Under the pieces are notes generated by a model that saw nothing but the letters and a program-made list of their open reading frames with translations, was not told where the DNA came from and made no database searches. From a virus, in the IMG/VR virus record IMGVR_UViG_3300028394_002328, positions 248,001 through 312,000 of that record: a DNA stretch of 64,000 bases. The stretch is one strand, 5' to 3'. A program made the translations under genes and the position numbers. Positions 1 through 64,000 of this stretch are shown here, one piece after another. The first letter of the stretch is position 1. Each line of letters starts with the position of its first letter.

Positions 1-555
1 ATCGAAGATTTTAAAAAAAATGTGCAGCCATCTAGGCCTAATTCTTATCCAGGTAAGATGCCAGGCTATGATATATTTTTTAATGACATTAAATTTCAAA
101 AACCAAGTAGCGACGGTGGAAAGTTAACTCATGCAGTTAAATTAGCAGTGATGAATGCAGTAAACGAAGGCCAAGCTATTCCTGAATTCCAAGATGTGGT
201 ATTATCCATTTTAGATATGAACTTCATTCAGCAATACGCAGACTTTGATCCTAAGAGTAGAATAATGAGCTTTGCTACACAATGGCCTGCTAAACTTGAA
301 GGAAAAATTACATTAGAATCTAAATCAGGAGGAACTGATCCAACTAAAGGTGGATTCAGTTTTAAATTAGCCAATACAGCACCTAAAACTGATTTGGAAG
401 AGCCTGATGAACTAGGGGCAGGCGTCGAACCTGATGATGGTGTTATAGGTACGGTATCCGATTTGTCTACATCATCAATGGATATTGTTAATCCAAAAAG
501 AAGAGAGCCAAAAGAACCTAAACCATCAGGAGATGTTGGGCGTAAAAAACGTTGA
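1..555 (+). CDS. Phage protein of unknown function, 5' end cut by window edge
   Basis: The reading frame is open from base 1. The first in-frame start-like codon is a GTG at 22 with no ribosome binding site, so the true start most likely lies upstream of the window. At least 178 C-terminal residues are visible. The first two thirds look globular (SFATQW, GKITLE), and the tail from about residue 120 is acidic, then Pro/Lys/Arg rich, ending in GRKKR, which suggests a disordered charged C-terminus. The stop TGA lies inside the -35 box of the promoter that drives clpP. I do not recognise the family. Confidence 0.75.
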   Translation: MEDFKKNVQPSRPNSYPGKMPGYDIFFNDIKFQKPSSDGGKLTHAVKLAVMNAVNEGQAIPEFQDVVLSILDMNFIQQYADFDPKSRIMSFATQWPAKLEGKITLESKSGGTDPTKGGFSFKLANTAPKTDLEEPDELGAGVEPDDGVIGTVSDLSTSSMDIVNPKRREPKEPKPSGDVGRKKR

Positions 556-579
556 CAAAGAATAAAATTCCTGTATAAT
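552..579 (+). promoter_or_regulatory. Sigma-70 promoter for clpP
   Basis: TTGACA at 552-557 and TATAAT at 574-579 are both perfect consensus, with a 16-bp spacer. The -35 box contains the stop codon of the preceding gene. It lies 25 bp upstream of the clpP start, with AAAGGAA as ribosome binding site in between. Confidence 0.85.
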
Positions 580-604
580 AGTTATTATTTTACAAAGGAA
601 TTTT

Positions 605-1195
605 ATGAGTTTAGTCCCAATTGTACTTGAGCAAACATCCCGCGGCGAACGCAGTTATGATATCTATAGTCGGCTGTTGCGTGACCGTGTAATTCTCCTA
701 GAAGGGGAAGTTCATGACCAAATGGCAAATCTGATTGTTGCTCAATTACTTTACCTTGAAAGTGAAGATAGCAATAAGGATATTAATCTTTACATTAACT
801 CACCGGGTGGATCAGTTACCGCAGGTATGGCTATCTATGATACTATTCAATTTATTACACCTGATGTTTCAACCATTGTTATGGGACAGGCATGTAGTAT
901 GGGTAGTTTGTTAGCACAAGCAGGTGCTAAAAATAAACGGTTGATTTTACCTAATGCTCGCCATATGATTCATCAACCAAGCGGTGGTGCACGTGGTCAG
1001 GCTACTGATATGGAAATTCAAGTAAAAGAAATCCTTGAAATGAAGCGTAATCTTACCAACATCTATGTTAAACACAATTCAAAGGGAAAGACTTTTGAGG
1101 AGTTGACTAGGGATATGGAACGAGACCGATTCATGTCCGGTGAAGAAGCGGTTGAGTATGGACTAGCCGACCGTATCATTGACAAGCGGCCGTAA
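605..1195 (+). CDS. clpP: ATP-dependent Clp protease proteolytic subunit
   Basis: A 196-residue ClpP, the serine peptidase that forms a barrel and degrades proteins fed to it by ClpA or ClpX. The catalytic triad is intact: Ser98 in ACSMGS, His123 in MIHQPSGG and Asp174 in ERDRF. The N-terminus ([18 protein letters not shown]) matches the mature bacterial enzyme and lacks the short propeptide of E. coli ClpP, so it may not need self-processing. The start has the SD AAAGGAA and its own consensus promoter, which suggests early expression. No Clp ATPase is visible here, so it would have to work with the host unfoldase or mix with host ClpP subunits (inference). Confidence 0.97.
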
Positions 1196-1197
1196 AT

Positions 1198-1226
1198 TTG
1201 ACAATAAATGGGCAGTGATGTATAAT
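1198..1226 (+). promoter_or_regulatory. Sigma-70 promoter
   Basis: TTGACA at 1198-1203 and TATAAT at 1221-1226, 17-bp spacer starting ATAAATG. The transcript would start near 1233, upstream of the ATG at 1258. Confidence 0.85.
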
Positions 1227-1257
1227 GAAATTATACGCTAAGAAAACGGAGAAACAA

Positions 1258-1467
1258 ATGGAATTTGAATCAATTGTTGTCAACACGATCAAACCATTGC
1301 TGGGCTCAGGAGAGCAAGTAGATTTCAGTTATGGCACACTGTTCGTAAATTGTGCCGAAGACACAGCCCGTTGTATTTTTCACACACTTTGTGACAACTT
1401 CGGCGGAGTCAACAAGGTCCGCATCAGCAAGTGTGGTGAAGAATTCGCCTTCGATTTTGTCGCTTGA
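1258..1467 (+). CDS. Small phage protein of unknown function (69 aa)
   Basis: I chose the ATG at 1258 because a longer in-frame ATG at 1225 lies inside the -10 box, whereas 1258 is preceded by the SD ACGGAG. The product is a compact alpha/beta protein with three cysteines (Cys33, Cys40, Cys45 region) and no membrane segment. It is a single-gene cassette: its promoter is upstream and its TGA stop sits in the -35 box of the next promoter. Unknown function. Confidence 0.7.
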   Translation: MEFESIVVNTIKPLLGSGEQVDFSYGTLFVNCAEDTARCIFHTLCDNFGGVNKVRISKCGEEFAFDFVA

Positions 1468-1492
1468 CAATAAATGGTTTTGGATCTATAAT
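1464..1492 (+). promoter_or_regulatory. Sigma-70 promoter
   Basis: TTGACA at 1464-1469 and TATAAT at 1487-1492, 17-bp spacer starting ATAAATG. It overlaps the stop codon of the previous gene. Confidence 0.85.
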
Positions 1493-1522
1493 ACTTGTAT
1501 TGAATCAACAAAAGGTCACAAA

Positions 1523-1723
1523 ATGACACAGTTTATTGCTAAAGGTTACATTGAAAACGGTGACTCAGCCATTCTTTGGAGAATGGCCGACTATCACTAT
1601 CAACTGGAAGTTGGGTTTGGAACACCTAGACAACGGTCCATTGATTTGACGGATACCGAGTACTACGATGCTTATTGTATGTTGCAGGCAATTTGTATGG
1701 ATAAAGTGGAAGTTGTTGCGTAA
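1523..1723 (+). CDS. Small phage protein of unknown function (66 aa)
   Basis: The start at 1523 (MTQFIAKGYIEN) follows an AAAGG-type SD and lies downstream of the promoter at 1464-1492. An in-frame open region extends upstream to 1352 but overlaps the previous gene and its promoter, so it is not used. The product looks like a small beta-rich domain followed by a helix. No recognisable family. Confidence 0.7.
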   Translation: MTQFIAKGYIENGDSAILWRMADYHYQLEVGFGTPRQRSIDLTDTEYYDAYCMLQAICMDKVEVVA

Positions 1724-1741
1724 AAACAACATTACCAAAGG

Positions 1742-1770
1742 TTGACAATAAATCAGGTTCCCTGTATAAT
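1742..1770 (+). promoter_or_regulatory. Sigma-70 promoter
   Basis: TTGACA at 1742-1747 and TATAAT at 1765-1770, 17-bp spacer starting ATAAATC. The transcribed leader starts with a sequence that recurs exactly at the 2317 promoter. Confidence 0.85.
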
Positions 1771-1788
1771 AGAATCTTAGACAGTTAA
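1764..1788 (+). repeat. 25-bp promoter-leader repeat, copy 1
   Basis: Bases 1764-1788 (the -10 box plus the first transcribed bases, AGAATCTTAGACAGTTAA) are identical to 2339-2363. The two copies precede unrelated genes. Confidence 0.9.
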
Positions 1789-1803
1789 ACAACGGAGTTC
1801 AAA

Positions 1804-2061
1804 ATGCGTACACCAACTATCATCAACGGTCTGAAAAACTCTCAAAAATTCCGTGTGATTTTCAAGGGCGATGGCTCTGAAAATGACGTTGGACTTTACA
1901 TGACGGTAAAGCAAATGTCTGAAATGTTTGCTACGACCAACGCCCGCTCATTGTGTTATGAAGCCCTTGAGATGTTGGTTTCTGAGCGCAAATATATGAA
2001 AACCATTGTAGGGCTTGGTACTACAATCCGTGGTAAGCAAATTCAAATCGACCTTATTTAA
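1804..2061 (+). CDS. Small phage protein of unknown function (85 aa)
   Basis: The ATG at 1804 follows an ACGGAG SD in the leader of the 1742 promoter. The product has a basic N-terminal part (NSQKFRVIFKGD), a helical middle (VKQMSEMF) and a C-terminal strand (TTIRGKQIQIDL), and is soluble with no metal motif. The next gene starts 25 bp downstream, so the two are probably co-transcribed. Unknown function. Confidence 0.72.
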   Translation: MRTPTIINGLKNSQKFRVIFKGDGSENDVGLYMTVKQMSEMFATTNARSLCYEALEMLVSERKYMKTIVGLGTTIRGKQIQIDLI

Positions 2062-2086
2062 GGTCTTAACTTAAAAGGAAATTACT

Positions 2087-2320
2087 ATGTCACTTAAACT
2101 TAAAGCTTTTTTGCAATTGGTTGGAATTTTGGCGACAAGCCTTACCGTTGCCTTATTGCTGAACTTGGTTACAACATATATCTCTAAGGAAACCGTTATC
2201 ACCCTAATTGAATTTGGGTTAATTGGTGGACTGTTGTATATGGTATACACTATTATCCTTTCCCGTCTTGAATACGAAGAACGGATCAAATCCTTGGCCC
2301 AAAACTTGGAGAAAGTTTGA
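2087..2320 (+). CDS. Small two-span membrane protein
   Basis: 77 residues with two predicted transmembrane helices (about residues 8-30 and 38-60) and a charged C-terminal tail, downstream of AAAGGAAATT as SD. The small size and early promoter context suggest a host-envelope effector or superinfection-type membrane protein, but nothing specific supports this. The stop TGA is embedded in the next -35 box. Confidence 0.72.
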   Translation: MSLKLKAFLQLVGILATSLTVALLLNLVTTYISKETVITLIEFGLIGGLLYMVYTIILSRLEYEERIKSLAQNLEKV

Positions 2321-2345
2321 CAATAAATGAGTTTGGGCGTATAAT
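2317..2345 (+). promoter_or_regulatory. Sigma-70 promoter
   Basis: TTGACA at 2317-2322 and TATAAT at 2340-2345, 17-bp spacer starting ATAAATG. Confidence 0.85.
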
Positions 2346-2363
2346 AGAATCTTAGACAGTTAA
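2339..2363 (+). repeat. 25-bp promoter-leader repeat, copy 2
   Basis: Exact copy of 1764-1788, covering the -10 box and the first transcribed bases. Confidence 0.9.
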
Positions 2364-2378
2364 TTAAAGGACTAGGAA

Positions 2379-2825
2379 ATGGCTACTCGCTCTACAATCG
2401 CTCTAGAATTTGCTGATGACACCGTTGGTCAGGTCTATTGTCACTGGGATGGTTACCTGAGTCACAACGGTACGATTCTGTTGGAGAATTACAGCGACCC
2501 GTTCAAGTTGCGTGACCTGATCGATCTCGGTGACTTGTCTACCTTGCGTACTCAAATTGGTATAAAGCACCCCTTCAGTATGTTTGAAGCAAAAATGACA
2601 CAGGATGAGTATGCTAACCTGTATCGTGACATGTGTACCTTCTATGGTCGTGACCGTGATGAGAACGATACTCAGGCCAAGTACTTTGATAATTTTGAAG
2701 ACTATGCCGCTAATCACCAAACAGAGGAATATGAATATATTCTTCGTAAAGACGGTCAATGGTATGTTGACCAAGGTAATGGGTTTGAATTGTTAAGCGA
2801 GGTCCTTGTCAAGGAAGCGGCATAA
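2379..2825 (+). CDS. Conserved phage protein of unknown function (148 aa)
   Basis: It starts [11 protein letters not shown], followed by [22 protein letters not shown] recognise this N-terminal pattern from a family of uncharacterised proteins shared by many large phages and some plasmids. It is acidic and soluble, with aromatic residues clustered in the C-terminal third ([18 protein letters not shown]). The SD AAAGGACTAGGAA lies in the leader of the 2317 promoter. The stop overlaps the next start (TAATG), so it is coupled to the SWIM-domain gene. Confidence 0.85.
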
Positions 2826-3142
2826 TGCTAGCAATGCAGGAATTGACAGTTTGGGATGGTAGTGTCCATCCCAATCATACTTATCTGTTTGACGGTGATA
2901 AGGCTGTTGCTTACATCAAGCAAGGTGAGACAACTCCTTTTTATTTTCAAAACCCGCTACGCATTGACAAGCGTGGGCGTAAATTTATTGCTCTTAAAAC
3001 AAACCCTTTTAAGGTTATTAAAAGTAGCCTAATTGAAGTTGTTGGTAGCAAGGGTGATAAGTACTATGTTGACCCTGATGCTAAAACTTGCACATGCCAA
3101 GGATTTAACTTCAGAGGCAATTGTAAACACATTAAACTATAA
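2825..3142 (+). CDS. SWIM-type zinc finger protein
   Basis: 105 residues ending in a CxCx8CxH motif (Cys89, Cys91, Cys100, His102), the SWIM zinc-binding signature used in nucleic-acid or protein binding. The first 85 residues form a beta-rich domain that I do not recognise. The start overlaps the preceding stop (TAATG); a second ATG at 2834 is an alternative. The partner or target is unknown. SWIM proteins often work with recombination or helicase proteins, but none is adjacent here. Confidence 0.8.
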
Positions 3143-3345
3143 TGAAAGCATTACTTAAACAGTTAGTTATTATAGGAGTGTCTTTAGCACTGGGATATTG
3201 TATTTCGCAATTCTTGGTATCATCAGTGCATGAAAAAGTATATATCTGTGACTTAGCTGAGATAAGCATTGATTTCACCCCTGAAATGAGGAATGAATGC
3301 AGAAAATTAAGGTTGAATAAAAATGAAAATAGAACTAGCAAGTGA
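3142..3345 (+). CDS. Small single-span membrane protein
   Basis: 67 residues with one N-terminal transmembrane helix (about residues 7-28) and a basic C-terminal tail, translationally coupled to the SWIM gene (TAATG). It overlaps the next gene by 23 bp in another frame. Unknown function. Confidence 0.62.
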   Translation: MKALLKQLVIIGVSLALGYCISQFLVSSVHEKVYICDLAEISIDFTPEMRNECRKLRLNKNENRTSK

Positions 3346-4099
3346 CCTACATTTAGAATTTGGTCCATTAGAATTGCTTGGTGGTGATGTATTGATCCTT
3401 GCTGGTGATATTTGCGAATACCGTACCTTTAAAAAAAGAAAATCATTTGTTACTGATTTCTTTGAGAAAGAATGTGCCAAATATGCACAAGTGTTTATGG
3501 TTAGTGGTAACCATGAATCTTATCATCACAGACTAGATAAAACCCACGAAGACTTTAAAGCAATATTGCCCAGCAATGTAACACTATTAGAAAATGAAAC
3601 TGTAGACTATAACAATATAGTGTTCATGGGCGCTACTATGTGGACTGACCTTAATCAGAATGATCCTGTTACTGAGATGACAGTTAAGGACGGAATGAAT
3701 GATTATAGGGCGATACAAAACTATTATGCCGACAAAAATTTATACCATAAATTAACACCTGATTATACCTACAAATTACATAAAAACACTATAGACTATT
3801 TTAAAAATACATTGGCTGAATATCAGGATCGTGATGTAGTAGTTATTACTCATCATGCCCCATCATATCAAAGTATCCATGAAAGATATAGTCATAATCA
3901 TCATATGAGCGGTGCTTATGCAAGTGACCTAAGTGAATTTATATTGGATCATCCACAGATTAAGGTTTGGTGTCATGGTCATGTCCATGACTTTTTTGAA
4001 TACCGCATTGGTTCTACTAGAGTAGTTTGCAATCCTCGTGGTTATGTTGGCTATGAGGCTAGCACATACGATTTTCAATTATATGATTTGGATATTTAA
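3323..4099 (+). CDS. Calcineurin-like metallophosphoesterase
   Basis: 258 residues with the full metal-binding set of the family: SDLHLE (Asp8, His10), AGDI (Asp29), GNHE (Asn63, His64), THHAP and CHGHVHD. These proteins bind two metal ions and hydrolyse phosphomono- or phosphodiesters; the substrate is unknown. It is soluble, without a signal peptide. It overlaps the small membrane gene upstream and is followed 11 bp later by a MazG-like gene, so a nucleotide-metabolism role is plausible. It is distinct from the PlcP-like phosphoesterase at 56.2-57.0 kb. Confidence 0.92.
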   Translation: MKIELASDLHLEFGPLELLGGDVLILAGDICEYRTFKKRKSFVTDFFEKECAKYAQVFMVSGNHESYHHRLDKTHEDFKAILPSNVTLLENETVDYNNIVFMGATMWTDLNQNDPVTEMTVKDGMNDYRAIQNYYADKNLYHKLTPDYTYKLHKNTIDYFKNTLAEYQDRDVVVITHHAPSYQSIHERYSHNHHMSGAYASDLSEFILDHPQIKVWCHGHVHDFFEYRIGSTRVVCNPRGYVGYEASTYDFQLYDLDI

Positions 4100-4109
4100 A
4101 GAATAAATT

Positions 4110-4388
4110 ATGGATACTAATGTTAACGAAATCCTCTTGATTATGCAAGAAGAATGTGCTGAAGTTACACAGGCTATCAGCAAATGTTTTAGGTTTGGTT
4201 TAGATAACCACAAACCAGGTAAGCCTAAAACTAACAAAGAACACTTAGAAGAAGAATTAGGTGATTTGGTAGCAATGATTACCCTATTAGAAATGAATGG
4301 TGTGGTTAGCCAACATAATATAGAAAAGGCCAAACTAGCCAAATTTGAAAAACTAAAAACTTGGTCTAATATCACACTTACTAAATAA
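4110..4388 (+). CDS. MazG-like nucleotide pyrophosphohydrolase
   Basis: 92 residues with the all-alpha NTP pyrophosphatase signature: EExxE at residues 14-18 and ExxD at 49-52 (EELGDLVA), which bind the Mg-nucleotide. The family hydrolyses NTP or dNTP to the monophosphate and pyrophosphate; in phages it is thought to clean up nucleotides or adjust alarmone levels. The single domain is typical of phage versions. Confidence 0.85.
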   Translation: MDTNVNEILLIMQEECAEVTQAISKCFRFGLDNHKPGKPKTNKEHLEEELGDLVAMITLLEMNGVVSQHNIEKAKLAKFEKLKTWSNITLTK

Positions 4389-4392
4389 TATC

Positions 4393-4728
4393 ATGTCAGA
4401 CGATTATTTTTTTATAATATATATTTTTGCCTTAGGTTTTATTATCGGTTCATCATGGACGAAACACCGAATCAAAAAAGAATTAATTGAACACGGTATA
4501 CTCAAAGATAAAAACACAAAAACAGAAAATGTTCCTAAACTAATTACCGAAATTCATAATAACATGATTTATGTTTTTGAAAAAGGTACAGATACATTTG
4601 TCTGCCAAGGTAAATCAATTGAAGAATTAGCTAAAAAGATATTTAAACAAAATCAAATTCAACTTGCCATAGTAGAACATGATTCATCTGTGTTAATGTT
4701 TATCGAAGGAAAGGTTACAAAACCATAA
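4393..4728 (+). CDS. Membrane-anchored phage protein of unknown function
   Basis: 111 residues with one N-terminal transmembrane helix (about residues 5-20), a basic linker, then a small soluble alpha/beta domain (about 45-108). The start lies 4 bp after the MazG gene and the stop is coupled to the next start (TAATG). No family recognised. Confidence 0.65.
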   Translation: MSDDYFFIIYIFALGFIIGSSWTKHRIKKELIEHGILKDKNTKTENVPKLITEIHNNMIYVFEKGTDTFVCQGKSIEELAKKIFKQNQIQLAIVEHDSSVLMFIEGKVTKP

Positions 4729-5264
4729 TGAAAATTAATATCGGCAAATATCCCAAAAAAGGCAATAACCGAAAAATAGACATAAAGATTGAGCAGTTTG
4801 ATACTTATAGCATGGATCATACCCTTGCTTTAATTATACTCCCAATGCTATTACAATTAAAAGCCACAAAACACGGAGTACCCCACGAATTTGCTGAAGT
4901 CGGTGGTGAAGATTATAATTCCCAAGAATGCTTTGACTTTTACAGGGAAGATTACGCTGAAATGTTTAACAAAAAAATTCTAGAATGGGATACCGTTCTT
5001 GATAAAATGATTTGGAGTTTTCAGCAACTTGCGATAGAAGATTATGAATCTAAATACCATCATGGTAAGGTAGAGTTTAAATGGGAAAAAAGTGGTACAA
5101 AAATGCTTAACCCAGTAACAGGAAAGATGGAAACTACTTTTCAGATGGTTGATAAAAATCCCGACGAGCATTGGTTTGATCATGAGGGTTTGGAATTACA
5201 TAATAAACGAATACAAGAAGGTATCGACTTATTTGCAAAATACTATAGAAACTTGTGGGATTAA
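4728..5264 (+). CDS. Conserved phage protein of unknown function (178 aa)
   Basis: Soluble, acidic, aromatic-rich protein (EECFDFYREDYAEMF, WDTVLDKMIWSFQQL) of a type seen in large phages, with no enzymatic motif I can name. It starts at the TAATG overlap with the previous gene. It is probably co-transcribed from 2.4 to 6.3 kb with its neighbours, as the genes overlap or abut. Confidence 0.75.
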   Translation: MKINIGKYPKKGNNRKIDIKIEQFDTYSMDHTLALIILPMLLQLKATKHGVPHEFAEVGGEDYNSQECFDFYREDYAEMFNKKILEWDTVLDKMIWSFQQLAIEDYESKYHHGKVEFKWEKSGTKMLNPVTGKMETTFQMVDKNPDEHWFDHEGLELHNKRIQEGIDLFAKYYRNLWD

Positions 5265-5265
5265 A

Positions 5266-5493
5266 ATGAATTTCATCGCCGCAGGTCTAGAACAATTAAC
5301 TAGCAACAATAGTAAACAGATAAGTAAAAAGCAATACGATCTATTTTGCAAAGAGTTTGTTTTTGAAAAACTTAAGGGTATTGGTTTCGCAGAATCCTTT
5401 TGTAAAAAGTTTAAGTTAAATGATACCTTTTTAAAAAATTTAAGTGACGAAACAGCCAAATATCATATTGAAATGTTGGGATATATTAAATGA
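5266..5493 (+). CDS. Small phage protein of unknown function (75 aa)
   Basis: The start at 5266 lies one base after the preceding stop. An in-frame upstream ATG at 5149 would overlap the previous gene by more than 100 bp and is rejected. The product is basic and helical with two cysteines. The last codons overlap the ferredoxin start (ATGA). Confidence 0.65.
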
Positions 5494-5816
5494 CTCACCT
5501 TGTAACTGAAAATTGTATCAAATGCAAACATACAGATTGTGTTACTGTTTGTCCTGTAGATTGTTTTTACGAAGGTCCTAATTTTCTTGTAATCAATCCT
5601 GATGAATGTATTGACTGTGGCGTATGCATACCCGAGTGCCCTGTTTCCGCAATTGTAGAGGATACTGATAAGAATTTAGAAAATGTAAAGTTTTGGTACG
5701 ACCTTAATACAAGACTTGCAGAAAAATGGCCTAGCATTACTAAACGAAAAGATCCTCCACCAGATGCAGAAGAATGGAAAGACAAGCCTAATAAAATTAA
5801 TTTACTTGAAGAATGA
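5490..5816 (+). CDS. fdxA: 7Fe ferredoxin (3Fe-4S plus 4Fe-4S), FdxA type
   Basis: 108 residues with all nine cysteines of Azotobacter ferredoxin I-type proteins: Cys9, 12, 17, 21, 25 and Cys40, 43, 46, 50. By family knowledge Cys9/17/50 hold the 3Fe-4S cluster and Cys21/40/43/46 the 4Fe-4S cluster. The C-terminal extension ([24 protein letters not shown]) is also typical, so this is a full-length low-potential electron carrier and not a fragment. It is translationally coupled to its neighbours by ATGA overlaps. It could donate electrons to the phage radical SAM enzymes or to Fe-S assembly (inference). Confidence 0.95.
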
Positions 5817-6019
5817 TAACCGTTACTGAATATGCATTCAGAACCGATATTACTGTACCATATGGTTCTTTAAATCCACTATTAGAATGGTGTAAAACGA
5901 ATTGCAAAGACAAATGGGGCTGGCATATGGTATCACCATCAGGTGAAAAACCTGGCTTATATAAATTTCATTTTGTAGACCAATCTGATCAAATAAACTT
6001 TATTCTGTGGCAGAAATGA
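5813..6019 (+). CDS. Small phage protein of unknown function (68 aa)
   Basis: Starts in an ATGA overlap with the ferredoxin gene and ends in an ATGA overlap with the next gene. Trp/Tyr-rich, soluble, with Cys27 and Cys31 close together. No family recognised. Confidence 0.65.
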
Positions 6020-6264
6020 TATACTATACCTTTTACGATATAAACAACGATTTTTCAGAATTGTCCAATGACCGTGTTATTAAAACCAAGTTTAAAATTA
6101 CTTGGGGGCATCATATGATGCTGGGATTTGAAGATGATGCTGATGAGAAAATGCTAGGATATATTGTAATTAAATACGGGGAAATGATCCGCGATCCTAT
6201 TGAATTTGACCGCACACCAATCCCCGATGTAGATTATTTTCCAAAACGAAAAACTAAGACATAA
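6016..6264 (+). CDS. Small phage protein of unknown function (82 aa)
   Basis: I chose the ATG at 6016 (MIYYTFYDI) because it makes an ATGA overlap with the previous stop, as in the rest of this operon; an ATG at 6007 is three codons longer. The product is acidic, with a basic C-terminus (KRKTKT). It converges with the minus-strand gene and overlaps its end by 11 bp. Confidence 0.65.
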   Translation: MIYYTFYDINNDFSELSNDRVIKTKFKITWGHHMMLGFEDDADEKMLGYIVIKYGEMIRDPIEFDRTPIPDVDYFPKRKTKT

Positions 6265-6799
6265 AAGGTATCCACATCCAAATACCCTGAGTCATTAATA
6301 CTCCTGCAATAGTTCCTACACCAATGCTGGCCCAAAACAATATCATATTAACTGCAAGTATACTAGCGGTTAATAATACTATTGCTATTTGGAATGCAGA
6401 ACCTGCAAAAGTTAGCCAAGGACTTCTTTTACGAATTTCATCACGCTCGGCTTCTAATGCCCGAGCTTTAGCCATTAACTCTTTTTTACCCTCTCCCTTT
6501 TCAGGGTCGCTTTCATAACGATCTATCTTAGCTTGAAGTTTGGTAGCCTTGTCAAATTGTTTTTTGTATTCTGCATCATCTCTAGCCATTTCAGCAAGTG
6601 TCTGTTTGATACTTTTTGCTTGATAAAAAGCCCAAGTGTCATTGGCTTTAATGGTATTGTTTAGGACCTTACTAGAATTATTACCTGCAATATAAGTATT
6701 GATAGCAAGTAATGCTGCTAATACGGTAATTACCCATCCTGCTTTATCTTTAATATGTGCTTCACGTTCTGATCTTGATTCTTTTTTAACTTCTGCCAT
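6254..6799 (-). CDS. DUF4337-like membrane protein
   Basis: 181 residues: N-terminal transmembrane helix (about 22-40), a charged coiled-coil middle and two C-terminal membrane helices. This layout and the segment DTWAFYQAKSIKQT match the DUF4337 family, whose function is unknown. The start at 6799 is fixed by a perfect AAGGAGG SD; an upstream in-frame ATG has none. It is the only minus-strand gene in the first 18 kb. Confidence 0.82.
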   Translation of the reverse strand: MAEVKKESRSEREAHIKDKAGWVITVLAALLAINTYIAGNNSSKVLNNTIKANDTWAFYQAKSIKQTLAEMARDDAEYKKQFDKATKLQAKIDRYESDPEKGEGKKELMAKARALEAERDEIRKRSPWLTFAGSAFQIAIVLLTASILAVNMILFWASIGVGTIAGVLMTQGIWMWIPFMS

Positions 6800-6833
6800 A
6801 TAGCCTCCTTGTTGTATATTATTTATATTAATC

Positions 6834-6841
6834 AATAAATA
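6834..6841 (+). promoter_or_regulatory. T4-like late promoter motif
   Basis: AATAAATA ends 5 bp before the ATG of the next gene, and there is no Shine-Dalgarno between. Confidence 0.5.
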
Positions 6842-6846
6842 TATGT

Positions 6847-7125
6847 ATGCCCGATATCTTTCAACTTATTAGCGAATTAGGATTTCCTATTGCAGCTTCC
6901 TGCGCCTCGGGATATTTTGTTTTCCTCACTATTAAGTTTATTCTAGCAGGAGTTACTAGTAGTGTTAACAGTATGAATGCTATTGTTAAAGGATTGGACG
7001 ATAGAATTGATACTATGACTGACGAATTACAAAGACTAGATGTTAAGATTAGCCAATCACTGGGACTAGATCCTGATTACGAACGCATTGCTAGAGCAGA
7101 ACGAGTAGATCATAGGAGAGACTAA
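6847..7125 (+). CDS. Holin-like (UviB/BhlA-type) membrane protein, copy 1
   Basis: 92 residues: short amphipathic start (LISELGFPIAAS), one transmembrane helix (about 15-38), then an amphipathic coiled coil (about 40-75). This size and order resemble the UviB/BhlA holin-like family, but the match is by architecture only. The next gene is a clear paralogue, with GFPIVAA in the same place. Confidence 0.6.
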   Translation: MPDIFQLISELGFPIAASCASGYFVFLTIKFILAGVTSSVNSMNAIVKGLDDRIDTMTDELQRLDVKISQSLGLDPDYERIARAERVDHRRD

Positions 7126-7126
7126 T

Positions 7127-7480
7127 ATGGAAAATATTAGTGATTTGGTTAATAGATTTGGATTTCCTATTGTAGCAGCAGTAGGATTAGGTGGCATGAC
7201 TTACTATGTTTGGTCATGGGCGACTAAAGAAATTAAACCGGTTCTTAGTGAAGCAAGTGCTACACTAGTGGCTTTAATTGATAGAATTCGTGTATTAGAT
7301 AATGATTTAATCAGGTTAGATCAAAAAGTTCAAACAGTAACTCAACTACGAAAATCAGCATTGGATACTGAACATCATATTGCACATACACTAATTAATA
7401 AAAAACCAACAGAATTAATCTTAGGTAAACAGAAACTCAATAAACAAGATATAAATAATACATCTGAGACTGACCAATGA
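7127..7480 (+). CDS. Holin-like (UviB/BhlA-type) membrane protein, copy 2
   Basis: 117 residues with the same plan as the gene 1 bp upstream: LVNRFGFPIVAA, one membrane helix, a coiled coil with RLDQKV (compare RLDVKI in copy 1), then an extra polar tail of about 35 residues. The tandem pair looks like an old duplication. The stop overlaps the next start (ATGA). Confidence 0.6.
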   Translation: MENISDLVNRFGFPIVAAVGLGGMTYYVWSWATKEIKPVLSEASATLVALIDRIRVLDNDLIRLDQKVQTVTQLRKSALDTEHHIAHTLINKKPTELILGKQKLNKQDINNTSETDQ

Positions 7481-8103
7481 AGATAATTGAAATATTAAAA
7501 GAATATGTAGATGATGTATCAAAATTAGTAATATTTGATATTGACGATACTCTTGTGCATACCCAAACTAAAGTCCATGTTATCAAAGATGGTAAAATAG
7601 TTCGTAGCCTAAACAGCCACGAGTTTACACATTATAAATTGAAACCCGGTGAAAAGTTTGATTTTGGAGATTTCACTGATGCTAAAGAATTCTTTGACAA
7701 TGCTAAGCCAATTATTCCTATGATGGATCAACTTAAACAAGATATTGCTACAGGTAATAAAGTTGTTATGGTAACTGCTAGGTCAGATTTTGATGATAAA
7801 GAATTGTTTTTAGATACATTTAGAAAATATGGGGTAGATATGAATAAAGTACATGTCTACCGTGCAGGAAATAATAAAGATAATATAAAGATTGACGAAA
7901 AGAAAAAGATTATTATTAGAAAGTTATTAGATAGCGGTAACTATAGCAAAGCGATTATGTATGATGATTCTATTCCAAATTTAGATAGTTTTGTCACACT
8001 TAAAAAAGAATACCCTGATACTAAGTTTTACGCTTGGAGTGTGAGTTTAGATGGTAAAGCAGGAGAGTATCAGAGAACCAACGAAAACATGCGGAGAATA
8101 TAA
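7477..8103 (+). CDS. HAD-superfamily phosphatase
   Basis: 208 residues with the HAD nucleophile motif FDIDDT (Asp21, Asp23), a motif II threonine in VMVTARSD (typical of 3'-phosphatase and other nucleotide-acting HADs) and a C-terminal acidic motif (MYDDSIPNLD). In phages this group includes polynucleotide 3'-phosphatases and nucleotidases, so a role in end repair or nucleotide recycling is possible, though the kinase half of Pnkp is absent. Confidence 0.85.
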   Translation: MKIIEILKEYVDDVSKLVIFDIDDTLVHTQTKVHVIKDGKIVRSLNSHEFTHYKLKPGEKFDFGDFTDAKEFFDNAKPIIPMMDQLKQDIATGNKVVMVTARSDFDDKELFLDTFRKYGVDMNKVHVYRAGNNKDNIKIDEKKKIIIRKLLDSGNYSKAIMYDDSIPNLDSFVTLKKEYPDTKFYAWSVSLDGKAGEYQRTNENMRRI

Positions 8104-8795
8104 TGAGCGACTTTAGAAATTTATTAAACATTGTAGAAGAACTAAGTGAGCAGGACAATGTTGAGCTTCATGACAGTTTTGATATTGAATTATCCGAAGA
8201 CTTTGTAATAGAAACCGGAGTAATCGGATTTACAAAAGACGGGATAGTACTTGAAGCCGATGAAGAAACATTTAAATTACTTACTAGTAAAAAACTATTA
8301 AGTGAGGCTCCTAATCGTTTCAGACCATCTACAAATCCACATCGTTATGATAGTGATCAAGATTACTATGATGCAGTAGATGACGCAGAAGCATGGGACC
8401 GCGCACAAGACAGCGATGATGCAGAAGCATATTATGCGGATCAGGCAGATCAAAAAGCCTATGATGACGATATGTATCAAGAAGGTATGGTACTAGGTTC
8501 AGGGTCGGATGCTTCTAGTGCGGGATCATTTAAAATGGGTGAAGATGAAATGGATGAGGCCAAATATCAGGGCCGTGAAGTTCCATTAGGTAAACCAATG
8601 CAGGGTGATGTAGCCAAGTCTAAAGTCTATGTAAAGGGTCCAAAGGGTAATGTTGTCAAAGTTAACTTTGGTGACAAAAACATGCGTATTAAAAAGAATA
8701 TACCCGGACGCAGAAAATCATTTAGAGCCCGTCATCGTTGTGAAAACCCTGGACCACGTTGGAAAGCTAGATATTGGTCATGTAGAGCATGGTAA
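8103..8795 (+). CDS. Conserved phage protein with Cys-rich basic C-terminus
   Basis: 230 residues: acidic N-terminal domain (1-65), a low-complexity Asp/Ala/Tyr stretch (75-130), and a basic C-terminal domain (170-230) ending in ARYWSCRAW with RARHRCENPG before it. I recognise this C-terminal pattern from uncharacterised proteins of marine and freshwater T4-like phages. The two cysteines (HRC, WSC) might bind a metal. The start is coupled to the HAD gene (TAATG). Function unknown. Confidence 0.75.
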   Translation: MSDFRNLLNIVEELSEQDNVELHDSFDIELSEDFVIETGVIGFTKDGIVLEADEETFKLLTSKKLLSEAPNRFRPSTNPHRYDSDQDYYDAVDDAEAWDRAQDSDDAEAYYADQADQKAYDDDMYQEGMVLGSGSDASSAGSFKMGEDEMDEAKYQGREVPLGKPMQGDVAKSKVYVKGPKGNVVKVNFGDKNMRIKKNIPGRRKSFRARHRCENPGPRWKARYWSCRAW

Positions 8796-8853
8796 ATTTT
8801 TTATACACCGTGCTAGATGCTAAATATTGTACAAACAATTTCTAAATTAATAC

Positions 8854-9033
8854 ATGGCCAAAAAACCCGATCTCGTTACCAGATACGAGGTGATTACACA
8901 AGAAGACCCGAGTACCGGGGATCTAATATTGCCTATTCCACAACCCGTACTAGACCGCTTAAATTGGAAAGAAGGGGACTCCCTTGATATTAGTCTTGAT
9001 AAAGACGGCAAAATTTATTTGAAAAAGATTTAA
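8854..9033 (+). CDS. AbrB/MazE-like small DNA-binding protein
   Basis: 59 residues starting MAKKPDLVTRYEVI. The centre, LPIPQPVLDRLNWKEGDSL, and the final DISLDKDGKIYLKK have the hydrophobic pattern of the swapped-hairpin AbrB fold, which binds DNA as a dimer in transition-state regulators and antitoxins. A CTAAATA motif lies about 30 bp upstream. The stop overlaps the next ATG (TAATG). No toxin gene is adjacent, so a transcription regulator is more likely than an antitoxin. Confidence 0.8.
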   Translation: MAKKPDLVTRYEVITQEDPSTGDLILPIPQPVLDRLNWKEGDSLDISLDKDGKIYLKKI

Positions 9034-9425
9034 TGTACATACAAAATAACACAATGATAACTAACACTACCACAACTCCAAATACCGTTACCATTACCAC
9101 TCCAAATACTGTTCCAAATTATGGGTATTATACAACCGCCCCAAATACTATAGGAGGCAATCCTATTTGGACTATTCAGCCAAACACTACTACTAATAAC
9201 CAGTTAACAGTGAAAGGTGATGCTGAGTTTGAGGGTGAAGTTACTATTAAAGGTAAAAGTCTATTAGACGCTATTGAAAGCTTAGAGAAACGATTAGGTT
9301 TATTACATCCAAACCCAAAACTAGAAGGTAGATGGGAAGAATTAAAAGAATTGGGCGAGCGCTATCGTGCTTTGGAAAAAGAAATCCTAGAAAAAGAAAA
9401 GATGTGGACAATTCTTCAAAAGTGA
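9033..9425 (+). CDS. Phage protein with Thr/Asn-rich head and coiled-coil tail
   Basis: 130 residues. Residues 1-55 are Thr/Asn/Pro rich with repeats of TTPNT, then a short strand-turn-strand section (VKGDAEFEGEVTIKG) like those in phage fibre proteins, then a charged helix (LEGRWEELKELGERYRALE). This C-terminal helix is familiar from uncharacterised T4-like phage proteins. Possibly a minor virion protein, but nothing proves it. Confidence 0.75.
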   Translation: MYIQNNTMITNTTTTPNTVTITTPNTVPNYGYYTTAPNTIGGNPIWTIQPNTTTNNQLTVKGDAEFEGEVTIKGKSLLDAIESLEKRLGLLHPNPKLEGRWEELKELGERYRALEKEILEKEKMWTILQK

Positions 9426-9428
9426 CGG

Positions 9429-9457
9429 TTGACATTTATTCCACTTTATCATATACT
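9429..9457 (+). promoter_or_regulatory. Sigma-70 promoter
   Basis: TTGACA at 9429-9434 and TATACT at 9452-9457, 17-bp spacer. A short inverted repeat GTATC...GATAC lies in the leader (about 9463-9483). Confidence 0.75.
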
Positions 9458-9486
9458 ACTAGTATCGTAACTTATATGATACCAGT

Positions 9487-9870
9487 ATGACTATGCATCT
9501 AGCACACCCTGCTCTTACCTCCCTAGGAAAACGCAAGGGTAAACAAAAATTCCGTAATGCCGATGAAGCCCGCAAGGCTAGAGAATTAGAACAAGAGTGG
9601 GCAAAAAATAAAGCTAAATGGGACGCAATGCTAAAGCCTGTTGCTAAAAAAATTAAAACACAGGCTCCTAAACTAAGTCCTACTATCGCTAGAGAAACTC
9701 CACACATCCCTAGCCTTAATTTGGGTATCACAGGTGCGGTAACCTGTGCAAAGACTCCAATGTATACAGGTGACAAAATTATTGGTATTGGTACAATGCA
9801 TAAATCTAACGCAGTACCAATCTTTAATACTGAGCAGGCAAAAGATATTAGCACTATGCGTAGAAATTAA
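9487..9870 (+). CDS. Conserved phage protein of unknown function (127 aa)
   Basis: Basic N-terminal half with a charged helix ([19 protein letters not shown]) and a C-terminal half with [19 protein letters not shown]; the ending [15 protein letters not shown] is familiar from uncharacterised phage proteins. There is no clear SD before the ATG at 9487, and a second ATG at 9493 is possible. It lies one base upstream of the IF-1 gene, so both should share the 9429 promoter. Confidence 0.8.
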
Positions 9871-9871
9871 T

Positions 9872-10087
9872 ATGGCTAAAGAAGATACTATTAAAATGGA
9901 GGGCGAAATTACAGATGTTTTGCCCAATGCGACATTTAGAATATCATTAGGCACTGGTAATAAAATACTAGGTTATATTTCAGGAAGAATGCGTCAAAAC
10001 GAAATTAAAATTTTGTTAGGCGATACAGTTGAAGTAGAACTAAGCCCATATGATCTTACTAAAGGCAGAATAATCAGACGAAAATAA
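9872..10087 (+). CDS. infA: Translation initiation factor IF-1
   Basis: 71 residues, essentially the full length of bacterial IF-1 (72 in E. coli). It has the single S1/OB-fold domain and family pattern: [48 protein letters not shown] and the basic end RRK. IF-1 binds the ribosomal A site with IF-2 and IF-3 during initiation. The gene starts one base after the previous stop and is served by the sigma-70 promoter at 9429, so it is probably made early. A phage copy could bias initiation toward phage messages (inference). Confidence 0.95.
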
Positions 10088-10110
10088 TGTAACAACTATC
10101 TTCTGTATTG

Positions 10111-10118
10111 TATAAATA
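10111..10118 (+). promoter_or_regulatory. T4-like late promoter motif
   Basis: TATAAATA, an exact match to the T4 late promoter, ends 4 bp before the ATG at 10123. There is no SD. Confidence 0.6.
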
Positions 10119-10122
10119 CAAC

Positions 10123-10677
10123 ATGCGAGATATTATTACATTACTTGAGGAAAAAACTAAACCTCAAGACATAGAAATTATTCCGTTGAATTTTACAGAC
10201 AGCGAGGTTAGTCCTGTGCTGTCTAAAGCCACTATAGACCTTCATTATGGTAAGTTAGCGCAAGGTTACGCTGAACGCTATAACAAAAAAGAAGGTGATA
10301 GAGATTTCAACTATGCAGGTGCTTTCCTGCATAATACATTGTTCCCACAATTCCGTGAAGTAAGAAACAATAACAACCCCAACGGCCCTATGCTAGGATT
10401 CGTCAATAAACATTTTGGCGACTATGATAATATGAAATCTGAGTTTGAAACTGAAGCCATGAAGATACAGGGTTCAGGTTGGATATATCTATCTACTGAT
10501 GGAAAGATTAAAACGATTGCGAATCATCAGGTACGCAACGATATATTATTGTTAATTGACTGGTGGGAACATGCTTGGATTTTAGATTACGGCAGTGATA
10601 AGAAAAAATACTTAAAAGAACAATGGAAGATTATCAACTGGAATGTGATTAACACAAGATGGGGGAAATCATTATGA
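10123..10677 (+). CDS. Fe/Mn superoxide dismutase-like protein with a changed metal-ligand motif
   Basis: 184 residues aligning along the whole Fe/Mn SOD family: [15 protein letters not shown] (first His ligand), GSGWIYLS, and [20 protein letters not shown] (Asp and His ligands), ending in the family's IINW. The second ligand region reads LHNTLF where active enzymes have NHxxF, so His and Asn are swapped by one position. The enzyme may bind metal differently or be inactive as an SOD. The ATG at 10123 was preferred to a TTG at 10108 that lies inside the TATAAATA motif. The stop overlaps the IscA-type gene. Confidence 0.85.
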
Positions 10678-10997
10678 TTACAATTACAGAAAACGCAACA
10701 ACAAAAATTAACGAATTAATATTAGAAGAATCTGATCCAACAATCAAATTACGCATGTATGTACAAGGTGGTGGATGCAGTGGATTTAGTTATGGATTTA
10801 CATTTGATTCAGAGCAAAACGAAGATGACTTTACCTTTGAAGTAGGTAAAACCAATCTACTAGTTGACAGTATGAGTTTACAATACTTAGAAGGTGCAGT
10901 AGTAGATTACAAAGAAGATTTACAAGGATCACGATTTTCTATAACGAATCCTCAAGCTACAACTACTTGCGGATGCGGGAGTTCTTTTAGTGTATGA
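10674..10997 (+). CDS. A-type iron-sulfur carrier (IscA/ErpA/HesB family)
   Basis: 107 residues with the three conserved cysteines, Cys35 in GGGCSGF and Cys99/Cys101 in TTCGCGSSF, which receive a 2Fe-2S or 4Fe-4S cluster and hand it to apoproteins. The start is in an ATGA overlap with the SOD-like gene; an in-frame ATG five codons upstream is inside that gene. It functions with IscU, which is encoded at 60.5-60.9 kb in this window. IscA versus ErpA cannot be decided from sequence alone. Confidence 0.95.
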
Positions 10998-11003
10998 TAA
11001 ATA
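10996..11003 (+). promoter_or_regulatory. T4-like late promoter motif
   Basis: GATAAATA, 18 bp before the ATG of the first tail-fibre-like gene, with AAGGA as SD in between. Confidence 0.5.
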
Positions 11004-11021
11004 GTACTATAAGGATTATAT

Positions 11022-12137
11022 ATGGCGATTTCGGGGATACAGGTAATCAATATTGGGCTACAAAACGAATCTGCAAATAGCGATTCGTTATATACCGCCT
11101 TTAATAAAACAAAAACTAACTTTGCTACATTATTTGGGAACGCTAGCCCATATAATACCTATACCGGCAATTTAGGAATTACCATAGATTCAAACTCTAC
11201 TACTGGTGTAGTAGATGTATTAAACACCGGCGTTCTGTCATTAACCGCAGGTAATGGAATAGTATTAAGTGGTAGTAATGGTAATGTCACTATAGAATCA
11301 ACTGGGGGAGGAAACGGTGGCGCAGGAACTGTTACTAGTGTTAGTGTAGTTGGTGCAGCATCTAATGCTAGAATTACTACTAGTGGTGGCCCTATTATTA
11401 GTAGTGGTACAATAACTCTAGACTTAGCAACCACCGGCGTAATTTCAGGTAGTTATACATATCCAACCGTAACAGTAGATACATACGGAAGAATAACAAG
11501 CATAGCCAATGCTTCATCAGTTGGCACAGTCACTAGTGTAGGACTTAGTCCAGGTTTTGGCATTCAAGTAACAGGAAGTCCTGTTACTACCAGTGGCACA
11601 ATGACTATTACTAATACTGGAGTTACTAGACTTAGCGCTGGTACAGGAATTAGTTTAAGTGGTAGCAATGGCAATGTAACAGTTTCTACTACAGTGGGCG
11701 CTGGCACAGTGACCAGTGTTGGAGTGTCCAGTTCTTCATTAACAGTATCAGGTAGTCCTGTTGTAGCCGCAGGTACAATTACAGTTGATTTACCATCTAC
11801 TGTTACAATGTCTAATGTAATTATAACAGGTCAATTCTTAGCAAATGGAAGTGAAGATTTAGCAAATGGCGCTGCTGCAAATCTATCCATAACCGCTAGT
11901 TATTTTAGTACCGCTGCTGCTGAAACAGCGACCGTAGCGGCCGGTACTGCAGGGCAAATAAAGACATTTATGATGGTTGCTGATACCGGCGACATGGTTA
12001 TCACTGTAACCAATGCAGGATGGAAATCTTCGGGTACAGGCACAATGACATTTGGAGATATAGGAGATGGGTGTACGCTACAATACATAAACAGTAAATG
12101 GTTCTGTATAGGTAACAACGGCGTAGTATTCGCATAA
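11022..12137 (+). CDS. Tail fibre-like structural protein
   Basis: 371 residues, rich in Thr, Ser, Gly and Asn, with a repeated pattern GTVTSV (at least four copies) followed by GSPVxxSGTITxDL, typical of beta-rich fibre shafts. The N-terminal 45 residues (NESANSDSLYTAFNKTKTNF) resemble the attachment segment of fibre proteins in T4-like phages. The C-terminal 80 residues form a different, probably globular domain. It is the first of a run of four fibre or adhesin genes. Confidence 0.8.
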   Translation: MAISGIQVINIGLQNESANSDSLYTAFNKTKTNFATLFGNASPYNTYTGNLGITIDSNSTTGVVDVLNTGVLSLTAGNGIVLSGSNGNVTIESTGGGNGGAGTVTSVSVVGAASNARITTSGGPIISSGTITLDLATTGVISGSYTYPTVTVDTYGRITSIANASSVGTVTSVGLSPGFGIQVTGSPVTTSGTMTITNTGVTRLSAGTGISLSGSNGNVTVSTTVGAGTVTSVGVSSSSLTVSGSPVVAAGTITVDLPSTVTMSNVIITGQFLANGSEDLANGAAANLSITASYFSTAAAETATVAAGTAGQIKTFMMVADTGDMVITVTNAGWKSSGTGTMTFGDIGDGCTLQYINSKWFCIGNNGVVFA

Positions 12138-12150
12138 CACGGAAAATAAC

Positions 12151-13461
12151 ATGACAACAATAACGATACCACAATTACCAACGATATCAAATGCTAATAT
12201 ATCAGCATCAAGTATTTTACCTATAGTTGACACTACTGGCGTACCTCAAACAGATAAAGTAACAGTAGGCAATCTTGCTAACTTTGTATTAACTCAAGCA
12301 GGCAATCTATTAGAGAATGCATTACTGTCAACTTATGCTGAGTCTGTTACAAATGCTGCTCAACCAAATATTACTAGTGTAGGTACATTAACAGGAGTAA
12401 CTAGTACAGGGACCGTTAATTTTACCAGTGCTAGCAATGTCTCATTGGGTCCTGTAGGTAATGTAAAGATTAGCGGTGGAATTAGTGGACAGATATTAAG
12501 AACAGACGGTGCAGGAAATTTAAGTTGGGTTTCTGGTGGAGGCGTAACTGGTACTATTACATTCGCTAATGCTAATATATCAACTAGTTCTCTTAATACA
12601 AATATTATTATCACAGGCAACGGCACTGGTGAGATTAATCTTAGTTCAAACAGCCATGTATGGAATTTTGGAAACGATGGTAATTTATTAACTCCTGGCA
12701 ATTTGATAGGTCCAGCAAATGCTAATTTTAATATATTTTCAAACGCAGGTGTTCATAGTTTCACTTTCGGCGATGATGGTACATTTTATGCCCCAGACAA
12801 TGTAGTATTAGGTGGAACAAGTATTGCAATTGGTCCAGGTGCTGATGCATTAGTTGAAGAATTAACTAATGCTGTACTAGTAGCAAGTAGTGACCTTGAC
12901 GCATATATTCAAGCAGTTATTAATAATGTATCAGATAATGGTAGTGCTGATTGGGTAGCCCTAGGTCATTTAGGCAATAATGAGTATGGTTGGGCAGACA
13001 TGGGCTTTAATAGTTCAGGATTCGGTGATGCTAATTATACTATAACTGGACAAGGTGATGGCTATTTCATAGTACAAACTTATGCTAGTGGACAAGCCCC
13101 GGGTGGACGTGGTGGTAATTTAGTATTAGCGACTGGCGCTCAGGGTACTGTTAAAGATATTATATTTGCTACTGGTGGGTTTTTAACCTCAAATGAATTT
13201 GCTAGAATTAGTCACAGTAATAATGCACTTGAATTTTATGATGGTGGCAATATTTTTGGTGCTAATGTTGTTGAAGCAAACACATTTTCAGGCACCGTGG
13301 TTGCGTTCTCTTCACTTCCTGCTGCAACAACAGCCGGGTTAAGAGCATTTATCAATGATGCTAATTTAGTGGCTGCAGGTAATTTTGGATCAACAGTGGG
13401 TAATACAGGGTCAAATACAGTACCAGTTTACAGTGACGGGACAAATTGGCGTATAGGATAA
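12151..13461 (+). CDS. Tail fibre-like structural protein
   Basis: 436 residues. The N-terminal section (LPTISNANISASSILPIVDTTG) is the motif many phage and prophage fibre genes use before a shaft. The shaft shows repeats such as GNGTGEINLSSNSHVWNFGNDG, shared with the next, larger gene. The C-terminal 50 residues (SSLPAATTAGLRAFINDAN) resemble a recurring C-terminal domain of fibre proteins. It is followed by a terminator. Confidence 0.8.
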   Translation: MTTITIPQLPTISNANISASSILPIVDTTGVPQTDKVTVGNLANFVLTQAGNLLENALLSTYAESVTNAAQPNITSVGTLTGVTSTGTVNFTSASNVSLGPVGNVKISGGISGQILRTDGAGNLSWVSGGGVTGTITFANANISTSSLNTNIIITGNGTGEINLSSNSHVWNFGNDGNLLTPGNLIGPANANFNIFSNAGVHSFTFGDDGTFYAPDNVVLGGTSIAIGPGADALVEELTNAVLVASSDLDAYIQAVINNVSDNGSADWVALGHLGNNEYGWADMGFNSSGFGDANYTITGQGDGYFIVQTYASGQAPGGRGGNLVLATGAQGTVKDIIFATGGFLTSNEFARISHSNNALEFYDGGNIFGANVVEANTFSGTVVAFSSLPAATTAGLRAFINDANLVAAGNFGSTVGNTGSNTVPVYSDGTNWRIG

Positions 13462-13480
13462 CTTAAAAATTAACTCCAAT

Positions 13481-13504
13481 AAAAAAGCCCGCAAGGGCTT
13501 TTTT
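13481..13504 (+). terminator. Rho-independent terminator
   Basis: AAAAAAGCCC GCAA GGGCTTTTTT: strong GC stem with U-tract, 19 bp after the preceding stop. It is symmetric enough to act in both directions. Confidence 0.9.
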
Positions 13505-13545
13505 ACATTTTACCACTAAATAGTAATATCCGGAGACAACAAATA

Positions 13546-16500
13546 ATGACAATAAAAAGAACGCCATCCGTTATTGGACCAACAGACCCTGATGTAGCTA
13601 GAAAACTACAAGCCAATTTAAAACAAGCGGCCGTCATAGCAAATGGAAGACCCACTGTATCTCAGTCTGAACTTATATTACCATCAACGACTATAAGAAC
13701 GAGTCCAACCTCAATAACACTTAATACTAGCGCCAATAATCAGCCTAGTGACACTGTAACCGTTTATCCTTCTTCCGGTAATGTATATGTTAGCAGTATA
13801 GATCAAACTATACAACAAAATATAGTAAACCAAACAGGTGTCTATTCAATTATTGCAGGAAATGGAGTATCAATAACTAGTACAGGGGTCAGCGGTACAG
13901 GGAATGTCACTATAAATTCATTGACTAGTGGTAACACAGGCAATATCACATTTAGTGGTACTACTATGACAGGACCTGCAGGCTCTAGTGACAGTTACAG
14001 CATATATATTCAACCATCTGCTGATTTTACTAATGCTTTACAGATTTATCCAACAGCAGACAATGATATTCATTTGTTTGAAGCATCGGGTAATGCTATC
14101 ACATTAGGAAATTATGGTGATAGTCAAATATCAGTTTGGGGACCAAATTCACCTAATGCTAACATTACTCTACAGTCTAATGGCAATACATGGAATTTTG
14201 GAGAAGATGGTACCTTAACATTACCTGCTAATGCATTTAGTGTTAACTATGCCAACGGTACACAAGTACCATTAGGTACTCCGGCTGGAAGTTCTGGTGC
14301 AGCACAGTTCAACTGGCAAGGAAATTTCTCTAATCAAGGCGGCACACCCGGAGATACCTATAGTACACTACAGTTTGACAGCAATGGTATGCCAACATTG
14401 AATGGAACCAATGCATATCAACAAAGAGTTGACAATTCACCTTATATGCAAATACTTGCGCCTAGAGTAGAGAGCACCGATTTTGGAATTGTTGCTGGAC
14501 CTGGACTAACAGTAGTCGGATACGATGACACCTACAATACACCACGCAGTGCTTACTTGTCAGTGCAAGATCAATCCAATGCTACCCAACAATGGGATTT
14601 TGGTATTTTTGGAAACGGTGATAATAATTTTGTTGTCAGTGACAGAACTAACAGCAATCAATGGGCATTTGGCACAGATGGTAACTTAACAGTACCGGCC
14701 GGTATACTAGGTGCAGGCAATTTAAAACTTTCTCCGGATTCTACTAACGCTAATGCTTATTTGGATATCTATTTAACCGGAGGTCCAGACATTCATATTG
14801 CCGGCAACGGTGAATCTATTATTCTAGGAACTGATGCCTATGCTAATGTCATGGTCAATGTTAATGGTAATGTGTATATACAAGCAGGTAATGCCGGTGG
14901 CACAAAGACTTGGAACTTTGACACAAGTGGCAACTTGGCATTACCAAATGGTGGTATCATCTATGAAACTAACATTCCAGGTGGAGTATTAACTGGCAAT
15001 ACTATTGTTCTAAAACCACAGGGCGGCATTAATTCTGACCAACAGTTGCTTGTTTATCCAACAGCAATTGGTTCTGACTTTAATCACTTACATTTGACTT
15101 CAGGTAATTTATACAATACTGAACTATTCTTAGGTAGTGATGACTTATATGTAAAATTGGCTAACACTGGAAACGTTATTATCAATAGTAATGATGGTAC
15201 CGGAAACAGTGGGCAATGGAACTTTGATTACACAGGTAACTTAACACTACCTGCGAATGCGTTTGCTATCAATTACGCTAACGGTTCTCAGGTAGCGTTG
15301 TCATCTATTGCTAACGGTAATAGTAATGTCAATATCCCTGCAGCAAACGGCAATGTTAATATCTCTGCTGTCGGTAATACTACTATGGTTGTTACTGGAA
15401 CTGGTGCTAACATCACCGGTAATCTTACTGTAAGCGGAAACATACTGAGTAATTATACATTCTCTCAAAGTGGTAATACCAGTGCGTATGCAACCAAAAG
15501 AATTTTACAGTATGTTCCGGGCACAGGCGCTGTCACATACAGCAACGATATAGATGCATCAAGCATATACATTACAGGATATGCAATAGAAATTCATGTT
15601 AGCCCGAGTGCCCTTAATGATACTGGTAACGGTACTATTGGCACCCCAGTTAAAACTATTGCTAGAGCTAAAGCATTATTGGCGGAAGCCTTTGAAACAT
15701 CATCGGCGGGACAAAGAAAAACAATTGTATTGCATCCTGGTGATTATGTAGAAAACGTAACCATTGATACTCAATACACTGTTTTAACCACACATGAGTT
15801 AGTGGGTAAAAATACAACGCTTAGTGGTACATTGACTGTTACAACAGGATGTACTATTGATGGGCTGAAGATGAACAATCTTGTTATCTCGGCAACTTCC
15901 GCAACCGGGTCAGTTGATTTAATTGGTTGTACAGTGACAGGTGCAGTAACTAAAACATCTTCAGCATATACAAATTTTAGAGGATGTGATTTATCTTCTG
16001 CTACATTAAACATTACTGGTACAGGAACAACAGTTTTAGTTGGTGGTAATTATTTTACGCTTACTGTAAACAATGCCGCAGCCGGCGTTTTGGCCAAAGC
16101 AGTTGTTTCAATGGGCCCGGTAACTTTGACGGCAGGAACACTACAACTTTCTGACACGCTGGTCTATGCTGCTGCTAATACTGCTAATGCCATAACGCAA
16201 AGTGCTGGTTCAGTGTTAACATTAAACAATACCCAAACATTGATACCTGATCTCACAAACGTAGCAAGAAATAGTTTTGGTGGATTCTATTCTATTATAA
16301 ACGCTATTTATGATAAAGTAAATTCTACATTTGGTGGTACATCATTAAACTCAATCGTATACAGTCAGTATATCAATTCTGATACCTTAACGACTACTGG
16401 TAATGCTAACGTTGGTAATTTGGGCACAACAACTGCAATCATTACAACTGGTAATATTACAACTATTAACAGTGGTTTATTACAGAATGGTAATTCAAAT

Positions 16501-17406
16501 ATCACTATTACTAGTAACGGTAACATCTCGTTGTCGGCAGTAGGATCTCCTGATGAAGTTATAATTACTGCAACCGGCGTAAATGTAGCAGGTACATTAA
16601 ATGCTAATGGTAATGCTAACGTTGGCAACTTAGGTACAGCACAAGTTCTTGCTACTGCCAATATCACCGCGCCTCAACTAATCTCAAATATTGCAACTAG
16701 CACTGCTCCGTTGGTAGTAACAAGTACAACTCGTGTTGCAAACTTGAATGTTGATTATGCTAATGTTGCTGATTTTATCACTGTAGCTGCCGGTACAGGA
16801 AATAACTTCCTTATCTTTGCAAATGCGGCAACAGGAAACATATCGGAACTAACAAGCACAGGCCTCACTGCTAACCTTTCAGCTAACTCTATTACAGCAA
16901 CTACATTTATCGGTGCATTAGCAAATGGTAATAGTAATGTCAATATTGCAACAGCAAATGGCAATGTTACTATAGCAGCAGTTGGCAATACAACTATGAC
17001 AGTCACTGGTACTGGTGCTAACATCACTGGCACATTGAATGTTACCGGTAATATCACAGGTAATACAGCCGGCTTTGCTATCGGTTACTTGAATATTCCA
17101 CAAGTTGCTGCAAGCAATACTACAATCGCATTAACGGATGCAGGTAAGCACTACTACTCAACATCAGCTGGTAACTTCACATTAACTGTTCCAAATAACA
17201 CAACTACATCATTCGCAACAGGTACAGCAATCAGTATTGTTGTTCAATCTGCTGGCAATGTCTTAGTCAATGCCGCAAGTGGTGTAACATTGTATATGGC
17301 AGGTAACTCAACAGCGGCAAATCGTGTTGTAAGTAATTATGGTATGGCAACACTAATGAAGGTTGCAACTGATACTTGGATGATTAACGGTACTGGGGTA
17401 GCATAA
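13546..17406 (+). CDS. Very large tail fibre / tailspike-like protein (1286 aa)
   Basis: The start follows the SD CCGGAG and a CTAAATA motif 23 bp upstream. Residues 1-60 form a head domain. Residues 100-640 and 960-1200 are repeat-rich shafts, with WNFGxDGNLxLP about every 80-100 residues and ANGNSNVNI.AxNGNVxI.AVGNTTM in two places. Residues about 690-950 look like a right-handed parallel beta-helix, beginning IHVSPSALNDTGNGTIGTPVKTI, a pattern of tailspike pectate-lyase-like domains that bind or cut polysaccharide. The last 90 residues form a cap-like domain. It is probably the main receptor-binding fibre; enzymatic activity is not established. Confidence 0.82.
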   Translation: MTIKRTPSVIGPTDPDVARKLQANLKQAAVIANGRPTVSQSELILPSTTIRTSPTSITLNTSANNQPSDTVTVYPSSGNVYVSSIDQTIQQNIVNQTGVYSIIAGNGVSITSTGVSGTGNVTINSLTSGNTGNITFSGTTMTGPAGSSDSYSIYIQPSADFTNALQIYPTADNDIHLFEASGNAITLGNYGDSQISVWGPNSPNANITLQSNGNTWNFGEDGTLTLPANAFSVNYANGTQVPLGTPAGSSGAAQFNWQGNFSNQGGTPGDTYSTLQFDSNGMPTLNGTNAYQQRVDNSPYMQILAPRVESTDFGIVAGPGLTVVGYDDTYNTPRSAYLSVQDQSNATQQWDFGIFGNGDNNFVVSDRTNSNQWAFGTDGNLTVPAGILGAGNLKLSPDSTNANAYLDIYLTGGPDIHIAGNGESIILGTDAYANVMVNVNGNVYIQAGNAGGTKTWNFDTSGNLALPNGGIIYETNIPGGVLTGNTIVLKPQGGINSDQQLLVYPTAIGSDFNHLHLTSGNLYNTELFLGSDDLYVKLANTGNVIINSNDGTGNSGQWNFDYTGNLTLPANAFAINYANGSQVALSSIANGNSNVNIPAANGNVNISAVGNTTMVVTGTGANITGNLTVSGNILSNYTFSQSGNTSAYATKRILQYVPGTGAVTYSNDIDASSIYITGYAIEIHVSPSALNDTGNGTIGTPVKTIARAKALLAEAFETSSAGQRKTIVLHPGDYVENVTIDTQYTVLTTHELVGKNTTLSGTLTVTTGCTIDGLKMNNLVISATSATGSVDLIGCTVTGAVTKTSSAYTNFRGCDLSSATLNITGTGTTVLVGGNYFTLTVNNAAAGVLAKAVVSMGPVTLTAGTLQLSDTLVYAAANTANAITQSAGSVLTLNNTQTLIPDLTNVARNSFGGFYSIINAIYDKVNSTFGGTSLNSIVYSQYINSDTLTTTGNANVGNLGTTTAIITTGNITTINSGLLQNGNSNITITSNGNISLSAVGSPDEVIITATGVNVAGTLNANGNANVGNLGTAQVLATANITAPQLISNIATSTAPLVVTSTTRVANLNVDYANVADFITVAAGTGNNFLIFANAATGNISELTSTGLTANLSANSITATTFIGALANGNSNVNIATANGNVTIAAVGNTTMTVTGTGANITGTLNVTGNITGNTAGFAIGYLNIPQVAASNTTIALTDAGKHYYSTSAGNFTLTVPNNTTTSFATGTAISIVVQSAGNVLVNAASGVTLYMAGNSTAANRVVSNYGMATLMKVATDTWMINGTGVA

Positions 17407-18104
17407 TGAGTGGAATTATGCAAGCCACTATCGGTAGTTGGAAGTCTCTTTCTACTCCGCCGGTATTAGTCTATGATTTAGATGCGGCAGACTATTCGGC
17501 TGTTCCTGTAAATGGTTCTACGGTGGCTGGCACAGGTGCATATACTATTACTGTTGCTAATGCCGGTTCAAGTATTTCTTGGCAAGCCGACAGCGGTGGA
17601 TTATTTAGAAAAAGCACCTCGCTAGGAACAGATTTCATGTACGGCGGACCCAACTGGGTCACAGGACAAAGTTACTCAGTATTCATGGTTTACAGACGCA
17701 TAGCCACATCATCCGGACGACTGCTGAACACACAAAGTGAAGCCAGTAAAGACTGGTTGTTAGGGTTGTACAACGGTAATCCCAACGCATTCTATCCCAA
17801 TTTCTCAGTGAACTTGCCTTCATCAGGTGCTGATCTAGTATGGCGTTTCAATTGGGCTACATGGAATACCACAACAAGTTTGGGACAACTATACACTGCA
17901 ACAAGTACTCAACCAACTGGTACATCATTCACCGGAACAAATGCCGGTGGTGGCGGTTTTAATCAATTACGAATGTTCAGCAGATCTGCAGGTTCGGAAG
18001 TGCAATCTGCTGATATAGGATTAGTCAAAGCGTACAACGGAGTGTTGACTTTAGCTGATATACAATCTCAATACGCTACATACAAATCAAGATTTGGGTA
18101 CTAA
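17406..18104 (+). CDS. Concanavalin/LamG-like lectin domain protein
   Basis: 232 residues starting in a TAATG overlap with the giant fibre gene. PPVLVYDLDAADYSA near the N-terminus, FMVYRRI in the middle and the final IGLVKAYNGVLTLADIQSQYATYKSRFG have the strand order of the LamG/concanavalin A-like lectin fold, and the last motif is typical. It probably binds sugar on the host surface as a fibre tip or separate adhesin. Tight coupling to the fibre gene supports assembly together. Confidence 0.78.
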   Translation: MSGIMQATIGSWKSLSTPPVLVYDLDAADYSAVPVNGSTVAGTGAYTITVANAGSSISWQADSGGLFRKSTSLGTDFMYGGPNWVTGQSYSVFMVYRRIATSSGRLLNTQSEASKDWLLGLYNGNPNAFYPNFSVNLPSSGADLVWRFNWATWNTTTSLGQLYTATSTQPTGTSFTGTNAGGGGFNQLRMFSRSAGSEVQSADIGLVKAYNGVLTLADIQSQYATYKSRFGY

Positions 18105-18105
18105 T

Positions 18106-18957
18106 ATGATTAAACAAGATCCTCGCACAATCATAGACAGCAACACAGACCATACCTTTAGTAAACCAATTCATAGTGTTTCTTCTATTAAATTAGGTCC
18201 TAGGACACTTGCTGGTAAATACAACCTGCAATGGGCTCGTGATACGATTGATACAAGAGACTATGTTTACAATGCGTCCAATGTAAGAGTTTCATCTACG
18301 GTAGATTTAAGGCGGTATTGTAGCCCAATAGAAGATCAGGGCAATTTAGGCAGTTGTACAGGAAATGCTGTAGCAGGTGCGATTGAATTTCTTAACAAGA
18401 AAAATAATAACATGCTTGATGTAAGCAGGTTGTTTATTTACTACTATGTACGATTGATAGAAGGAACTGTTAATTATGATAGTGGTGCTTACATAAGAGA
18501 TGCCATCAAAGCATGTTATAAATATGGTGCATCACTAGAAAGATTATGGCCATACAACATAATTAAGTTTAGGACAAAGCCATCGACTGCCGCAATCAAC
18601 GATGGGCTAAGAAGAAAAATATCTAGATACGAACGCATTACCGATCAGTACACTGGATCAATTAATGCACTATCTAATCAATATCCTATAATAATGGGAT
18701 TTGATGTATACAGCAGTTTTATCAGTACAGGTAGAACAGGAGTTATGCCTTACCCTAATACACGAACTGAAAGGTTGTTAGGTGGTCATGCTGTACTGTT
18801 AGTAGGGTATGATATGAATAGAGAGGCATTTATCGCTAGAAACAGTTGGGGCACTTCTTGGGGATTGAAGGGTTATTTTTATATGCCATTCCAAGTGGTT
18901 CAGGACACTACCATGAGCGATGACTTTTGGATAATAAAAACGGTTAACAACCCATAA
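18106..18957 (+). CDS. Papain-family (C1) cysteine peptidase
   Basis: 283 residues with the C1 catalytic set: Gln78 and Cys84 in EDQGNLGSCTGNA, His228 in LGGHAVLLVGYD and Asn246 in RNSWGTSWG. Cys-Thr replaces the usual Cys-Trp. There is no signal peptide, and about 65 residues precede the domain and may act as a short pro-region or virion anchor. The start is one base after the preceding stop; an ATG four codons upstream overlaps it. Its position after the fibre genes and before a terminator suggests a virion-associated or fibre-maturation peptidase. Confidence 0.88.
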   Translation: MIKQDPRTIIDSNTDHTFSKPIHSVSSIKLGPRTLAGKYNLQWARDTIDTRDYVYNASNVRVSSTVDLRRYCSPIEDQGNLGSCTGNAVAGAIEFLNKKNNNMLDVSRLFIYYYVRLIEGTVNYDSGAYIRDAIKACYKYGASLERLWPYNIIKFRTKPSTAAINDGLRRKISRYERITDQYTGSINALSNQYPIIMGFDVYSSFISTGRTGVMPYPNTRTERLLGGHAVLLVGYDMNREAFIARNSWGTSWGLKGYFYMPFQVVQDTTMSDDFWIIKTVNNP

Positions 18958-18983
18958 AAAAAGCCCCTTATGGGGCTTTTTGT
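18956..18983 (+). terminator. Rho-independent terminator
   Basis: AAAAAGCCCC TTAT GGGGCTTTTTG directly after the peptidase stop. It lies between convergent gene blocks and can serve both strands. Confidence 0.9.
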
Positions 18984-18995
18984 TTTGTGAACAAG

Positions 18996-19379
18996 TTATG
19001 CGTCGGGTGAATTTACCTCCTCCAAAATTTGTTCAGGGGTTACGGTTGCTTTTTTAGCACGGGCTTTGATTGCTGCCAAACTAGGTTTAGCCTTTTCAGC
19101 CTTAACCTTTACTTCACCTTTCTTAGATTCCTTGCTCTTATCAGCAAGACAATCGGCGATAGTAGCCTGATCACTAGGGCTTTGAAACTCGGCATGCTGA
19201 GCCAAATAGTTCAGTGCCTCAATTTTAGTCATCTCACTGGGCAATTCAACGAAGTCACACCGACTTGCTCCGCCCTTAGTGAATTGTTTGATGCGACGAA
19301 CCATGTCATCCGTGAAACGGACCTTGATTGAATCGCCATGAACAGTAATACCCGCAACCTTAAAAGTCTGATTAGACAT
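18996..19379 (-). CDS. Conserved phage protein of unknown function (127 aa)
   Basis: N-terminal domain (1-85) with strand-helix pattern and CDFVELPSEMTKIEALNYLA, then a Lys/Ala-rich helix-forming tail. The start has a clear AAAGGAATC SD. It is the last gene of the minus-strand early block that begins near 22.3 kb. Unknown function. Confidence 0.8.
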   Translation of the reverse strand: MSNQTFKVAGITVHGDSIKVRFTDDMVRRIKQFTKGGASRCDFVELPSEMTKIEALNYLAQHAEFQSPSDQATIADCLADKSKESKKGEVKVKAEKAKPSLAAIKARAKKATVTPEQILEEVNSPDA

Positions 19380-19412
19380 TGTGATTCCTTTAAATAAAGT
19401 AGGATTTAAAAA

Positions 19413-19559
19413 TTAACACGGAGCAGCAGATTCGGAAATCAACTGATTACCATACATTGCCCGCAACATTTGATATGCGTTATAAGGATTATCTGCTTGA
19501 ACGGTAACACGCATAAAACCACCGACAACAGTACGAACAAAAGCCCAGTAAGTATACAT
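19413..19559 (-). CDS. Small phage protein of unknown function (48 aa)
   Basis: I chose the ATG at 19559 because TGGAG lies upstream at the right distance and the promoter at 19648-19676 would place the transcript start at about 19640. The residues GGFMRVTVQADNPYNAYQMLRAMYG fit a strand followed by a helix, a pattern shared with several tiny phage proteins. Unknown function. Confidence 0.65.
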   Translation of the reverse strand: MYTYWAFVRTVVGGFMRVTVQADNPYNAYQMLRAMYGNQLISESAAPC

Positions 19560-19647
19560 ATCAGTTACTCCAAAGTAGAAAAACAAACAAAAAAACACTA
19601 GTCAAAATTAATGTTTCGATTGGGTAAAACATCAACATCAGAAGTCT

Positions 19648-19676
19648 AGTATACACCCAATCCGATATTTTGTCAA
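19648..19676 (-). promoter_or_regulatory. Sigma-70 promoter
   Basis: On the minus strand TTGACA (19676-19671) and TATACT (19653-19648), 17-bp spacer starting AAATATC. Confidence 0.85.
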
Positions 19677-19682
19677 GCATAA

Positions 19683-19835
19683 TCATTCCTCGTACCTGTT
19701 GTACTTTGGCTTACGCTTGTAGGAATCCTTACGCTTCACAGCCTTGGGCTTGAAGGGGGAATCCTCAGAGAAGAGGACAAAGTGTGCCCGAGTTTTGGCT
19801 CGGGGAACTTTGAACGAGATAGTTTCTTTACGCAT
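19683..19835 (-). CDS. Small basic phage protein (50 aa)
   Basis: The start at 19835 (MRKETISFKVPRAK) is downstream of the promoter at 19870-19898; a longer in-frame ATG at 19898 lies within that promoter. Very basic, with a Lys/Arg-rich C-terminus (KRKDSYKRKPKYNRYEE), so nucleic-acid or ribosome binding is possible. No clear SD. Confidence 0.6.
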   Translation of the reverse strand: MRKETISFKVPRAKTRAHFVLFSEDSPFKPKAVKRKDSYKRKPKYNRYEE

Positions 19836-19869
19836 GATCTGTGTTGCTAGTTGCTGACTCAATATAATA

Positions 19870-19898
19870 ATTATATCACCACGGGTATTTATTGTCAA
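19870..19898 (-). promoter_or_regulatory. Sigma-70 promoter
   Basis: TTGACA (19898-19893) and TATAAT (19875-19870), 17-bp spacer starting ATAAATA. The -35 box contains the stop codon of the upstream gene. Confidence 0.85.
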
Positions 19899-20200
19899 CT
19901 TTTGGGAACGGAGAAAGTGACTTTTTTCACGGATTTGATGGTAAAACTACGCCACGCTTGGGCTTCCAAATCATAGACGGCTAGGGTGTTTTCTGACTTT
20001 TTCCGTTCAGTTTTGCCCTCAGTCACAGGAGAAGGGGGAAGAATCTCAGGATCAAGAGTACATTTCATCACCCGTTCGGATCCGTCTTTTTTGGTAAAGG
20101 TTACGGTTACTTCATTGGAGTGCAATGCTCCCTTTAGCCAAGTGGTAAAGGTTGTCCAATCATTTTCAGCCCAATCTTCAGTTGGATTATACGGATTCAA
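19895..20200 (-). CDS. DUF2693-like SH3-barrel phage protein
   Basis: 101 residues. The segment VTVTFTKKDGSERVMKCTLDPE is the hallmark of a small SH3-fold phage family (DUF2693-like, function unknown), and the C-terminal strand pair (VYDLEAQAWRSFTIKSV) also fits. The N-terminal 40 residues are acidic and aromatic. It overlaps the next upstream gene by 14 bp. Confidence 0.8.
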   Translation of the reverse strand: MNPYNPTEDWAENDWTTFTTWLKGALHSNEVTVTFTKKDGSERVMKCTLDPEILPPSPVTEGKTERKKSENTLAVYDLEAQAWRSFTIKSVKKVTFSVPKS

Positions 20201-20504
20201 GGTGTTCCTCTTTCATAGTAAAAAATTGTCCAATTTTATGTTCTTCGGACCAACTCCTAGCATAGTCATTATCCTGATTGCATAATACTAATGCTTCTTC
20301 TTTGGTAATGACTCGGCTACTAACAATGTTCTCGCCAATATGGTGTTGGCTGAATTCTTTTGCCGCTTCCATAGATACAGTATCTAATGCCCATTCTTTT
20401 TTGTCATGTCCATAGTTATCGATTCCAACAGGAACTTCAACTAAGTACCGCATACGGAACATTGATACACATTCAACTAATACTAACTGCGTTTCTTCTG
20501 ACAT
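20187..20504 (-). CDS. Phage protein of unknown function (105 aa)
   Basis: Soluble protein with MFRMRYLVEVPVGIDNYG near the start and a helical, charged C-terminus, of a kind common in the early regions of large phages. The SD AAGGAATAAT lies just before the ATG. Confidence 0.75.
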   Translation of the reverse strand: MSEETQLVLVECVSMFRMRYLVEVPVGIDNYGHDKKEWALDTVSMEAAKEFSQHHIGENIVSSRVITKEEALVLCNQDNDYARSWSEEHKIGQFFTMKEEHLESV

Positions 20505-20512
20505 ATTATTCC

Positions 20513-20800
20513 TTACAAAAATATTCTAATTAAACCAACAGAATCAATGGAGACAAGCAAGAGGTAGTTAGCGAGCATACCAAATGAGCGACGAGAATAA
20601 GCACACCAGGCATAGATAGAACAACCAGTAATCCAAGCAGGGTAAAGAGCCATAAGTGGAGGGTTTGGTACTGTTCCAGCCATCGCAATAGCGCACCCAA
20701 TACTAAGAGCCCAAGCAACCAACTCCATAATAAAGCGTATACGATCTGATCGGTAATCATCTATAATCCAGTGTACTGAATTATTTATAGCCTCGTTCAT
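20513..20800 (-). CDS. Small multi-span membrane protein
   Basis: 95 residues with three or four hydrophobic helices between residues 24 and 95 and a polar N-terminus. It starts in an ATGA overlap with the upstream gene. A second frame across the same bases is also open and hydrophobic, but this one has the coupled start. Unknown function. Confidence 0.65.
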   Translation of the reverse strand: MNEAINNSVHWIIDDYRSDRIRFIMELVAWALSIGCAIAMAGTVPNPPLMALYPAWITGCSIYAWCAYSRRSFGMLANYLLLVSIDSVGLIRIFL

Positions 20801-21294
20801 GATTCTTTGGCTATCGCCATCTCCAAAATTTGTTCAATCATTTTATTCAAAGTGATATCACGCTTATGCGCTTCCATACACAATTGTAGCATAGTATCAT
20901 CATCTAAGTCAAGAGGAACTGTCACTCGGTTATCAAAACTTAGCCCATTGAATATAGCATAAGCCTTTTCAAGCCAATCATCCGCAACTTCTAAATCACA
21001 CCAATTGGTATCATCCCAAGCATTATTAGGGTCAACTTTTTTATCGGCTGATTCAGCATAGTATGCGTCTTTATATTCAGGATTAAGCCAACGATATGGT
21101 GTTAGCTTTTCGTCCTTAGCATTGACTGATGCTTCATATACCACTTGCGTTTTTGAATCAAATAACACACTAGCATGAGCATGGTCTGATTCATAATCCA
21201 AATACCTTGCGTTAGATCCATAGCACTGCCAATGATACTCACTACCACCGGTAATGCGGTTGTCTAATGCTTCGTTTATTTCACCTAGGTGCAT
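20797..21294 (-). CDS. Phage protein of unknown function (165 aa)
   Basis: Acidic protein. Residues 15-60 (EYHWQCYGSNARYLDYES) look like a beta sheet, and the last 40 residues (VPLDLDDDTMLQLCMEAHKRDITLNKMIEQIL) look like a ribbon-helix-helix-type dimerisation or DNA-binding motif, common in small antitoxin-like and phage proteins. SD AAAGGA. Confidence 0.72.
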   Translation of the reverse strand: MHLGEINEALDNRITGGSEYHWQCYGSNARYLDYESDHAHASVLFDSKTQVVYEASVNAKDEKLTPYRWLNPEYKDAYYAESADKKVDPNNAWDDTNWCDLEVADDWLEKAYAIFNGLSFDNRVTVPLDLDDDTMLQLCMEAHKRDITLNKMIEQILEMAIAKES

Positions 21295-21296
21295 AA

Positions 21297-21431
21297 TTAA
21301 TCCTTTCCTTTATGTTCGGGTTGTTCAACTTTAGTTTCAAATTTAGGTTCAATATATTTGTCCCATACCTTCTGTCCACTGTTCCATCCAAATACTGAGA
21401 AAAATCCAAATATTAGTGCGCTCCAAATCAT
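21297..21431 (-). CDS. Tiny membrane protein (44 aa)
   Basis: ATG at 21431 gives 44 residues starting MIWSALIFGFFSVFGWNSGQ (one membrane helix), then a charged tail ending EHKGKD. It is coupled head to tail with its neighbours: it starts directly after the stop of the 28-codon gene and ends 2 bp before the next gene. Its size and composition resemble tiny membrane proteins in other large phages. Confidence 0.65.
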   Translation of the reverse strand: MIWSALIFGFFSVFGWNSGQKVWDKYIEPKFETKVEQPEHKGKD

Positions 21432-21518
21432 TTAATATCCCCAAGAAAGTATACCACCAGTACCAGCCCAATAGTAATTATCACAACCAATTAATTGGAC
21501 CGAATAAAATTCATTCAT
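21432..21518 (-). CDS. Tiny phage protein (28 aa)
   Basis: ATG at 21518 has a good SD (AAAGAGG, 5 bp spacing) and overlaps the stop of the SGNH hydrolase gene. The product (MNEFYSVQLIGCDNYYW, then AGTGGILSWGY) is aromatic and Gly-rich. Support rests on the SD and the exact packing between neighbours. Confidence 0.45.
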   Translation of the reverse strand: MNEFYSVQLIGCDNYYWAGTGGILSWGY

Positions 21519-21912
21519 GTTTTACCTCTTTAGCAATTTGTTTGTAACCTGCCCAACTAGGGTGAATTTTATCTGGTTGTAGGCGAGTGATTGGCACTAC
21601 AGTATCACCGTATAAGGCAGCTATCATTTTGACTATGCGTTGAATGTCTGGCTTGATTGCGGGCAATATCCAAAACACGCGGCCTGCTTGAACTTTTTCT
21701 CTTAAGCGTTCTAGTTCTTCTTGTGTTTTGATGCCTTTATGATCATTACTACCCAAACTGATAATCACCGTGTTGGCGGTGAGATCGTATTTTAAGTAGT
21801 CTCTATTCCATTGTGTAGTATTCCAACCGCCTTTACTCAATGACTCGCATGGCGCTACATGATGATATAGCCCTACTGCTATACTATCACCTAATACCAA
21901 ACAGTCAATCAT
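21511..21912 (-). CDS. SGNH/GDSL-family hydrolase
   Basis: 133 residues with the family blocks: GDSIAVG (block I, catalytic Ser), SLGSND (block III, Asn) and DKIHPS (block V, catalytic Asp and His). Members are esterases or lipases acting on acyl or acetyl groups of lipids or sugars. At 133 residues it is short, the minimal fold. The start at 21912 overlaps the GIY-YIG stop; an ATG four codons upstream is possible. Confidence 0.88.
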   Translation of the reverse strand: MIDCLVLGDSIAVGLYHHVAPCESLSKGGWNTTQWNRDYLKYDLTANTVIISLGSNDHKGIKTQEELERLREKVQAGRVFWILPAIKPDIQRIVKMIAALYGDTVVPITRLQPDKIHPSWAGYKQIAKEVKHE

Positions 21913-22246
21913 GCGTAGTTCCAAATGTATTCAACGCTGGATTCAACTGTTTAATCAATTCTGTTTCACGGGCATGGGCTGGGCCCTTACCACGAATCGT
22001 TTCTAAATGACCAAACACAAACGATTCAGGACCATATTCACGCAGTGCGCGGCACAGACCCCAAGTCTTGTTTTCTGCCATAGCCCGTTGTAGATGCTTC
22101 TGCATACGACGGGTAAGAGTGCGCCTGACGTTTCCGTTGTAGCACAGTGCAGTCAGACCAATGTACTGTTCTCCAGTACTAGTGTTCTGAATCATATAGA
22201 TCAGATGATTACGATCTGTTCGGCGCTTGCGTGTTGTTGTCATCAT
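21905..22246 (-). CDS. GIY-YIG nuclease-like protein
   Basis: About 113 residues, with LIYMIQNTSTGEQYIGLT as the GIY-YIG core (Leu replaces Gly of GIY), followed by RRTLTRRMQKHLQRA and the family's late Glu (ARETELI). This small nuclease domain occurs in homing endonucleases. The ATG at 22246 lies only 6 bp from the -10 box of a perfect sigma-70 promoter, so the message would be leaderless or nearly so, unless a further downstream start is used, which would remove the GIY motif. Confidence 0.75.
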   Translation of the reverse strand: MMTTTRKRRTDRNHLIYMIQNTSTGEQYIGLTALCYNGNVRRTLTRRMQKHLQRAMAENKTWGLCRALREYGPESFVFGHLETIRGKGPAHARETELIKQLNPALNTFGTTHD

Positions 22247-22252
22247 GTATAT

Positions 22253-22281
22253 ATTATAGCAAACCGCCCATTTATTGTCAA
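22253..22281 (-). promoter_or_regulatory. Sigma-70 promoter, nearly leaderless
   Basis: TTGACA (22281-22276) and TATAAT (22258-22253), 17-bp spacer starting ATAAATG. The downstream ATG at 22246 would coincide with the expected start of transcription. Confidence 0.85.
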
Positions 22282-22309
22282 GTGTTGTTTTATACAACAC
22301 TTTCCCACT

Positions 22310-22510
22310 CTATTTGACTTTTTTCAGGTACTCTCTGCCTATTAGGCCTTGTTCAATTTCTTGCAATGCGGTAATAGCAGTTAGATTAGTTGTTTCAACT
22401 TTAGGTTTATAACCACGCTTTAATTCTCTTTGTCTTACAGCCGCAATTAAAATTAAATCATAACAATTACCAATTGCTTTAATAGCTTTTTCAGAACTAA
22501 TTCTAGGCAT
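22310..22510 (-). CDS. rpoZ: RNA polymerase omega subunit homologue
   Basis: 66 residues starting at an ATG with SD AAAGGAAATT. MPRISSEKAIKAIGNCYDLILIAAVRQRELKRG aligns with the conserved N-terminal half of bacterial omega (IGNRFDLVLVAARRARQ), and TAITALQEIEQGLI matches the second conserved block (TVIALREIEEGLI). The variable C-terminal tail of host omega is missing, so it is a minimal version. Omega binds the beta' subunit and helps assembly; in some bacteria it also affects sigma choice and ppGpp response. A phage version could replace host omega in RNA polymerase (inference). Confidence 0.9.
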   Translation of the reverse strand: MPRISSEKAIKAIGNCYDLILIAAVRQRELKRGYKPKVETTNLTAITALQEIEQGLIGREYLKKVK

Positions 22511-22526
22511 ATAATTTCCTTTTGCT

Positions 22527-22979
22527 TTATTTATTAAAAACTTTTTGTATTTTAATACCACATTTATTTAAAAAATATACCCCATCTTCAGATCGGTAAT
22601 CTTCTCCGTAATAGACTTCAGATATACCTGCTTGATATATTCCTTTCGCACATTCTAAACACGGAGCATGAGTTACAAATAAAGATGCTTTATTACCTGA
22701 TCCATTAGTTTTTGCTAATTTCATTAATGCATTCATTTCAGCATGTAATACTTCAGGTCTAGTTTTTAGTGTACAAGTATTATCTAATTCTTCACAAGGT
22801 GAAACAGGTATTTCATCTTCGCAATTGTTATCCCAGCCAGCAGGCGTACCGTTATAACCATAACTGATAACACAATCATCTTTTACGATAACTGCACCAA
22901 CTTGTAGCCTACGGGCATAACTTAATTGGGCAACTCGGGTAGCCCAATCCATATATAGATTAATAAATTTTTGTTTCAT
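22527..22979 (-). CDS. Deoxycytidylate (dCMP) deaminase
   Basis: 150 residues of the cytidine/deoxycytidylate deaminase family, converting dCMP to dUMP for dTMP synthesis. The zinc and catalytic motifs are His79-Ala-Glu81 in LHAEMNAL and Pro-Cys107-x-x-Cys110 in APCLEC. The upstream section GYNGTPAGWDN is typical of dCMP deaminases and holds extra Cys residues. It ends 16 bp before the omega gene start and starts 8 bp downstream of tRNA-Gly. Confidence 0.93.
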   Translation of the reverse strand: MKQKFINLYMDWATRVAQLSYARRLQVGAVIVKDDCVISYGYNGTPAGWDNNCEDEIPVSPCEELDNTCTLKTRPEVLHAEMNALMKLAKTNGSGNKASLFVTHAPCLECAKGIYQAGISEVYYGEDYRSEDGVYFLNKCGIKIQKVFNK

Positions 22980-22987
22980 TTGATGTT

Positions 22988-23061
22988 TGGAGCGGGTAGC
23001 GAGAATCGAACTCGCAAATAATCCTTGGCAAGGATTCAGGTTACCTTTACATCATACCCGC
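22988..23061 (-). tRNA. tRNA-Gly (GCC)
   Basis: Acceptor GCGGGTA pairs with TACCCGC; anticodon loop TTGCCAA; T-loop TTCGATT; discriminator T; CCA encoded at 22990-22988. Its 5' ten bases overlap the end of the radical SAM gene, whose stop TGA lies in the tRNA. Confidence 0.92.
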
Positions 23062-24089
23062 GCTTTCAATGTAGCATTTACTCTACGAACACTGTGACTA
23101 ATACCACAATACTGTGTACACTTTGACATGACATTCCTTAAGTTATCGGTGCCATACCAAAATCTTTTCAAGTCACCGTATCTCTTTATTTTAAACCCAG
23201 GGAACTTATGTGAGAAGCATAAACGGGCAATCCCGTCCATATCTACCATAATATTTCTGTCGAAGGAATTACAAATCAATTTTTCAGTACCTCGACCATT
23301 CCACCCAATAACCGCATCGTTGTTTTTGTGAACACTACGATGGTACATCTCAACTGTTTCAATCCATTCAGGATCTAAACTTAGATTATACTTTTCATTA
23401 CAAGCATTTAGTATTTTAAACAACCCTTCATGATCCCTAATGACATTGTTATCATAAAACTTGTCATCTCGCTGTTTGCCTTCTTTATCTAATAGTGTAC
23501 CAAACATTGGTTGAAGCCAATTTAATTTTAACTTATCTGCTTTAAGGTCATTCAATACAAAGTCATAAAACTTATCTAAATCTCTGTAATTTTGCTCGCA
23601 CATTATAGACATTGCGTATACAGGATTAGATTTGTTTAATTCTTTTCTCGCTTGAAGTAATAGACGAATAGCATTAACAGCCATGTCAAATGATCCTACC
23701 ATGCCTCTAGTTGAATCATGTACTTCAGGTATGTAACTGTTTAGTGATATAGTAATCTCAGTTGGACCTTCAACGATTAACTTTTTAGCCATTGACAAAT
23801 CAGTAACCATTGTACCGTTCATCACTGATAAACATCTTAGTCCTAATTGGCGACAATATCTAGTAATTGGCCAATATCTTTCAGGATTCATTAATGCTTC
23901 ACCGCCACATATTACTACTGCACCATGTGGATTTAATTCATGAAATTCCTGAATAATATTCCCGCGTTCTTCTATAGTGATATGAGTAGGTAATACAACT
24001 TCTTCCCTAGTCCAATACATGCAGGTTTTACATTTTAGATTACATTGTAAGTTAGTATCTAAGAATAGAAATTTTGGCGGGTGATTCAT
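23052..24089 (-). CDS. Radical SAM enzyme with SPASM-like C-terminal cysteines
   Basis: 345 residues. LQCNLKCKTCMYW holds the CxxxCxxC motif that binds the 4Fe-4S cluster and SAM, and VICGGEALMNPER is the GGE motif. Cysteines near residues 275-295 (LICNSF, RLCFS) and CTQYC near the end suggest an auxiliary cluster as in SPASM or twitch proteins that modify peptides. The substrate is unknown. A CATAAATA late motif ends 5 bp before the ATG and no SD is seen. The stop lies within tRNA-Gly. Confidence 0.88.
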   Translation of the reverse strand: MNHPPKFLFLDTNLQCNLKCKTCMYWTREEVVLPTHITIEERGNIIQEFHELNPHGAVVICGGEALMNPERYWPITRYCRQLGLRCLSVMNGTMVTDLSMAKKLIVEGPTEITISLNSYIPEVHDSTRGMVGSFDMAVNAIRLLLQARKELNKSNPVYAMSIMCEQNYRDLDKFYDFVLNDLKADKLKLNWLQPMFGTLLDKEGKQRDDKFYDNNVIRDHEGLFKILNACNEKYNLSLDPEWIETVEMYHRSVHKNNDAVIGWNGRGTEKLICNSFDRNIMVDMDGIARLCFSHKFPGFKIKRYGDLKRFWYGTDNLRNVMSKCTQYCGISHSVRRVNATLKARV

Positions 24090-24094
24090 TAGTC

Positions 24095-24102
24095 TATTTA
24101 TG
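24095..24102 (-). promoter_or_regulatory. T4-like late promoter motif
   Basis: CATAAATA on the minus strand, 5 bp before the radical SAM ATG at 24089. No SD. Confidence 0.55.
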
Positions 24103-24766
24103 CAGGTTTATGCCCACTACTGTCAGCACCTGTTAATATCCAAGATTTTTCATGTCCTATTTGTATTGTAGGATCTCCCCATATAGTATAACCTAATTTT
24201 TTTACCCTATGACAAAATCCTGTATCTTCTGATAAAAAGGTTTCTCTTTCACTATCAGAAAATACTAGAGGTTTGAACCACGGGAATGTCAATGATTCAA
24301 ATACACCCTTTTGAACACCCATGAATCCCATGCCAGTTGCTAATAATTCAATTCGCTCGCCATTAACATCGACCTCATTCCTAGGCATCCAATTCATTGT
24401 GTTTTTTTCTTTACCTTCAACTGCCTGTGCGTATATTTTATTATTATATTGAATATAAAATCCAGTTACAATTTTATGTTCGGGGTTACTAATTAATTTT
24501 TCTAAATCTTTAGGTGTCCAAACGCTATCACTATCAATCCAAACAATCCAATCGTATTTTACTTTTCCATTAAATGGCTTGAAATCTTTAGGAGGATATC
24601 CTGTTCCACCTAATAACCAATTACGGCAATTATAAATTACAGGTGTATAAGTAGTGCTAACATTAAATGCTATACCTTCTTTGTTTAACCAAGTAACGGT
24701 ATTAGTCCAACATGTCACCCACGTTCTACTAAATGACATTCCAGGAAAACAAAATACTATATTCAT
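24098..24766 (-). CDS. GT-A-fold glycosyltransferase-like protein
   Basis: 222 residues. YDWIVWIDSDSVW contains a DxD-type metal-nucleotide motif at about residues 75-80, followed by LATGMGFMGVQKGVFE and SEDTGFCHRVKKLGY, the order seen in family 2-like transferases and in a glycosyltransferase-like family of marine phages. It would move a sugar to an unknown acceptor (phage DNA, a virion protein or the host surface). It ends 8 bp before the radical SAM start. Confidence 0.82.
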   Translation of the reverse strand: MNIVFCFPGMSFSRTWVTCWTNTVTWLNKEGIAFNVSTTYTPVIYNCRNWLLGGTGYPPKDFKPFNGKVKYDWIVWIDSDSVWTPKDLEKLISNPEHKIVTGFYIQYNNKIYAQAVEGKEKNTMNWMPRNEVDVNGERIELLATGMGFMGVQKGVFESLTFPWFKPLVFSDSERETFLSEDTGFCHRVKKLGYTIWGDPTIQIGHEKSWILTGADSSGHKPA

Positions 24767-24780
24767 AATTATTATTAATT

Positions 24781-24855
24781 TGGTGCCTCGTGACAGGGTC
24801 GAACTGCCGACATTCGCCGTGTAAAGGCGCTACTCTACCACTGAGTTAACGAGGC
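24781..24855 (-). tRNA. tRNA-Val (TAC)
   Basis: Acceptor GCCTCGT / ACGAGGC perfect; anticodon loop TTTACAC; T-loop TTCGACC; discriminator A and CCA encoded. Confidence 0.93.
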
Positions 24856-24865
24856 TTTTTTACTT

Positions 24866-24994
24866 TTAACCTTGACCTCTATATTTTTTAAAACTTCTTT
24901 TTTCTGTTTTATTTAGAGTGCTAGTCTTAACCTTTCCACCTTGACTAGTTCGTTTAACAACCGATTTTGTAGTACCCTCAGATGCCTTAGCCAT
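24866..24994 (-). CDS. Small basic phage protein (42 aa)
   Basis: ATG at 24994 with SD AAAAAGGAT. Sequence starts MAKASEGTTKSVVKRTSQGG and ends with KRSFKKYRGQG. I recognise this ending and the TS-GGKVKTSTLNK centre from tiny conserved proteins of T4-like phages. The high Lys/Arg content suggests nucleic-acid or ribosome contact. Function unknown. Confidence 0.75.
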   Translation of the reverse strand: MAKASEGTTKSVVKRTSQGGKVKTSTLNKTEKRSFKKYRGQG

Positions 24995-25053
24995 ATAATA
25001 TCCTTTTTAAAAATGTACAGTATTTACTTAGAATACAGATACAGAAAAAAATA

Positions 25054-25491
25054 TTAAGCTAGGTATTCGTAATTGACAGTTTCAGTGTTATTTCTGAAAA
25101 CACTAGCTCCATTTTTTAAATGAAATCTGCGAGCCATTTCAGTTGGTGGACTTAGTGTTACAAAACGACTAATATGAGGTTTATTGGATTTAATATAACT
25201 AACAGCATTTAAAATTAAATCTCTACCAGCACCTGGCTTATAACTCCATATAGTATAGAATATAGCCATGTTAGGATTGCTATCATGATTGAACAATTCG
25301 CTTTCTGTTGTAGGTATTTGGTCTTGATAACTAACACAAGTAATTGCTTTTACTATGTTATTTTCATCTTTCAATACAAAGATATCTCTATTGTTACCTA
25401 TTCTTATAGAATGAGGTATATTGGGGCGAACAGGGTCCTCAGCCAATTTAGTAAACAATTCGTCTTGGTCTGATTTAATCAAGTATAACAT
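25054..25491 (-). CDS. GNAT-like acetyltransferase-fold phage protein
   Basis: 145 residues from the ATG at 25491; the frame stays open upstream into tRNA-Leu, but that is not coding. The core (VLKDENNIVKAITCVSY, MAIFYTIWSYKPGAGRDLI, RFVTLSPPTEMARRFHLKNGA) follows the strand and helix order of GNAT acetyltransferases; WSYKPGAGR would be the acetyl-CoA loop, though less canonical than usual. The C-terminal NYEY is typical of phage relatives. Substrate unknown. A TAAATA motif lies 5 bp before the ATG. Confidence 0.7.
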   Translation of the reverse strand: MLYLIKSDQDELFTKLAEDPVRPNIPHSIRIGNNRDIFVLKDENNIVKAITCVSYQDQIPTTESELFNHDSNPNMAIFYTIWSYKPGAGRDLILNAVSYIKSNKPHISRFVTLSPPTEMARRFHLKNGASVFRNNTETVNYEYLA

Positions 25492-25496
25492 ATTGC

Positions 25497-25504
25497 TATT
25501 TATT
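25497..25504 (-). promoter_or_regulatory. T4-like late promoter motif
   Basis: AATAAATA on the minus strand, 5 bp before the ATG at 25491. No SD. Confidence 0.5.
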
Positions 25505-25529
25505 ATATGTAGATATAAAAGATATATTT

Positions 25530-25613
25530 TGGTGCCCCAGGTCGGACTCGAACCGACACGCATTTCTGCACTGGCTTCTAAGACCAGCATGGCTACCGTT
25601 ACATCACCGGGGC
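25530..25613 (-). tRNA. tRNA-Leu (TAG)
   Basis: Class II tRNA with long variable arm; acceptor GCCCCGG; anticodon stem CTGGT/GCCAG, loop CTTAGAA; T-loop TTCGAGT; CCA encoded. Confidence 0.93.
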
Positions 25614-25622
25614 TAATATAAT

Positions 25623-25696
25623 TGGAGCGGGTAGAGGGAATCGAACCCTCGTATGCAGCTTGGAAGGCTGCCGTTCTACCATTGAACTACACCCGC
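25623..25696 (-). tRNA. tRNA-Gly (TCC)
   Basis: Acceptor GCGGGTG; anticodon stem GCAGC/GCTGC with loop CTTCCAA; T-loop TTCGATT; discriminator T; CCA encoded. Confidence 0.93.
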
Positions 25697-25701
25697 ACTG
25701 T

Positions 25702-25791
25702 TGGTGGAAGCGGTGAGATTCGAACTCACGGACCCCTTTCAGGGCCTTTAGTTTTCAAGACTAACGCAATCGGCCTCTCTGCCACGCTTCC
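25702..25791 (-). tRNA. tRNA-Ser (TGA)
   Basis: Class II; acceptor GGAAGCG / CGCTTCC; anticodon stem TTAGT/ACTAA with loop CTTGAAA; long variable arm; CCA encoded. Confidence 0.93.
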
Positions 25792-26051
25792 CTAATAAGG
25801 TGCTCTGCATCCCTCGGCGGTAATTATAGCGCATCAAGCATATGGACCTCAGAACAACAATTAGTTCTTACCACACACCATCACACACGCCCTCCACCCG
25901 CTCTCGACAGGGATCGTTATCGCATTGCCAGCGCCGGTTAGGTTAAACCGCATGTTACCATGTGAAGATATTACTCTTCAGAACCACCCGTACATATCAC
26001 TGTACTTCATATCCTCTGGGTCAGAGTATCCGTTGATTAGACGGAACGTCT
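25792..26051. other. 260-bp inter-tRNA segment without a gene, rich in short stem-loops
   Basis: This lies inside an otherwise tight tRNA cluster. I find no credible protein gene: open frames on both strands run through the flanking tRNAs. On the minus strand there are short stems, for example TGAAGA/TCTTCA (about 25971-25988), CATG/CATG, and ACTCT/AGAG (about 26020-26035), plus a TATAAT-like ATTATA at 25823. It could be a structured RNA processed with the tRNAs or the remains of lost tRNA genes. No T-loop signature remains. Confidence 0.4.
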
Positions 26052-26139
26052 TGGCGGAGAGTATAGGATTCGAACCTATGCACCGATTTCTCAGCGACGG
26101 TTTAGCAAACCGTTGTATTAACCACTCTACCAACTCTCC
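26052..26139 (-). tRNA. tRNA-Ser (GCT)
   Basis: Class II; acceptor GGAGAGT; anticodon stem ACGGT/ACCGT with loop TTGCTAA; discriminator G; CCA encoded. Confidence 0.93.
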
Positions 26140-26144
26140 AATCT

Positions 26145-26222
26145 TGGTGCCTCCGGAGGGACTTGAACCCCCAACCAACGGCTTATGAGGCCGCTGCTAC
26201 TAACCGATTGAGCTACAGAGGC
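26145..26222 (-). tRNA. tRNA with CAT anticodon (Met or Ile2)
   Basis: Acceptor GCCTCTG / CGGAGGC; anticodon stem GCGGC/GCCG-type with loop CTCATAA; CCA encoded. The CAT anticodon alone cannot separate elongator Met from a lysidine-modified Ile tRNA. Confidence 0.88.
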
Positions 26223-26229
26223 ATATACT

Positions 26230-26315
26230 TGGTGCCCGGGGCCGGACTCGAACCGGCACGCCTTGTGAGCGAGAGATTTTAAGTCTCTTGTGTCTACCTA
26301 TTTCACCACCCGGGC
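26230..26315 (-). tRNA. tRNA-Leu (TAA)
   Basis: Class II; acceptor GCCCGGG / CCCGGGC; anticodon stem AGAGA/TCTCT with loop CTTAAAA; CCA encoded. First tRNA after the promoter at 26358-26386. Confidence 0.93.
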
Positions 26316-26357
26316 GTTAATTTTTAAAGAACTTCTAATTTCTCAGTGTATGTATAC

Positions 26358-26386
26358 ATTGTACACGACACCTGCATATTTGTCAA
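26358..26386 (-). promoter_or_regulatory. Sigma-70 promoter of tRNA cluster 1
   Basis: TTGACA (26386-26381) and TACAAT (26363-26358), 17-bp spacer starting AATATG. It abuts the stop of the esterase gene and points into the tRNA run 26315 to 25530. Confidence 0.8.
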
Positions 26387-26962
26387 TTATTTTAAGAGAC
26401 TTTCTACCCGATCTAGAACTAGATCCCAATGCTCAGTAAACCTGTGACCACCGTTCTCCAAGATGGTTGTTGTTGCGTAAGGAAAGCCTTCTAGCATAGA
26501 TTCATGGGGGATGACCTCATCATCTTTAGCGACAAACAAACTCACCAAACTAGGGGAATAGATTTCACGGACATGTTTCCGCATACTATCTAGTTTATCT
26601 AAATGTGCTATAGAAACAAGAAATTCTTCACCAGTATAATAGTTTTTGTTTGGTCCTAACTTCTCCTTAAGAGTCTCGCTGGGGGTAGAACTAGGATTAA
26701 CTAACACAGCACAACTGTCATACAAGTGACCGAAATAATTTGCGTAAAATGCTCCTAGACTAGTACCAACGAATACCAATTTTTCGTTTGGTTCTCGGGA
26801 TTTCATAAAGTCACAGACAATACCGTCGACCAACTCACCCACTAGATCGGGGTCAAAGGGCAGATCGGGTGCGATTACCTTATCGTCACCGAACCGTTTT
26901 CTGAGAGCGGTGACCTTATCACTAGTGCCTGAACTCGCAAAACCATGTAAGTAAACTATCAT
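26387..26962 (-). CDS. YqiA-like alpha/beta-hydrolase (esterase)
   Basis: 191 residues: MIVYLHGFASSG at the N-terminus, nucleophile elbow GTSLGAFYAN (Ser around 68), late Asp in AKDDEVIP and His in NGGHRF. This is the UPF0227/YqiA esterase layout; substrate unknown. The start at 26962 was chosen over an ATG four codons upstream since the homologous N-terminus begins with IVYLHGF. It has its own sigma-70 promoter at 26994-27022. Confidence 0.88.
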   Translation of the reverse strand: MIVYLHGFASSGTSDKVTALRKRFGDDKVIAPDLPFDPDLVGELVDGIVCDFMKSREPNEKLVFVGTSLGAFYANYFGHLYDSCAVLVNPSSTPSETLKEKLGPNKNYYTGEEFLVSIAHLDKLDSMRKHVREIYSPSLVSLFVAKDDEVIPHESMLEGFPYATTTILENGGHRFTEHWDLVLDRVESLLK

Positions 26963-26993
26963 ATTGACGCCCAAAAGTCACTGTCTGAACTAT

Positions 26994-27022
26994 AGTATAG
27001 CAAACTATAGAATATTTGTCAA
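26994..27022 (-). promoter_or_regulatory. Sigma-70 promoter
   Basis: TTGACA (27022-27017) and TATACT (26999-26994), 17-bp spacer. The -35 box holds the stop codon of the gene upstream. Confidence 0.85.
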
Positions 27023-27648
27023 ATTTTGGATACGATATTGTCAGGAAGATGCTTTAAATCAAAGCCTAAATTAGATAATTTTTCTTTACCATTTGGACTT
27101 AATTTGACAAATCCAACTATTATCTTTTCATGCGGTTCGCCCTGAATTAATCTAGTATAATGATATCCATCAGGATTTAAATCTAATATCTTTTTACCAG
27201 TTAAAAACTCAGCATATTTATTGTCAATTGGTTTTGCGCCTGCTTTAAGCATTAATTTTTCAGCAGGTCCGCTTACTTCTGCCCATGCTCTTTTTGTTTT
27301 AATGTCATCTTTTTTGAGCATGTTATAATCTTTTAATCCTTGTGCAGTGGCTTTATATTCACCTTCAGGATTAAGTTCTGTTTCAGTAGCACTAGCAATC
27401 ATTTTAAAATTATCCGTATTAGATACTTGTTTATAAACACCTAATGCAGTTATATGATCACCACGGCGAACTACTTTCCAATAACCTAAATCATTTGCTA
27501 ATTCTTCAGCACTATTAGCGCTTTTAAAGCCGCCAATCTTTTTATAACTACGCTGAAGCATATCCCATATCTTATCCGCATACTTCATTTTTTGTTCAGG
27601 AGTATGTAGATTAAGAACCTTTTCAACTAATAATTGATGATAACGCAT
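27019..27648 (-). CDS. Phage protein of unknown function (209 aa)
   Basis: Soluble, basic alpha/beta protein: AEELANDLGYWKVVRRGDHITALGVYK and AWAEVSGPAEKLMLKAGAKPI could be a GNAT-like fold, but no acetyl-CoA loop is clear. The first residues, MRYHQLLVEKVLNLHTPEQK, resemble N-termini of other T4-like phage proteins. A GCATAAATA motif lies 4 bp before the ATG, without SD. Confidence 0.75.
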   Translation of the reverse strand: MRYHQLLVEKVLNLHTPEQKMKYADKIWDMLQRSYKKIGGFKSANSAEELANDLGYWKVVRRGDHITALGVYKQVSNTDNFKMIASATETELNPEGEYKATAQGLKDYNMLKKDDIKTKRAWAEVSGPAEKLMLKAGAKPIDNKYAEFLTGKKILDLNPDGYHYTRLIQGEPHEKIIVGFVKLSPNGKEKLSNLGFDLKHLPDNIVSKI

Positions 27649-27652
27649 CTAG

Positions 27653-27660
27653 TATTTATG
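27653..27660 (-). promoter_or_regulatory. T4-like late promoter motif
   Basis: CATAAATA on the minus strand, 4 bp before the ATG at 27648. No SD. Confidence 0.55.
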
Positions 27661-27693
27661 CAATGCGGCAATATCATATCTACAATGGCGTTG

Positions 27694-27701
27694 TATAAAT
27701 A
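27694..27701 (+). promoter_or_regulatory. T4-like late promoter motif
   Basis: TATAAATA, exact T4 late consensus, 7 bp before the ATG at 27709. It is back to back with the minus-strand motif at 27653-27660. Confidence 0.6.
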
Positions 27702-27708
27702 ACAATAT

Positions 27709-28590
27709 ATGAACAATATTTATTTAGTTACGTTTCCAGGTGGCGGTGGTGGTGATTTTTTATGCTCTCAAATTTCTAAAGACATTAATTTTTATCCATT
27801 AGAATCAAGCATGAATACTGCGACTAATACATGTGAGTTAGAGAATCCATTTTTAAAATGGAATATTGACCTAAAATCTCATCATAAATTTAAGGTTTTA
27901 GAAATTTCTGATGTTATGTTAAAAGAAATAGAATTATATTATAATGAAAAAGATTTAGTAGCACCTACTCATTTTTTCGGTAATCTTAGTGAAATTAAAT
28001 TGCCTAGGCTTAAAGGAGTTCACCTATACACTAAACAATTTTTTCCCCTTTTCTATTTGTTATATTGGATAAAAAGATTGTCTGGCCCGAAGCACTTTAT
28101 AGATAAAGAGACTTTTTTAAGAAAGGTAACAGGTGCTAGTAGCTTACCCAATGATGCATATGCTAAATTCTTTAGAGATAAAATAGCAGATAATATATTG
28201 GCAAATAGAAATTTTGTATATGATTTTGAACTAATAGCCGCAACTAGATTACTTGGTAATGCCATAGATTGCATTGAAAGGTTTTATAGATATTATTGTT
28301 TTATTTTTTCCTTTCCTAATCCTCACACCGTATCTAAAGATTGGATTCCATATAATATAGATAATCTCTATCTAGACCCAGTTAATAACTCAAAAGAATT
28401 TTGTCAACTGTTCAACATGGAAAAACCAATTAATCCCGAAATTATTGCATCATATTATTCCAAAAATTTACAGGTAATCGAAGAAACATTTGGCGAACCA
28501 TATGAAGTTTTTATTCTCGGTGATTGGTTATCAAAATTAAAAAAATGGATTGAACTTAAATGTCCAAATTCATATTCAATTAATTTTTAA
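27709..28590 (+). CDS. Sulfotransferase-like P-loop protein, tandem copy 1 (tentative)
   Basis: 293 residues. It begins MNNIYLVTFPGGGGGDFLCSQISKD; the Gly-rich loop after a first strand, with a later basic helix (FYLLYWIKRL), resembles the PAPS-binding layout of sulfotransferase-like phage proteins, but a full motif set is lacking. The next gene is a paralogue. The C-terminal 60 residues (ENTFGEPYEVFILGDWLSKL-type) are almost identical in the two. Confidence 0.6.
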   Translation: MNNIYLVTFPGGGGGDFLCSQISKDINFYPLESSMNTATNTCELENPFLKWNIDLKSHHKFKVLEISDVMLKEIELYYNEKDLVAPTHFFGNLSEIKLPRLKGVHLYTKQFFPLFYLLYWIKRLSGPKHFIDKETFLRKVTGASSLPNDAYAKFFRDKIADNILANRNFVYDFELIAATRLLGNAIDCIERFYRYYCFIFSFPNPHTVSKDWIPYNIDNLYLDPVNNSKEFCQLFNMEKPINPEIIASYYSKNLQVIEETFGEPYEVFILGDWLSKLKKWIELKCPNSYSINF

Positions 28591-28607
28591 TTTTTATAGG
28601 AAAATCA

Positions 28608-29504
28608 ATGAACAATATCTATTTACTTGCATTTAATGGCGGATCAGGAGGAGATTTTTTATGCTCTCAAATCTCTAAAGATAGTGATTTTTATCCATTA
28701 GAATATAAAATTAATCCTATTACCAATACCTATGATTTAGAAAATCCATTTGCAAAATGGAATTTAAATACAAAAAACCAATTCATGCAAGATTTACTAG
28801 TTACTACCGACAATACATTAGAAAATATAGATTTACATTATAATGAAAAAAATTTAGTAGCACCTATTCATTTTTTTAGTTATTTTAATCAAGCGCATTT
28901 AGATACAATATATAGATTACCTAGACTTAAGATAATTAGAGTATATAGTAATCAATTAACTCCCCTTTTTTATTTATTACTATGGATAAAAAGATGGGTT
29001 CTCATACAAGAGTGTGAAAATAAAGAGATTTTTATTAGAGAACAAATTTCAACGTATACCTCTAAATTCGATATAGCTGCTAGAAATAAAATACTTGATA
29101 GCATATTTGCTAATAGAAATTATTATTATTCATTTGAAATTTTAGCCATGTCAAATTTATTTAATAATTCCACGGATTTTGTTAAGAATTTTTTTTTAAA
29201 AAAATATAATTATTATAATACCTTCGTTCAAAATAACACTGGTAAATGGATTCCATATAATATAGATAATCTCTACTTAGACCCAGTTAATAACTCAGAA
29301 GAATTTTGTCAACTTTTAAATATGGAAAAACCAATCGATCCCGAAATTATTTCAAACTACTACTTTAGAAATTTACAGGTAATCGAAGAAACATTTGGCG
29401 AACCATATGAAGTTTTTATTCTAGGTGATTGGTTATCAAAATTAACAGAATGGGTACAAATTCAGTGCCCAAATGCATATTCAGTCGATTTTAAAATTTT
29501 GTAA
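28608..29504 (+). CDS. Sulfotransferase-like P-loop protein, tandem copy 2 (tentative)
   Basis: 298 residues, paralogue of the gene 17 bp upstream, with MNNIYLLAFNGGSGGDFLCSQ at the start. Middle regions have diverged, whereas the DNA encoding WIPYNIDNLYLDPVNNS and the C-terminal 50 residues is nearly unchanged, which points to recent duplication or gene conversion. SD AGGAAAATCA. It converges with the Bug gene, overlapping its end by 24 bp. Confidence 0.6.
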   Translation: MNNIYLLAFNGGSGGDFLCSQISKDSDFYPLEYKINPITNTYDLENPFAKWNLNTKNQFMQDLLVTTDNTLENIDLHYNEKNLVAPIHFFSYFNQAHLDTIYRLPRLKIIRVYSNQLTPLFYLLLWIKRWVLIQECENKEIFIREQISTYTSKFDIAARNKILDSIFANRNYYYSFEILAMSNLFNNSTDFVKNFFLKKYNYYNTFVQNNTGKWIPYNIDNLYLDPVNNSEEFCQLLNMEKPIDPEIISNYYFRNLQVIEETFGEPYEVFILGDWLSKLTEWVQIQCPNAYSVDFKIL

Positions 29505-30449
29505 TATAGGAACCCATTGTTCTCTTAGTTGAGTCATACTATTTTTAAAACCAGCAGGTGTTAATTCTCTTTCTTCTATAAACATATAATTTTGATCAAA
29601 AAACTTTTTGGCTTCAACAGATCGTATTGTACGAGAAAAGTTTCCCACATACCATTTAACTATGTCCTGATCAGTGCCTTTGGGCAATATGATACCCCAA
29701 GCTGCATATACATTCATTCCCGGCACCCATCGATTCATCAACGGAGCATCAATTCCTACTAAAGGTTTTTCTCCGCATATACTAATGAATTTAATTTTTC
29801 CACTAGATAACAATGTAGCGGCTACCGCAGTAGGGACAATACCAAACTCAACATGACCTCCGGCAACGTCTTGTGCGGCTTGAGCAGGGCCTTTATATCC
29901 CACAGTCTTTACTAATTCACTAACTTTGACCTTTGTGGACATATATTCAAATGCTAATTTATGAGCACCGCTACCAGCAGCAAAAGTAATAGGTTTGTCA
30001 GTATTTTTAATTCTTTCTAATAATTCAGGCACACTATTAACGGTGCTACCACTATAAGCAATAATAGCTAGCGGGCTTTTAGCAATAGTAACTACATATT
30101 CAAAATCATCTAATGTATATTTTACAGCTGGTTTATTGAAGAATTCACTAGTGACCCAAATTCCTTGATGACTAGGCACATAGATATTATAGCCATCTGC
30201 GGGTTTTTTGATGAATTCATTCATGGCCACTACACCATCTGCACCTGGCTTATTTTCAATAACAAAATTAATTTTAGGATTTAACTTTTCTAATATACTA
30301 CTAACACCCCTAAAACTAATTTCATTACCCGACCCAGGTGCAAACCCTACAAGAACATTTATTGGTTTTGTAGGCTCCCAAGCATATGCTGATACCGACA
30401 AACAAGTTAATACAATTATTTTAACAATGTTACTAAAACATCTGACCAT
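29481..30449 (-). CDS. Bug/TctC-family periplasmic binding protein
   Basis: 322 residues. A signal peptide (about 1-23, VSAYA cleavage) precedes the family pattern: PINVLVGFAPGSGNEI, VIENKPGADGVVAMNEF, DGYNIYVPS, FAAGSGAHKLAFE and GGHVEFGIVP. Bug proteins bind carboxylates or similar small molecules in the periplasm for tripartite tricarboxylate transporters or for signalling. They are most abundant in Burkholderiales, which hints at the host. No transporter genes are nearby, so it may load a host transporter or act as a scavenger. Nonstandard for phage; another copy lies at 42.4-43.3 kb. Confidence 0.9.
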   Translation of the reverse strand: MVRCFSNIVKIIVLTCLSVSAYAWEPTKPINVLVGFAPGSGNEISFRGVSSILEKLNPKINFVIENKPGADGVVAMNEFIKKPADGYNIYVPSHQGIWVTSEFFNKPAVKYTLDDFEYVVTIAKSPLAIIAYSGSTVNSVPELLERIKNTDKPITFAAGSGAHKLAFEYMSTKVKVSELVKTVGYKGPAQAAQDVAGGHVEFGIVPTAVAATLLSSGKIKFISICGEKPLVGIDAPLMNRWVPGMNVYAAWGIILPKGTDQDIVKWYVGNFSRTIRSVEAKKFFDQNYMFIEERELTPAGFKNSMTQLREQWVPILQNFKID

Positions 30450-31006
30450 TTGTTTTTTATCTCTATAGTTTGATTAAAGTTATATTCAATCCAACTTGTT
30501 GTAAAATAATTCCAAGTTAGATTATGTTTATATGCAAATTCTAATATATGAGAATTCTGATTACTTATCTCCCCTAACATATTGGTACTATTTTTATACC
30601 AAGTGTAATCGGGATATTTAATATTAAATCCACCTGCTTCATGCCACCAAGCATAACTAGACATGTCTGGTCTATAAATTAACATTATCCAATCATTAGG
30701 AAAAAATGTTTTTACGTCATCTAAGATATATGCCCAATTATGACTTTTGATTAGCCTTGTACCATCTAAACTCGACCATGCTTGATCTATATACTCAGCA
30801 TCAAGTATTGCATCGAATTCCATGTGTCGCCCAAAGTATGCACCCTTATGTCCACTAAATCCATTATGACTATATTCTCTCTCAGAGGTGCGATCACTAA
30901 TATTAAATCCATCAAGACTTTCAATAGTCTGCGCTATTCCGCTCCACCGACTTCCAGGCACACCAGTAAAAAATATTCTTTTAGGAAGTTCTATGCCATT
31001 CTGCAT
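30416..31006 (-). CDS. Sulfotransferase-like P-loop protein
   Basis: 196 residues. RIFFTGVPGSRWSGIA is a P-loop-like start, and TRLIKSHNWAYIL and WIMLIYRPDMSSYAWWHEAGGF match the region of sulfotransferases that contacts PAPS (the (I)xxRxPxxxxxS pattern). Similar short proteins occur in marine T4-like phages without a known substrate. It overlaps the methyltransferase upstream by 26 bp and the Bug gene downstream by 34 bp. Confidence 0.7.
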   Translation of the reverse strand: MQNGIELPKRIFFTGVPGSRWSGIAQTIESLDGFNISDRTSEREYSHNGFSGHKGAYFGRHMEFDAILDAEYIDQAWSSLDGTRLIKSHNWAYILDDVKTFFPNDWIMLIYRPDMSSYAWWHEAGGFNIKYPDYTWYKNSTNMLGEISNQNSHILEFAYKHNLTWNYFTTSWIEYNFNQTIEIKNKWSDVLVTLLK

Positions 31007-31514
31007 ACAATCTAGGCCTTGTTAAATGTTCATCTATTTTTTCTACTGTTTGAACATAATTGTGCTTTTTGGCAAATACATTTAATTTATCAAATGTCCA
31101 TGGGAAAAAAGGAATATCTAAACACTGTTTATTATCGTGGTCACGACGACCTGGATTTAATCTCCAATATATTCTTGATGAAGGAGTTAAACAACTTACT
31201 ACTTTTTCAATTTGGCGTTCAATGATTTCACTAGTGCCGAAATTAATACTACCTAAGCAAGTAGCAACATCAAACAACCTATTTGGTTCATATTCTTCTA
31301 TGGTACATTTATAGTCAGCCTGAGCAAACGCAGGATCTATACCTATAACATTTTTTACTAAGGACTTAAAAGGATTAGCCCCACATCCTACATCTAACAA
31401 CCATTCATCATCATTGATGAAAGTTGATATTCTTGCAGGGCTAGTCAATCCTCTTGAGTCACCTGATACCCAATGTTTAGAAAAATATTCATTTAAAAAT
31501 TTTTGATTATGCAT
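30981..31514 (-). CDS. Class I SAM-dependent methyltransferase
   Basis: 177 residues with LLDVGCGANPF (SAM-binding motif I), IGIDPAF (motif II acidic end) and FDVATCLGSINFG (motif IV region). The substrate is unknown; its overlap with the sulfotransferase-like gene suggests action in the same pathway. No SD stands out before the ATG. Confidence 0.85.
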   Translation of the reverse strand: MHNQKFLNEYFSKHWVSGDSRGLTSPARISTFINDDEWLLDVGCGANPFKSLVKNVIGIDPAFAQADYKCTIEEYEPNRLFDVATCLGSINFGTSEIIERQIEKVVSCLTPSSRIYWRLNPGRRDHDNKQCLDIPFFPWTFDKLNVFAKKHNYVQTVEKIDEHLTRPRLYAEWHRTS

Positions 31515-31576
31515 TTAATCATTTACCGCGATTAGAAAAATATTTATTATTTTATCTATACGCGGAAAATATTATT

Positions 31577-31641
31577 TGGAAGTGCGGGTGGGGTTCGCAC
31601 CCACTGCAATCCGTTCTATTGGACTACGTTGGCACCGCACT
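31577..31641 (-). tRNA. Noncanonical or degenerate tRNA-like gene
   Basis: Acceptor AGTGCGG pairs perfectly with CCGCACT, followed by T and encoded CCA; T-arm GTGGG/CCCAC with loop TGCGAAC. The 62-nt body is about ten bases too short for a cloverleaf: between the acceptor and T-arm there is a single 7-bp stem GTAGTCC/GGATTGC with an 8-base loop and no separate D-arm. The U73 discriminator and a GCA triplet hint at a relic of tRNA-Cys, but the anticodon cannot be fixed. Confidence 0.45.
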
Positions 31642-31646
31642 ATATT

Positions 31647-31683
31647 TGGCGCACCGTAGGGGACTTGAACCATCATGCATGAT
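31647..31683 (-). pseudogene. tRNA 3' fragment (T-loop, acceptor strand and CCA)
   Basis: On the minus strand GGTTCAAGTCCCC, then acceptor ACGGTGC, G discriminator and CCA. No matching 5' half lies directly upstream, where tRNA-Asp sits instead. The complementary GCACCGT occurs at 32245-32239, on the other side of the HNH gene, followed by a D-loop-like stretch with A14, GG and A21. A 12-bp palindrome, ATCATGCATGAT, lies at its upstream end. Confidence 0.4.
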
Positions 31684-31684
31684 T

Positions 31685-31759
31685 TGGCGGTCCCAAGGGG
31701 TAACGATCCCCTTCTTTCAGCGTGACAGGCTGATGTGCGTCCATGAACACTTTGAGACC
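31685..31759 (-). tRNA. tRNA-Asp (GTC) with unusual T-loop
   Basis: Acceptor GGTCTCA / TGGGACC (one wobble), D-stem GTGT/GCAC, anticodon stem TCAGC/GCTGA with loop CTGTCAC, T-stem AGGGG/CCCCT, discriminator G as expected for Asp, CCA encoded. The T-loop is ATCGTTA, with the usual T54 and A58 exchanged for A54 and T58. Its first base is the last base of the HNH stop codon. Confidence 0.8.
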
Positions 31760-32187
31760 TAACTCAATCTACTGCCAATGGGCATTCTACCATTACGAAT
31801 GTCATTGCCCAACTTAGCAGCCTCTTTAATTCTTTGTTTGCCCTCGTCGCTAGCATTCTTGACACCCCAAGTTTCAGTTTGAGTATGACAATTAGGACAA
31901 AGATAACGATAATTTTCTAGTCTATCGTTTTTGTTGTTTCCGTCAATGTGGTCAATCTGAAGTCGTATCGGCTTGCCGTTATATTCAGATATACCACATT
32001 CAGTACATTTGTACTCGGTGAATCTTCTAAAATATGAAAGTGCGTTTGACTTAGTGTAAATACCACTTTCAATCTTTTCTTTTAATACATGTTGTATACC
32101 ACATTCATTACAGCAATATTTGCCCTTACTTTGAGAGGGGTGCCACATAAATTTGGTATCGCAGTTTAAGCAGTTCTTTTTCGGCAT
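31759..32187 (-). CDS. HNH endonuclease within tRNA cluster
   Basis: 142 residues: N-terminal zinc finger (CLNCDTKFMW, KYCCNECG), second pair KCTECG, then QIDHIDGNNKNDRLENYRYLCPNCH, the HNH core (DH, N, H) with a zinc pair. This is a homing-type HNH nuclease as found in phage introns and intergenic spaces. SD AAAGGAC. Its stop shares a base with the 5' end of tRNA-Asp, and hairpin-forming DNA with a possible split-tRNA relic flanks it, consistent with insertion into a tRNA gene or cluster. Confidence 0.9.
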   Translation of the reverse strand: MPKKNCLNCDTKFMWHPSQSKGKYCCNECGIQHVLKEKIESGIYTKSNALSYFRRFTEYKCTECGISEYNGKPIRLQIDHIDGNNKNDRLENYRYLCPNCHTQTETWGVKNASDEGKQRIKEAAKLGNDIRNGRMPIGSRLS

Positions 32188-32231
32188 AGGTTAGTCCTTT
32201 GATAAAGTATTTATCACTCTAACCTAGAAAT

Positions 32232-32289
32232 TGCGCTAACGGTGCATATACTGACAGGCTTTACACCTGATTGGACATTTGCTAGCGCA
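32232..32289 (-). other. Structured spacer upstream of the HNH gene
   Basis: TGCGCTA/TAGCGCA (32289-32283 and 32238-32232) encloses a smaller stem CAGG/CCTG. It contains the GCACCGT that matches the tRNA 3' fragment at 31651-31657. A second inverted pair, TAGGTTAG/CTAACCTA, spans the HNH ribosome binding site (about 32188-32227) and could regulate its translation. Confidence 0.45.
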
Positions 32290-32316
32290 CTCAGTCTAAT
32301 GTCTAAATCATCAACT

Positions 32317-32390
32317 TGGCAGGGGTATAGGGATTCGAACCCCAACGAACGGAATCAAAATCCGGTATGCTACCATTACATCATACCCCA
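32317..32390 (-). tRNA. tRNA-Gln (TTG)
   Basis: 5' T followed by GGGGTA pairing with TACCCC; T1 faces T72 unpaired, as tolerated in Gln tRNAs; anticodon loop TTTTGAT; discriminator G; CCA encoded. Confidence 0.9.
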
Positions 32391-32397
32391 ATTGTCT

Positions 32398-32474
32398 TGG
32401 TGGGTCCACCCGGACTCGAACCGGGAACTCTCAGATTAAAAGTCTGATACTCTGACCAATTGAGTTATGGACCC
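32398..32474 (-). tRNA. tRNA-Lys (TTT)
   Basis: Acceptor GGGTCCA / TGGACCC; anticodon stem CAGAC-type with loop CTTTTAA; T-loop TTCGAGT; CCA encoded. Confidence 0.93.
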
Positions 32475-32481
32475 GAAAACT

Positions 32482-32557
32482 TGGCTCCCCGGGGTAGGAT
32501 CGAACTACCGACACCCTGATTAACAGTCAGGTGCAACTACCGCTGTGCTACCGAGGA
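32482..32557 (-). tRNA. tRNA-Asn (GTT), copy 1
   Basis: Acceptor TCCTCGG / CCGGGGA; anticodon stem CTGA/TCAG with loop CTGTTAA; discriminator G; CCA encoded. It differs at many positions from the second Asn tRNA at 33356-33431. Confidence 0.9.
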
Positions 32558-32563
32558 ATAAAC

Positions 32564-32770
32564 TTACAACTCTACACGCTCACGAAAATAAGAGTCCCAA
32601 CCCTCTTCAGGGGGAGCTCCTATTACACGAGTTTCAACAAAAAATCGATAATCTCCAAAAGTTACAGTGTATTCACGGGCGGCGTCAACTGCCTGTGAAC
32701 GTGATTCATAGACACCAAGAACTTCTGTCCCTTCAGGACCTTCATCAGTGACTAGAACATATACTTGCAT
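32564..32770 (-). CDS. Small phage protein of unknown function (68 aa)
   Basis: MQVYVLVTDEGPEGTEVLGVYES begins a beta-hairpin and helix (SQAVDAAREY), a pattern common to small proteins in large phages. SD AAAGGAA and a consensus promoter at 32812-32840 make it a self-contained cassette between tRNA genes, 6 bp before tRNA-Asn. Confidence 0.8.
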   Translation of the reverse strand: MQVYVLVTDEGPEGTEVLGVYESRSQAVDAAREYTVTFGDYRFFVETRVIGAPPEEGWDSYFRERVEL

Positions 32771-32811
32771 GATAGTTCCTTTTCTGTTCGTTTTTTCTCA
32801 CTACAGAAACT

Positions 32812-32840
32812 ATTATACATACCTACCGATTAATTGTCAA
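32812..32840 (-). promoter_or_regulatory. Sigma-70 promoter
   Basis: TTGACA (32840-32835) and TATAAT (32817-32812), 17-bp spacer starting ATTAATC. It probably also drives the tRNAs at 32557-32317. Confidence 0.85.
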
Positions 32841-32878
32841 ACGCTTGTTGCTAGTTGTTTTTTAGCAACAGTGATATT

Positions 32879-32954
32879 TGGTGCCTCCACTTGGACTTGA
32901 ACCAAGGACTTCCACCTTATCAAGGTGATACTCTACCAACTGAGTTATAGAGGC
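32879..32954 (-). tRNA. tRNA-Ile (GAT)
   Basis: Acceptor GCCTCTA / TGGAGGC; anticodon stem CACCT/AGGTG with loop TGATA-type; T-loop TTCAAGT; CCA encoded. Confidence 0.92.
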
Positions 32955-32958
32955 AATT

Positions 32959-33036
32959 TGGTCGGGGATGCAGGATTCGAACCTGCGACCTTCTGCTCCC
33001 AAAGCAGACCGTCTAACCGGACTGACGTAATCCCCG
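32959..33036 (-). tRNA. tRNA-Pro (TGG)
   Basis: Acceptor CGGGGAT / ATCCCCG; anticodon stem CTGCT/AGCAG with loop TTGGG-type; T-loop TTCGAAT; CCA encoded. Confidence 0.92.
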
Positions 33037-33043
33037 AATTCTA

Positions 33044-33117
33044 TGGCTCCGGTGGATGGAATCGAACCACCACTAGCGGTTTTGGAGACCGCCGCACTGC
33101 CATTATACTACACCGGA
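33044..33117 (-). tRNA. tRNA-Trp (CCA)
   Basis: Acceptor TCCGGTG / CACCGGA; anticodon stem GCGGT/ACCGC with loop CTCCAAA; discriminator G; CCA encoded. Confidence 0.93.
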
Positions 33118-33123
33118 ATTGTT

Positions 33124-33209
33124 TGGTGGAGTGTACTGGGATCGAACCAGTCGTGCCATAAAGACGGCGGATTTACAGTCCACTGCATCACCATTGATGC
33201 TTCCACTCC
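33124..33209 (-). tRNA. tRNA-Tyr (GTA)
   Basis: Class II with long variable arm; acceptor GGAGTG pairs with CACTCC (seventh pair mismatched); anticodon loop CTGTAAA; CCA encoded. Confidence 0.92.
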
Positions 33210-33275
33210 ATATTGAAACACACTTTTTAGTTCTTTCGACCTCTCCGCGTTCGGTAAAGGTAATGTGTTTTAATA

Positions 33276-33351
33276 TGGCGCGACTGGAGAGATTCGAACT
33301 CCCGACAGACCGGGTAGAAGCCGGATACTCTATCCACTGAGTTACAGTCGC
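33276..33351 (-). tRNA. tRNA-Arg (TCT)
   Basis: Acceptor GCGACTG / CCAGTCGC; anticodon stem CCGG/CCGG with loop CTTCTAC; discriminator G; CCA encoded. Confidence 0.92.
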
Positions 33352-33355
33352 AATA

Positions 33356-33431
33356 TGGCTCCTCGACCTGGGCTCGAACCAGGGACCAACGGATTAACAG
33401 TCCGGCACTCTACCAACTGAGCTATCGAGGA
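33356..33431 (-). tRNA. tRNA-Asn (GTT), copy 2
   Basis: Acceptor TCCTCGA / TCGAGGA perfect; anticodon stem CGGA/TCCG with loop CTGTTAA; discriminator G; CCA encoded. Ten bases of its 5' end overlap the end of the glycosyltransferase-like gene. Confidence 0.93.
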
Positions 33432-34240
33432 AAAAATTTTGTAAATGTGTTATTTAATAACGTTGTATTTAAACCTCTAAAACTTAAATATTCTATCAAG
33501 AAAGATAAACTATTATTATTTTCTTTAATACGCAAATTTCTATGTATTCCTAAAACAAAACTGTTTTCATATATCTTTTCTAAGACTTTTTCTGTAGGCA
33601 ATGAAGTTCGGTAATTCATAAACAACTTATTCATGCCGCTACTACAATGTAGTAATTCTGAATTAGGTAAAAACATATTATATAATGCAAACTCACTTGG
33701 CAATTCATCCTCAAAAAATAATGACGTATAATCAGTACAAATTATAGAATTGACTATAGATGTATTCATCTTATAAGGAGTCATGTAGTCAATATGAAGT
33801 TTTGGAATTTCTTTCTTATATTTTTTAGAAGTTTTTTCTAAAAAAACATCTACATCCATTCGTTTTTTGTTACCTTTATAATAAATGAACAAAGATCCAT
33901 TACCGTGAGGTACATTCCAATCAGTAAGAGTGAATGGCTTTATAAAAAAATTCTTACTATCTAATATCAAATAATTTTCAGTATTAATTTTTTTAGCAAT
34001 TTCTAATTTTAGAATTTGCTGTTGCCGCCAGCCAGATTGTAATACCAAATCATTTTGTATTAGTACTAATTTATGTCTAGTATAATACGGCGACAATGCC
34101 GATTGCCATTCACTTAATTCAATTTTAGTATCCTGAATTATAACGAAATGAGTTACATTGTCTATTACAAATTCCAAACTTGATGCTTGCAATAACATTG
34201 CATCAAAATCGGTACTAAAGGTAACAGTAACAAAATTCAT
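33422..34240 (-). CDS. Glycosyltransferase-like protein (DUF6492-like)
   Basis: 272 residues. THFVIIQDTKIELSEW, GWRQQQILKLEIAK and ENYLILDSKNFFIKPF follow the DUF6492 pattern, a GT-A-like family in which DSK replaces the usual DxD. It may transfer a sugar to a surface or virion acceptor. The stop TAG lies in the 5' end of tRNA-Asn. The ATG directly follows an AT-rich ATTTAAAT and no SD is visible. Confidence 0.75.
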   Translation of the reverse strand: MNFVTVTFSTDFDAMLLQASSLEFVIDNVTHFVIIQDTKIELSEWQSALSPYYTRHKLVLIQNDLVLQSGWRQQQILKLEIAKKINTENYLILDSKNFFIKPFTLTDWNVPHGNGSLFIYYKGNKKRMDVDVFLEKTSKKYKKEIPKLHIDYMTPYKMNTSIVNSIICTDYTSLFFEDELPSEFALYNMFLPNSELLHCSSGMNKLFMNYRTSLPTEKVLEKIYENSFVLGIHRNLRIKENNNSLSFLIEYLSFRGLNTTLLNNTFTKFFPR

Positions 34241-34271
34241 ATTTAAATTACTGTCAGTAACGAGGGGCTAT

Positions 34272-34475
34272 CTATTTCATCAAAACCATTACTTTTTCAA
34301 AAGTTTCCTCAACTTCCCATGTACCGTGGGGAGGAGCAAACACAAAAGTAACTTCTTCTGATGTTCCATCTTCACGCAAGATAGTGCTTCTATGTACCGT
34401 TGCAATCAAATCTTTTCTAATTGCGACTTTTTTCCCTTTATGTGCGGGGTTAGCGTTGGTGAGTTTAATAAACAT
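34272..34475 (-). CDS. Small phage protein of unknown function (67 aa)
   Basis: MFIKLTNANPAHKGKKVAIRKDLIATV, then a beta-rich segment with VTFVFAPPHGTWEVEET and a final helix; a pattern of small phage proteins resembling SH3-like domains. It is flanked by tRNA-Thr and the glycosyltransferase-like gene. The SD is weak. Confidence 0.7.
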   Translation of the reverse strand: MFIKLTNANPAHKGKKVAIRKDLIATVHRSTILREDGTSEEVTFVFAPPHGTWEVEETFEKVMVLMK

Positions 34476-34497
34476 TGTATTTTCTTTTAAAGTAAAT

Positions 34498-34573
34498 TGG
34501 TGCCCCCTGACGGATTCGAACCGCCGACCTACTGATTACAAATCAGTTGCGCTACCAGCTGTGCCAAGAGGGC
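34498..34573 (-). tRNA. tRNA-Thr (TGT)
   Basis: Acceptor GCCCTCT / AGGGGGC; anticodon stem CTGAT/ATCAG with loop TTGTA-type; T-loop TTCGAAT; CCA encoded. Confidence 0.92.
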
Positions 34574-34597
34574 GTGTTAATATTTAATTAGTATACA

Positions 34598-35158
34598 CTA
34601 ACTCAATAAAATTCTACTATGTTTTGGTAATCCTGCTCTTAAATAATCCATCTGATCAGCCAAAATATTACGATTTTGTAATATCATATTTTCAAAATGG
34701 TTTGGCACATATGGAACATATAGTAGTTCCATTCTTGCCTCTTTAAGAGTTTTACACCCTTTCATAGCGTTACAATCTTTACATGCGGTAACTACATTCA
34801 TCCATACATTTTCCCCACCTTTGCTTTTGGGGATAATATGGTCTCTGCTTAGGCTGTTAACATTGGGAAAATAATCACCACAATATGCACAGATATGTCT
34901 ATCTCTACCAAACAATGTTCTATTGCCTAGTGCTACTTTACTATGCTTAGTTGGATTAAATCCATGTCCTTTGATAGCAATAATTGATTGAGTTTCAATG
35001 TAACTTAGTTCGCCATTGCGTTGAATTCCACCACGATATTTAGCCACAATTTCACCCATAGTCCATGCAACACTTTTGGTTGCATGGTAAAGAATTGCGT
35101 TATCATATGAAATCCACTGTCGGGGCGTTCCCGATATATCCAGTGCTAAAACTGACAT
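34598..35158 (-). CDS. HNH endonuclease (McrA-like)
   Basis: 186 residues. ICAYCGDYF (first zinc Cys pair), LSRDHIIPKSKGGENVWMN (HNH motif DH...N) and VTACKDCNAMKG (second Cys pair and final position) make a classical HNH domain at about residues 85-150. The N-terminal 80 residues (LALDISGTPRQWISYDNAI) match phage and cyanobacterial HNH proteins of this length. SD AAGGAG. Confidence 0.92.
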   Translation of the reverse strand: MSVLALDISGTPRQWISYDNAILYHATKSVAWTMGEIVAKYRGGIQRNGELSYIETQSIIAIKGHGFNPTKHSKVALGNRTLFGRDRHICAYCGDYFPNVNSLSRDHIIPKSKGGENVWMNVVTACKDCNAMKGCKTLKEARMELLYVPYVPNHFENMILQNRNILADQMDYLRAGLPKHSRILLS

Positions 35159-35262
35159 TAAAAACTCCTTGTTACTAACTATTTACAGTATGATCAATTT
35201 GGTAGAAATATCTATATGATACGTACCGCATTATACTAAATATATCTACGCTATAGAATCCA

Positions 35263-35451
35263 TTAGCGCATACTATCAAGTTTACTTTCTGGTATTTTTT
35301 TAAGAGAATCTTTGCGAACCAAACAATCTCTTTGAGTACCATATTTAAACACACGCAAATATTCAATGCCATCAATCAACCTAATGTCGTTAGGGTTCTT
35401 GCATGAATATTTTTCTTTATTAACTAAATTTTCAAAATATGTTGTTTTCAT
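35263..35451 (-). CDS. Small phage protein of unknown function (62 aa)
   Basis: Basic protein with SD AAGGAG directly upstream and a ~200-nt structured leader from the promoter at 35659-35687. Three regularly placed cysteines (Cys17, Cys43 and YSCKNP context) but no recognised motif. Another frame across these bases (35175-35375) has no SD and is rejected. Confidence 0.72.
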   Translation of the reverse strand: MKTTYFENLVNKEKYSCKNPNDIRLIDGIEYLRVFKYGTQRDCLVRKDSLKKIPESKLDSMR

Positions 35452-35454
35452 GAT

Positions 35455-35652
35455 TACTCCTTAATATGAACACTCTGGGGCCTCGCCTTACCAGGGCAAG
35501 CCTATGTCCGTCCCAAAGTGTGTAGTAAAACATACTACATGTAATATGCTTTACTACTCGGTATTTTTCAAGCCACATTAGGCTTTTCATCCACCGCGCC
35601 GCCCGTTTCTCCGATTTATAGTGCGGAGTAGGTCCTCGTTACCTTACACTGT
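35455..35652 (-). ncRNA. Structured ~200-nt leader RNA or small RNA
   Basis: This sits between a strong promoter and the SD of the 62-codon gene. It folds into clear stems: GTAGTAAA/TTTACTAC (35522-35557), CACTCTGGGG with TCCCAAAGTG (35471-35520, one mismatch), and CTCCG/CGGAG near 35610-35630. It is GC-richer than its surroundings. It could be a riboswitch-like leader or a separate sRNA; I checked it by eye against tmRNA, RNase P, 6S and glutamine-type motifs and saw no match. Confidence 0.55.
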
Positions 35653-35658
35653 CTTTCA

Positions 35659-35687
35659 ATTGTATCTCAATCTTCCTTTTCTGTCAA
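35659..35687 (-). promoter_or_regulatory. Sigma-70 promoter of the structured leader
   Basis: TTGACA (35687-35682) and TACAAT (35664-35659), 17-bp spacer, directly downstream of a terminator. Confidence 0.8.
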
Positions 35688-35690
35688 CCA

Positions 35691-35719
35691 TAAAAAAACC
35701 TCGGAATATTCCGAGGTTC
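35691..35719 (-). terminator. Rho-independent terminator
   Basis: Perfect palindrome AACCTCGGAA/TTCCGAGGTT (35698-35719) followed on the minus strand by seven T. It ends the transcript of the genes at 35.74-36.47 kb. Confidence 0.9.
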
Positions 35720-35741
35720 TGATAATTCGTATGTTTACTTG

Positions 35742-35837
35742 TTATCCAAACCTCGGAGTAGCCCTTCTATCAGATGTGGGATAGGCTGTCTCCAATGACC
35801 ATGATTTAATATAGGTTGATAAGAAACAAGTTTTCAT
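35742..35837 (-). CDS. Possible 31-residue microprotein
   Basis: ATG at 35837 gives MKTCFLSTYIKSWSLETAYP and a further 11 residues ending TPRFG, stopping 22 bp before the terminator. A GATAAATA motif ends 5 bp before the ATG, as for the other presumptive leaderless genes here. Alternatively this stretch is a non-coding RNA; the region also forms stems with the terminator repeat (CCTCGGAGT at 35753). Confidence 0.4.
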   Translation of the reverse strand: MKTCFLSTYIKSWSLETAYPTSDRRATPRFG

Positions 35838-35842
35838 AAAGC

Positions 35843-35850
35843 TATTTATC
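35843..35850 (-). promoter_or_regulatory. T4-like late promoter motif
   Basis: GATAAATA on the minus strand, 5 bp before the ATG at 35837. No SD. Confidence 0.45.
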
Positions 35851-35871
35851 CCTAATTATTATTTTAAATAA

Positions 35872-36474
35872 TTACCAACTAGCTAATACACAATATCTAG
35901 TATATACTTCTAATGGTAATGTCCAATCATCTTCTATTTTAAATCCACGAGATACTAATTCTTTTATCAAAGGCTCGGTACTAGTAACAGTATTAATATG
36001 AGTATCTATTTGAAAATCTGTACTTTGTAAATAAACATATCCTGATTCATACTTTTTAAAGTTTAACCAATCATAATTCATATGCTCACATGAGGTATTA
36101 ACTATCAAGGTATTGTTCTTAATATTATCTTCCCAAGTATTACATTGCGTTGCATCGGCAATTATTGATTTAAAATCCCAATCATAGTTTAATTTTCTAC
36201 TGAAATTAGCCCAAAAATGATCTAGTTCAATTCCTATAGCACTTTTGATAATATCATGTTCATGTAACATATGGGGCAGCATACCATGCCACTGCCCCAT
36301 AAAGATACAATAATAATCAGTTAAATTAGATAGGTGTTTAACCGCGCCAATCTTACTATGCAATTGTGAGTAAGTTAACCCATGTCTTAGATGCCTATGT
36401 GTGGCTTCATCAACATTTAAACCCCATTCACTAACTTGCATGAGTCTCCCAATTGAATTGGCTAGTTTTTCCAT
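35872..36474 (-). CDS. Methyltransferase-fold phage protein
   Basis: 200 residues. AIGIELDHFWANFSRKL, SIIADATQCNTW and NTLIVNTSCEHM give the strand-helix order of a class I methyltransferase from motif II onward, but the Gly-rich motif I is weak (YCIFMGQWHGML). Similar proteins are found in marine T4-like phages. It may be a divergent or inactive enzyme. It is divergent from the methyltransferase that starts at 36521. Confidence 0.6.
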   Translation of the reverse strand: MEKLANSIGRLMQVSEWGLNVDEATHRHLRHGLTYSQLHSKIGAVKHLSNLTDYYCIFMGQWHGMLPHMLHEHDIIKSAIGIELDHFWANFSRKLNYDWDFKSIIADATQCNTWEDNIKNNTLIVNTSCEHMNYDWLNFKKYESGYVYLQSTDFQIDTHINTVTSTEPLIKELVSRGFKIEDDWTLPLEVYTRYCVLASW

Positions 36475-36508
36475 ATACTATATTTAATATATGAGCTAGG
36501 TTTAATAA

Positions 36509-36516
36509 TATAAATA
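36509..36516 (+). promoter_or_regulatory. T4-like late promoter motif
   Basis: TATAAATA, 4 bp before the ATG at 36521. No SD. Confidence 0.6.
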
Positions 36517-36520
36517 TTGT

Positions 36521-37192
36521 ATGCCAAAAATAAATTATTTTTTAGATTCATACAAATATTTTTGCCAATTAAACCAAGATCCAATCACAGGTTCCGTATT
36601 AGACTATGGCTGTAACTATGGAATGTTTTTAGAAAGTAGCAGAAGTTTATTCTCTGAAAACATGTATACTGGTATAGATGTAGACTTAGAGGCATTGCAA
36701 GCTGGTAAGAAAATGTTTCCAAATGCAAAATTTATTCATTATGACAAACATAATTTTATGTACAACCCAACCGGGTCTAGAAGCCTTTGGCCTGACATTA
36801 ATGAACAATTTGATTGTATTATAAGTTATAGTGTCATAACACATACCACAAAAGAAGACATGTTAGATGCTATTGCCTGGCTCTATACTAAGTTGAAATC
36901 AGATAAAAAAATGTTTATTACTTGGTTAGATCAAGAAAATAAAATAGCATTAGCTTACTTTTATCAAAAACGTATGAAAGATTTTGGTAGTTGTGATAGG
37001 ATTCAAACAGAAGATTACGTTTATCTCATTGACAATAAAACATCCAAAGTACCCAATGATGGGATGTTTTTAGCTTTTTACAAAAAAGAATATTTGGCTA
37101 GCTTGTTGTCCGATTATGATTTTTCTTTAGAGCAATCACCTGATTTTACTAATAGATGTTTTCAAGACTGTATAATTATAAAGAAAATATAA
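36521..37192 (+). CDS. Class I SAM-dependent methyltransferase
   Basis: 223 residues with VLDYGCNYGMFLES (motif I), YTGIDVDLEALQ (motif II) and FDCIISYSVITH (motif IV). The substrate is unknown. It is coupled to the oxygenase-like gene downstream by a TAATG overlap, so the two may act in one pathway. Confidence 0.87.
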   Translation: MPKINYFLDSYKYFCQLNQDPITGSVLDYGCNYGMFLESSRSLFSENMYTGIDVDLEALQAGKKMFPNAKFIHYDKHNFMYNPTGSRSLWPDINEQFDCIISYSVITHTTKEDMLDAIAWLYTKLKSDKKMFITWLDQENKIALAYFYQKRMKDFGSCDRIQTEDYVYLIDNKTSKVPNDGMFLAFYKKEYLASLLSDYDFSLEQSPDFTNRCFQDCIIIKKI

Positions 37193-37725
37193 TGAAATAT
37201 TATTTTAAAGTTAATTTTTTAGAGACTAGGAAGTACACTGATTATTTTTTAAAATTAATTTCCTCGACAGTTTTTATTAATAACAGTGTTGCTTCGGTGT
37301 CATTTAATATTAATGATCCGATGATAAAAGAAATTTCTTCAACATTGAAAGAACTGCAATTACCTATGATTGGTCAATTTATATTTTTTAAACATCACCG
37401 TAATCAAGATATACACAAAGAAGATATCAGATGTAGTTTAAATTTGCCTTTAATAGGATATGAAAACTCATTGATGCATTTTTATCAAATTAATGCTTTA
37501 CCTATAAAGAAAAAAAGTGCTTATTATTATAAAGAAACTGATGAAAAAACAATAATAGAGACTTTACCAGGTACAAACGAATGGGTTTTGGTTGATTCTT
37601 CCGTACCACATTGCATTGTTAACAGCGATTTTAATAATCCTAGATGTACGATAGCCTTAAGATTTTTAGGAAACCCGACACTGGAAGAATTGAAATTTAA
37701 AATTGAACAATTACAGCAACATTAA
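37192..37725 (+). CDS. Fe(II)/2-oxoglutarate oxygenase-like protein A
   Basis: 177 residues. The C-terminal part (SSVPHCIVNSD, then RCTIALRFLGNPTLEEL) is clearly homologous to the protein at 49715-50287 (TSVPHLVKNLD, RWCLSLRFKGNPTFEE), and the family layout HxD/E...H...R of the double-stranded beta-helix oxygenases is recognisable. The first metal site (IHKEDIR) is less standard than in the 49.7-kb copy. Start at 37192 in a TAATG overlap. Confidence 0.65.
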   Translation: MKYYFKVNFLETRKYTDYFLKLISSTVFINNSVASVSFNINDPMIKEISSTLKELQLPMIGQFIFFKHHRNQDIHKEDIRCSLNLPLIGYENSLMHFYQINALPIKKKSAYYYKETDEKTIIETLPGTNEWVLVDSSVPHCIVNSDFNNPRCTIALRFLGNPTLEELKFKIEQLQQH

Positions 37726-39180
37726 TTTTTCATAATATTGATTTTTTAATATTACCGTTTTTTCATCTAATTTTTTACCAAATGATTCAAAAGTTAAAGT
37801 ATCATCTTGTAGAAATTTAAATAAATCTTCCATAGTATATCCTAAATTAAGAATTCTTCCTACCCAAGTAGCAGCGCCAAATTTATTTTTCTTTTGAACT
37901 CTTGGGTCGTTTCTAATATCTTTTACTAAAGCAACTGCTTCTTGAAAAGTCATATCATCATTTTCCCACGGACGATCCTTTTCTATTTTAAACCCGAATT
38001 TTTTAGGATCCCTATCTATTTTACTAGAATTTCTTCCATCTGGAGAGTCTCTAACAGTAAGAGGCAAAAATCCAAATACATCAAGAGGACAATCATCACT
38101 AACTAAGTAATCTACGCTAGCCAGTATACTTTCCCTACTTTCACCAGGAAGTCCGGCAATAAAAGTACTACTCGCAATAATATTATTTTTCCATAACTCA
38201 TTACAATAACTTAAAGTTTCTTTAATTCTATTTGGACCCAGTCCTTTACCTATTTTTTTACCTGCTTCTTCATTCAGTGTTTCTATTCCAAAGTGAAGAC
38301 TTTTTGCACCGCTTTCTAAAAGGAGTTCCCTCATCTCAGGAAACTTCCAAATTAAATCTAATCTCGCATAACTAGTATATGTTAATTTAAACGGTAATGT
38401 AGTTAACACACTATGTATGAATTCCATTTTAGGAACACTTTCATTGATTAGTTCATCAGTAAACATGTAATGAGTAGTGCCATATAGTTCATAATTTCTA
38501 AGTAATTCTGATTTTAAAGTTTCTCCATTTTTTTGCCAATCACCTGCTTTTTTACCTATCAGGTCAAATCTGCAAAATGCACAACTAAAAATACACCCTC
38601 TAGCTATTTCCACAGGTAGAGATTCACCATGGAAAATAATATCATGGGGTTCATATATAATTTGACTATGAGCAAATTGTTCTTGAGTATAAAAATAATC
38701 ATTTCCGTCAATGTAAATACATTGGTCCTTTTTCATTATTTTTATATCATCGCCGTCTTTAAGATGTCTAATCAATTTAATAATAACATTATCGGCTTTG
38801 TTTAATATAATGTAATCAGTTCCTGCCCAATAACAATAGTCAGTTAGTCTAGCACCACCTAAACAAATTTTAACTTTTGAGTTTTTAGATTTAGCATAAT
38901 TGGCTATATTAGTAAATTCTTCATTAGGTCTTCCAAAATTCAAAACTTTTCCGTTAATTCGTTTTTCCATTAGGGTAGCACCAAACCCCACTAATAAAGT
39001 GTCTTTAGTGACAAATTTATCTATGATTTTTTCTAATTGGTCATATTGATAAAAACTAAAAAGATCAACAACTTGACAAGTATAGCCATATTTTCGTATT
39101 TCAGTAGCTACTTTATAAGTACCTGCATATTTTCCATATCCATATGTGTCAGCAACGTCAGTAAATAATATTATCTGCAT
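37711..39180 (-). CDS. Radical SAM enzyme with B12-binding-like N-terminal domain
   Basis: 489 residues. Residues 1-165 have the Rossmann-like layout of a cobalamin-binding domain (IILFTDVADTYGYGKYAG, LLVGFGATLMEKR, VKICLGGARLTDY). RGCIFSCAFCRFD is the CxxxCxxC cluster motif, followed by TSYARLDLI, SLHFGIETLNEEAGKKIGKG and STFIAGLPGESRES. This is the architecture of B12-type methylases, cyclases and oxidases. The DxHxxG cobalamin ligand motif is not evident, so B12 may be bound base-off or not at all. Substrate unknown. Confidence 0.88.
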   Translation of the reverse strand: MQIILFTDVADTYGYGKYAGTYKVATEIRKYGYTCQVVDLFSFYQYDQLEKIIDKFVTKDTLLVGFGATLMEKRINGKVLNFGRPNEEFTNIANYAKSKNSKVKICLGGARLTDYCYWAGTDYIILNKADNVIIKLIRHLKDGDDIKIMKKDQCIYIDGNDYFYTQEQFAHSQIIYEPHDIIFHGESLPVEIARGCIFSCAFCRFDLIGKKAGDWQKNGETLKSELLRNYELYGTTHYMFTDELINESVPKMEFIHSVLTTLPFKLTYTSYARLDLIWKFPEMRELLLESGAKSLHFGIETLNEEAGKKIGKGLGPNRIKETLSYCNELWKNNIIASSTFIAGLPGESRESILASVDYLVSDDCPLDVFGFLPLTVRDSPDGRNSSKIDRDPKKFGFKIEKDRPWENDDMTFQEAVALVKDIRNDPRVQKKNKFGAATWVGRILNLGYTMEDLFKFLQDDTLTFESFGKKLDEKTVILKNQYYEKLMLL

Positions 39181-39208
39181 GTCATATTTCGATTGGTAAA
39201 AAGCCGTA

Positions 39209-39216
39209 GATAAATA
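39209..39216 (+). promoter_or_regulatory. T4-like late promoter motif in a hairpin
   Basis: GATAAATA within the inverted repeat GTAGATAA/TTATCTAC (39207-39228), 33 bp before the ATG at 39250. Confidence 0.4.
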
Positions 39217-39249
39217 TACTTATCTACAGTAGCAGTTACAGATAATAAA

Positions 39250-39753
39250 ATGATAAAAATATTAGATCAAATTGAAGTAAGTAAAGTTTTAGAGGCATAT
39301 TATGCTCTAGAAAACGGGATAGTTTGGACTGGATATGGTCAGAATAGTAGACAGACAGGTCTTCAATATAAACTAAATGAGGATCCTTGGACAAGCGGTG
39401 TAGGTAAAAGTAAGGGACATGAGTTAGATTATGACATAATCAATCCCTTTTTTAAAGACACAATATTTGAAAATATTATTGAAAAGTATTCGTTAAAAAG
39501 AACTAGATTCATGTGGCTTGGGCCATATTCTTGTTATAGTATGCATAGGGATTATACGATAAGGATTCATGTTCCAATAATAACAAATCCAGACTGCTAT
39601 TTTGTTTTTAAATTAGGGGAAGTTATTCATTTGCCAGTTGATAGTGTTTACCAAGTTACTACTACTGAACTTCATACTTTTATTAATTGTTCCAATAGCT
39701 ATCGATTACATTTAATAGGAATACCAACATTTGCTAATATTAGGTCAAATTAA
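39250..39753 (+). CDS. Fe(II)/2-oxoglutarate oxygenase-like protein B
   Basis: 167 residues. YSMHRDYTIRIHVPI supplies the HxD part of the iron site (His and Asp around 98-100), FVFKLGE an internal strand, and ELHTFINCSNSYRLHLIG the distal His and the 2-oxoglutarate-binding region. The layout matches the aspartyl/asparaginyl beta-hydroxylase-like group in phages. Start of a five-gene same-strand run (39.25-42.41 kb). Confidence 0.72.
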   Translation: MIKILDQIEVSKVLEAYYALENGIVWTGYGQNSRQTGLQYKLNEDPWTSGVGKSKGHELDYDIINPFFKDTIFENIIEKYSLKRTRFMWLGPYSCYSMHRDYTIRIHVPIITNPDCYFVFKLGEVIHLPVDSVYQVTTTELHTFINCSNSYRLHLIGIPTFANIRSN

Positions 39754-39758
39754 ATAAA

Positions 39759-40373
39759 ATGTTTACAACTAAAAGTGTTTTTGACCAAGACTATCACCTA
39801 AGTCATAAAGAACAATTATTGAATTATTTTATTGCGGCTTATCAGGAAAAAGATCATCCGGGACATATTAATATGTGGGATGAAAATTGGGAAGAAAAAA
39901 ATTTCACTTTACCTTATTTAATTTACAAAAGTGAAAGATTTAGAAATGGACACGGTGACATGCATATTATACTTGATGAGCAAGATAATATTATTGCCAA
40001 TGCAGGAGTCAACATATCTGATTTTGATCCTTTTGTAGCTTTATCCGGTGTTAGGTCTTGGATAAATAAAGAACATAGAACGCAACTATTAATTGGAAAA
40101 TATATCTTACCCATACAGTTGAGTTGGGCAAAAGAAAAAAATTTAAAGACTATTGCTATATCATTCAATGATTATAATAAAAATTTAATAAAACATATTA
40201 CAAGATCGGGTTTAGGAATTAAAAAAAGACGTGGTCCACATAGTATGTTTTACAATGGTCAATATGAAGTTGAGTTCCCAGTGACTATTAATTATACTAA
40301 ACAATGGGTAGTATACCACAAAATAGACGAAGATTATATCCCAAATTGGGAATTAATAAGGTATGTTGAATAA
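39759..40373 (+). CDS. GNAT-like acyltransferase
   Basis: 204 residues. MHIILDEQDNIIANAGVNI, the central SWINKEHRTQLLIGKYILPIQLSWAKEKNLKTIAISF (strand, pyrophosphate-binding loop, helix, strand) and SGLGIKKRRG are in GNAT order, though the R/Q-x-x-G-x-G/A loop is replaced by RTQLLIG. It is coupled to the desaturase gene by overlapping stop and start (TAATG). It could act on the same lipid or peptide substrate. Confidence 0.6.
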   Translation: MFTTKSVFDQDYHLSHKEQLLNYFIAAYQEKDHPGHINMWDENWEEKNFTLPYLIYKSERFRNGHGDMHIILDEQDNIIANAGVNISDFDPFVALSGVRSWINKEHRTQLLIGKYILPIQLSWAKEKNLKTIAISFNDYNKNLIKHITRSGLGIKKRRGPHSMFYNGQYEVEFPVTINYTKQWVVYHKIDEDYIPNWELIRYVE

Positions 40374-41131
40374 TGAAATATTTGGCCTCATCTGCACATA
40401 GTTTAAGTATAGTTCAATTATTATCTGTAATCCTAACTATAATAGGGTTCAACTATTTTGATTTTAATTTAGTAAATTGCTCCTTAATATTTTTAGGTTA
40501 TTTTATTTTTAGTGGTTTGGGTGTAAGCATGACATTGCATAGATACTACTCTCACAAATCATTCGAATTTAGATATACATGGTTGAAATGGTTATTTACT
40601 ATAGTAGCAGTATTAGCCGGACGAGGCAGCCCTGTTGGATGGGCTTATATACATCGATTACATCATAAATTTTCAGATACAGATAAGGATCCACATGGAG
40701 CTAAAACTGTAGGATGGAAAATAATATTCCCAAGTCTTGTAGAAAATTACAAAGATCCTATAGACAAAAAGGTTATCAAAGACTTCATGAATAAACCTCA
40801 TATACTAATAAGTAGGTATTACATGGGTTTTATAATATTATGGTCTGTTCTATTATTAATTCTGAGTCCTGCTATCTTTTATTTTTTGTATGTCATACCT
40901 GTGTTTTTGACTTTTGTAAGTCTAGATTTGTTTGTTTTATTAACACATAAATACGGGTACATTAGTCATAGTACCACCGACAACAGCAAAAATAATTGGT
41001 TTATATCATTGATTCTTTGGGGAGAGGGATGGCATAACAATCACCATAACAACCCAAGAAAATGGAATTTAAAAGAAAATTGGTGGGAAATAGATTTATT
41101 ATCATACTGCATAATGCTTGTAAAAAAATGA
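40373..41131 (+). CDS. Membrane fatty-acid desaturase, copy 1
   Basis: 252 residues of the acyl-CoA delta-9 desaturase type with all three His boxes: HRYYSH, HRLHH and HNNHH, which bind the di-iron centre, and four membrane helices. Such enzymes insert a double bond in a fatty acyl chain using O2 and electrons from ferredoxin or cytochrome b5. Next gene is a paralogue in an ATGA overlap. Confidence 0.93.
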   Translation: MKYLASSAHSLSIVQLLSVILTIIGFNYFDFNLVNCSLIFLGYFIFSGLGVSMTLHRYYSHKSFEFRYTWLKWLFTIVAVLAGRGSPVGWAYIHRLHHKFSDTDKDPHGAKTVGWKIIFPSLVENYKDPIDKKVIKDFMNKPHILISRYYMGFIILWSVLLLILSPAIFYFLYVIPVFLTFVSLDLFVLLTHKYGYISHSTTDNSKNNWFISLILWGEGWHNNHHNNPRKWNLKENWWEIDLLSYCIMLVKK

Positions 41132-41895
41132 GTAAACTTATCTCTAACAATACTCTAGTAACCCAACTATTTTTAATTATAGCAATTATAGGGGGAATCA
41201 TTGGGCTCTATAACTATGAACTGACTGTAGACCACATGATGTTAATTGTTACTGGGTATTTTTTATATAGTTGCTTAGGCATAGTAATAACATTTCATAG
41301 GCAATTGACTCACCAAAGTTATAATACGTATCCTATACTAACTAAAGTCTTTAGTTTTTTAGGTTGTATGGCCAATACAGGAAGTTCAATATCTTGGGTT
41401 GCTACGCATATTAAACATCATTTACATTCTGATAAACCAGGCGATCCTCATAGTCCATGGATTTCAAAATGGAAAATATTCCTTCTTAATTACCCCAGTG
41501 ACAGTGGAATAAAATGGAGAATGCGTAAACTTATCAGTGACCCTTTTCATTTATTTTTGCATAAATATTATAATCTCTTGATAGTATTATATAGTTCAGT
41601 GTTGTTTATATTAGGAGGTTGGAAATTAATGATATTTTTACATTGGATACCAACTGTAGTAGTAGCGGTAATGAGCAATGTTGTAAACTATGCGGGACAC
41701 AAAGATAACTGGTATGGATCATATAAAAACTTTAAGTTAAATGACCATAGTGCGAACAGTTGGGTATTCGCTATACCAAGCTGGGGTGAAACTTGGCACA
41801 ACAATCATCATAGATATCCAAGAAATTATACCACTAGATATAATTGGTACGAATTAGATATATCTGGGCTAATTATTAAACTTATTAAAAAATAA
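41128..41895 (+). CDS. Membrane fatty-acid desaturase, copy 2
   Basis: 255 residues with His boxes HRQLTH, HIKHH and HNNHH. I used the ATG at 41128 (MSKLISNNTLV), which overlaps the previous stop (ATGA); an in-frame ATG at 41062 lies deep in the upstream gene. The two copies are well diverged, suggesting different chain positions or substrates rather than recent duplication. Confidence 0.92.
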   Translation: MSKLISNNTLVTQLFLIIAIIGGIIGLYNYELTVDHMMLIVTGYFLYSCLGIVITFHRQLTHQSYNTYPILTKVFSFLGCMANTGSSISWVATHIKHHLHSDKPGDPHSPWISKWKIFLLNYPSDSGIKWRMRKLISDPFHLFLHKYYNLLIVLYSSVLFILGGWKLMIFLHWIPTVVVAVMSNVVNYAGHKDNWYGSYKNFKLNDHSANSWVFAIPSWGETWHNNHHRYPRNYTTRYNWYELDISGLIIKLIKK

Positions 41896-41897
41896 AA

Positions 41898-42410
41898 ATG
41901 GATTATTCAGATTATTTTACAATATTAAACATAGATTTTCCAGTAAGGGAAAAACTGTATCATGAATTAAATTATGCTATTTCAAAAAATTTATTTTATA
42001 TCAGTCCTACTGAACAAGTGCGATATAATATAAACAAAGATTTAAGAAAAGAAATACAAGATATAATGCCGTTTAAAATTAGTGATTGTGGATTTTTTAA
42101 AAATGTTCCAAATTGGACCTATCCAGTTCATATTGATGGGCAAAGACTTTTTGCAGTTAATATGTTAATGGTAGATGATCATGATGATTTTGAGGTAGTA
42201 TTTTATGTAGATGATTCTAGTTTAGCAAATGATATTGATGGCACTGATAAAGAAAAATTTCGCATCCCTTATGCAAAAGACCAACTTGTATTACTAAACA
42301 CTAAGAAATATCATTCCGTGAGAAATATAAGTAACACTACAACAAGATATCTATTATCTATTGGTAATATAGATACTGGCTATCATGAAATTAAAAATAA
42401 ATTTATTTGA
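41898..42410 (+). CDS. Fe(II)/2-oxoglutarate oxygenase-like protein C
   Basis: 170 residues. TYPVHIDGQRLFAVNMLM has the HxD iron site, LLNTKKYHSVRNISNTTTRYLLSIG has the distal His and the following basic region. It starts 2 bp after the desaturase gene and overlaps the end of the convergent Bug gene by 8 bp. Resembles cupin-like hydroxylases of T4-like phages. Confidence 0.75.
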   Translation: MDYSDYFTILNIDFPVREKLYHELNYAISKNLFYISPTEQVRYNINKDLRKEIQDIMPFKISDCGFFKNVPNWTYPVHIDGQRLFAVNMLMVDDHDDFEVVFYVDDSSLANDIDGTDKEKFRIPYAKDQLVLLNTKKYHSVRNISNTTTRYLLSIGNIDTGYHEIKNKFI

Positions 42411-43314
42411 TATTTAAATCGTTAAGAATTTTTTGATGCTGTTTTAAGAATTTTATACTTTCAATTTTAGCAGCCTCACCAAATATGCCAATTGGGATAG
42501 ACCCTTTACTTAGCATATCTCTTCTAGTCTCTGCTGAATTCATTTCAGTTTGAAAGTCATTGATAATTTTTTCTTTAACAGATAAAGGTAATGACTTATC
42601 AACAACTACCCCTAAAGTTAATTGCGTTGGAAATTTTTCTTTATACTCTTCGACCCAAGTATTAACCTTTACACCCGTAAAAGAAATATCGTGAGTAGAA
42701 ATTATTAAATTTATTTTGTCATTATTGATGAAAGAGAGTATTGTAGGTAAATTTGCAAAATAGCAATCTACATGTCCTCCCAACAAATCAAGTGTTGGTT
42801 TATTTCCACCCGTAATATAGTTAACTATTTGATGATCTTTGTTTATTTTATTAAAAAATATTTTAGAAGTTATTTCTTCTACCCCGTTAACAGCGGTACT
42901 TGCAAAATTCAAATCCTTTTTATAATTTGATATATCACGAACATTTTTAAATCCCAAATCTGTCCTACATGCTAATACAGCCGGACTTGATGCAATTAAT
43001 CCAATTATCTCAAGGTCATCTACATTGTAAATTAAATTTTCCTTATATATAATTTTATTAGTAACAAATGTATTTTCCATGACAACGAATGACATAGATT
43101 TTTTTTCTTGCATTTCTCGTATACCAAGCTGACCGTTTGCCCCTGGTTTATTAGTAACCATATAATTTAATGATAACTTATTTTTTATCAATGCTCTAGC
43201 TATAATATCAGTATTACCACCAACCGCATACCCAACAATTAGTTCTTGTTGACGATTAGCAAAGCTATTTGTTATTAACCCAAAAATTAAAACTAATTTA
43301 ATTAGAACTTTCAT
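42403..43314 (-). CDS. Bug/TctC-family periplasmic binding protein, second copy
   Basis: 303 residues. Signal peptide (MKVLIKLVLIFGLITNSFA), then ELIVGYAVGGNTDIIARAL, MVTNKPGANGQLGIREM, LNFASTAVNGVEEI and LGGHVDCYFANLP, the Bug family pattern. It is shorter and more diverged than the 29.5-kb copy, with Asn replacing Gly at several conserved turns, so its ligand may differ. The start overlaps the PP-loop gene by 17 bp, suggesting one transcript. Confidence 0.88.
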   Translation of the reverse strand: MKVLIKLVLIFGLITNSFANRQQELIVGYAVGGNTDIIARALIKNKLSLNYMVTNKPGANGQLGIREMQEKKSMSFVVMENTFVTNKIIYKENLIYNVDDLEIIGLIASSPAVLACRTDLGFKNVRDISNYKKDLNFASTAVNGVEEITSKIFFNKINKDHQIVNYITGGNKPTLDLLGGHVDCYFANLPTILSFINNDKINLIISTHDISFTGVKVNTWVEEYKEKFPTQLTLGVVVDKSLPLSVKEKIINDFQTEMNSAETRRDMLSKGSIPIGIFGEAAKIESIKFLKQHQKILNDLNIK

Positions 43315-44452
43315 TTTTCATTTTTCCTACTCTGTAAATTTTTTTAAATGATACGAGGCCCTCAGGACCGTTGTCATTTGTATACACATATTTACTAGCC
43401 ATTTTAACCATAGAGTTTATTCCCTCTTTCCAAATTTGGTAGGCTCTAGATTCTGTATGGTTGATTAAAAACCAATGGTCATACTCTCTATTCCAATCTA
43501 AGATTGGCTTATCAGCTTGAAACCAATTATTATTCCAAGTTGAATAAATTATATTTCTCAGCATTTTCTCATGAATAAGATTATAAACTTTAGTACCAAT
43601 TGGTACAGTCCAAATTTTTTGATGTACAGGATTTAACTCTAAGTATTTTTTAATAACATGTGCTTGTTTACATATTATTTCAAATGCATTTGGGTTCCAG
43701 TAAAAATACTCTACTGTTGCATTATCATATCCTTGAAGGTAATTTTCTACCCCCGAATTAGTAGCTCTATCGGTAAAACCAACAACAAAATCATTAAATT
43801 TATTAATAGCAGATCTAGGTTTACATACACCTAATATTACACCAATTTTTTGATTTTTATCTAAAACTTTTCTTACATCATCAATAGCAGCAATATCCCA
43901 CCTGACCCCACTGACCGGGCTTAGTAATTCTCTCCGATTTTCAATCCATCCATCGTCATTGCTTTTTAAATAAGAATCAAAGACATGGTCAGTTAAATCC
44001 GATACCGTAATTTTTATATCAGGATATAAATTGTGAATATCTTTCAGCCTCGGTATTGTTTGTAAAACATGCTCAGAATATAATGAATTGGATGAAGATT
44101 GATCGTTTTTATCTAAGTTTTTTACTGAAACTGTTCCTTTTTCAAAATGAATAACTAGCAGTTCATCAACCTTTAAATTTTGACGAAGGAAGCTAGTTAA
44201 CAAATTATGTGAGTCTGCTCCACCACTATATAGAATTATAATATAATCATATTTTTCCCGCAATTCCTTGGCTCTTTTGTCATATAACTCATCAAGAGTT
44301 TGGTTAGGTTCTACTGTCCAATCAAATTTATCAAAAGCATTGTCATAAAACGCCCATTCTACTTCTTGATTAGTTTCGGTAGCATGAATGCAAGCTAAAA
44401 TTTTATTAGTAAATGTTTTAGATCCTACACGGTAGTAGCTGTTATTTTTCAT
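43298..44452 (-). CDS. PP-loop ATP pyrophosphatase (asparagine-synthase-like), copy 1
   Basis: 384 residues. YIIILYSGGADSHNLL (residues 71-86) is the SGGxDS PP-loop that activates a substrate by adenylation in asparagine synthase, QueC, TilS and related enzymes. There is no glutaminase domain, so ammonia or another nucleophile would be used directly. Residues 40-70 align with the same region in the gene at 46413-47357. A CAATAAATA motif lies 6 bp before the ATG. Substrate unknown; it forms a block with Bug 2 and radical SAM genes. Confidence 0.85.
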   Translation of the reverse strand: MKNNSYYRVGSKTFTNKILACIHATETNQEVEWAFYDNAFDKFDWTVEPNQTLDELYDKRAKELREKYDYIIILYSGGADSHNLLTSFLRQNLKVDELLVIHFEKGTVSVKNLDKNDQSSSNSLYSEHVLQTIPRLKDIHNLYPDIKITVSDLTDHVFDSYLKSNDDGWIENRRELLSPVSGVRWDIAAIDDVRKVLDKNQKIGVILGVCKPRSAINKFNDFVVGFTDRATNSGVENYLQGYDNATVEYFYWNPNAFEIICKQAHVIKKYLELNPVHQKIWTVPIGTKVYNLIHEKMLRNIIYSTWNNNWFQADKPILDWNREYDHWFLINHTESRAYQIWKEGINSMVKMASKYVYTNDNGPEGLVSFKKIYRVGKMKNESSN

Positions 44453-44458
44453 ATTATG

Positions 44459-44466
44459 TATTTATT
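44459..44466 (-). promoter_or_regulatory. T4-like late promoter motif
   Basis: AATAAATA on the minus strand, 6 bp before the ATG at 44452. No SD. Confidence 0.5.
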
Positions 44467-44497
44467 GAGTAAATAATAGTAGTTTATATTTCATCGA

Positions 44498-45679
44498 ATG
44501 AATCCAAAAACCTGTATGTTTCCTTTCACTTCATTGAGTGTGTCGCCCCGAGGCGCAATCAGACCATGCTGCATGTATAATAGTCCTGATATGCCCACTT
44601 GGGAAAATATCAAAGACTTAACATCGGAAGTACCATGGCCTAGCAAATCTATTAAGATACTTCAAGAAAAAATGTTGAGTGATCGCATAGAAGAATTAAC
44701 TCCATTGTGCAACTCTTGTTGGGAACCTGAAAATGCAGGACTTGATAGTCATAGATTAAGATACCAAAGATTATTAGCACTTCCAAATGAAGAGTTAATT
44801 AAAACCCCTAAACTAACATTTTTAGATTTACAGTTTGGATACTTATGTAATTTAAGTTGTATTATGTGCCATCCCGAAGAAAGTTCACAGGTTCAAAAAA
44901 CAATTTTCAAATTAATAGACAATACTTCAAATACTAAACAAAAAAAAATTTACCAATCTAAGGTAAATTTATATGACAACCATGATTGGACTGTAGATGA
45001 AAATTCGTATCAAAAAGTTTTGGAATTATGCCAGCCTGTCAAGAATATTAAAATATCAGGGGGAGAGCCATTTTTTAATCCAAAATTTAAACCTTTCTTA
45101 GAATTTTTATTATCAAAAAAAGTTCCAATTGAATACTTGCATGTGACCACAAATTTAACTATATACGATAAAGACATTGTTGAACTGTTAAATAGATTTA
45201 CTAATGTTAGATTTAGATTCAGTTTAGAATCAATAGGTAAAGAAGATGACTTTATAAGATGGCCTAGCAGATGGGAGGAAAAACAAGAAAATTTACATGC
45301 ATATTTAAGTCAGTTACACACAAAAAACATTGTTTCTAGTACATGCATCCAAAGTTTAAATCTATTTTCTTTTTCAAATACTATTAAATTCTTGAAAAAT
45401 TTACGTTATAATATCAATATTCAACAACAAATTGCTGAAAATTCATTAGCTGGGATTTATTACTCCGACAAACAATATATTGAACACTACTTAAAAAATA
45501 ATGAAGCTAATTTTATATCTAAGTATTTAGAAAATATTATAACCCATATCAATGATCCTTCATTTCAAGTTAATTATTTTCTAGATATGGCCAAACTACA
45601 AAATAAAAATATACAAAACGAATTTCCAATTTGGTATGAGTTTCATACCAAATATATTAGAGATTCAAATTCAACGTAA
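44498..45679 (+). CDS. Radical SAM enzyme, twitch/SPASM type
   Basis: 393 residues. QFGYLCNLSCIMCHPE holds the CxxxCxxC motif (about residue 117-124), KISGGEPFFNP the GGE motif. The first 75 residues carry CMFPF, IRPCCMY and LCNSCW, cysteines that would bind an auxiliary 4Fe-4S cluster, as in the twitch radical SAM proteins common in marine phages. Family members modify peptides or nucleosides; substrate unknown. Ends convergently with the oxygenase gene, overlapping by 23 bp. Confidence 0.88.
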   Translation: MNPKTCMFPFTSLSVSPRGAIRPCCMYNSPDMPTWENIKDLTSEVPWPSKSIKILQEKMLSDRIEELTPLCNSCWEPENAGLDSHRLRYQRLLALPNEELIKTPKLTFLDLQFGYLCNLSCIMCHPEESSQVQKTIFKLIDNTSNTKQKKIYQSKVNLYDNHDWTVDENSYQKVLELCQPVKNIKISGGEPFFNPKFKPFLEFLLSKKVPIEYLHVTTNLTIYDKDIVELLNRFTNVRFRFSLESIGKEDDFIRWPSRWEEKQENLHAYLSQLHTKNIVSSTCIQSLNLFSFSNTIKFLKNLRYNINIQQQIAENSLAGIYYSDKQYIEHYLKNNEANFISKYLENIITHINDPSFQVNYFLDMAKLQNKNIQNEFPIWYEFHTKYIRDSNST

Positions 45680-46373
45680 AGTTTGGATTTAGTGCGTGAA
45701 GATATTCGTAAAATGCATCATTTAATTTTGAATCCCGTTTTCTAAATGTAATAACTAATGCAATTCTTTTACCTGTTAAAAAATTAGCTCCATGAATAAT
45801 ATCGGTTCTAAAATAATACCAGGTTTTAGGTTTTAAAATCGTACTAGTTATTTCTTTATAACCTCTTATATCCCGTATATTTTTCATTGTTTCATGTTTA
45901 TATAACGAGCTATTTGGATCATGATACCAACTTGTAATAATATTTTCACCGCCCAAATCTATAAAATATATAAGTTCACCGGCTCTTCCTTTATCAACAT
46001 GGGGGGTTTGCCAACCATTTTTTTCCGTGGATTTGGGCCATGTTGTTTGAAGATGAATCATCCAATCGTCTCCGACCGAATCTTTATCCCCATTATATTT
46101 AAATTCAGAAAGTAAAGGAAAAGTGTTTTTAGACCATTCAATCATAGGTTCTAATTCATTTGGATGTAGCTTATGATGTAAGAAATAAGCGACATTTGTA
46201 ATTCTTCCATCATCAGTATCAACATATGGTCTTCTATCAGGATCATTTATTTGATCTAATTCACTAGCTACTACTCGTTGCGGATCAGGTTCATAGTTTT
46301 TAGGAACAGGAGTCTCTAAATTTCGATTCCCTAAGTTCATATCCATATAGCAAAGAATTTTAGAATAGTCCAT
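45657..46373 (-). CDS. Fe(II)/2-oxoglutarate oxygenase-like protein D
   Basis: 238 residues. WQTPHVDKGRAGELIYFIDL (HxD), WYYFRTDIIHGANFLTGKRIALVITFRK (distal His, then Arg for 2-oxoglutarate) make a complete facial triad. It is divergently arranged with the PP-loop gene at 46413 across a 39-bp gap that holds CATAAATA on one strand and TAATAAATA on the other, so both are probably late and co-regulated. Confidence 0.78.
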   Translation of the reverse strand: MDYSKILCYMDMNLGNRNLETPVPKNYEPDPQRVVASELDQINDPDRRPYVDTDDGRITNVAYFLHHKLHPNELEPMIEWSKNTFPLLSEFKYNGDKDSVGDDWMIHLQTTWPKSTEKNGWQTPHVDKGRAGELIYFIDLGGENIITSWYHDPNSSLYKHETMKNIRDIRGYKEITSTILKPKTWYYFRTDIIHGANFLTGKRIALVITFRKRDSKLNDAFYEYLHALNPNFTLNLNL

Positions 46374-46380
46374 TTTGTCT

Positions 46381-46399
46381 CATAAATATCTATTTATTA
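46381..46399. promoter_or_regulatory. Divergent pair of T4-like late motifs
   Basis: CATAAATA at 46381-46388 on the plus strand and TAATAAATA on the minus strand (46399-46391), between divergent genes. Confidence 0.5.
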
Positions 46400-46412
46400 T
46401 AAGAGAAGTTGA

Positions 46413-47357
46413 ATGTTTTTTACTGGCCATAATAATTGGTATCAATGGGGATATGACAATTCAAATTGGTTAGGGCGACGGACATCAATAGATCAGACAT
46501 TTTGTAGTAGATATGTCATTGACAAAATAAAATCAATGACATTTGCAGAAGCTTTGGATTATAACTTAAAGACCTTTGTTAATGACTTTCCAAATGAAAA
46601 ATATGCTTTATTATTATCTGGAGGATCAGAAAGTGAAACGGTATTTCGAACATTTATAAAAAATAAAGTTGACTTTACTCCATATATTTTTCGTTATGAA
46701 AACGACATAAACATTTACGATGTATCATACGCTATTACACTGTGCGAATCACATGAGAAAAAATATAGGTTAATTGATCTAAATTTAAAAAAATTTTTTG
46801 AACATGGTGCCGAAAAAATAAGCGAATATGCTCAAATTGACAACCCCCGTTTGTTACCACAATTAAAGTTTTTAGATTATATTGATGAAATGCCAATTGG
46901 CTGTCACGGTGAACCGAGCTGGCATAGGCTTAATCATAGTTACGAAGAGCCTGGTATATGGGTTAATTCTGAATTTGAATTTGAAATGGGATGGGACAAA
47001 TATATTCAACGCACCAATCGAACATCTATAATGTTATGGTTTAAATATACCCCCGAACTTGCATTAGCATATAACCAAACACCGTGGATTAATACGTTAA
47101 TAAATGACGGATTTTATGGTAAGCTTGGGCCTAGAAGTACAAAAATTCAAGCATATAAACAAGTTTACCCTGAAATGCTTTTTAGAAAAAAACAAACCGG
47201 ATTTGAAAAAATTGAATTCGTTATTGACGAATTTGAAAAATTTTTATATCAAAAGTATAATGGATTTTTATACCGAGGAATAGTACAACGATCTAGAGAG
47301 GAAGTTTTTAAAATATTATTGAAAAATGTAAATACTTTTATGACGTTACTGCCGTAA
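46413..47357 (+). CDS. PP-loop (asparagine-synthase-like) protein, copy 2
   Basis: 314 residues. YALLLSGGSESETVF (residues 64-78) is a PP-loop with Glu in place of the final Asp pattern (SGGSES). The preceding helix (TFAEALDYNLKTFVNDFP) matches copy 1. No glutaminase domain. It would adenylate an unknown carboxylate or amide substrate. The end overlaps the convergent small gene by 20 bp. Confidence 0.8.
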   Translation: MFFTGHNNWYQWGYDNSNWLGRRTSIDQTFCSRYVIDKIKSMTFAEALDYNLKTFVNDFPNEKYALLLSGGSESETVFRTFIKNKVDFTPYIFRYENDINIYDVSYAITLCESHEKKYRLIDLNLKKFFEHGAEKISEYAQIDNPRLLPQLKFLDYIDEMPIGCHGEPSWHRLNHSYEEPGIWVNSEFEFEMGWDKYIQRTNRTSIMLWFKYTPELALAYNQTPWINTLINDGFYGKLGPRSTKIQAYKQVYPEMLFRKKQTGFEKIEFVIDEFEKFLYQKYNGFLYRGIVQRSREEVFKILLKNVNTFMTLLP

Positions 47358-47664
47358 CTAATTGATGCGTAATATTATTTTCCAAACAATAAGCGTCTAT
47401 TAAAGATTCAAATCTTGCCAAACCTAAAGGATCCGATTTAAAGTTTAGATATTGCTCTTCACTTTGCCAAATATTATGCATAGTAAGAGTTAGATTATCT
47501 TCTGAATATTCAAACTGTGAGGTTAACCAAAACATAGTCTGTACATAATTATTACTAAAGTTTATACAGTATTCAATTTCCTCCGGTGAAGAAAATGACC
47601 ATTGTGGTATATAAAAATTTACTGAAGTGCTAGGTCTTACTTGAGTTCTTGTCACAGTGTACAT
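47338..47664 (-). CDS. Small dimeric alpha-beta-barrel-like phage protein (108 aa)
   Basis: The pattern strand-helix-strand-strand-helix with LTMHNIWQSEEQYLNFKSDPL resembles antibiotic-biosynthesis-monooxygenase-like or other ferredoxin-fold barrels, but I cannot assign a family. It has an SD (GGGAG) and a TAATAAATA motif about 25 bp upstream. Confidence 0.65.
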   Translation of the reverse strand: MYTVTRTQVRPSTSVNFYIPQWSFSSPEEIEYCINFSNNYVQTMFWLTSQFEYSEDNLTLTMHNIWQSEEQYLNFKSDPLGLARFESLIDAYCLENNITHQLVTAVTS

Positions 47665-47702
47665 ACTATTCTCCCATTATAATGTATTTATTATAATTAG
47701 AA

Positions 47703-47729
47703 TTAAACCTTTGGTAACCAAAGGTTTAA
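47703..47729 (-). terminator. Hairpin after rubredoxin, probable terminator
   Basis: TTAAACCTTTGG/CCAAAGGTTTAA, a perfect 12-bp stem with a 3-base loop, 8 bp past the rubredoxin stop. The T-run is weak, so efficiency is uncertain. Confidence 0.65.
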
Positions 47730-47736
47730 TAGTCCA

Positions 47737-47874
47737 TCACAGAAGTTCGTAGTCCTGTTTACCTACTCCACATTCAGGACAAGCAAAATCATCAGGTAAA
47801 TCTTCCCAATGACCTTCTAGTTCTTCATTGTGGACATGACCACATACGATACAAACGTGTTCTTGATTAGCCAT
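47737..47874 (-). CDS. Rubredoxin
   Basis: 45 residues with the two knuckles CIVCGH (Cys8, Cys11) and CPECGV (Cys32, Cys35) that hold one iron, and DLPDDFACP between them, the standard rubredoxin core. It starts inside the last codons of the rubrerythrin gene (8-bp overlap), so the two are made together. It would donate electrons to rubrerythrin. Confidence 0.93.
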   Translation of the reverse strand: MANQEHVCIVCGHVHNEELEGHWEDLPDDFACPECGVGKQDYELL

Positions 47875-48325
47875 GAGTTAACTCCTCCAATTTTTGTAGA
47901 TAGGCGGCCGCATGACGTTCTTCAACTCGCTTAAGAGCGGCAAAACGTTTTTCTGCCTTAGCTAAAATTTGTGCAAATTGTTCGGCATGCTCTCGGCTTT
48001 CTTCAATTTGTTCACCAAATTCTTTGACTGCATGACCATACATTTCATCGGATGCTTGTCCTTGGAACGTTGGATACATTTCCATGTATTCGTAAGTTTC
48101 CCCTTCAATGGCTTTAGTTAAACATTCTACAGTATTGGGCTTGCCAATAAGTAACTCAAGATGACCCCAAGCATGTTTGAGTTCTTGATCCGCTGTATGC
48201 TCAAAATGTTGGGCAATATCTTCATGCCCTTCTTCACGGGCGATCCGAGCAAAATAGCGATATTTAATATGAGCCATTGATTCGCCTGCCAATGCGCTCT
48301 CTAAGTTCTTAAGTGTGTTTGACAT
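47867..48325 (-). CDS. Rubrerythrin lacking its rubredoxin domain
   Basis: 152 residues: a four-helix di-iron domain with Glu15, the ELKH pair (Glu48, His51) and EESREHAEQF as the second ExxH, but without the C-terminal rubredoxin-like domain of standard rubrerythrins. That domain is encoded separately by the overlapping gene downstream. The pair reduces hydrogen peroxide with electrons from NAD(P)H via rubredoxin. SD AAAGGAGAC is strong. Confidence 0.92.
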   Translation of the reverse strand: MSNTLKNLESALAGESMAHIKYRYFARIAREEGHEDIAQHFEHTADQELKHAWGHLELLIGKPNTVECLTKAIEGETYEYMEMYPTFQGQASDEMYGHAVKEFGEQIEESREHAEQFAQILAKAEKRFAALKRVEERHAAAYLQKLEELTHG

Positions 48326-48357
48326 AATGTCTCCTTTGTGTGTGATGTTATTTAGTC

Positions 48358-48381
48358 AAAAAAGGCCGTGCGGCCCTTTTT
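48358..48381 (-). terminator. Rho-independent terminator
   Basis: AAAAAGGGCCG...CGGCCTTTTTT on the minus strand, 17 bp after the porin-like gene; it works in either direction. Confidence 0.88.
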
Positions 48382-48397
48382 ATCATTTTAAATTAGT

Positions 48398-48952
48398 TTA
48401 AAATGAGTGAGTGTACGCTAGGTTATAGCTGTGATTGAAACTGTCACCACGAACTAGGTCATAACGAAGACCAACACTATCATGTTTGGTAATAGCATAG
48501 CTAACACCGGCACGAGCAGTATGGGTAGTGTCAAGATCACCATTGTTACCAAAACCATTACGGAAACGATAACCAACCTTGGCAGTTAGCTTGTCAAACA
48601 TAGTGTATGTAACGCCCGGCTCGACACTGTAGTAACCAAAATTAGCGCCATTAGTGAACTTTTCACCTGTAGCAACACGGGTGTAAACACCAACTGGGCC
48701 AACTGGTAGTGAACCAGTTAAACCAACTTCAAGACGGTCGCTAAGTGCTTTAGTGCCAGCCTGTTGGTAAGCTGTAAAGCCAATATCACCGGCAAACATT
48801 TTGCCAAATGATTCTTTAACGCTGAGTTGATAGTTGCTGCTGTCGCGGGCACCACGATCACCCTTTTGGATTTGATCTTCAAGGGTAATGCTAGCTGCAT
48901 TGGCTAGACCAGTAACAGCCGCTAGTGCTGCGATTGCGAAAACTTTCTTCAT
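48398..48952 (-). CDS. Small outer-membrane beta-barrel protein
   Basis: 184 residues. A signal peptide (MKKVFAIAALAAVTGLANA) is followed by alternating polar-hydrophobic strands with GYRFRNGFG, RAGVSYAITKHDSVGLRYDL and a terminal NLAYTHSF, the C-terminal Phe signature recognised by the BAM complex. About eight strands fit an OmpA/OmpW-size barrel. The start at 48952 has SD AAAGGAG and its own sigma-70 promoter. A host-like porin carried by the phage may change host permeability or block secondary infection (inference). Confidence 0.85.
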   Translation of the reverse strand: MKKVFAIAALAAVTGLANAASITLEDQIQKGDRGARDSSNYQLSVKESFGKMFAGDIGFTAYQQAGTKALSDRLEVGLTGSLPVGPVGVYTRVATGEKFTNGANFGYYSVEPGVTYTMFDKLTAKVGYRFRNGFGNNGDLDTTHTARAGVSYAITKHDSVGLRYDLVRGDSFNHSYNLAYTHSF

Positions 48953-48981
48953 ATAGATATCTCCTTTAAAAAGTTTCATAC

Positions 48982-49010
48982 AGTATATATTTATTCTAAA
49001 GTGGTGTCAA
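48982..49010 (-). promoter_or_regulatory. Sigma-70 promoter of the outer-membrane protein gene
   Basis: TTGACA (49010-49005) and TATACT (48987-48982), 17-bp spacer. Confidence 0.8.
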
Positions 49011-49034
49011 TATAATTTTTACCCATAAAAAATG

Positions 49035-49042
49035 TATAAATA
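49035..49042 (+). promoter_or_regulatory. T4-like late promoter motif
   Basis: TATAAATA, 17 bp before the ATG at 49060, with SD AAAGGAC in between. Confidence 0.5.
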
Positions 49043-49059
49043 TTAAAAAAGGACAATAT

Positions 49060-49686
49060 ATGAGTGAGATTGTAATACCTTCAATTCGTGAAACATTGCG
49101 TATACAACGTTGGGACGATCATAGATATTATCATCATAGCAGAATTAATCAATTCTTACATTTGATTTCGGCTACTAGTTTCTTAGTAGCATATGTATAT
49201 TTGTTTGTCAACCCCGTAATCTCATCTTACATTGCTTGGTTTGTAGCTATGACTACACGCCAAATTGGGCATTTCTTTTTTGAACCCGATGGTTACGATG
49301 AATATAACAAGGCCACTTTTGAATACAAAGAAAAGATAAAAGTTGGATTCAATCTCAAACGTAAACGAGTGTTACTAGCATGTTGGGCAGCAGTACCTAT
49401 ACTAGCTTACTTTGATGCCGAACTTTTTAACTTTATCATGCCCGATGCTAGCCCAGATACACTGTTTAATCGTATTGGGTGGGGTTGGTTATGGTTGGGT
49501 GTAGCAGGTGTAGTATTTAGAATGATTCAACTTACTGCTATTGAAAGTCGCCGTACTGCTATCACTTGGTGTATTAAGATCATTACAGATCCATTCCACG
49601 ATGTCGTTATCTATCGTAAAAGTCCACTATATTTAATGCAGGGACAACTCATTGACCCCGACTTAAGACAAGACTACGAAGATTAA
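49060..49686 (+). CDS. Multi-span membrane protein, possibly Mpo1/DUF962-like
   Basis: 208 residues. Four hydrophobic segments and a His-rich start (DDHRYYHHSRINQFLHLI) and RQIGHFFFEP recall the Mpo1/DUF962 group, membrane Fe(II) dioxygenases that shorten 2-hydroxy fatty acids; the match is by motif feel and weak. The final residues DLRQDYED are duplicated 630 bp downstream (50291-50317). Confidence 0.6.
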   Translation: MSEIVIPSIRETLRIQRWDDHRYYHHSRINQFLHLISATSFLVAYVYLFVNPVISSYIAWFVAMTTRQIGHFFFEPDGYDEYNKATFEYKEKIKVGFNLKRKRVLLACWAAVPILAYFDAELFNFIMPDASPDTLFNRIGWGWLWLGVAGVVFRMIQLTAIESRRTAITWCIKIITDPFHDVVIYRKSPLYLMQGQLIDPDLRQDYED

Positions 49687-49690
49687 TTTT
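49669..49690 (+). repeat. 22-bp direct repeat, copy 1
   Basis: The 3' end of the membrane protein gene, identical to 50300-50321. The two copies flank the oxygenase gene at 49715-50287. Confidence 0.92.
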
Positions 49691-49702
49691 CAAGACTTAG
49701 AT

Positions 49703-49710
49703 ATTAAATA
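49703..49710 (+). promoter_or_regulatory. T4-like late promoter motif
   Basis: ATTAAATA, 4 bp before the ATG at 49715. No SD. Confidence 0.5.
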
Positions 49711-49714
49711 ACTG

Positions 49715-50287
49715 ATGTACTATTTAGAATTGCCTAATTTTCCAACAGATGTGTTGACCGAGCAGTATCAACGTCCAGGCTCGTATGATATTAAAGTTAA
49801 TTATTGGAATGTTAAAATAGAATTTTTTAAAAAACAGATAATTGATTTTTTTGTAAGTCATAATCTAGAATTAAAAGATGGAGAAATATTTAAGAAAAGT
49901 CCCGGAATAATAGGTATTGTTCATACTGATGTTGTTTGGGATAGTTTTCAATCTGCATGGACCCGTTGGCATTGTGCTGTTAATATTAACCTTGACAACA
50001 CTAATTCATTGATGTATTGGTTTTCAACTACCGATACTGAAGTGTATCCCATGCCAGGAGCAACTGGATTAAGAGGAATTCATTATGGCACTAAAAATAA
50101 TAACAACTTTCATGACCGTGATGAATATACAGTCCTCGATAGTTTTTGCATTAATGGTCCAACGCTAGTAAGAACCAGTGTTCCTCACTTGGTTAAGAAT
50201 TTAGATAATAAAGATCGGTGGTGCCTTAGTCTAAGATTTAAGGGAAACCCAACTTTTGAAGAATGTGCTAAGAAATTGCTCCTTTAA
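49715..50287 (+). CDS. Fe(II)/2-oxoglutarate oxygenase-like protein E
   Basis: 190 residues. GIVHTDVVWDSFQSAWTRWH carries the HxD iron site and TSVPHLVKNLDNKDRWCLSLRF the distal His and Arg; the C-terminus matches protein A at 37192-37725. It is bounded by a 22-bp direct repeat and followed by a 27-bp remnant of the upstream gene, so it seems to be a recently inserted cassette. Confidence 0.75.
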   Translation: MYYLELPNFPTDVLTEQYQRPGSYDIKVNYWNVKIEFFKKQIIDFFVSHNLELKDGEIFKKSPGIIGIVHTDVVWDSFQSAWTRWHCAVNINLDNTNSLMYWFSTTDTEVYPMPGATGLRGIHYGTKNNNNFHDRDEYTVLDSFCINGPTLVRTSVPHLVKNLDNKDRWCLSLRFKGNPTFEECAKKLLL

Positions 50288-50290
50288 AGT

Positions 50291-50317
50291 GATCTACGCC
50301 AAGACTACGAAGATTAA
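50291..50317 (+). pseudogene. Remnant 3' end of the membrane protein gene
   Basis: Nine codons encode DLRQDYED and stop, the same as the end of the gene at 49060-49686, but the first three codons use synonymous bases (GAT CTA CGC instead of GAC TTA AGA). This is not a simple tandem duplication; it looks like the 3' end of a diverged allele left behind by recombination. Confidence 0.85.
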
Positions 50318-50321
50318 TTTT
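50300..50321 (+). repeat. 22-bp direct repeat, copy 2
   Basis: Identical to 49669-49690. Confidence 0.92.
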
Positions 50322-50667
50322 TAGACATTGACCCAATTTTATTGGGTACATTCATTCTGTCTTCAATAACAGCAATATGCTGACGATTCTCAGCAATCAT
50401 GTCACGGTTACGTTGAATCTCTTTTTCGAGGTCTTGACGTAACTTTTCACGGGCAAGTTCTGCTCCTGAATTGTTGGCCTGTTTGTTATCGCTAGTAACT
50501 ACTAGAGAAATCTTACCATTCAATATGGTAACGTCATGACTGAGGTTCTGTAGGGCACTCATTAGGTACACTACACATGAGAATAACAACGGTAATAGTG
50601 CAAAACTAATCTTTTCAATTAGTTGGCTTTTGGCGTGTGCTTGATCAACTTTTTCCTGCATATCCAT
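50314..50667 (-). CDS. Membrane-anchored coiled-coil protein (117 aa)
   Basis: One transmembrane helix (about residues 21-42) and a long charged coiled coil (70-110). The SD GAGGAG and a TAATAAATA motif lie upstream. It resembles spanin-like or other lysis accessory proteins in layout only; no lipobox or partner is seen. Confidence 0.72.
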   Translation of the reverse strand: MDMQEKVDQAHAKSQLIEKISFALLPLLFSCVVYLMSALQNLSHDVTILNGKISLVVTSDNKQANNSGAELAREKLRQDLEKEIQRNRDMIAENRQHIAVIEDRMNVPNKIGSMSKN

Positions 50668-50702
50668 AATCTCCTCTTTTAACTATTTATTAAAATAGTA
50701 TA

Positions 50703-51323
50703 TTATTTACCAGCCAGTGGGTTGTCCATGGCTTTTTGAATCTTTTGATCAACTTCACGCTTTAGTGTTTCCACTTCACGATTGATTTCTCTACGGGCAG
50801 TAGTAAACTCTGAATTAATCTCTTTACGAGTTTGTTCCATATCTTTGCGTATGGTAGCAGCCTCACTACGGGCTCTTTCTAAATCTTCACGCACTGCTTT
50901 ACGCATATCACGCATTTCTTGTTCAGTTTCACGCTGTGCTTGTTTAACGCTGCGTTCTACTTGTTCTGTAACACTTTCATTACGACGGATATCATTCTTT
51001 AAATCGTTTTTGATATCTCTAGTATAGTCACTGGTCTTGCCTGAATTTTCTTCCATCACGGCCAATCGTTTATCAAAGCCCGACAGATCAGGAGCAGTGT
51101 ATTCAGAAATCTTTTTCTTCATACTTTGATAGTCTTTATATACTTCAAAACAGCCATATAAGCCACCCAATGTACTACTAACAATAGTAAATGCTACCAT
51201 AAGTTTAGCAGGGGTAAATTCATAGCCACCAATACTAATTACAGTATCTTTGCTAGCATATTTTTTTACTGCGGCTTCGGCGTCATCAATCTTAGCGTCT
51301 ACGCTTTTAATTTCTTCAGTCAT
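50703..51323 (-). CDS. Membrane-anchored coiled-coil protein (206 aa)
   Basis: Acidic start, one membrane helix (about 35-60), then about 140 residues of heptad-patterned charged coiled coil (QRETEQEMRDMRKAVRED, ARREINREVETLKRE). It has an SD (GGAGATAAT) and starts directly after the secreted protein upstream. Unknown function; possibly a tail-tape or envelope-spanning partner. Confidence 0.75.
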   Translation of the reverse strand: MTEEIKSVDAKIDDAEAAVKKYASKDTVISIGGYEFTPAKLMVAFTIVSSTLGGLYGCFEVYKDYQSMKKKISEYTAPDLSGFDKRLAVMEENSGKTSDYTRDIKNDLKNDIRRNESVTEQVERSVKQAQRETEQEMRDMRKAVREDLERARSEAATIRKDMEQTRKEINSEFTTARREINREVETLKREVDQKIQKAMDNPLAGK

Positions 51324-51324
51324 A

Positions 51325-53706
51325 TTATCTCCTATACTGTTGTTCTATCATCTGTTGATGTAAACGGTCTGTTGATAACTGTCTTAACGCTCTAGCATTA
51401 TCAACTGGGGTTTGGTTCTTATAGATTTCTTTTGGCTCATACATTTTGCCATCTTTAAGCATCAAATTAGTGTAGTTACTATAGCCAATTGGAGTAGTAG
51501 CCATCTTATTAATATCCACATTACCTGCTAGTTCATTTGCTGCGACATTAGTTTTTACTTTTTGATTTGACTCCGTAGTAGAATTTGTAGTTACAATTGG
51601 TTTTGTTTCAACTACTTCATTAAGTGGGTCTGTGCGATTAGTCATAAAGCCTGCCGTACTGCTAACCTGTTCTACTTCTGTTTGTCTAGTAAAACTCACT
51701 TGCTGTGATGTGGTCTGCTGCTGTTCAACAGGTGCTGCTGCCATAGCATAAAACAAGGTGTTCTGCGGTTGTACATAGGCAAACGTCATAAAAGATTGTT
51801 GATCGGTTGAAGATTGTGAAAATACAGGTGTATTTGATGTAGTAATGATTGGAGTTACTGCGGTCGCCACTGTTGTATTAGCAGATTTGTTAGGTTGCGG
51901 GGGTAGACTACTTGTTACTGTAATTTGAACAGGTTGAGTTGATTGTACCCTGTTAAAATAAGTTTGAGCAGCAGATATCATGCTATATTGTGAATCATTA
52001 GCCGTTGTTGTAGTAGATGACACAGTAGTAACTACGGGTGTAGATACTCTCAATGGGGCGGTTTGAACAGTTGTTGCCACAGTGGCAGATTTATTTTCGT
52101 TATTAAGGGGTGCTGCATTAACCATTGATAGACCTGATTGCGCTTGGCTAACAGGCGCACTCGCAGTGGCAGTGTTGGTTTGTCTTTGAGTCTGTACTGA
52201 TGCATTGGACAGTGTTTGGCTCATTGTAACTGCGGCTGTAGCAACTGACACAGCCTGTTGTTGAGCCTTGTCACCGGCCGCTGTTGCTTCTGTTGTAGCC
52301 ATTTGTACTGCGGAATTTTGTATTGCCTGTTCACGCTGTTGATTCTTAGCAATTATACTTAATGCTGCTGCTACAGTTTTGGATTGAGGACTGCCTTTGG
52401 CTGCTGTAGTATTGCTTGTTTGCTGTGGTGTTGATTGAGCAATATTGGCAGTGGTAACAGCAGAAGTACTAGCTGTGGGTGGTTCCGCTATTGGAGTGGA
52501 TGTTGTATTACTGGTACTAAGTTTGGCAGCCATTGCTTGAGCAAAGCCACTACAATCGGGACTATATAGTGGGTTCTTAACACAAGGATCTGGTGTATAA
52601 ATCAGACTCATTGAATAATTGCCAATTGAAGAACCTATACCAGATGCCCCACCTGAAAGTCTAATATTACCAAGTGCGGATTGATTCATGCTACTTGATA
52701 GTAGTAGTTGTGAATTTACTGTTCCACTAGTGCCTTCACTATTGAAACTATGATTTCTTGAAATTATGGTTTGATTACTGCTATTGGTCATTGAGGCACT
52801 AGCACTGACATATGCTGGAGTGTTCATCACCCAACTACACCCATCTTGATTCCAAGCAGTACATCCAAAGAACCCTTGCCCCACTGTATAATCAAATTTA
52901 TAATTAAAGCCATGTACTGTAGCACCAAACCCAGCACTTTTTAATGCTGTGTTAATAGCAACTACTTGAGTCATTGAAGTAGATACAGCATCAGGATTTG
53001 GGGCAAGATTACCGGTAGTTATTATGTTACCAAATCCCGAGCAAATAGAACTGTAAGCAGGATTTAATTTACAAGGATCTACAGTGTATAGTAAATTAAA
53101 GCTATCAACATGTACTCTAGGCCCATAATATCCTGCCCAGTTGTTTTGATCCTTACCAGTAAAACTAACGGTTATACTACTAGCTGAGGCGATATCGTAG
53201 CGATTATTAAAAAATTGTGTACCCGAAAAAGTAGTAAAGTTTGGCAAGTTTTGATTATAGTCATAATTGAAACTTTCTACAATGTTACCAGTACTACCTT
53301 TTAAGGAAACGTTGCCGGTTAAAGTTCCTCTATTACCCTGATAATTATTGAGGTCATTATTGATTTGCCACTGATAACGATATCCACTAAGTTGGACTCC
53401 TGCTCCAGAATTTGCCAATGCCTGATTAATCGCAATTGTTTGACTTACTGTACGAGGAGCATTGCTAAAAATAATATTACCCGTCGAGGGATTATATGCG
53501 GGTGTAGGTCCACCACTCGTTCCACCTGCCTCACCAGTAACGGTATTGTTCCAAGGTAGTCCACCGCCCAAATTCAGTATATTGTTAGTACTGTTTAGGT
53601 TTAGACCTGTAACAGGGTCTATATTTTGACTATTAGTGGAAGCCGAATAACTTGAAAGCAACAATGCCCAACAAGCTACCGAGACCAATTTTCTTAAGGG
53701 TGTCAT
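51325..53706 (-). CDS. Large secreted or virion repeat protein (793 aa)
   Basis: Signal peptide (about 1-26, ending SASTNSQ). Two homologous units of about 180 residues follow (about 30-215 and 235-390), each starting with a strand-rich domain that includes IAINQAL/VAINTAL and ending with DPCKLNPAYSSICSGF or DPCVKNPLYSPDCSGF, where paired Cys may form a disulfide. Residues 395-790 are Thr/Ser/Gln/Ala rich and probably disordered or fibrous. The same DPC..NP.Y...C pattern is known to me from unannotated structural proteins of large aquatic phages. Start overlaps the next gene by 74 bp. Confidence 0.75.
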   Translation of the reverse strand: MTPLRKLVSVACWALLLSSYSASTNSQNIDPVTGLNLNSTNNILNLGGGLPWNNTVTGEAGGTSGGPTPAYNPSTGNIIFSNAPRTVSQTIAINQALANSGAGVQLSGYRYQWQINNDLNNYQGNRGTLTGNVSLKGSTGNIVESFNYDYNQNLPNFTTFSGTQFFNNRYDIASASSITVSFTGKDQNNWAGYYGPRVHVDSFNLLYTVDPCKLNPAYSSICSGFGNIITTGNLAPNPDAVSTSMTQVVAINTALKSAGFGATVHGFNYKFDYTVGQGFFGCTAWNQDGCSWVMNTPAYVSASASMTNSSNQTIISRNHSFNSEGTSGTVNSQLLLSSSMNQSALGNIRLSGGASGIGSSIGNYSMSLIYTPDPCVKNPLYSPDCSGFAQAMAAKLSTSNTTSTPIAEPPTASTSAVTTANIAQSTPQQTSNTTAAKGSPQSKTVAAALSIIAKNQQREQAIQNSAVQMATTEATAAGDKAQQQAVSVATAAVTMSQTLSNASVQTQRQTNTATASAPVSQAQSGLSMVNAAPLNNENKSATVATTVQTAPLRVSTPVVTTVSSTTTTANDSQYSMISAAQTYFNRVQSTQPVQITVTSSLPPQPNKSANTTVATAVTPIITTSNTPVFSQSSTDQQSFMTFAYVQPQNTLFYAMAAAPVEQQQTTSQQVSFTRQTEVEQVSSTAGFMTNRTDPLNEVVETKPIVTTNSTTESNQKVKTNVAANELAGNVDINKMATTPIGYSNYTNLMLKDGKMYEPKEIYKNQTPVDNARALRQLSTDRLHQQMIEQQYRR

Positions 53707-55159
53707 CTTCTTTTACCTCTACTGCCACTGGCATTTTTTCTGGGTTGGCTTCCCATGCTGCTCGTGCCGCATCTCCAATTTTACCTTCATACGGGCAAGG
53801 TGTGCCTGCGCTCCACATAGCATCAAACACACGGCGATCCTGACACATTGTGGCAACTGCTGCTACCTTCATACCCATATCGTAAAGTGTTTTGGCTAAC
53901 TTTAGTCTTTCGCAATTAACATCTCTAATAGTAGAACCACTACTAACACCAAAGATTTGTGTTTGAACAGCACCACTTACACCAGTGGTACATAGGTCAG
54001 CATTACCACCACTCATCATAGTAGGAGCGATTGCTGTAGGAGGGGGTTGTATAACTCTTTGTGTAATCTCTGACGAATTAATATTTCGGTTAGTCATGTC
54101 ACCAGTTTGTACATTTTGGTTGACATTGTTACTATTATTAGTATTACTACTAGTACTTGAACTTAAACTAGTGTTTACATTGTTATTGTTGTTGGTCATT
54201 GTACCTGAGTTAATGTTATTATTGGTATTAACATTACTGTTTGTGCTGGTGCTGTTATTAATATTTCTATTAGTCATGCTGCCACTAGTGATATTATTGT
54301 TAGTATTAACAGCAGTGCTAGTGCTTGCATTGTTATTGTTATAAGTCATTGTGCCAGTATTAACATTCACGTTTCTGTTAGTACTTGTGCTGGTACTAAC
54401 ATTATTATTGTTATTGGTCATCGTACCATAATTGTAATTGGTACTGTTATTAGTATTGACATTTCTGCTTGTACTAGTATTAACATTTTTATTGACATTA
54501 TTGCTAGTACTAGCGTTATTGTTATTGTATGTCATTGTACCGCTGTTGATATTGTTGTTGGTATTGACATTGTTACTAGTACTAGTGCTGGTACTGGCAT
54601 TATTGTTATTGTATGTCATTGTACCTGAATTAATATTGTTATTGGTATTGACACTGGTACTTGTGTTGGTATTGATATTACGGTTAGTCATATCACCACT
54701 ATTGACATTATTGTTGTTATATGTCATTGTACCACTATTAACATTGTTATTGGTATTAACACTAGTACTAACGTTATTATTGTTGTTAGTCATTGTTCCA
54801 GTGTTCACATTGTTATTGTTATAAGTAACAGTTCCGCTGTTAACATTGTTATTGTTATTGTTATAAGTAACAGTTCCGCTGTTGACATTGTTGTTGGTAA
54901 CCGTACCGCTTTGGATATTATTATTTGTATTAACGCTGGTATTGACGTTATTGCTGTTGCTGTTTACTGTACTAGTGCTCGTACTATTGCTGCTACTAGT
55001 ACTGGTATTTGTTGTATTGACACTGCTGGTACTATTACTAGTGCTATTAGTATCCACCAAAGTTTTAGAATCATAACTACCTTGATTAATTAAAGTTTGA
55101 CTATAGGCCGTACCCGTAAAAAAGACGATACTGGTAGATACCAATATTTTTTTAAGCAT
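53633..55159 (-). CDS. Secreted Asn/Thr/Ser repeat protein with conserved C-terminal domain
   Basis: 508 residues: signal peptide (MLKKILVSTSIVFFTGTAYS), then about 330 residues of degenerate repeats (NNNVNSGTMTYNNNN, NTSTSVNTNNN) and a C-terminal domain (about 400-508) with CERLKLAKTLYDMGMKVAAVATMCQD and GTPCPYEGKIG that I recognise from many large-phage proteins. The last 20 residues form a hydrophobic helix. The C-terminal codons overlap the signal-peptide codons of the next gene in another frame. Confidence 0.78.
   Translation of the reverse strand: MLKKILVSTSIVFFTGTAYSQTLINQGSYDSKTLVDTNSTSNSTSSVNTTNTSTSSSNSTSTSTVNSNSNNVNTSVNTNNNIQSGTVTNNNVNSGTVTYNNNNNNVNSGTVTYNNNNVNTGTMTNNNNNVSTSVNTNNNVNSGTMTYNNNNVNSGDMTNRNINTNTSTSVNTNNNINSGTMTYNNNNASTSTSTSNNVNTNNNINSGTMTYNNNNASTSNNVNKNVNTSTSRNVNTNNSTNYNYGTMTNNNNNVSTSTSTNRNVNVNTGTMTYNNNNASTSTAVNTNNNITSGSMTNRNINNSTSTNSNVNTNNNINSGTMTNNNNNVNTSLSSSTSSNTNNSNNVNQNVQTGDMTNRNINSSEITQRVIQPPPTAIAPTMMSGGNADLCTTGVSGAVQTQIFGVSSGSTIRDVNCERLKLAKTLYDMGMKVAAVATMCQDRRVFDAMWSAGTPCPYEGKIGDAARAAWEANPEKMPVAVEVKEDDTLKKIGLGSLLGIVAFKLFGFH
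54100..55030 (-). repeat. Coding minisatellite
   Basis: Tandem degenerate units based on AAYAAYAAYGTNAAYASNGGNACNATGACN, encoding NNNVNSGTMT-like repeats. The units vary in length and third bases, so they are not CRISPR-like. The antisense strand shows long Leu/Val-rich open frames that are artefacts. Confidence 0.85.
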
Positions 55160-55210
55160 AAACTTTTCCCCTATTGTTAGAGAAGTTACTTAATATTTAC
55201 TCGGTTACCA

Positions 55211-56218
55211 TTAACATTTATCTACTAAGTTATCTCTAAATATACGCCAACACTCTTCCCAACTCCAACGTAGACTAGCTTCTTCTACACGAACACGATC
55301 TAATCGCAAACATTGGTCAATAGCAGTCTTTAAATCCTCATCCATATAACCTGTTAGTCCCTGATCTATAACATCTTTAGGTCCAGTTACTGGATATGCT
55401 GCTACTGGTGTGCCACAAGCCATAGCTTCAATCATTACTATACCAAACGTATCCCAATAACTAGGGAATACGAATACATCAGCATCGGCGTAATACTTAG
55501 CTAGTTCTGCCCCACGTTTTACTCCTACGAATTCAACATCAGGATATTCACGCTCCATACGACGGCGGCATGGACCATCACCTACGACTATTTTGGTAGC
55601 ACTTGGATAGTATAATCTACAAAAATCATCTAAGTTTTTTTCTTTGCTGACACGCCCTACATTTAACAATATGGGCTGTGATAGTTCTGTAGCAGTTCTA
55701 GTGCTGCTGCTAAATATGGTACGATCAACCCCGCGAGTCCAAGGCTTGATGTCGGTTCTAAATCCACGACTAGCCAAATCATCAACCATGCTTTGTGTAG
55801 TGGTCAGTACACGACCACTATGTTTATGAAACCAACGCAAGTAACGATAACTCCAGTCAGTGGGTATGCCTGCAATTTTGTTTATGGCTTCGGGGAAACG
55901 AGTATGGTAGCTAGTATTATAACGCCATCCCCAATAGTCCATCCAGCAACGGGCAGCAAAGCCCACTGGACCTTCTGTAGCAATGTGTATGTAGTCGGGA
56001 TTTACTTTTTCAATAATCCTGCCAATGCCCCAGGTCCAACTAAGTTTGATTTCACCATAGCCAGGACAGGGAATATTAACAAACTGCCGGGGATCAAGAT
56101 AAACAAAATCATAGCCATCCCGCTCAGCCAAAACTTCCAGGTTATGAAAGGTAGTAACAACACCATTAACCTGCGTTGGTTCATTGTCGGTTATGATTAA
56201 TACTGTCTTCATTTTCAC
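55211..56218 (-). CDS. Family 4 glycosyltransferase (Agt-like, glycolipid synthesis)
   Basis: 335 residues. TDNEPTQVNGVVTTFHNL at the N-terminus, HIATEGPVGFAARC and TSYHTRFPE, then the donor-site motif FPSYWDTFGIVMIEAMACGTPVAA (the ExxxxxxxE of GT4). This pattern is that of glycolipid synthases such as SqdX, MgtA and the Agt enzymes that replace phospholipids with glycolipids under phosphate starvation. Its start overlaps the stop of the metallophosphoesterase, the usual partner (plcP-agt). A second ATG two codons down is possible. Confidence 0.88.
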   Translation of the reverse strand: MKMKTVLIITDNEPTQVNGVVTTFHNLEVLAERDGYDFVYLDPRQFVNIPCPGYGEIKLSWTWGIGRIIEKVNPDYIHIATEGPVGFAARCWMDYWGWRYNTSYHTRFPEAINKIAGIPTDWSYRYLRWFHKHSGRVLTTTQSMVDDLASRGFRTDIKPWTRGVDRTIFSSSTRTATELSQPILLNVGRVSKEKNLDDFCRLYYPSATKIVVGDGPCRRRMEREYPDVEFVGVKRGAELAKYYADADVFVFPSYWDTFGIVMIEAMACGTPVAAYPVTGPKDVIDQGLTGYMDEDLKTAIDQCLRLDRVRVEEASLRWSWEECWRIFRDNLVDKC

Positions 56219-56966
56219 GCACCTCTGCCCATGTTACGATTTCCCAGCGACCATCCCAATGTTCAACTAGTGCTGTACAACTTTCACACCAGTCACCATC
56301 GTTCATGTAGATTACGCCGTTGATTTCTTTGATTTCAGCCTTATGTATATGCCCACAGATCACACCATCGTAGCCCTTCTTTTTGCAATAACCGGCTAGA
56401 TTTTGTTCAAATTGAAACATAAAGTCTACCGCTTTTTTGACCCGGTGCTTAAGGTACAAGCTAAGGCTCCAGTAGCCAAAACCCAAACGATGACGAATCC
56501 AATTGAATTTAGTATTGATATTGAGTACGCAGTCATATGCTTTGTCTCCTAATATGCTGAGCCAAGGGGCCAGCCTAGTAATACCATCAAATAAATCACC
56601 ATGAACTACAAGATACCTTTTTCCATCTATACCGGTGTGAATAGCCTGATTACAGATTTTAATACGACCAAAACTAACACCATATGGTATAAGTGGGCGT
56701 AAAAATTCATCATGATTGCCTGCCACATAAACTACTTGTGTTCCGCGTTTGGCATGACCTAATACACGGCGAATTACATTGGTATGACTTTGATGCCACT
56801 TTAGAGTGTTCTGTTTCATTTTCCACGCATCTATAATATCGCCTACTAGATACAACGTTTCGCAACTATTATGTTTTAAAAAGTTGTTTAGATAGTCTGC
56901 TTTACAGGCTTTAGTACCGAGGTGTACATCACTAATAGAGATTGTACGGTAAGTTGTTTGCGGCAT
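56181..56966 (-). CDS. PlcP/LpxH-like metallophosphoesterase
   Basis: 261 residues with the full motif set: ISDVHLGT (Asp13, His15), VGDIIDAW (Asp43), GNHDEF (Asn84, His85), VVHGDLFDG and CGHIHKA. It resembles LpxH, but paired with a GT4 gene it matches PlcP, a phospholipase C-like enzyme that removes phospholipid head groups in phosphate-starved marine and soil bacteria. A Pho-box promoter lies 23 bp upstream, which fits. Substrate should be tested; LpxH activity cannot be excluded. Confidence 0.88.
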   Translation of the reverse strand: MPQTTYRTISISDVHLGTKACKADYLNNFLKHNSCETLYLVGDIIDAWKMKQNTLKWHQSHTNVIRRVLGHAKRGTQVVYVAGNHDEFLRPLIPYGVSFGRIKICNQAIHTGIDGKRYLVVHGDLFDGITRLAPWLSILGDKAYDCVLNINTKFNWIRHRLGFGYWSLSLYLKHRVKKAVDFMFQFEQNLAGYCKKKGYDGVICGHIHKAEIKEINGVIYMNDGDWCESCTALVEHWDGRWEIVTWAEVRENEDSINHNRQ

Positions 56967-56971
56967 AATAC

Positions 56972-57006
56972 TATTTAATGTTTAATATATTACAAAGCTG
57001 TTACAA
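56972..57006 (-). promoter_or_regulatory. Pho-box promoter of plcP-like gene
   Basis: Direct repeats TTGTAAC and TTGTAAT with 11-bp periodicity (57006-57000 and 56995-56989), the geometry of PhoB half-sites, then 9 bp and ATTAAATA (56979-56972) as -10 or late motif, 5 bp before the ATG. Confidence 0.7.
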
Positions 57007-57010
57007 TCAT

Positions 57011-57034
57011 AAAAAAAGAGCCATATGGCCCTTT
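57011..57034 (-). terminator. Rho-independent terminator
   Basis: Minus-strand stem AAAGGGCC ATAT GGCTCTTT followed by T residues, just upstream of the Pho-box promoter. Confidence 0.85.
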
Positions 57035-57096
57035 AGTGCTGGTTACGAGCGTCCAGCGATCCCTCTATCTTGGGCCCGTTTTAAACAAACTACTAA

Positions 57097-57115
57097 ACCA
57101 GCGTTTTGCGCTGGT
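57097..57115 (-). terminator. Hairpin at the end of the coiled-coil gene
   Basis: ACCAGCG/CGCTGGT, 7-bp stem and 5-base loop, at the stop of the gene that ends at 57118. The T-tract is poor; the stronger terminator lies about 60 bp further. Confidence 0.6.
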
Positions 57116-57117
57116 AA

Positions 57118-57759
57118 TTACTTTCCCAATAAACTATCAACCTTCGCTTCAGCAACATTCAACCGATGCTCAATATCATCTAGTGCAGGATCTGCTGGAG
57201 CGGAAACTGCTTCAAATATTTGTTGATGAACTTCAGAATTAACTGCTTCTCCTGTTGCTGTTGAAACAATATGAGCTACCGCAGCGGCAATTTCTTCTGT
57301 ACCTGCAGTTGGTGCAGGCATTTCAGCAACTGCTGCTGTAATAGCGGCTGTAATTGCTTCAGGGTCTGTGACAACTTCAGGCTCTGCTGTAACAACTGCT
57401 AGTACCGCTGCTTTTACAATATCAGCAACTTCAGGGTTAACAATTGCATCTGCTTCGTGTTGAGCAGCTACTACATCGCCAACAATGCCTGCGGCTTCTG
57501 CATGGTCAGCACTTGGTGAAAGTGCTAGTACATCTTCAACAGAAACTGGTGCTTCATCAGCTACGGAATAAACAATGGCGTCAATATGGCTCTCAGTTTT
57601 TTCAGCGATCAAATGATCAACTTGAACTTCAACAACTGACAATCTGGTGTCTAGTTCTTCAATGCTTGTGGCATAATCTGTGTTAACTTCTGTGCCAGTT
57701 AGTGTTGCTAACTTAGCTTCTACTGCTACTAATCTTGCGGCTAAATCTTGTAATCTCAT
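57118..57759 (-). CDS. Acidic Ala/Val-rich coiled-coil protein (213 aa)
   Basis: Heptad coiled coils at both ends (LQDLAARLVAVEAKLATL at 2-20 and IEHRLNVAEAKVDSLLG at the end) flank an acidic Ala/Glu/Val-rich middle. The start at 57759 is set by the SD AAAGGAG. A GGTGAGTG/CACTCACC hairpin lies right upstream (57779-57803). It sits between phoX and the plcP-agt pair. Function unknown; perhaps a virion or scaffold protein. Confidence 0.75.
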   Translation of the reverse strand: MRLQDLAARLVAVEAKLATLTGTEVNTDYATSIEELDTRLSVVEVQVDHLIAEKTESHIDAIVYSVADEAPVSVEDVLALSPSADHAEAAGIVGDVVAAQHEADAIVNPEVADIVKAAVLAVVTAEPEVVTDPEAITAAITAAVAEMPAPTAGTEEIAAAVAHIVSTATGEAVNSEVHQQIFEAVSAPADPALDDIEHRLNVAEAKVDSLLGK

Positions 57760-57778
57760 GGGTTGCTCCTTTAGGTTA

Positions 57779-57803
57779 GGTGAGTGAATCATGTCCACTC
57801 ACC
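57779..57803 (-). promoter_or_regulatory. Hairpin before the ribosome binding site
   Basis: Perfect 8-bp stem GGTGAGTG/CACTCACC with 9-base loop, 10 bp from the SD of the gene starting at 57759. It may attenuate or stabilise the phoX-distal transcript. Confidence 0.55.
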
Positions 57804-57844
57804 CTTATTTAACTGCTACTATATTAAAGTATTATTACAAAATA

Positions 57845-59419
57845 TCAGAAACTCAATAATAGTAGCTGTCCACCTTCAATTAATTCAGCAGCATTAGCAC
57901 CAGTTGCTGCTTTGTGATTTTGATCAACCAATAAGAAGTAACGCTTGCCATCAGTACGACCTAAGATACTGGTGATTTCAATGATACCACTGGATTCTTC
58001 GTCATTGGTCTCAGTTCCAACAACACCTGTGTAATAATCACCAAACAGCTTCTCATCATGTTGAGCAAGTAGTGTTAGTGCCTTGGTAACAGGATTGTAT
58101 CTCCAAATCTTACCATTGTGATTGTTACCACCCACATCTTCTTGTAGAATGATTGTGCCATCGCTAGCAACAGTCATGTTGTCAAACATCTGTGTGCCAT
58201 GAACACGACCGGCAACAGTAACTGTTTCAGTACCATCGAGCACCATTTCAAGGATACCACCCGATTCAGGACGGGTTAAATCAGTAAATGTCATGCTCCA
58301 AAGGCGTGTGCGACCAACTTGAGCAGTATTAGTAATACTGGTATTGATCTTGCCCCCGGTGTTGTCTTTAGCAGCATCTACTGTGTTGGTTGTTACAAAG
58401 TAGTAGCGGTTCTTGTTAACTGTATCCCAAGCACCATCTTCTGGACGCAAGAAACTTGTACCAGCAACACCAGTTACAGGAACATTGGGAACAAAACTAA
58501 ATGTAGCAGTCTTGTTGACTAGTCCTAAACCAGCATCAGTAGCAGTGGTTTCATTAGCAGCAACACCACCAACATTGACCACAGCACGATACAGCGTACC
58601 ATTGGTTAGGCCTGCTTTATCAACTTCAGTAGCACCAGTCTTGTTCTTAGTGCCGACATACATATAAACACCATTGCTGCCACTGTCGCTATTGGCCATA
58701 ACAATGGTCTTATCGCCGCTGTTAGGATGTGCGATTAGATTTTCCCAGCCTACACCAAATGTGGTAAATCCACCAAAGTGTGGGAGAATGTATGCTTTGC
58801 CTTTGTCTGCTCCACTAGCCACAATAGCAACACCCCGACCCATTGTAACAGTACCGTTAGCGGTTTCTTCACCAGTCATAAACATTTTAACCGAAGAACC
58901 ATTGCCTGTTGCTGAGTTGAAGAAAGCGCCGGCTGCTGGTAGATCGGCTGAACAGAAACGCTGAAATGCTACAGCAGTTTGCTCGGCCCAAGCACCATTG
59001 ACCTGTGCATAAACTTTTTTCATTAGGTCACTACCGCTCTTGACCTGTAGAGTAGTTTTATCAATAACCCACTCACTAACAAAAGCACCAATACCACCAT
59101 GAGCACGGGCAATACCAACAGTGTTGGCCAGTTCATGAGCCATTAGCACGGTGAATGTGTTGTCACCATTGTCGTAAGCACCTAGCCCATCCGGGATACC
59201 TACCATGCGATAAGTGCCAACAGCGTCACCAACGGTTAAGATACTGGCAACTTTTACGCTGCTGTCAATTGGTGTGATATAAGGATCTGCTGAACTACTA
59301 GTTGCTTTGCCTGATGTAAAACCAGTAACTTCTTTGGGTGCTGCTACAGTGGTGTCATCGCTACCACATGCTGTTAATAGAGCCGTTGCTACGGCTACTG
59401 CTAGAACGGTATATTTCAT
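57845..59419 (-). CDS. phoX: PhoX-like alkaline phosphatase (DUF839), lipoprotein
   Basis: 524 residues. The N-terminus has a lipobox (LLTACGSD, Cys18), so it would be anchored to a membrane facing the periplasm. DGLGAYDNGDNTFTVLMAHE, SFLRPEDGAWD and FDNMTVASDGTIILQEDVGGNNHNGKIWRY match the PhoX/DUF839 fold, Ca/Fe-dependent phosphatases that free phosphate from organic esters. It follows pstS by 25 bp with SD AAAGGAG, so both should be expressed from the Pho-box promoter. Confidence 0.88.
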   Translation of the reverse strand: MKYTVLAVAVATALLTACGSDDTTVAAPKEVTGFTSGKATSSSADPYITPIDSSVKVASILTVGDAVGTYRMVGIPDGLGAYDNGDNTFTVLMAHELANTVGIARAHGGIGAFVSEWVIDKTTLQVKSGSDLMKKVYAQVNGAWAEQTAVAFQRFCSADLPAAGAFFNSATGNGSSVKMFMTGEETANGTVTMGRGVAIVASGADKGKAYILPHFGGFTTFGVGWENLIAHPNSGDKTIVMANSDSGSNGVYMYVGTKNKTGATEVDKAGLTNGTLYRAVVNVGGVAANETTATDAGLGLVNKTATFSFVPNVPVTGVAGTSFLRPEDGAWDTVNKNRYYFVTTNTVDAAKDNTGGKINTSITNTAQVGRTRLWSMTFTDLTRPESGGILEMVLDGTETVTVAGRVHGTQMFDNMTVASDGTIILQEDVGGNNHNGKIWRYNPVTKALTLLAQHDEKLFGDYYTGVVGTETNDEESSGIIEITSILGRTDGKRYFLLVDQNHKAATGANAAELIEGGQLLLLSF

Positions 59420-59444
59420 TTTAAAACTCCTTTTGTATGTTTGT

Positions 59445-60425
59445 TTATTTGACTAACTTTGCCCAATCGGCACGAACTTGATCCTTAACCTTTTGGGGTA
59501 ATGGAACATAATCTAGGTCTGTAGCGTCCTTGTCACCCTTTGTATAGACCCAATCAAAAAATTTGGTAACTTGTTTTGTTCGCTCTCCAGTAGGATATAT
59601 GAGAATAAATGTAGCGGCAGTAATAGGCCATCCATCTAAATCATTGAGATTAACTGCCATGTTGGGCACTGACCAGTCAGCAGTCTTGGCACTTTCAGCA
59701 AATGTTAAGTCATCTGGTTGAACTACAGCACCTTTGCGGTTCTTCATGGCCACATGAGTTAGTTTGCTCTGTTTAGCAAATGCGTACTCAACATAACCAA
59801 TTGATCCTGCCAGTTGTTGAACGTTGGCAGCAACACCAGCATTGCCCTTACCTGCTGACAAGTTTGTGGGCTTCCAAGTAACTGTTTTACCCGTACCGGT
59901 ACCTGCTTTAAAATCAGGATTTACTTTGCTTAAGTAATCAGTAAACACAGCAGTTGTACCTGATCCATCAGCACGAACCACTACGTTGATAGCAGCATCA
60001 GGTAATGCTAGACTTGGATTGAGTTTTGTAATAGCAGCATCGTTCCACTTGCTGATTTTACCTTGATAAATGTCGGCTAGTGTCTTGCCATCAAGAATCA
60101 TTTTACCTGGCTCAATACCTTTGATATTGATTACAGCAACAACTCCACCGATAACTGATGGGAATTGATATAGCCCAACTTCTTTTAATTTATTGTCTGG
60201 TGTAGGATCATCACTTGCACCAAAATCTACGGTTTTAGCAATGATTTGAGCAACACCACCGCCACTTCCGATTGGATTGTAGTTAACAGTAGTACCAGTT
60301 TCTTTGTTGTAGGCTGCTGCCCATTTTGAATAAATAGGAGCCGGGAAAGTTGCCCCGGCTCCAGTAATCTGTGCTTGTGCAGCAAATGCGGCTGCGGCTA
60401 ATAGAATTCCAACAATTTTCTTCAT
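59445..60425 (-). CDS. pstS: Phosphate ABC transporter substrate-binding protein PstS
   Basis: 326 residues. A signal peptide (1-19, AQAQ) precedes ITGAGATFPAPIYSKWA, the phosphate-binding NYNPIGSGGGVAQI, FGASDDP and VVRADGSGTTAVFTDYLS, all diagnostic of PstS. It binds phosphate in the periplasm and delivers it to the host PstCAB, which are not encoded here. Cyanophages and pelagiphages also carry pstS, so a PhoB-controlled phage copy is established practice. The Pho box 56 bp upstream supports control by the host PhoBR. Confidence 0.97.
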   Translation of the reverse strand: MKKIVGILLAAAAFAAQAQITGAGATFPAPIYSKWAAAYNKETGTTVNYNPIGSGGGVAQIIAKTVDFGASDDPTPDNKLKEVGLYQFPSVIGGVVAVINIKGIEPGKMILDGKTLADIYQGKISKWNDAAITKLNPSLALPDAAINVVVRADGSGTTAVFTDYLSKVNPDFKAGTGTGKTVTWKPTNLSAGKGNAGVAANVQQLAGSIGYVEYAFAKQSKLTHVAMKNRKGAVVQPDDLTFAESAKTADWSVPNMAVNLNDLDGWPITAATFILIYPTGERTKQVTKFFDWVYTKGDKDATDLDYVPLPQKVKDQVRADWAKLVK

Positions 60426-60463
60426 TTGATTTCCTTTAATAATATGTGCTCTTGCACAATTAT

Positions 60464-60498
60464 TATTTAATAATAATTATGTTACAGGAATATTACAA
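60464..60498 (-). promoter_or_regulatory. Pho-box promoter of pstS-phoX
   Basis: Direct repeats TTGTAAT and CTGTAAC with 11-bp periodicity (60498-60492 and 60487-60481), then 9 bp and ATTAAATA (60471-60464). Same geometry as the promoter at 56972-57006. Confidence 0.72.
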
Positions 60499-60529
60499 GG
60501 CGCCCAAAATGAATAATATTTTTAAAACT

Positions 60530-60913
60530 TTATTGAACAGTCCGTTTTGATTTGTAATCTTCTATTGCCGATTTAATCGCATCTTCTGCTAAGATTGAGC
60601 AGTGGATTTTGACTGGCGGGAGAGCGAGTTCTTCCGCAATCTGTGTGTTTCTAATTGTTGCTGCCTCGTCGAGGGTTTTGCCTTTAACCCACTCTGTGAC
60701 AAGACTTGAGCTAGCAATCGCTGACCCGCACCCATACGTTTTAAATCTAGCATCTTCTATTACTCCATTCTCATTTACTTTAATTTGAAGTTTCATCACA
60801 TCTCCGCATGCCGGGGCTCCGACTAGTCCGGTGCCTATTGTATCGTCAATTTCAAATTTTCCAACATTGCGTGGGTTTTCATAATGATCAACTACTTGAG
60901 GTGAATAAGCCAT
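60530..60913 (-). CDS. iscU: Iron-sulfur cluster scaffold IscU
   Basis: 127 residues, full IscU length. Cluster ligands Cys36 (ACGDVM with Asp38), Cys62 (YGCGSA) and Cys105 (HCSILAED with His104) are all present, and so is the LPPVK motif (residues 98-102) that the host HscA chaperone recognises. The phage therefore has a functional-looking scaffold but no cysteine desulfurase (IscS) in the window, so host IscS and HscAB would be used. SD GGAGAAC. Confidence 0.96.
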   Translation of the reverse strand: MAYSPQVVDHYENPRNVGKFEIDDTIGTGLVGAPACGDVMKLQIKVNENGVIEDARFKTYGCGSAIASSSLVTEWVKGKTLDEAATIRNTQIAEELALPPVKIHCSILAEDAIKSAIEDYKSKRTVQ

Positions 60914-60933
60914 GTTGTTCTCCTTTTCTTTAT

Positions 60934-61461
60934 TTAATCGTTTTTATCAGATTCAAAAACTATCCAACCCAATTTAAATAGGTCAGATTTAATCTCTTCT
61001 GTGACTTCACCTTCTCCAACATAGCCTTTTGAACCGTCTTCGTCACCGTTACCAAGGCCACTGCCCATGCCAGAACAATACCAATCCATGTAATCACCCT
61101 GTTGTCTAATATCTGCTACAATTCCACCAGCATATCGCCAACTACAACTCCATTTTTTCTCATTAAGTATAGGCCATACTTCATTCTTTATAAATTCATT
61201 GTTGCACAAGGCAGCATAAAGACTCTGAGCATATCTATCATCTTTGCACTTTTCTGCTATCCAATCAGAAGTTAACAGATCGTACTCCATATTGTTTTCT
61301 TGCCACATAGGATCTAACTCATCCTCTTTTCTTTTTTTAATCATGTTTTCCCACATGTCAAGATATTCTTGATTAGGAGTTTGATTTTCTTCCTTGCATC
61401 GTTTTATATAACTTGTTCGTTGGAAAGAATACTTGTTAGGACTAGAACGAAGTTTAGACAT
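60934..61461 (-). CDS. Conserved phage protein of unknown function (175 aa)
   Basis: Basic, Lys/Arg-rich first 50 residues, a helical middle with AQSLYAALCNNEF, and a glycine-rich C-terminus with WRYAGGIVADIRQQGDYMDWYCSGMGSG and GYVGEGEVTEEI, a pattern common in uncharacterised phage proteins. It begins immediately before the membrane protein gene (1-bp gap). Confidence 0.8.
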   Translation of the reverse strand: MSKLRSSPNKYSFQRTSYIKRCKEENQTPNQEYLDMWENMIKKRKEDELDPMWQENNMEYDLLTSDWIAEKCKDDRYAQSLYAALCNNEFIKNEVWPILNEKKWSCSWRYAGGIVADIRQQGDYMDWYCSGMGSGLGNGDEDGSKGYVGEGEVTEEIKSDLFKLGWIVFESDKND

Positions 61462-61776
61462 TTACTTAAAATAGATAAGTACCAATGCCATTGCTTGTAG
61501 CATAAATCCTACACCAATAGTAGCGATATTAAGTAAATCTTTGAGCAAAATAGCACGAAAGAATAACAAACATAGAGCGGACCACAACATCAAAACAACA
61601 TCTACATTGGGTGCTTTGTCAGTTAACCCTGTCATCAAGGCTAAAAACGAAGGTAGTGTAGCCGCATGAAGCGCAATATTAGCTAACCACCCTAGCGTGT
61701 CCGCAGAAATTTTGTGTAACTTAGTGGTAAGAAATTCAATTAAAAATGTATAAAGGTCTACTAACTTGGTCATCAT
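61462..61776 (-). CDS. Small membrane protein (104 aa)
   Basis: Three hydrophobic segments (about 28-48, 56-74 and 80-102) after an amphipathic start (TKLVDLYTFLIEFLTTKLHK). Coupled by ATGA to the endolysin gene, as holins or regulators often are; holin function is plausible but unproved. Confidence 0.72.
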   Translation of the reverse strand: MMTKLVDLYTFLIEFLTTKLHKISADTLGWLANIALHAATLPSFLALMTGLTDKAPNVDVVLMLWSALCLLFFRAILLKDLLNIATIGVGFMLQAMALVLIYFK

Positions 61777-62315
61777 GCTTTATCCTTGTAAAAAATATGG
61801 TTACCGATTTTGTTGATTTTTTGATATGGCCATGCCGGGTGAACATATACAGCATGATAATACAATGCATCATGTAAACTGTCAAGTCTAAACCCTTCTA
61901 ACAACACTTTTTTGGCTACCGCATAACTTTCTTTATATGCTTCGTCCGTGGGTTTAGATTTAGTCTTACCTATGCAATACCAGCTAAATTGACATACTAC
62001 TTTTTCCATGATGACGTTCTTTTGGTAAACTACAGCACATACATCTTTAGGAAATCTAGGATCGTCTACACGGTTAAGGGTCACTTGAGCAACCGCAACC
62101 TTACCTTCAAATGATTCCTGAGCCGCTTCTTTGTAAATATTCATAGCCAAACAATCTAATGTTCTGTCTACATTTTTTGCTGACACATATGACCGTGGTT
62201 TGTCCAAAGCAACTTCTTGAACAGAACCAAACTTAAAAGCGGTTACTGCATTAATAAGTACAGCAAGTAATAGCACGCCGAAAATGCTATTAATCGTTCT
62301 GATTGAAAATTCCAT
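61773..62315 (-). CDS. SleB-type cell wall hydrolase (endolysin)
   Basis: 180 residues. An N-terminal signal-anchor helix (about 10-27) precedes a Hydrolase_2/SleB domain: LDCLAMNIYKEAAQESFEGKVAVAQVTLNRV with the catalytic Glu, FPKDVCAVVYQK, and CQFSWYC, ending with DALYYHAVYVHPAW. The family cleaves peptidoglycan glycan strands. The membrane anchor suggests a SAR-type endolysin. Start at 62315 has SD GGAG; an in-frame TTG upstream is less likely. Confidence 0.88.
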   Translation of the reverse strand: MEFSIRTINSIFGVLLLAVLINAVTAFKFGSVQEVALDKPRSYVSAKNVDRTLDCLAMNIYKEAAQESFEGKVAVAQVTLNRVDDPRFPKDVCAVVYQKNVIMEKVVCQFSWYCIGKTKSKPTDEAYKESYAVAKKVLLEGFRLDSLHDALYYHAVYVHPAWPYQKINKIGNHIFYKDKA

Positions 62316-62346
62316 TTTCAACTCCTTTTAGTAAAAGTAACTCGTT

Positions 62347-62363
62347 GGATGATTATATCATCC
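62347..62363 (-). promoter_or_regulatory. Palindrome over a -10 box before the endolysin gene
   Basis: GGATGAT TAT ATCATCC, a perfect 7-bp inverted repeat covering TATAAT on the minus strand (62357-62352). The -35 is weak (TTGCGT, 17-bp spacing), so an activator or a repressor bound at the palindrome may control it. Confidence 0.55.
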
Positions 62364-62395
62364 TTTCTATATCCACGCAATAGAAACGGGTTAGG

Positions 62396-64000
62396 TTAGT
62401 CTATCCAACAATCGCAGTTGCACTTGATAACTTCTTCAATTGCATCTGCTACATTGTAGACTGATGGTGACAAAACTGATGCGGTCAATGCCGCATTTAG
62501 ATTTGGTGGAATAATATTGCTGGCATTTGAACCAGCTAGACTTCCTGGTACAGCAGGGCCCCCAATATCAAGAGGCGTACCCTGCGAGCTTGGCCCATTA
62601 GTTATAACTGCAATGGGTTCTAATCCAGCTGGTCCGGCTTCTAAAATCGCAGATACTAACCCGGGTCTAGGGTTAACTGAGGGTTTAGCGATTCCATTGG
62701 CAGTAGAAGTTGTAGGTGATATGATTGGTTGAGCTGGTCCAGTTCCATTCTTAGCTGGCCCTAATAAATTTTTATTATTAGGATTACTTCGTGCTGTATT
62801 TAAAATCTGTTTAATAGGCGATATAGTCTGAGTTGTTGCTAATTTAAATTGAGTAGTATTAGGATCGTAATAGCCAATTGGCTGAGCAGATGAGTTGCTA
62901 GGCAGAGTAAAAGTAGTTGATGGATTATCCATGTCCCCGTTGATACCCGTAACTGTAATTCCCTCTATACCTGTAGGTAGTGTTCCATTAGAAATTAAAA
63001 TTTCTACCTCTTGTTGATCCAATTCACCTGGTATATTATTATCCAATTCTATACCAATCTCTTGTAATCTAGCACCATTTCTTTCCTGTCTCATCATTGC
63101 TACAATACTCTGACCACCAACTGTGGTTAGATCACTGATAGCTTCCAATGTTTGAGCATACATGTGGGGTAACGTACTTTTTGCAATAGTAGGGATCGAG
63201 TCAACAAATACATACTGACTAGTTGGATACAAATTTAACCAAGTATCACGAGTAGGACTAGGTACCGGGGGTATTCCTGTATATCTACTTCGTTGTTCTA
63301 TTGTAAGTTGTGTGCCAAATGCATCATATATAGTATTTAAATCTACGCTAAGTATAGGATTAATAGTTCGTATAACTGCTATCTCTGCATTAGCAGCATC
63401 AATATAATATTGTACTGCTGTATTCATTCCAGGCCATCCTGCACTACCATAAGTAGTTGGAGGATTGGCTATTGTTCCTGTAGGCACTACTACCGTAATA
63501 GGACCAGCTGAAGTTAATGCAACGGAAGTTATTCTGCCGTAAGTAGCTACATCATTGGGATCCGTACCAATAGTAGTACTACCTGTCCCGCCATTACTCA
63601 ATGTAATGCTAGGTGCGGCTGCACCTTCTCTACCATACCCTCCACCTGAATCAACTAGTGTGATTCCTGTAACTGTGTAATTCCCAAACCCATCATTAGT
63701 ATATTGAACAGAAACAGTACCAACTTCCCACGTAACCGCTAGATATAAATTTTTATAAGTGTTGACTAGAGTAGTAGTTTGTAATGATTGAATGCCTGAT
63801 TGAATATCATTCCATGCATATGGTAACCCACTCATACATCCTAAAAAGTCACTCATAGTATATGCGCCATATGGTCCACTTCCTAATGCAACTAAGTTGT
63901 ACGCTGTTGTAGATAAATCAGTATTAGTTGGTACATTTGTACCATTAACTTGATCTAACCCTTTTGTTGTTTCAATATTAAAAACTACTTGAGAAAATTT
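62396..64000 (-). CDS. Virion structural protein, 5' end beyond the window
   Basis: The frame is open from base 64000 inward, and 48 codons precede the first ATG at 63856, so at least 534 C-terminal residues are present and the start is missing. Composition is Gly/Thr/Pro/Asn rich with GxGxxxVTGITLVDSGGGYG-type beta repeats (residues 50-115 from the internal ATG), a helical centre and a long disordered C-terminus that ends CNCDCWID. Such proteins are known from the virions of large aquatic phages; an exact role (tail, neck or baseplate) cannot be given. Confidence 0.72.
   Translation of the reverse strand, partial: KFSQVVFNIETTKGLDQVNGTNVPTNTDLSTTAYNLVALGSGPYGAYTMSDFLGCMSGLPYAWNDIQSGIQSLQTTTLVNTYKNLYLAVTWEVGTVSVQYTNDGFGNYTVTGITLVDSGGGYGREGAAAPSITLSNGGTGSTTIGTDPNDVATYGRITSVALTSAGPITVVVPTGTIANPPTTYGSAGWPGMNTAVQYYIDAANAEIAVIRTINPILSVDLNTIYDAFGTQLTIEQRSRYTGIPPVPSPTRDTWLNLYPTSQYVFVDSIPTIAKSTLPHMYAQTLEAISDLTTVGGQSIVAMMRQERNGARLQEIGIELDNNIPGELDQQEVEILISNGTLPTGIEGITVTGINGDMDNPSTTFTLPSNSSAQPIGYYDPNTTQFKLATTQTISPIKQILNTARSNPNNKNLLGPAKNGTGPAQPIISPTTSTANGIAKPSVNPRPGLVSAILEAGPAGLEPIAVITNGPSSQGTPLDIGGPAVPGSLAGSNASNIIPPNLNAALTASVLSPSVYNVADAIEEVIKCNCDCWID

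Follow-up and report, generated by a model that had tools for sequence, protein, structure and literature searches.

A plcP–agt-like gene pair linked to pstS and Pho-box-like sites in a T4-like jumbo phage: a predicted phosphate-starvation module

The locus and its phage

The window, as the whole analysed stretch of 64,000 nucleotides is called here, comprises bases 248001–312000 of a 335,035-base IMG/VR virus record. Genes for gp23, the major capsid protein of T4-type phages (E 1.8e-97), and for a large terminase (8e-20) are present in the record, and the window's phage is a T4-like jumbo phage with a genome of 335 kb; 18 tRNA genes are located within the window. The four ORFs named in the original prediction (pstS, a PhoX-like gene, a metallophosphoesterase gene and a GT4 glycosyltransferase gene) all lie on the minus strand. 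An additional 226-aa ORF (57798–57118), absent from that prediction, separates the pstS/PhoX-like pair from the phosphoesterase/GT4 pair. The features of the module, in window coordinates, are as follows:

60481–60498, minus strand: Pho-box-like site TTGTAATATTCCTGTAAC, 72 bp before pstS (pattern match)
59445–60425, minus strand: pstS, periplasmic phosphate-binding protein, 326 aa (NF008171, TIGR00975, PHROG 5385)
57845–59419, minus strand: divergent PhoX-like lipoprotein, 524 aa (bacterial homologues; distant Pfam PhoX matches in the family)
57823–57840, minus strand: Pho-box-like site TTGTAATAATACTTTAAT, 42 bp before the 226-aa gene (pattern match)
57118–57798, minus strand: 226-aa gene with no assigned function (homologues beside a PlcP gene in several phages)
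57015–57034, minus strand: terminator-like hairpin with a T run after it, separating the 226-aa gene from plcP (consensus match only)
56989–57006, minus strand: Pho-box-like site TTGTAACAGCTTTGTAAT, 40 bp before plcP (pattern match)
56181–56966, minus strand: plcP-like metallophosphoesterase, 261 aa, probable intracellular phospholipase C (tree, GNHDE motif, Pfam Metallophos)
55211–56218, minus strand: agt-like GT4 glycosyltransferase, 335 aa, overlapping plcP (tree with Agt1, DTFG signature)

The PhoX-like ORF starts 25 bp past the end of pstS. The GT4 gene starts at 56218 (GTG) or 56212 (ATG) and ends at 55211, overlapping the phosphoesterase gene by 38 or 32 nt. The same gene order is found in another viral locus, L003.

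Directly upstream of pstS, the window contains a gene for the iron–sulphur scaffold IscU (60530–60913, minus strand; 218 bits, cutoff 192), which is kept in close relatives. Two long low-complexity proteins are encoded just downstream of the GT4 gene (53633–55159 and 51325–53706, minus strand); they are rich in Asn, Ser and Thr, contain repeated NNNVNSGTMTYNN units and vary among close relatives (46–90% identity). An Mpo1-like protein of the 2-hydroxy fatty acid dioxygenase family (49060–49686, plus strand; E 8.8e-5, just below the cutoff) is possibly the product of a further lipid gene; by eye, L175 and three other loci encode a similar protein close to the pair. A second calcineurin-like phosphoesterase (3323–4099, plus strand; weak CpdA match) is unrelated to that of the module.

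PstS homologues were found in 131 of 200 genomes from the order of Zwartia (Burkholderiales), at up to 59% identity, and in 15 of 96 genomes from the order of Pseudomonas, at up to 54%. These frequencies and identities hint at a host closer to the former order than to the latter.

Assignment of the encoded proteins

PstS passes the curated equivalog cutoffs by a wide margin, scoring 404.9 bits against NF008171 (cutoff 339) and 338.2 bits against TIGR00975 (cutoff 205), and it also matches PHROG 5385. The neighbouring protein is more divergent. Its bacterial homologues are 36–48% identical to it, and a lipoprotein-like signal (LTAC) is present at its N-terminal start. Pfam PhoX is matched by three of seven aligned members of its family (best 2.6e-8); the window protein itself matched nothing in Pfam or PDB at a threshold as loose as E = 10, and a profile search of solved structures gave no match either. 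Its single-sequence AlphaFold model has a pLDDT of 33. The protein may be described as divergent PhoX-like, a distant assignment and the weakest label of the module.

The phosphoesterase was assigned using a maximum-likelihood tree of 105 proteins, in which LpxH was represented from eight bacterial genomes. One reference gene was taken from a plasmid collection, where it lies on a 3.7-Mb S. meliloti record beside genes for an acyl-homoserine-lactone synthase and a LuxR-type regulator; presumably it is SMc00171, the original PlcP, in its sinI/sinR neighbourhood. The second reference, a P. aeruginosa segment from the same collection, contains PlcP (PA3219) and Agt1 (PA3218), its gene order being what we take to be PA3217–PA3225. 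PA3219 and PA3218 have been tested genetically (PMC8528852). Placement among the LpxH and PlcP clades was a check set beforehand, and the window protein groups with characterised PlcP, apart from LpxH, with support of 100/100; clustering with LpxH, the outcome named in advance as contrary to the prediction, did not occur. Within the tree it belongs to a clade of 26 viral proteins (99/86). It is 51.6% identical to P. aeruginosa PlcP and 46.1% identical to S. meliloti PlcP, the two bacterial proteins being 44.4% identical to each other. The metal-binding residues are invariant; the third metal motif is GNHDE, as in PlcP, and that of LpxH is GNRDF. These features point to a PlcP-like protein, a probable intracellular phospholipase C.

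An identity as LpxH was rejected on the tree separation and the GNHDE motif. The idea behind it is that the phosphoesterase is of the LpxH type and the GT4 acts on LPS, the two forming a surface-modification pair. The best named matches are indeed NCBIfam LpxH models, and the database name of P. aeruginosa PlcP itself is UDP-2,3-diacylglucosamine diphosphatase, which accounts for such phage genes passing as lipid A genes. The phage protein scores far under the LpxH cutoffs (44 bits against 134; 33.4 bits against 190.35) and has no GNRD motif. Since the GT4 also falls in the Agt1 group and the gene sits with pstS, this explanation is largely refuted and very improbable. PlcP relatives inside the viral clade were also found on two bacterial MAG contigs, L083 and L086 (Hyphomonas, Hellea); either phage DNA was binned into a MAG, or these bacteria gave the gene to a phage or received it from one.

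Between the phage GT4 and P. aeruginosa Agt1, identity is 43%. A tree of 66 GT4s places all the viral proteins in one clade (100/99), which lies within a group comprising Agt1 and the glycosyltransferases adjoining bacterial plcP (96/98); Agt2, recognised by its plcR neighbour, falls outside this group. The signature DTFG...EA is common to the phage GT4 and the glycosyltransferases of the Agt1 group; Agt2 has ETFG and Agt1 itself DTYG. By its tree position and its place next to plcP, the phage GT4 is Agt1-like, with a predicted diacylglycerol glycosyltransferase activity. The two overlapping minus-strand genes bear out the proposed pairing of a PlcP-like metallophosphoesterase with a GT4. Of 52 dereplicated loci, 9 (L214, L209, L213, L168 and five others) have a gene resembling UDP-glucose/GDP-mannose dehydrogenase no more than about 7 kb from the pair, and such a gene is also present elsewhere in the window's own phage (G000:C1:48474-48824); it could supply UDP-glucuronate for a glucuronosyl lipid.

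Recurrence, selection and Pho-box-like sites

A scan of IMG/VR viral contigs with the GT4 alone yielded 137 relatives, of which 80 were kept for analysis. A PlcP-like gene is located upstream on the same strand in all 71 loci with enough upstream sequence; in 64 of them the distance to the GT4 gene is 400 bp or less, and many pairs overlap by 19–37 nt. On the sequence available for the 80 loci, pstS is also present in 23. The expected recurrence of the gene set in related viral contigs was therefore observed for the pair, often with pstS; the PhoX-like protein occurs in only three other viral contigs. Ten loci form a group in which a terminase gene comes after the pair and, in the members examined, genes for a portal and a protease–capsid fusion follow as well. 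This group is a lineage distinct from the T4-like one, and the pair is thus carried by at least two phage lineages. Using the same route, a homologous glycosyltransferase was found beside plcP in 62 of 80 bacterial loci.

Pairing is not obligatory, because many phages carry a PlcP-like gene with no adjacent GT4: a scan with the phosphoesterase showed a GT4 alongside none of 62 relatives of about 50% identity. Homologues of the 226-aa gene (55–64%) are located next to a PlcP gene in L013, L212, L231 and L240. Such homologues stand beside a PlcP gene in several distinct phages, some of which have no GT4 (L013, L014, L016, L028). Only five of 50,697 annotated phage records contain a PlcP relative. 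None of the 50,697 has a GT4 relative exceeding about 40% identity across a substantial stretch, or a DNA match to the plcP–GT4 pair.

Comparison of close relatives gave dN/dS values of 0.04–0.11 for all four genes. This is strong purifying selection and indicates that the genes are in use; together with the pairing in every testable viral GT4 locus, it shows that the arrangement is not due to chance.

A strict scan for the E. coli Pho box gave a weak result, the best match before pstS being TTGTAATATTCCTGTAAC, and a relaxed Pho-box-like pattern, YTGTMAYNNNNYTKTMAY, was used instead, with permutation and spacer controls. The pattern has four matches in the whole 335-kb record, three of which, on the right strand, closely precede pstS, the 226-aa gene and plcP; the backwards control gave none. 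Upstream of the module genes, these sites have the Pho-box architecture of two 7-bp half-sites forming an 11-bp direct repeat. The window site before pstS is not independent evidence because the pattern was relaxed after that first site had been seen; the other sites are independent. In the dereplicated upstream regions of relatives, the pattern was found 36–87 bp before the start in 10 of 20 pstS genes, 12 of 76 plcP genes and none of 51 GT4 genes. Overall, 23 of 102 dereplicated upstream regions contain it, a number never reached in 500 half-site permutations (mean 0.1), and other spacers from 0 to 12 gave no matches in these regions, so that only the PhoB spacing does. None of 77 bacterial plcP upstream regions matched the AT-rich YTGTMAYNNNNYTKTMAY variant. 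The Pho-box-like sites tie the units to phosphate starvation; in the simplest reading, they are candidate PhoB sites, through which PhoB would control three units. In cyanophages, control of phage genes by the host's PhoB is established (PMC10976474).

A predicted route from host membrane to phage DNA

It is quite likely that the locus is a phage-borne phosphate-starvation module that mines the host membrane by means of PlcP and Agt, its three units lying behind Pho-box-like sites. Phylogeny and motifs show what the genes are, their pairing is conserved, they are under purifying selection and a promoter motif is shared; the activity of the enzymes, the binding of PhoB, the sugar donor, the flow of phosphate and the gain for the phage are inferred. 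At low phosphate, host PhoB would activate the units, namely pstS with the PhoX-like gene, the 226-aa gene, and the overlapping plcP–agt. PstS would sustain phosphate uptake. PlcP would strip phosphorylated head groups from host phospholipids, yielding diacylglycerol and a phospho-alcohol; Agt would add a sugar, most likely glucose, to the diacylglycerol, giving a phosphorus-free glycolipid, and membrane mass would be kept. The overlap of plcP and agt would fit a need to stop diacylglycerol from building up. The phospho-alcohols would then be dephosphorylated and their phosphate directed into phage DNA synthesis. The activities of the bacterial homologues of PlcP and Agt are known by genetics (PMC4796936, PMC8528852), and the bacterial pathway steps that underlie the expected phage steps have been described (PMC4796936, PMC8528852, PMC3972451). 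Even for the bacterial pathway, no phosphatase has been identified that would release phosphate from the head group (PMC3972451), which counts against the module reading. The original prediction of such a module is largely supported and was right on its main point.

PlcP and Agt might also work as proposed and benefit the phage through the changed membrane, the glycolipids altering charge and envelope proteins and so hindering superinfection or helping replication when the cell is starved. The membrane proteins of P. aeruginosa change on lipid remodelling, and effects on phage receptors are expected (PMC9804370); such a benefit would not require conversion of the entire lipid pool. However, the neighbouring pstS and the Pho-box-like sites point to phosphate as the selective factor, and the membrane change can be a side benefit, so that this account is rather unlikely as the main one. 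A far smaller chance attaches to host genes misplaced on a viral contig, or to a recent unused capture. Host DNA can occur in viral contigs, and many of the contigs used here are fragments. Nevertheless, gp23 and terminase are encoded on the same record, the viral GT4s form a single clade (100/99), the window PlcP is in an all-viral clade (99/86), gene order is shared with L003, in another lineage the pair adjoins genes for the phage head, and purifying selection acts on all four genes. For this lineage, the explanation is refuted unless several independent assemblies share one chimera.

The membrane-mining module has its closest likeness in the PlcP–Agt remodelling of phosphate-starved bacteria (S. 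meliloti, Phaeobacter, SAR11, Agrobacterium and P. aeruginosa PA3219–PA3218), whose homologous genes have the same order and overlap or lie close together. The P. aeruginosa genes are under Pho-box control (PMC8528852), and the phage pair stands behind a Pho-box-like site. Unlike its bacterial counterparts, the phage pair is located on genomes of the lytic type, forms viral clades of its own, is linked to a phage pstS and has a predicted activity. Cyanophages likewise possess pstS and other genes with host-type Pho boxes under host PhoBR (PMC10976474); however, their Pho genes serve uptake or nucleotide recycling, whereas the phosphate source proposed here is membrane lipid and the box is of the proteobacterial type. 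The cultured T4-like Pelagibacter phage Mosig EXVC030M encodes a PlcP relative (Mosig_00120, 48.6% identity) beside a phosphate ABC transporter gene (pstS). It differs in the divergent orientation of these genes, in having no Agt alongside and in the record name, UDP-2,3-diacylglucosamine hydrolase; the Mosig protein falls near the group of about 50% identity that has no GT4.

No report of phage plcP or agt was found in the open-access literature, to which the search was confined. Judged against that literature, a known bacterial pathway is found in a new carrier; what is new is how widely the plcP–agt pair is spread among viral genomes, that at least two phage lineages carry it, and that Pho-box-like sites accompany the module. 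Genes named 'lpxH' have been listed among viral metabolic genes, e.g., in Lake Baikal viral transcripts (PMC9611531), and some of these may be plcP.

We estimate that about 670,000 phosphorus atoms go into a genome of 335 kb. The phospholipids of a typical Gram-negative cell number of the order of ten million, a pool that could suffice for roughly ten or more genomes. The phage phosphate genes described to date have roles in uptake or in the recycling of nucleotides, and membrane mining would be a different source of phosphate. More tentatively, several phage lineages might carry a long-inherited, PhoB-controlled phospholipid-to-glycolipid pathway that they impose even on hosts without it; the membrane would then be a phosphate store for viral DNA, and infected cells would be a source of glycolipids in phosphate-poor water. 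The effects of viruses on membrane lipids in low-phosphate waters thus become directly testable.
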